Shown here piece by piece: positions 1 through 7,635 of a stretch of 7,635 nucleotides of DNA. Source of the DNA: Nitrospinae bacterium RIFCSPLOWO2_12_FULL_45_22 (GTDB lineage Bacteria; 2-12-FULL-45-22); the NCBI GenBank assembly GCA_001803565.1, contig MHDQ01000239.1, positions 1 through 7,635 of the forward strand, read 5' to 3'. Below the pieces are notes generated by a model that saw only the letters and a program-made list of their open reading frames with translations, was not told where the DNA came from and ran no database searches. The stretch's first letter is position 1. Every line of letters begins with the position of its first letter. Made by a program: the position numbers and the translations under genes.

Positions 1-8
1 GCCTATTT

Positions 9-92
9 TTAACCTCTCCTGTATTCCTGGTTTCCTTATCATAAGCACTTTCTCTCAAATACGTCACCGTAATTATGGATTAGAGCACTTAG
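9..92. repeat. 84-bp direct repeat, copy A
   Basis: This stretch is identical, base for base, to 5787-5870 in the same orientation (constant offset 5778). The ten bases at 1-10 also match 5739-5748, but about 38 bp present in copy B between these two blocks is missing here, so copy A looks like an internally deleted version. Similarity stops abruptly after base 92. The copy may extend left beyond the window. It contains no convincing ORF. It is probably a dispersed intergenic repeat rather than a gene remnant. Confidence 0.9.
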
Positions 93-131
93 CTTACATT
101 TTGCGCTTTGAACCTTTAGCTTTTCTTAAGT

Positions 132-141
132 TGACTAGTCA
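132..141. promoter_or_regulatory. Operator-like perfect palindrome TGACTAGTCA
   Basis: A 10-bp perfect palindrome lies a few bases downstream of the leftward -10 box at 146-151 and covers the predicted transcription start near 139. A dyad in this place is typical of a repressor operator. The binding protein is unknown, and the functional reading is inference. Confidence 0.35.
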
Positions 142-145
142 GCCA

Positions 146-174
146 AATATAGCAACAAAAATATACCTTGTCAA
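146..174 (-). promoter_or_regulatory. Leftward sigma-70-like promoter
   Basis: On the minus strand this reads TTGACA (174-169), a 17-bp spacer, then TATATT (151-146). That is a perfect -35 and a 5/6 -10 at optimal spacing. Transcription would start near 139, run left through repeat copy A and leave the window, so the target gene is not visible. The promoter sits just after the stop of the 203-721 gene. The match is by consensus only. Confidence 0.5.
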
Positions 175-202
175 CCTCGACTTTACCTCTTGTTACTACG
201 GT

Positions 203-721
203 TTAACCCCCATCGAGTAAGCCGCGCTCTTCCCATAGGAACCAGTTTCCAGTATCACTCAAATAGGTATAGGTATTTTGTAATAACTGAAAGTGCTGCT
301 TTTCCTCACCAACCAGGAACTCAAAAAATACCTTCTCTTCAGAGGTAGTTGCTTGTTGGGCTAGTTGCTGGTAGAGTTGATAGCCTTCTTTCTCCGTATC
401 CATGGCAATCCTTAATGCCTCTAGCTCATCAGGATTGGCTTCGATTCTCCCTGCTACAGCATCTTTAACCGCTTCAAACAATCCCTTAACCCGCTCCCGG
501 GGGCTTTTCTTCTGCTTCAGCCGGTCAATATCAATGCTTAGCGGTCCAGCCCCCTTCTTGAGCGATTGGAGGAGTTCCAGGTGTTCTTTTTCGTCTTGCA
601 TGAAGGCTTCGAACATCATCTTACCAATGGGGTGTTTGGTCTTATCCTTGGCCTTACGATAAAACTCTATCCCATCCGCCTCATTCTTTATAGCCAGTTC
701 TATTCCAGATAAAATATCCAT
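203..721 (-). CDS. Ferritin-like (rubrerythrin-family) diiron protein
   Basis: A 172-residue cytoplasmic protein with two helical halves, each carrying the rubrerythrin ligand pattern. E14-x6-Y21 and E44-x2-H47 lie in the first half; E110-x6-Y117 and E140-x2-H143 lie in the second. These six Glu/His residues are the expected carboxylate-bridged diiron ligands of the ferritin-like four-helix bundle. There is no C-terminal rubredoxin domain, so it is a short erythrin-type member. A charged linker (about 65-100) separates the halves, and an aromatic tail (about 159-166) ends the protein. Family members reduce peroxide or handle iron in anaerobes; the substrate here is inferred. The start is supported by AAGGAG (736-731) 9 nt upstream, behind a CTGACA-N17-TATGAT promoter. 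It is probably monocistronic, since 283 bp separate it from the upstream CoA-transferase gene. The diiron family assignment is firm; the physiological role is not. Confidence 0.88.
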   Translation of the reverse strand: MDILSGIELAIKNEADGIEFYRKAKDKTKHPIGKMMFEAFMQDEKEHLELLQSLKKGAGPLSIDIDRLKQKKSPRERVKGLFEAVKDAVAGRIEANPDELEALRIAMDTEKEGYQLYQQLAQQATTSEEKVFFEFLVGEEKQHFQLLQNTYTYLSDTGNWFLWEERGLLDGG

Positions 722-742
722 TACTCCATTCTCCTTAAACTA

Positions 743-771
743 ATCATAAGCGTTCGGCCGTCAGTTGTCAG
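743..771 (-). promoter_or_regulatory. Sigma-70-like promoter of the 203-721 diiron gene
   Basis: On the minus strand CTGACA (771-766), a 17-bp spacer and TATGAT (748-743) each match consensus at 5 of 6 positions. The start would fall near 736, giving a leader of only about 15 nt that begins at the AAGGAG ribosome site. The -35 region lies in a CTGACAACTGACGG semi-repeat, so part of the match could come from a repeat rather than from selection as a promoter. Confidence 0.4.
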
Positions 772-810
772 CAAGACTCGACTTACGCCTCACGATACCT
801 GCTACTGACT

Positions 811-834
811 TACACTTTTTTAAATGCTATCTAG
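811..834. repeat. 24-bp flanking direct repeat, left copy
   Basis: This segment matches 982-1008 at 23 of 24 positions, allowing one 3-nt gap; the last 13 bases (AAATGCTATCTAG) are identical. The two copies bracket 835-981, which contains the inverted-repeat unit at 879-963. The arrangement resembles a duplication created or carried by an inserted element. Confidence 0.65.
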
Positions 835-878
835 TATAACGTTTCATTAAAATGTTTCCAATGCGTAACCAAGTCTTT

Positions 879-963
879 GCCACGAAGTCACAAAGACACA
901 AAATTTCTAATTCATTGTTTTTAAAGAAAAAAATAACTCTTTGTGCCTTAGTGCCTTTGTGGC
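879..963. repeat. Intergenic inverted repeat with 8-nt periodic arms
   Basis: The 24-nt arms at 879-902 and 940-963 are complementary at 20 of 24 positions around a 37-nt AT-rich centre. Read toward the CoA-transferase gene, the right arm is three 8-nt units, TTTGTGCC, TTAGTGCC and TTTGTGGC. The left arm, reverse-complemented, is TTTGTGTC, TTTGTGAC and TTCGTGGC. A transcript from the CoA-transferase gene could fold into a long imperfect hairpin here. No classical terminator (GC stem plus T-run) is seen, so a termination role is only possible. Confidence 0.75.
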
Positions 964-981
964 TAATACAAGTTTTTATTG

Positions 982-1008
982 TATACTTTTTTATGAAATG
1001 CTATCTAG
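982..1008. repeat. Flanking direct repeat, right copy, covering the CoA-transferase stop codon
   Basis: This is the right-hand partner of 811-834. It contains the TAG stop (1005-1007, read on the minus strand) of the CoA-transferase gene plus its immediate downstream bases. The 3' edge of that gene therefore appears in duplicate on the far side of the 835-981 repeat unit. Confidence 0.65.
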
Positions 1009-2243
1009 ATGGCACGCCGTTCTTTGAGTGAGGATATCATTTCCTGATCATAACCCAGCCAATTAGTAAGAATTTCAGTTGTATGCTGCCCCAGGGTAGG
1101 GGCTGGGGTCCGCACCTTACCTGGGGTAAGGGAGTGTTTCCAGGGTATTCCCTGGAGCTTTACCCGTCCAGCCGCTGGATGATCTACCTCAGCTACCATC
1201 CCTCTTTCCTGGACATGTTCATTGGTCAAGATATCCTTATGGCTCCAGATAGGTGCAGCCGGGATCTCGTTCTCTAAGAATATATTCATGATTTCCTCAA
1301 CGGTCTTTCCCTTTGCCCATTGGGCAGTGAGTTGGTCAATCATCTCAGCATTAGCCCCCCGGTCTCGGACGGTCTTGCATCGAGGGTCAGCTATCAGGTC
1401 TTCCCGGCCCATAATGCGACAGAACTTAGCCCAGTGGCTATCAGGCCCTATAATAATGAATATATACCCATCTTTGGTTTGGTAAGTATTGAAGGGGGAG
1501 ACCGAAGGATGTCGGTTACCATTCCTTACCCAGTGATAATTAGTATGGGCCGCGGCCATCAGGCCAAAATCGCTCATATATACGGTATTGTCCAGCAGGC
1601 TTATGTCTACATGCTGTCCTTTGCCGGTCTCTTTGCGGTAAAGGAGGGCAGAGAGGGCACCTATAGCGGCCATCCAACCAGTACTATTATCCACAATGGC
1701 ATTACCGGTCCTGAGGGGCATCTCCCCCGGCATGCCGGTCACATACATGATACCGCCCATAGCCTGGGCCAGAGGATCAAAGCCTGGTCTCTTATGATAC
1801 GGCCCGTATTGACCAAACATAGATATAGAGATATAAACAATTTTAGGATTCAATCTCTTTATATCATCATACCCAACACGCCACCTGGCCATAGTGCCGG
1901 GTTTAAAGTTCTGGATCAGCACATCTACCTTAGCAGCTAGGTCACGAAATATCTCCTGCCCTTCCGGATGGCGCATGTTTATGGTAATCCCTTTCTTGTT
2001 TCGATTGATGCTTAAGAAGTAGGTGCTGGTTTCCTGCGGTGGTTTCCCTTCTAAGAAAGGGCCTGCATACCTTACCAACTCTCCCTCAGGCTGTTCCACT
2101 TTAATGATTTCAGCCCCTAAATCAGCCAGCACCATGCCACACATCGGCGCCGTATGCATCCCGCCAATCTCCAATACCTTTATCCCCTCCAAAGGCCCTT
2201 TGGAATTATTAATTACCTCTTTGAAAAATTCTTCCTTCTTCAT
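1005..2243 (-). CDS. CaiB/BaiF (family III) CoA-transferase
   Basis: A 412-residue cytosolic enzyme with the family's full length. Near the N-terminus is the opening pattern LEGIKVLEIGG...LADLGAEIIKVEQP (about 18-52), the CoA-binding Rossmann part. Further features are FKPGTM (113-118), the conserved glycine-rich stretch ending in the likely catalytic Asp D185 (VDNSTGW), and TGKGQHVDISLLD (206-218). Family III enzymes move CoA between organic acids through an aspartyl-CoA thioester. Known substrates include carnitine, formate/oxalate, benzylsuccinate and bile acids; the substrate here cannot be read from sequence. The gene starts 3 bp after the trxB stop, and its ribosome site (AGGGGG, about 2256-2250) lies inside the end of trxB, so the two are probably co-transcribed. 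A second AGGAG abuts the ATG and is too close to serve. No acyl-CoA dehydrogenase or ligase neighbour helps to name the pathway. Confidence 0.93.
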   Translation of the reverse strand: MKKEEFFKEVINNSKGPLEGIKVLEIGGMHTAPMCGMVLADLGAEIIKVEQPEGELVRYAGPFLEGKPPQETSTYFLSINRNKKGITINMRHPEGQEIFRDLAAKVDVLIQNFKPGTMARWRVGYDDIKRLNPKIVYISISMFGQYGPYHKRPGFDPLAQAMGGIMYVTGMPGEMPLRTGNAIVDNSTGWMAAIGALSALLYRKETGKGQHVDISLLDNTVYMSDFGLMAAAHTNYHWVRNGNRHPSVSPFNTYQTKDGYIFIIIGPDSHWAKFCRIMGREDLIADPRCKTVRDRGANAEMIDQLTAQWAKGKTVEEIMNIFLENEIPAAPIWSHKDILTNEHVQERGMVAEVDHPAAGRVKLQGIPWKHSLTPGKVRTPAPTLGQHTTEILTNWLGYDQEMISSLKERRAI

Positions 2244-2246
2244 CTC

Positions 2247-3182
2247 CTACCCCCTTTCTTCTGCCTCCAAGAGGCGTTCGACTTCTATAGCGGCCCTACA
2301 GCCCGATCCTGCGGCTGTTACTGCCTGGCGATAGATATGGTCGTGGACATCGCCTGCCGCAAATACCCCGGGTATATTGGTTCTTGTACCATCCTTTAAA
2401 ATGATGTAACCCATATGGTCAAGTTCTATTTGGCCCCTAAAAATCTCGGTATTAGGGACATGGCCAATAGCCAGAAAGACACCCTCACAGCCTTTTTGGC
2501 TTAACTGATTAGTTTTTACATCTCTTAACTTTATAGCGGTTACTTTGCCTAGACCTGGGTCCAAAATATCCTCCACTACTGTGTCCCATATAAAACTAAT
2601 CTTGGGGTTCTTAAAGGCCCGCTCCTGCATGATCTTAGAGGCCCGCAACTTATCCCGGCGGTGGATTACCCATACCTGTCGGGCAAATTTAGTCAGGAAT
2701 AAGGACTCTTCCATGGCTGAATCACCACCCCCTACTACCACCACCACCTGATCCTTAAAAAAGAAACCATCACAAGTTGCGCAGGTAGATACCCCATGAC
2801 CTAGCAGCTTCTTCTCAGATTCAAGCCCTAGCATTCGGGTTGACGCCCCGGTAGCGATGATAAGGGTTTTGCACCAGAAGGTTTCTTCGACCGCTTCAAT
2901 GCGAAAAGGACGGCTTTTTAAATCAACCCTGGTAGCAGCCATAGGCCGTAATTGTGCCCCGAAATGCTGTGCCTGCTGTCGCATATTCTCCATCAACTCG
3001 GGACCCATTATTCCCTGAGGAAAGCCAGGATAGTTCTCTACTAAAGTAGTCAAACTCAACTGACCTCCTACCTCTACCCCTTCCATTATCAAGGTTTTGA
3101 GATTGGCCCGGGCGGTATAAATAGCTGCGGTCAGACCGGCTGCACCAGACCCCAAGATAATTACTTCCCATATTTCCCGCAT
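2247..3182 (-). CDS. trxB: Thioredoxin reductase (NADPH, FAD flavoprotein)
   Basis: A 311-residue low-molecular-weight thioredoxin reductase of normal length. The FAD-binding motif GSGAAG lies at 11-16 and the second FAD element TIPGVFAAGD-like (NIPGVFAAGDV) near the C-terminus. The redox-active disulfide CATC is at 134-137, followed by DG. The NADPH-binding GGGDSAMEE starts at 151, and HRRDKLRA at 174-181 carries the arginines that select the 2'-phosphate of NADPH. It reduces thioredoxin or a thioredoxin-like partner; no thioredoxin gene is in the window. The start is supported by AGAGGG (3196-3191) 8 nt upstream. It heads a probable two-gene operon with the CoA-transferase and is divergent from the diiron/response-regulator operon across a 414-bp control region. 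Family identity is very secure. Ferredoxin- or F420-type relatives lack the HRR motif seen here. Confidence 0.96.
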   Translation of the reverse strand: MREIWEVIILGSGAAGLTAAIYTARANLKTLIMEGVEVGGQLSLTTLVENYPGFPQGIMGPELMENMRQQAQHFGAQLRPMAATRVDLKSRPFRIEAVEETFWCKTLIIATGASTRMLGLESEKKLLGHGVSTCATCDGFFFKDQVVVVVGGGDSAMEESLFLTKFARQVWVIHRRDKLRASKIMQERAFKNPKISFIWDTVVEDILDPGLGKVTAIKLRDVKTNQLSQKGCEGVFLAIGHVPNTEIFRGQIELDHMGYIILKDGTRTNIPGVFAAGDVHDHIYRQAVTAAGSGCRAAIEVERLLEAEERG

Positions 3183-3201
3183 ATCTCTAACCCTCTAGAA
3201 C

Positions 3202-3230
3202 TTGCTCTTTGACTAAACAAAGGCTATAAT
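3202..3230 (+). promoter_or_regulatory. Possible rightward sigma-70-like promoter
   Basis: A perfect TATAAT (3225-3230) stands 17 bp after a poor -35 (TTGCTC, 3202-3207). The spacer contains the near-palindrome CTTTGACTAAACAAAG. It would give a very long leader (about 360 nt) for the 3597 operon, as a constitutive supplement to the sigma-54 promoter. The evidence is weak. Confidence 0.22.
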
Positions 3231-3302
3231 TTCTAGTGCGATTTTGCACAGAAAGGCCGGGATGGATCGGGTCTAATTCTATCATCAAAAGGGGGGATAA
3301 AC

Positions 3303-3333
3303 AATCTAAGATTCTTCTCTAGCAGCTTAGATT
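3303..3333. repeat. 8-bp inverted repeat AATCTAAG/CTTAGATT
   Basis: Perfect 8-bp arms at 3303-3310 and 3326-3333 are separated by 15 nt. They lie about 80-110 bp upstream of the sigma-54 -24 element, a distance at which activator binding sites are often found. No T-run follows, so it is not a convincing terminator for either divergent unit. Confidence 0.4.
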
Positions 3334-3343
3334 ACGGGTAAAA

Positions 3344-3397
3344 GTTTAGCCAATTAAAGGCTTCGCTCCATATTTGGGACACTTTATTTGGCTAAAC
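3344..3397. promoter_or_regulatory. 16-bp interrupted dyad, candidate activator site for the sigma-54 promoter
   Basis: The arms GTTTAGCCAATTAAAG (3344-3359) and CTTTATTTGGCTAAAC (3382-3397) are reverse complements at 15 of 16 positions, with one T:T mismatch and a 22-nt spacer. The pair ends 13 bp before the -24 box, so its centre is about 66 bp upstream of the predicted start. Sigma-54 activators such as the one encoded at 4220-5626 bind dyads upstream of their promoters. Assigning this dyad to that protein is inference. Confidence 0.5.
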
Positions 3398-3410
3398 AGT
3401 TACGATTACG

Positions 3411-3426
3411 TGGCATGTTTATTGCA
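3411..3426 (+). promoter_or_regulatory. rpoN-dependent promoter: Sigma-54 (-24/-12) promoter
   Basis: TGGCATG-TTTA-TTGCA matches the RpoN consensus TGGCACG-N4-TTGCW at every position but one (C to T), with the invariant GG and GC at the required spacing. Transcription would begin near 3437, giving a leader of about 160 nt before the diiron gene at 3597. The second gene of the operon encodes a sigma-54 activator with an intact GAFTGA loop, so autoregulation is the simplest reading. Confidence 0.75.
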
Positions 3427-3507
3427 TTAGTCAATGATGTTAGTATAACAGTTTACCGCGTACACAGCAGATAATGCTGAGTAGTGGTGTCATCCATAAC
3501 ACATTTT

Positions 3508-3525
3508 AGTTGCATAAATGCAACT
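3508..3525. promoter_or_regulatory. Perfect palindrome AGTTGCATAAATGCAACT in the operon leader
   Basis: Eight-base arms surround a 2-nt centre, and TGCAACT is repeated again at 3528-3534, making three copies of the same heptamer. The site lies about 70 bp downstream of the predicted sigma-54 start and about 70 bp before the start codon. It could be a repressor operator acting as a roadblock, or an RNA hairpin in the leader. The sequence does not decide between these. Confidence 0.45.
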
Positions 3526-3536
3526 GCTGCAACTTT

Positions 3537-3554
3537 CTCTGCGGGCTCGGCGGC
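3537..3554. repeat. Solo fragment of the 9-nt periodic repeat family
   Basis: CTCTGCGGGCTCGGCGGC matches 5921-5938, the right arm of the element at 5633-5938, at 15 of 18 positions and shows the same 9-nt period. No partner arm is seen nearby, so this is an isolated remnant in the leader, 26 bp before the ribosome site of the 3597 gene. Confidence 0.55.
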
Positions 3555-3596
3555 GAACGGCCCCACTTATATAGAAAGAGAGGAGGCACAGAATAG

Positions 3597-4214
3597 ATGA
3601 TAGACCGGGATATAGAAAACCTTACGCGCACTACTGCCTTAGAGAGATTTGCTATCTCTCGCTATGACGAACAGATACAGAAGATACCGATACCAAAGTT
3701 AAAGATGTTATTGCCTGGTATCAGGACTAATGAGGAAGGGCATGAAGCCCAGGTATTAAAGCTGGCACGGGCCCGCGACCAGGCTACCCAGATGGAGGAT
3801 ATTCCCCTCTTTACCCTAGATAAACCGCTGGAAGAAATCCTGGCTGGGGAGGGCTACAAGAGTAAGCCTGGCTTCAAAACTATATTGCAGGCCTTTTATC
3901 TGGACCTCTATTTTGAGAAGAATGCAGTAAAGCTCTACCAAAAATTTGCTGAAGACTCTGAAGACGAAGAGATCAGAAAGTTCTTTTTGGACACAACCCG
4001 CTCAGAACAGGGTCATGTGAGGATCTTTAAGGAAGTTATTGATCAAATACACCGAAATCAGCTTGATATAGAGTTTTACTGCCCAGTATGTGGCTGGATA
4101 GAATCCTTTGGCCGGGAGCCTAACGTAGGCAATGTGGTCAATTGTCGCAAGTGCGGTATAAAGATCATACTTAAAGAGAGGGATGGAGATTTTTACGTAG
4201 AAAGAATGGAGTGA
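3597..4214 (+). CDS. Ferritin-like diiron protein with C-terminal zinc-ribbon/rubredoxin-like domain
   Basis: A 205-residue cytoplasmic protein of rubrerythrin architecture. The four-helix bundle shows E16-x6-Y23, E46-x2-H49, E107-x6-Y114 and E137-x2-H140, which supply a complete set of diiron ligands. The tail holds C162-x2-C165 and C183-x2-C186, a Cys4 knuckle pair that in classical rubrerythrins binds one iron (rubredoxin) and passes electrons to the diiron site; here it could also bind zinc. The spacing of 17 residues between the knuckles and the CRKC sequence are not those of a textbook rubredoxin. A strong AGGAGG (3581-3586) 10 nt upstream fixes the start. The gene leads an operon with the response regulator (5-bp gap if that gene starts at 4220) and follows the sigma-54 promoter. 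The likely role is peroxide reduction or iron/redox buffering. A sensory role for the regulator is possible but unproven. Confidence 0.86.
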   Translation: MIDRDIENLTRTTALERFAISRYDEQIQKIPIPKLKMLLPGIRTNEEGHEAQVLKLARARDQATQMEDIPLFTLDKPLEEILAGEGYKSKPGFKTILQAFYLDLYFEKNAVKLYQKFAEDSEDEEIRKFFLDTTRSEQGHVRIFKEVIDQIHRNQLDIEFYCPVCGWIESFGREPNVGNVVNCRKCGIKIILKERDGDFYVERME

Positions 4215-4219
4215 TCTTT

Positions 4220-5626
4220 ATGGCATATAGCATCCTGGCTGTGGACGACGAGGAGACTATTCTACGGTCTATTTCTCGTAAACTTGATAAGGAGGGCTAT
4301 CAGGTGGAATTGGCCCTCTCTGGTCAGGAAGCCCTAAGAAAATTACGGATTAGCATCCCTGATCTGGTCTTACTCGACTTAAAGATGCCTGGTCTGGACG
4401 GATTGGAGACCCTTAAGGAGATCAAAAAGATCGCCCCGGAGACTATTGTTATCATGATGACCTCTTACGGGACGATTGAGAGTGCTGTAGAAGCCATGAA
4501 ACAAGGGGCTTATGACTTTATCACCAAGTCCGTTACCCTGGATGATCTAAAGATTGTAGTACGCCGGGCCTTAGAAGTCTCTGAGCTGCGCGACCGAATA
4601 GATATCTTTCAGAGGCAGGAAGAGAAGAGATATTGCCTGGACAATCTTATTCGAGAAAGCCCGGCCGTAAAGGAAATTTATAGCACCTTACAGACTATCA
4701 TATTAAATGATAAAGCTACGGTGCTGATTCAGGGAGAGACCGGTACCGGGAAAGAACATATTGCCAAGATCATTCATTATAATAGCAGCCGGGCTACCAG
4801 GCCCTTTGTAGAAGTTAATTGCTCGGCTATTCCCCAGGAGCTTTTTGAGAGCGAGCTTTTTGGCTATGAGAAAGGGGCTTTTACTGGTGCGGATCGGCTC
4901 AAAAAAGGGCAGTTTGAGCTAGCTAATGGTGGTACCCTGTTTCTGGATGAGATAGGGGATCTGGACAATCGGATGCAGATAAAGCTTTTGCGGGCATTGC
5001 AAGAGAAGCGTTTCAAGCGGGTAGGTGGTACCAGGGACATTCAGATTGATGTCCGGATCATAGCCGCTACTAACCGGGACTTGAAGAAGGCTATCCAGGA
5101 AGGCACTTTCCGTGAAGATCTCTATTTTCGATTAAAGGTGATACCGATAGAATTGGTTCCTTTAAGAAAGAGCCGGGAAGATATTATCCCCTTAGCGGAA
5201 AATTTTATTGTTGAGTTTAATAGAGAGTTCAAGAAGAATATCCGAAGTATGGACCAGGAGGTAAAAGAGGTCTTAATGAACTATCCCTTTCCCGGGAATA
5301 TCAGGGAATTAGAAAACATTATTGAACGGGCCATGATCTTTTGTTTTAAGGATAAGATTACTACTGAACACCTACCTAAAGATCTCCTCGAAGGCAGAGA
5401 AACGAGCTGGCCCATAACCCCGGAGTCGGATGGAGGCAAGGCTATAAATTTACGGATAGAGTTTGGTCAGGAGACTTTGGGCCAGATCGAAAAATCCACT
5501 ATTCATAAGGCATTAGAGAAGGCCAGAGGCAATAAGACTCTAGCAGCAAAATACCTGGGTATTACTCGGTTCGCCCTCAATCGGCGCCTCCAGAAATATC
5601 ACCTAACCGCTCCTTTTTCCCTATAA
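4220..5626 (+). CDS. NtrC-family sigma-54-dependent response regulator
   Basis: 468 residues from the ATG at 4220, with the standard three-domain layout. The receiver domain has the acidic pocket D9-D10, phospho-acceptor D53 (LLDLKMPG), T81 and K103. The AAA+ domain has Walker A GETGTGKE (172-179), the sigma-54-contacting GAFTGA (219-224), Walker B GGTLFLDE (237-244), the arginine-bearing FREDLYFRL (297-305) and GNIRELEN (359-366). A Fis-type helix-turn-helix lies at about 440-460. Phosphorylation by a histidine kinase should trigger ATP-driven opening of sigma-54 promoters. The residue after K103 is Ser where most receivers have Pro. I prefer the ATG at 4220 because GGAG (4208-4211) lies 8 nt upstream. 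A GTG at 4211 is in frame, would add three residues and overlap the upstream stop by 4 bp, but has no good ribosome site. No cognate kinase is in the window. Confidence 0.95.
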   Translation: MAYSILAVDDEETILRSISRKLDKEGYQVELALSGQEALRKLRISIPDLVLLDLKMPGLDGLETLKEIKKIAPETIVIMMTSYGTIESAVEAMKQGAYDFITKSVTLDDLKIVVRRALEVSELRDRIDIFQRQEEKRYCLDNLIRESPAVKEIYSTLQTIILNDKATVLIQGETGTGKEHIAKIIHYNSSRATRPFVEVNCSAIPQELFESELFGYEKGAFTGADRLKKGQFELANGGTLFLDEIGDLDNRMQIKLLRALQEKRFKRVGGTRDIQIDVRIIAATNRDLKKAIQEGTFREDLYFRLKVIPIELVPLRKSREDIIPLAENFIVEFNREFKKNIRSMDQEVKEVLMNYPFPGNIRELENIIERAMIFCFKDKITTEHLPKDLLEGRETSWPITPESDGGKAINLRIEFGQETLGQIEKSTIHKALEKARGNKTLAAKYLGITRFALNRRLQKYHLTAPFSL

Positions 5627-5764
5627 ACTTTCACCACAGAGTACGCAGAGGCCGCAGAGAAAAAATAACAAAGAATAGCCCCACCCAAATTATTTTTGAA
5701 GCTTAGTGCTTCATTTCATAAATACAGTTACGTATTATGCCTATTTTTTGCCTTCTTTTTTATT

Positions 5765-5814
5765 AGGAAACCAAGAGGCCAGGAAATTAACCTCTCCTGT
5801 ATTCCTGGTTTCCT
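5765..5814. repeat. Nested dyad in the full-length repeat copy
   Basis: AGGAAACCA (5765-5773) pairs perfectly with TGGTTTCCT (5806-5814), and CCAGGAA (5779-5785) pairs with TTCCTGG (5802-5808). The bulged AGAGG (5774-5778) can pair with CCTCT (5791-5795) in the loop. The left arms lie in the block missing from copy A, so only this copy can form the structure. Confidence 0.45.
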
Positions 5815-5870
5815 TATCATAAGCACTTTCTCTCAAATACGTCACCGTAATTATGGATTAGAGCACTTAG
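5787..5870. repeat. 84-bp direct repeat, copy B
   Basis: Identical to 9-92 over all 84 bases. Here the repeat sits in the middle of the inverted-repeat-bounded element and is preceded by a further stretch (5749-5786) absent from copy A. The two copies bracket five genes in direct orientation. Confidence 0.9.
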
Positions 5871-5944
5871 GCGCTATTTATGAAGATTCGAAACCTATTG
5901 CCACTAATCATCTCAGCGTGCTCTGCGCCCTCGGCGGTAAACAG

Positions 5945-6796
5945 TTAGATTTTCCTTATTCTCCTTATGCTGGCGAAACCAAAGGCTAGAGGGAGGAGGA
6001 TAGTTATCGCCCCAAGCCAGAGTAAGTTCTTTTTTATAAACCCCGGTTCTTGCTTTAGTCTCTTTAATGGCCTTCCAGAGACCATTTCTAAGGCCTGCTG
6101 CGGACACCCCTCGGCACACAATCCACAGCCAATACAAGCAGCTTGATCCAGTTGCCAATCCCCATCACTGCCGCTAATCGCCCGGCCTGGGCAGATACCA
6201 GCACAGCTCTGGCAGCTTATGCAGGCCACATCTTTTCTTATAGGGTAAAAAGGGCCGGCTTGCAAGGCCGCTTCAATACCATACTCGAAGCGCAATTTAC
6301 GGGGCAGGCAGCAGCAAGAGCAGCAGCTACAAATGGCATAGCTATAGGGTGGTAAGCACCATTCAAAGGCCAGGAGCATGCCCCTCTTTACACTTTCGGT
6401 AACAATCTCTTTGGCCTTATCCTTATCAATCCTCTGCTTAGGTAAGATACCCTTATCTAGATAGACCTGCCCGCCGGTATTGATATATAAGCAAGTCATT
6501 AAGGGCCGGCTGCATCTCGGATATAGCGTCCGGCAGGCACAATGGGAGACGGTAATATAGTTAGCCTGCTCCAATAATTCCAAGATTTCGCTCAGGGGTA
6601 AAGCCATACCAGTATGATAATTGAAGCCATAAAAATTGATGATACCCTTCAAGAAGACTGACCCAAGGATAGGGATGCGGGTGAGGCGGGAGAGAAAATA
6701 ATAAAATTCCAACAGGTCCAGGATATTAGAAAAATAGAGCCTCAGAAGGGATTTACGTTGGACTGAGGCATCATCCAATAAAGTCAGGTGTGCCAT
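5945..6796 (-). CDS. Cysteine-rich 4Fe-4S dicluster protein with C-terminal membrane anchor
   Basis: A 283-residue iron-sulfur protein with 19 cysteines. Two classical 4Fe-4S motifs sit at C192-x2-C195-x2-C198-x3-C202-P and C221-x2-C224-x2-C227-x3-C231-P, the bacterial ferredoxin fold. Upstream is a second cysteine-rich part: HCACR (85-89), C95, C102, C147 and the dense ICSCCSCCC run (C156, 158, 159, 161, 162, 163), which could hold a further cluster or metal. A hydrophobic segment (about 257-276) followed by basic residues (RRIRK) suggests a C-terminal membrane anchor with the clusters in the cytoplasm. It probably carries electrons to or from a membrane partner; none is encoded nearby. AAGGA (6810-6806) 9 nt upstream supports the start. 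The gene converges on the response regulator gene, and its stop lies 6 bp outside the repeat element. I do not recognise a named gene. Confidence 0.82.
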   Translation of the reverse strand: MAHLTLLDDASVQRKSLLRLYFSNILDLLEFYYFLSRLTRIPILGSVFLKGIINFYGFNYHTGMALPLSEILELLEQANYITVSHCACRTLYPRCSRPLMTCLYINTGGQVYLDKGILPKQRIDKDKAKEIVTESVKRGMLLAFEWCLPPYSYAICSCCSCCCLPRKLRFEYGIEAALQAGPFYPIRKDVACISCQSCAGICPGRAISGSDGDWQLDQAACIGCGLCAEGCPQQALEMVSGRPLKRLKQEPGFIKKNLLWLGAITILLPLAFGFASIRRIRKI

Positions 6797-6877
6797 TGAG
6801 TCAGTTCCTTCGCTTTGTTCAGGACGGTATTAGCAAAATCTGGCTAAAAATTGTTTGACTTCAGGGGTGCATTACAA

Positions 6878-7249
6878 CTAAGGGTTCTCATTTTTGTCTA
6901 TCCTTCTGAGTCTTCCAAAATCTTCCAAAATTTTATTGATCAATGGTTTAATTCGTGGAATGACAGTTGTGATGGCATTCCACACAAGGTCATACTTTAC
7001 GCCAAAATAGAAATGAATGAGCCTATCTCTCATGCCTGCCATATCTTTCCATGGAACCTGGTGATACTTCTGTTTAATGTCTTCGGGAATATTTTTGGTT
7101 GCCTCTCCAATAATTTCAAATTTCCTTATCACTGCGCTTGATCTCATATCGTCCTTTTTAAAAGTTTCCAAATCCACTCCTCTCACAAATTTTTCAATTG
7201 CTTCCATAGCCTCTAATATGTCTTTCAAGTATAGTGTAGGATTTCTCAC
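6878..7249 (-). CDS. hepT: HepT-like HEPN ribonuclease toxin (DUF86)
   Basis: A 123-residue helical protein of typical HepT length. The HEPN catalytic motif R-x4-H-x-Y is complete: R74, H79 and Y81 in MRDRLIHFYFG. In this family the Arg and His cut RNA, and the Tyr is the residue that the partner MntA modifies with AMP to silence the toxin. The N-terminus (NPTLYLKDILEAMEAIEKF) is also typical. The start is a GTG at 7249-7247 whose bases overlap the TGA stop of the antitoxin gene (GTGA, 4-bp overlap). The toxin is therefore likely made by translational coupling only when the antitoxin is translated. The base composition of the pair looks more AT-rich than the metabolic genes, consistent with horizontal gain; this was judged by eye. 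Confidence 0.92.
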   Translation of the reverse strand: MRNPTLYLKDILEAMEAIEKFVRGVDLETFKKDDMRSSAVIRKFEIIGEATKNIPEDIKQKYHQVPWKDMAGMRDRLIHFYFGVKYDLVWNAITTVIPRIKPLINKILEDFGRLRRIDKNENP

Positions 7250-7548
7250 AGGTAAATCGCCTCCTTCAGGACATTTTCCCTGATCTCTTCCCTAATAGTA
7301 TCAATAGGAACTATATCCACCTTCAAATCGAGTTTCTCTTCAAGGAAGTTTGCAAGACCAACAAAGTCAAACAATGATGCCCCTTCAAGAAATCTCACGA
7401 GAATATCCATATCGCTACCCTCTTTTTGTTCTTCACGGGCATAAGAACCGAACACCCCGATAATATCAGCTTTATACTCTTTTCTTATCGGGCCCTCAAA
7501 ATCTTTGAGGACTTTTCTGAGTCTTTCGAGCTCTTTATCTGGTTTCAT
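7246..7548 (-). CDS. mntA: MntA-like minimal nucleotidyltransferase antitoxin
   Basis: A 100-residue protein of the minimal nucleotidyltransferase family. The signature GS-x10-D-x-D fits exactly: G34-S35, then D46 and D48, with a third acidic residue D78 in KVDIV. These three Asp bind the metals for nucleotide transfer. MntA proteins attach AMP units to the HepT tyrosine, so this is an enzyme-type antitoxin. It is the first gene of the pair and overlaps hepT by 4 bp. The ATG is preceded by purine-rich AGAGAAGAAAGG, whose AAAGG touches the start codon, so the ribosome site is imperfect. No other in-frame start gives a complete family N-terminus. A promoter and palindrome lie just upstream. Confidence 0.92.
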   Translation of the reverse strand: MKPDKELERLRKVLKDFEGPIRKEYKADIIGVFGSYAREEQKEGSDMDILVRFLEGASLFDFVGLANFLEEKLDLKVDIVPIDTIREEIRENVLKEAIYL

Positions 7549-7591
7549 CCTTTCTTCTCTTTTTTATGTGCTATCCGTTGTTTAGGGACTT

Positions 7592-7623
7592 ACTATATTT
7601 CAATTACCCCAAATATTAATATT
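7592..7623 (-). promoter_or_regulatory. Putative promoter/operator of the mntA-hepT pair
   Basis: On the minus strand TTAATA (7619-7614), a 16-bp spacer and TATAGT (7597-7592) give 4/6 and 5/6 matches to sigma-70 boxes. A perfect 12-bp palindrome, AATATTAATATT (7612-7623), covers the -35 box and is flanked by CCCC and GGG. Autorepression at such a dyad is common for toxin-antitoxin operons. The regulator and its binding are not shown, and AT-rich palindromes also arise by chance. Confidence 0.3.
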
Positions 7624-7635
7624 GGGAAAGTTCAT

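Follow-up and report, generated by a model that had tools for sequence, protein, structure and literature searches.

The inverted repeat upstream of a predicted sigma-54 promoter for a diiron protein and an NtrC-type regulator is an IS66-type MITE

The inverted repeat at 3338-3403, which borders a predicted sigma-54 promoter, is an IS66-type MITE, as judged from its dispersed and paired GTAA ends, its target duplications and the likeness of its ends to those of IS66, so its origin is not that of an NtrC operator. The first-pass annotation had described a 16-bp dyad here and taken it for the binding site of the regulator encoded downstream; an inverted repeat is indeed present, although its arms are longer (22 nt), and the regulatory role assigned to it gives way to that of a terminal inverted repeat (TIR) pair of a mobile element with a target-site duplication. 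We favor, with modest confidence, a reading in which the locus is an ordinary sigma-54 operon that encodes a regulator together with an iron or redox stress protein and whose promoter has a MITE inserted at its upstream edge. The window, meaning the whole stretch of DNA analysed, is one complete contig of 7635 bp from a 3.67-Mb genome (321 contigs, 85% complete) of an isolated lineage, and it contains the following features:

203-721, reverse strand: rubrerythrin-like protein
1005-2243, reverse strand: family III CoA-transferase
2247-3182, reverse strand: thioredoxin reductase (TrxB; TIGR01292 above cut-off), a divergent neighbour outside the operon
3303-3333: imperfect dyad AATCTAAG-N15-CTTAGATT just upstream of the MITE, statistically unremarkable
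3330-3337: left target-site duplication GATTACGG, identical to 3404-3411 at 7 of 8 positions
3338-3403: 66-bp IS66-type MITE (the dyad of the first-pass annotation), with TIRs GTAAAAGTTTAGCCAATTAAAG and, on the reverse strand, GTAACTGTTTAGCCAAATAAAG
3404-3411: right target-site duplication GATTACGT, whose final T also opens the -24 box
3411-3426, forward strand: predicted -24/-12 sigma-54 promoter TGGCATG-TTTA-TTGCA; the operon starts about 170 nt downstream
3508-3525: perfect palindrome AGTTGCAT-AA-ATGCAACT in the leader, with a core, GTTGCANNNNTGCAAC, found only here in the genome
3597-4214, forward strand: ferritin-like diiron protein, 205 aa, with a C-terminal four-cysteine zinc ribbon
4220-5626, forward strand: NtrC-family response regulator with receiver, AAA+ domain with GAFTGA, and Fis HTH
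5945-6796, reverse strand: ferredoxin-type protein
6878-7548, reverse strand: HepT/MntA toxin-antitoxin pair

The arms of the repeat (3338-3359 and 3382-3403) are 86% complementary and enclose a 22-nt loop. The element has no coding capacity, begins with GTAA and ends with TTAC. An 8-bp target duplication is an IS66 trait, and the element is flanked by one, with one mismatch between its two copies. The 10-mer core of the left arm, GTTTAGCCAA, has 60 matches in the genome (34 forward, 26 reverse), compared to 11 for a control consisting of the same letters read backwards, and the matches often form inward-facing pairs on a single contig (twice on C21, and on C40, C136, C147, C230, C309, C314 and the window itself). 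We read 16 paired cases, 15 of them distinct since L024 and L052 are the same element. They share a common extended end, GTAAYWGTTTAGCCAAATAAAG, with a conserved GTAAYW, while the elements run from 66 to 341 bp and have interiors that are unrelated or filled with repeats. Target duplications abut other copies as well (CCCGATTC at L061, AAAATGAA at L071, GAATAACC at L053 and AAAATTTTCT at L073), and true flanks differ on average at 3.0 of 8 bp, compared to 5.6 for mispaired flanks; several older copies carry no recognisable target duplication. The interiors of the family are variable, and several are built from long CCACGGATGAACACGGATAGACAC-type inverted repeats (e.g., L058, L073, L055 and L080), which could form large hairpins.

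Published IS66-family ends likewise start with GTAA (GTAAGCGTCC.../GTAACCGTCCGGGCA, also given as GTAAGCGTCCGG...; PMC12888890). The sole IS66 transposase found in the genome, at locus L083, has GTAACCGTTCACCCAG on its left side; just past this locus sits a non-coding element whose ends are of the same kind. No transposase-bearing element with exactly the ends of the window's MITE was found in the genome.

The promoter itself held up. The sequence at 3411-3426, TGGCATGTTTATTGCA, is one base off TGGCACGNNNNTTGCW, and it keeps the GG and GC of the TGGCACR-N4-TTGCW consensus at their fixed spacing, in agreement with the one-mismatch RpoN promoter described in the first-pass annotation. With up to one mismatch allowed, 0.30 matches are expected per shuffled window over both strands. 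Because the IUPAC pattern TGGCAYGNNNNTTGCW has only four exact matches in the 3.67-Mb genome, which is about chance level genome-wide, the case for a promoter rests on where the site lies. A single rpoN gene is present in the genome, along with about 24 proteins that have a sigma-54 activation domain, a figure that includes the window's regulator and one truncated match. Sites with at most one mismatch occur at 11 of the 23 other activator loci versus 2 of 30 control loci, the controls having been retrieved by means of the MITE core (Fisher p = 0.0009), and 12 of the 13 sites in activator loci are intergenic, although only about 20% of the bases in the examined loci are. A sigma-70 promoter was looked for before the operon, and none was found. 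We also considered whether the site might be part of a dispersed repeat and rejected this, as the flanks of 17 sites are dissimilar except in one paralogous pair. Taken on its sequence and position, the sigma-54 promoter at 3411-3426 is very probably real, with a start site predicted about 11 nt after 3426, near 3437.

At the ten other full-length activator loci that have such a site, it shares the strand of the regulator gene, follows that gene by about 40-360 nt and points away from it. The window is an exception: here the site comes before the regulator's operon, and there is none after the regulator. The uniformity of the layout is itself unusual, in that nearly all of this genome's NtrC genes with a nearby site have it downstream on the same strand (loci L018-L041; for example L022:2582, L035:1013 and L019:2813).

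The two-gene operon described in the first-pass annotation was likewise confirmed, as both ORFs (3597-4214 and 4220-5626) are intact, run in the same direction and are separated by five bases. The first encodes a four-helix bundle with predicted iron ligands arranged as two helix pairs, each contributing an E and an ExxH (E16 with E46/H49, and E107 with E137/H140), followed by zinc ribbon cysteines C162, C165, C183 and C186. It matches Pfam Rubrerythrin (PF02915) at 6.9e-10 and scores below the cut-offs of the named NCBIfam subfamilies, and a domain search of the protein found no signalling domain. AlphaFold2, run on an 11-sequence alignment, predicted four long helices and a small beta domain (pLDDT 91). 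In the PDB, the folds that match best are those of ferritin-like proteins, bacterioferritins and rubrerythrin (1ryt among them), and the best sequence matches there are the encapsulin-associated ferritins 5n5e and 2e0z. The usual rubredoxin spacing between CxxC pairs is N12 (CxxC-N12-CxxC, the FeS4 domain), whereas here 17 residues separate the pairs and the C-terminus is zinc-ribbon-like, so that, by sequence, we class the protein as rubrerythrin-like only. The protein would be cytoplasmic and likely has a peroxide- or oxygen-consuming or iron-handling role in redox stress.

The second ORF begins with an ATG at 4220, with a GTG at 4211 as an alternative start. Its product has the intact receiver, GAFTGA loop and Fis-type helix that had been reported, namely receiver residues D9/D10, D53, T81 and K103 (followed by S, the usual P being absent), a Walker A motif GETGTGKE, GAFTGA at 219 and LFLDEIGD. 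It thus combines the three domains of the NtrC family, and PDB entry 4l4u matches it over its full length (6e-110). No kinase gene for the regulator was found on the contig.

Elsewhere in the window, the second rubrerythrin-like protein (203-721), which has no zinc ribbon, together with TrxB gives the neighbourhood a redox flavour. The HepT-like ribonuclease and MntA-like nucleotidyltransferase at 6878-7548 make up a type VII toxin-antitoxin pair, with scores below the NCBIfam equivalog cut-offs. An identical direct repeat of about 83 nt is found at the left end of the contig (10-92) and behind the NtrC gene (5788-5870). No known regulatory RNA was detected in the window.

The first-pass annotation had also suggested that the diiron-NtrC pair might mark a conserved redox module and had proposed checking its adjacency in relatives, and this part did not survive. 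One scan of 84,980 species genomes retrieved 11 homologous loci (29-38% identity), and at none of the 11 is an NtrC gene in the same operon as the diiron homologue. Two loci (L007 and L008) have a single fused gene near a PBP-like solute-binding protein and an ABC transporter, with an NtrC gene about 3 kb off, convergent and beside pilin-like genes; the domains of L007 were taken from L008 by ORF clustering. The other nine (L006 and L009-L016) belong to Planctomycetota, several of them named Brocadiales, and there the protein is split into two adjacent genes, one for an N half of about 75-90 aa and one for a C half of about 116 aa that carries the zinc ribbon (e.g., L012:5642-5899 and L012:5992-6342), each a two-helix half with its own E and ExxH. 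The in-frame stops in the Brocadiales sequences were considered as selenocysteine codons or signs of a pseudogene, and both were rejected in view of the two ORFs, each with its own set of metal ligands. All nine of these loci have, by ORF clustering with domains read from L012, a TPR protein and a glutaredoxin/ferredoxin-thioredoxin-reductase/DUF3422 protein around the gene, and five of the nine have a receiver-GGDEF regulator and a histidine kinase 1-3 kb upstream. The diiron protein thus tends to sit among thiol-redox genes and sometimes among two-component genes. A profile search of 386 genomes found one other carrier, the genome of L007, whose operon has no regulator, and the diiron gene is absent from the only same-order relative compared (68% complete). 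A literature search for rubrerythrin with NtrC or RpoN found no matching operon, and the diiron-NtrC operon is known only in this genome.

Two other sequences could be the regulator's site. The geometry of the palindrome at 3508-3525 may fit a site for a dimeric activator or a small hairpin, while the dyad at 3303-3333 may be a weak alternative operator. We would like to note that both candidates were chosen after the fact.

How the operon would be controlled can be read in several ways. Under the reading that we favor, the first gene would yield a cytoplasmic diiron protein that combines a ferritin fold with a zinc ribbon, and the second an NtrC-type response regulator. RNA polymerase with sigma54 would bind the -24/-12 elements at 3411-3426, and an activator in its phosphorylated form, in the simplest case the NtrC protein encoded by the operon itself, would open the promoter, such that redox or iron stress would lead to more diiron protein and more regulator. 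The MITE would have landed on the edge of a pre-existing promoter and moved the upstream DNA about 74 bp away. Autoregulation is plausible from position; the diiron protein as output and a redox signal are plausible in a context that includes the divergent TrxB and second rubrerythrin-like genes and, in Brocadiales, the adjoining glutaredoxin/ferredoxin-thioredoxin-reductase gene. The regulator's operator is only a candidate and the pair is not conserved elsewhere, both of which count against this reading. Since the site layout also differs from that of the ten other loci, the activator could be another NtrC, with the linked regulator controlling genes elsewhere and no closed circuit. We consider this somewhat unlikely. 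In its favor, the genome encodes about 23 further sigma-54 activators, no kinase gene lies near the linked regulator, the adjacency is not conserved in homologous loci and the genome's usual order is regulator followed by sigma-54 site; nevertheless, the operon is tight, with its five-base gap, and it is common for activators to act on promoters close by, as in Desulfovibrio vulgaris (PMC4641369).

The original proposal, in which the repeat is an NtrC enhancer and the operon a closed autoregulatory circuit, we judge to be highly improbable. The repeat does span roughly -99 to -34 relative to the expected start, a distance usable for an activator site. However, an operator would be specific to the regulator's targets, and the genome has about 60 occurrences of the same ends, frequently in pairs that face inward and carry target duplications. 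Among about 30 other copies inspected, none sits just upstream of a sigma-54-like site. At the three other activator loci with a copy, it lies some 2 kb upstream of the promoter at L022, downstream of the promoter at L034, and between the kinase and regulator genes at L024. Co-option of this one MITE copy is possible but unsupported. It has also been considered whether the diiron protein could sense redox state or iron and thereby control the NtrC protein, either replacing the kinase or acting as a phosphatase or anti-activator. The diiron gene occupies the slot where about half of the other NtrC genes have a histidine kinase, and two-component genes also lie 1-3 kb upstream at five of the nine Brocadiales homologue loci. 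Even so, this is improbable: the phosphorylation residues of the receiver are intact, which implies a real kinase, the L007/L008 homologues have no regulator in their operon, and the diiron protein lacks any detected signalling domain. Less probable still is a version in which the protein represents a novel type of sensor for redox state or iron and directly gates the linked NtrC, the Brocadiales homologues being variants of the same role.

The locus illustrates that the terminal repeats of a transposon can be mistaken for a dyad bound by a regulator when a single locus is read, and that copy number together with target-site duplication makes a simple genomic test for such false dyads. The promoter, if real as predicted, gives the large sigma-54 network of this little-known lineage one more well-placed member. 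With a fused form here and two half-genes in Brocadiales, the ferritin-like family holds some interest for the origin of the ferritin fold, and the fused (window, L007/L008) and split forms are possibly a natural pair for that fold.

Compared to known systems, the MITE resembles IS66-family MITEs and terminal repeats in its GTAA...TTAC ends and 8-bp duplications, and the resident IS66 transposase locus is similarly ended; in contrast, the window TIR GTAAYWGTTTAGCCAA departs internally from the resident GTAACCGTTCACCCAG, the L083 ends being similar but not identical. The diiron protein is like the rubrerythrin/ferritin-like superfamily (PF02915; EncB/EncFtn) in its four-helix bundle with E + ExxH + E + ExxH ligands, and like rubrerythrin in having the bundle first and a metal-binding C-terminal domain after it, but it differs in its CxxC spacing of 17, and its Brocadiales homologues are split into two genes. 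The regulator has the receiver, GAFTGA AAA+ and Fis HTH of the NtrC family (Aquifex NtrC1/NtrC4, AtoC, ZraR), while lacking a linked kinase on the contig and having S, not P, after K103. As in the sigma-54 operons of Desulfovibrio (PMC4641369), activator genes adjoin sigma-54 promoters. Several Desulfovibrio activators are within their operon or divergent from it, whereas in the window's genome most sites lie just downstream of the activator gene and that of the window's regulator lies upstream.
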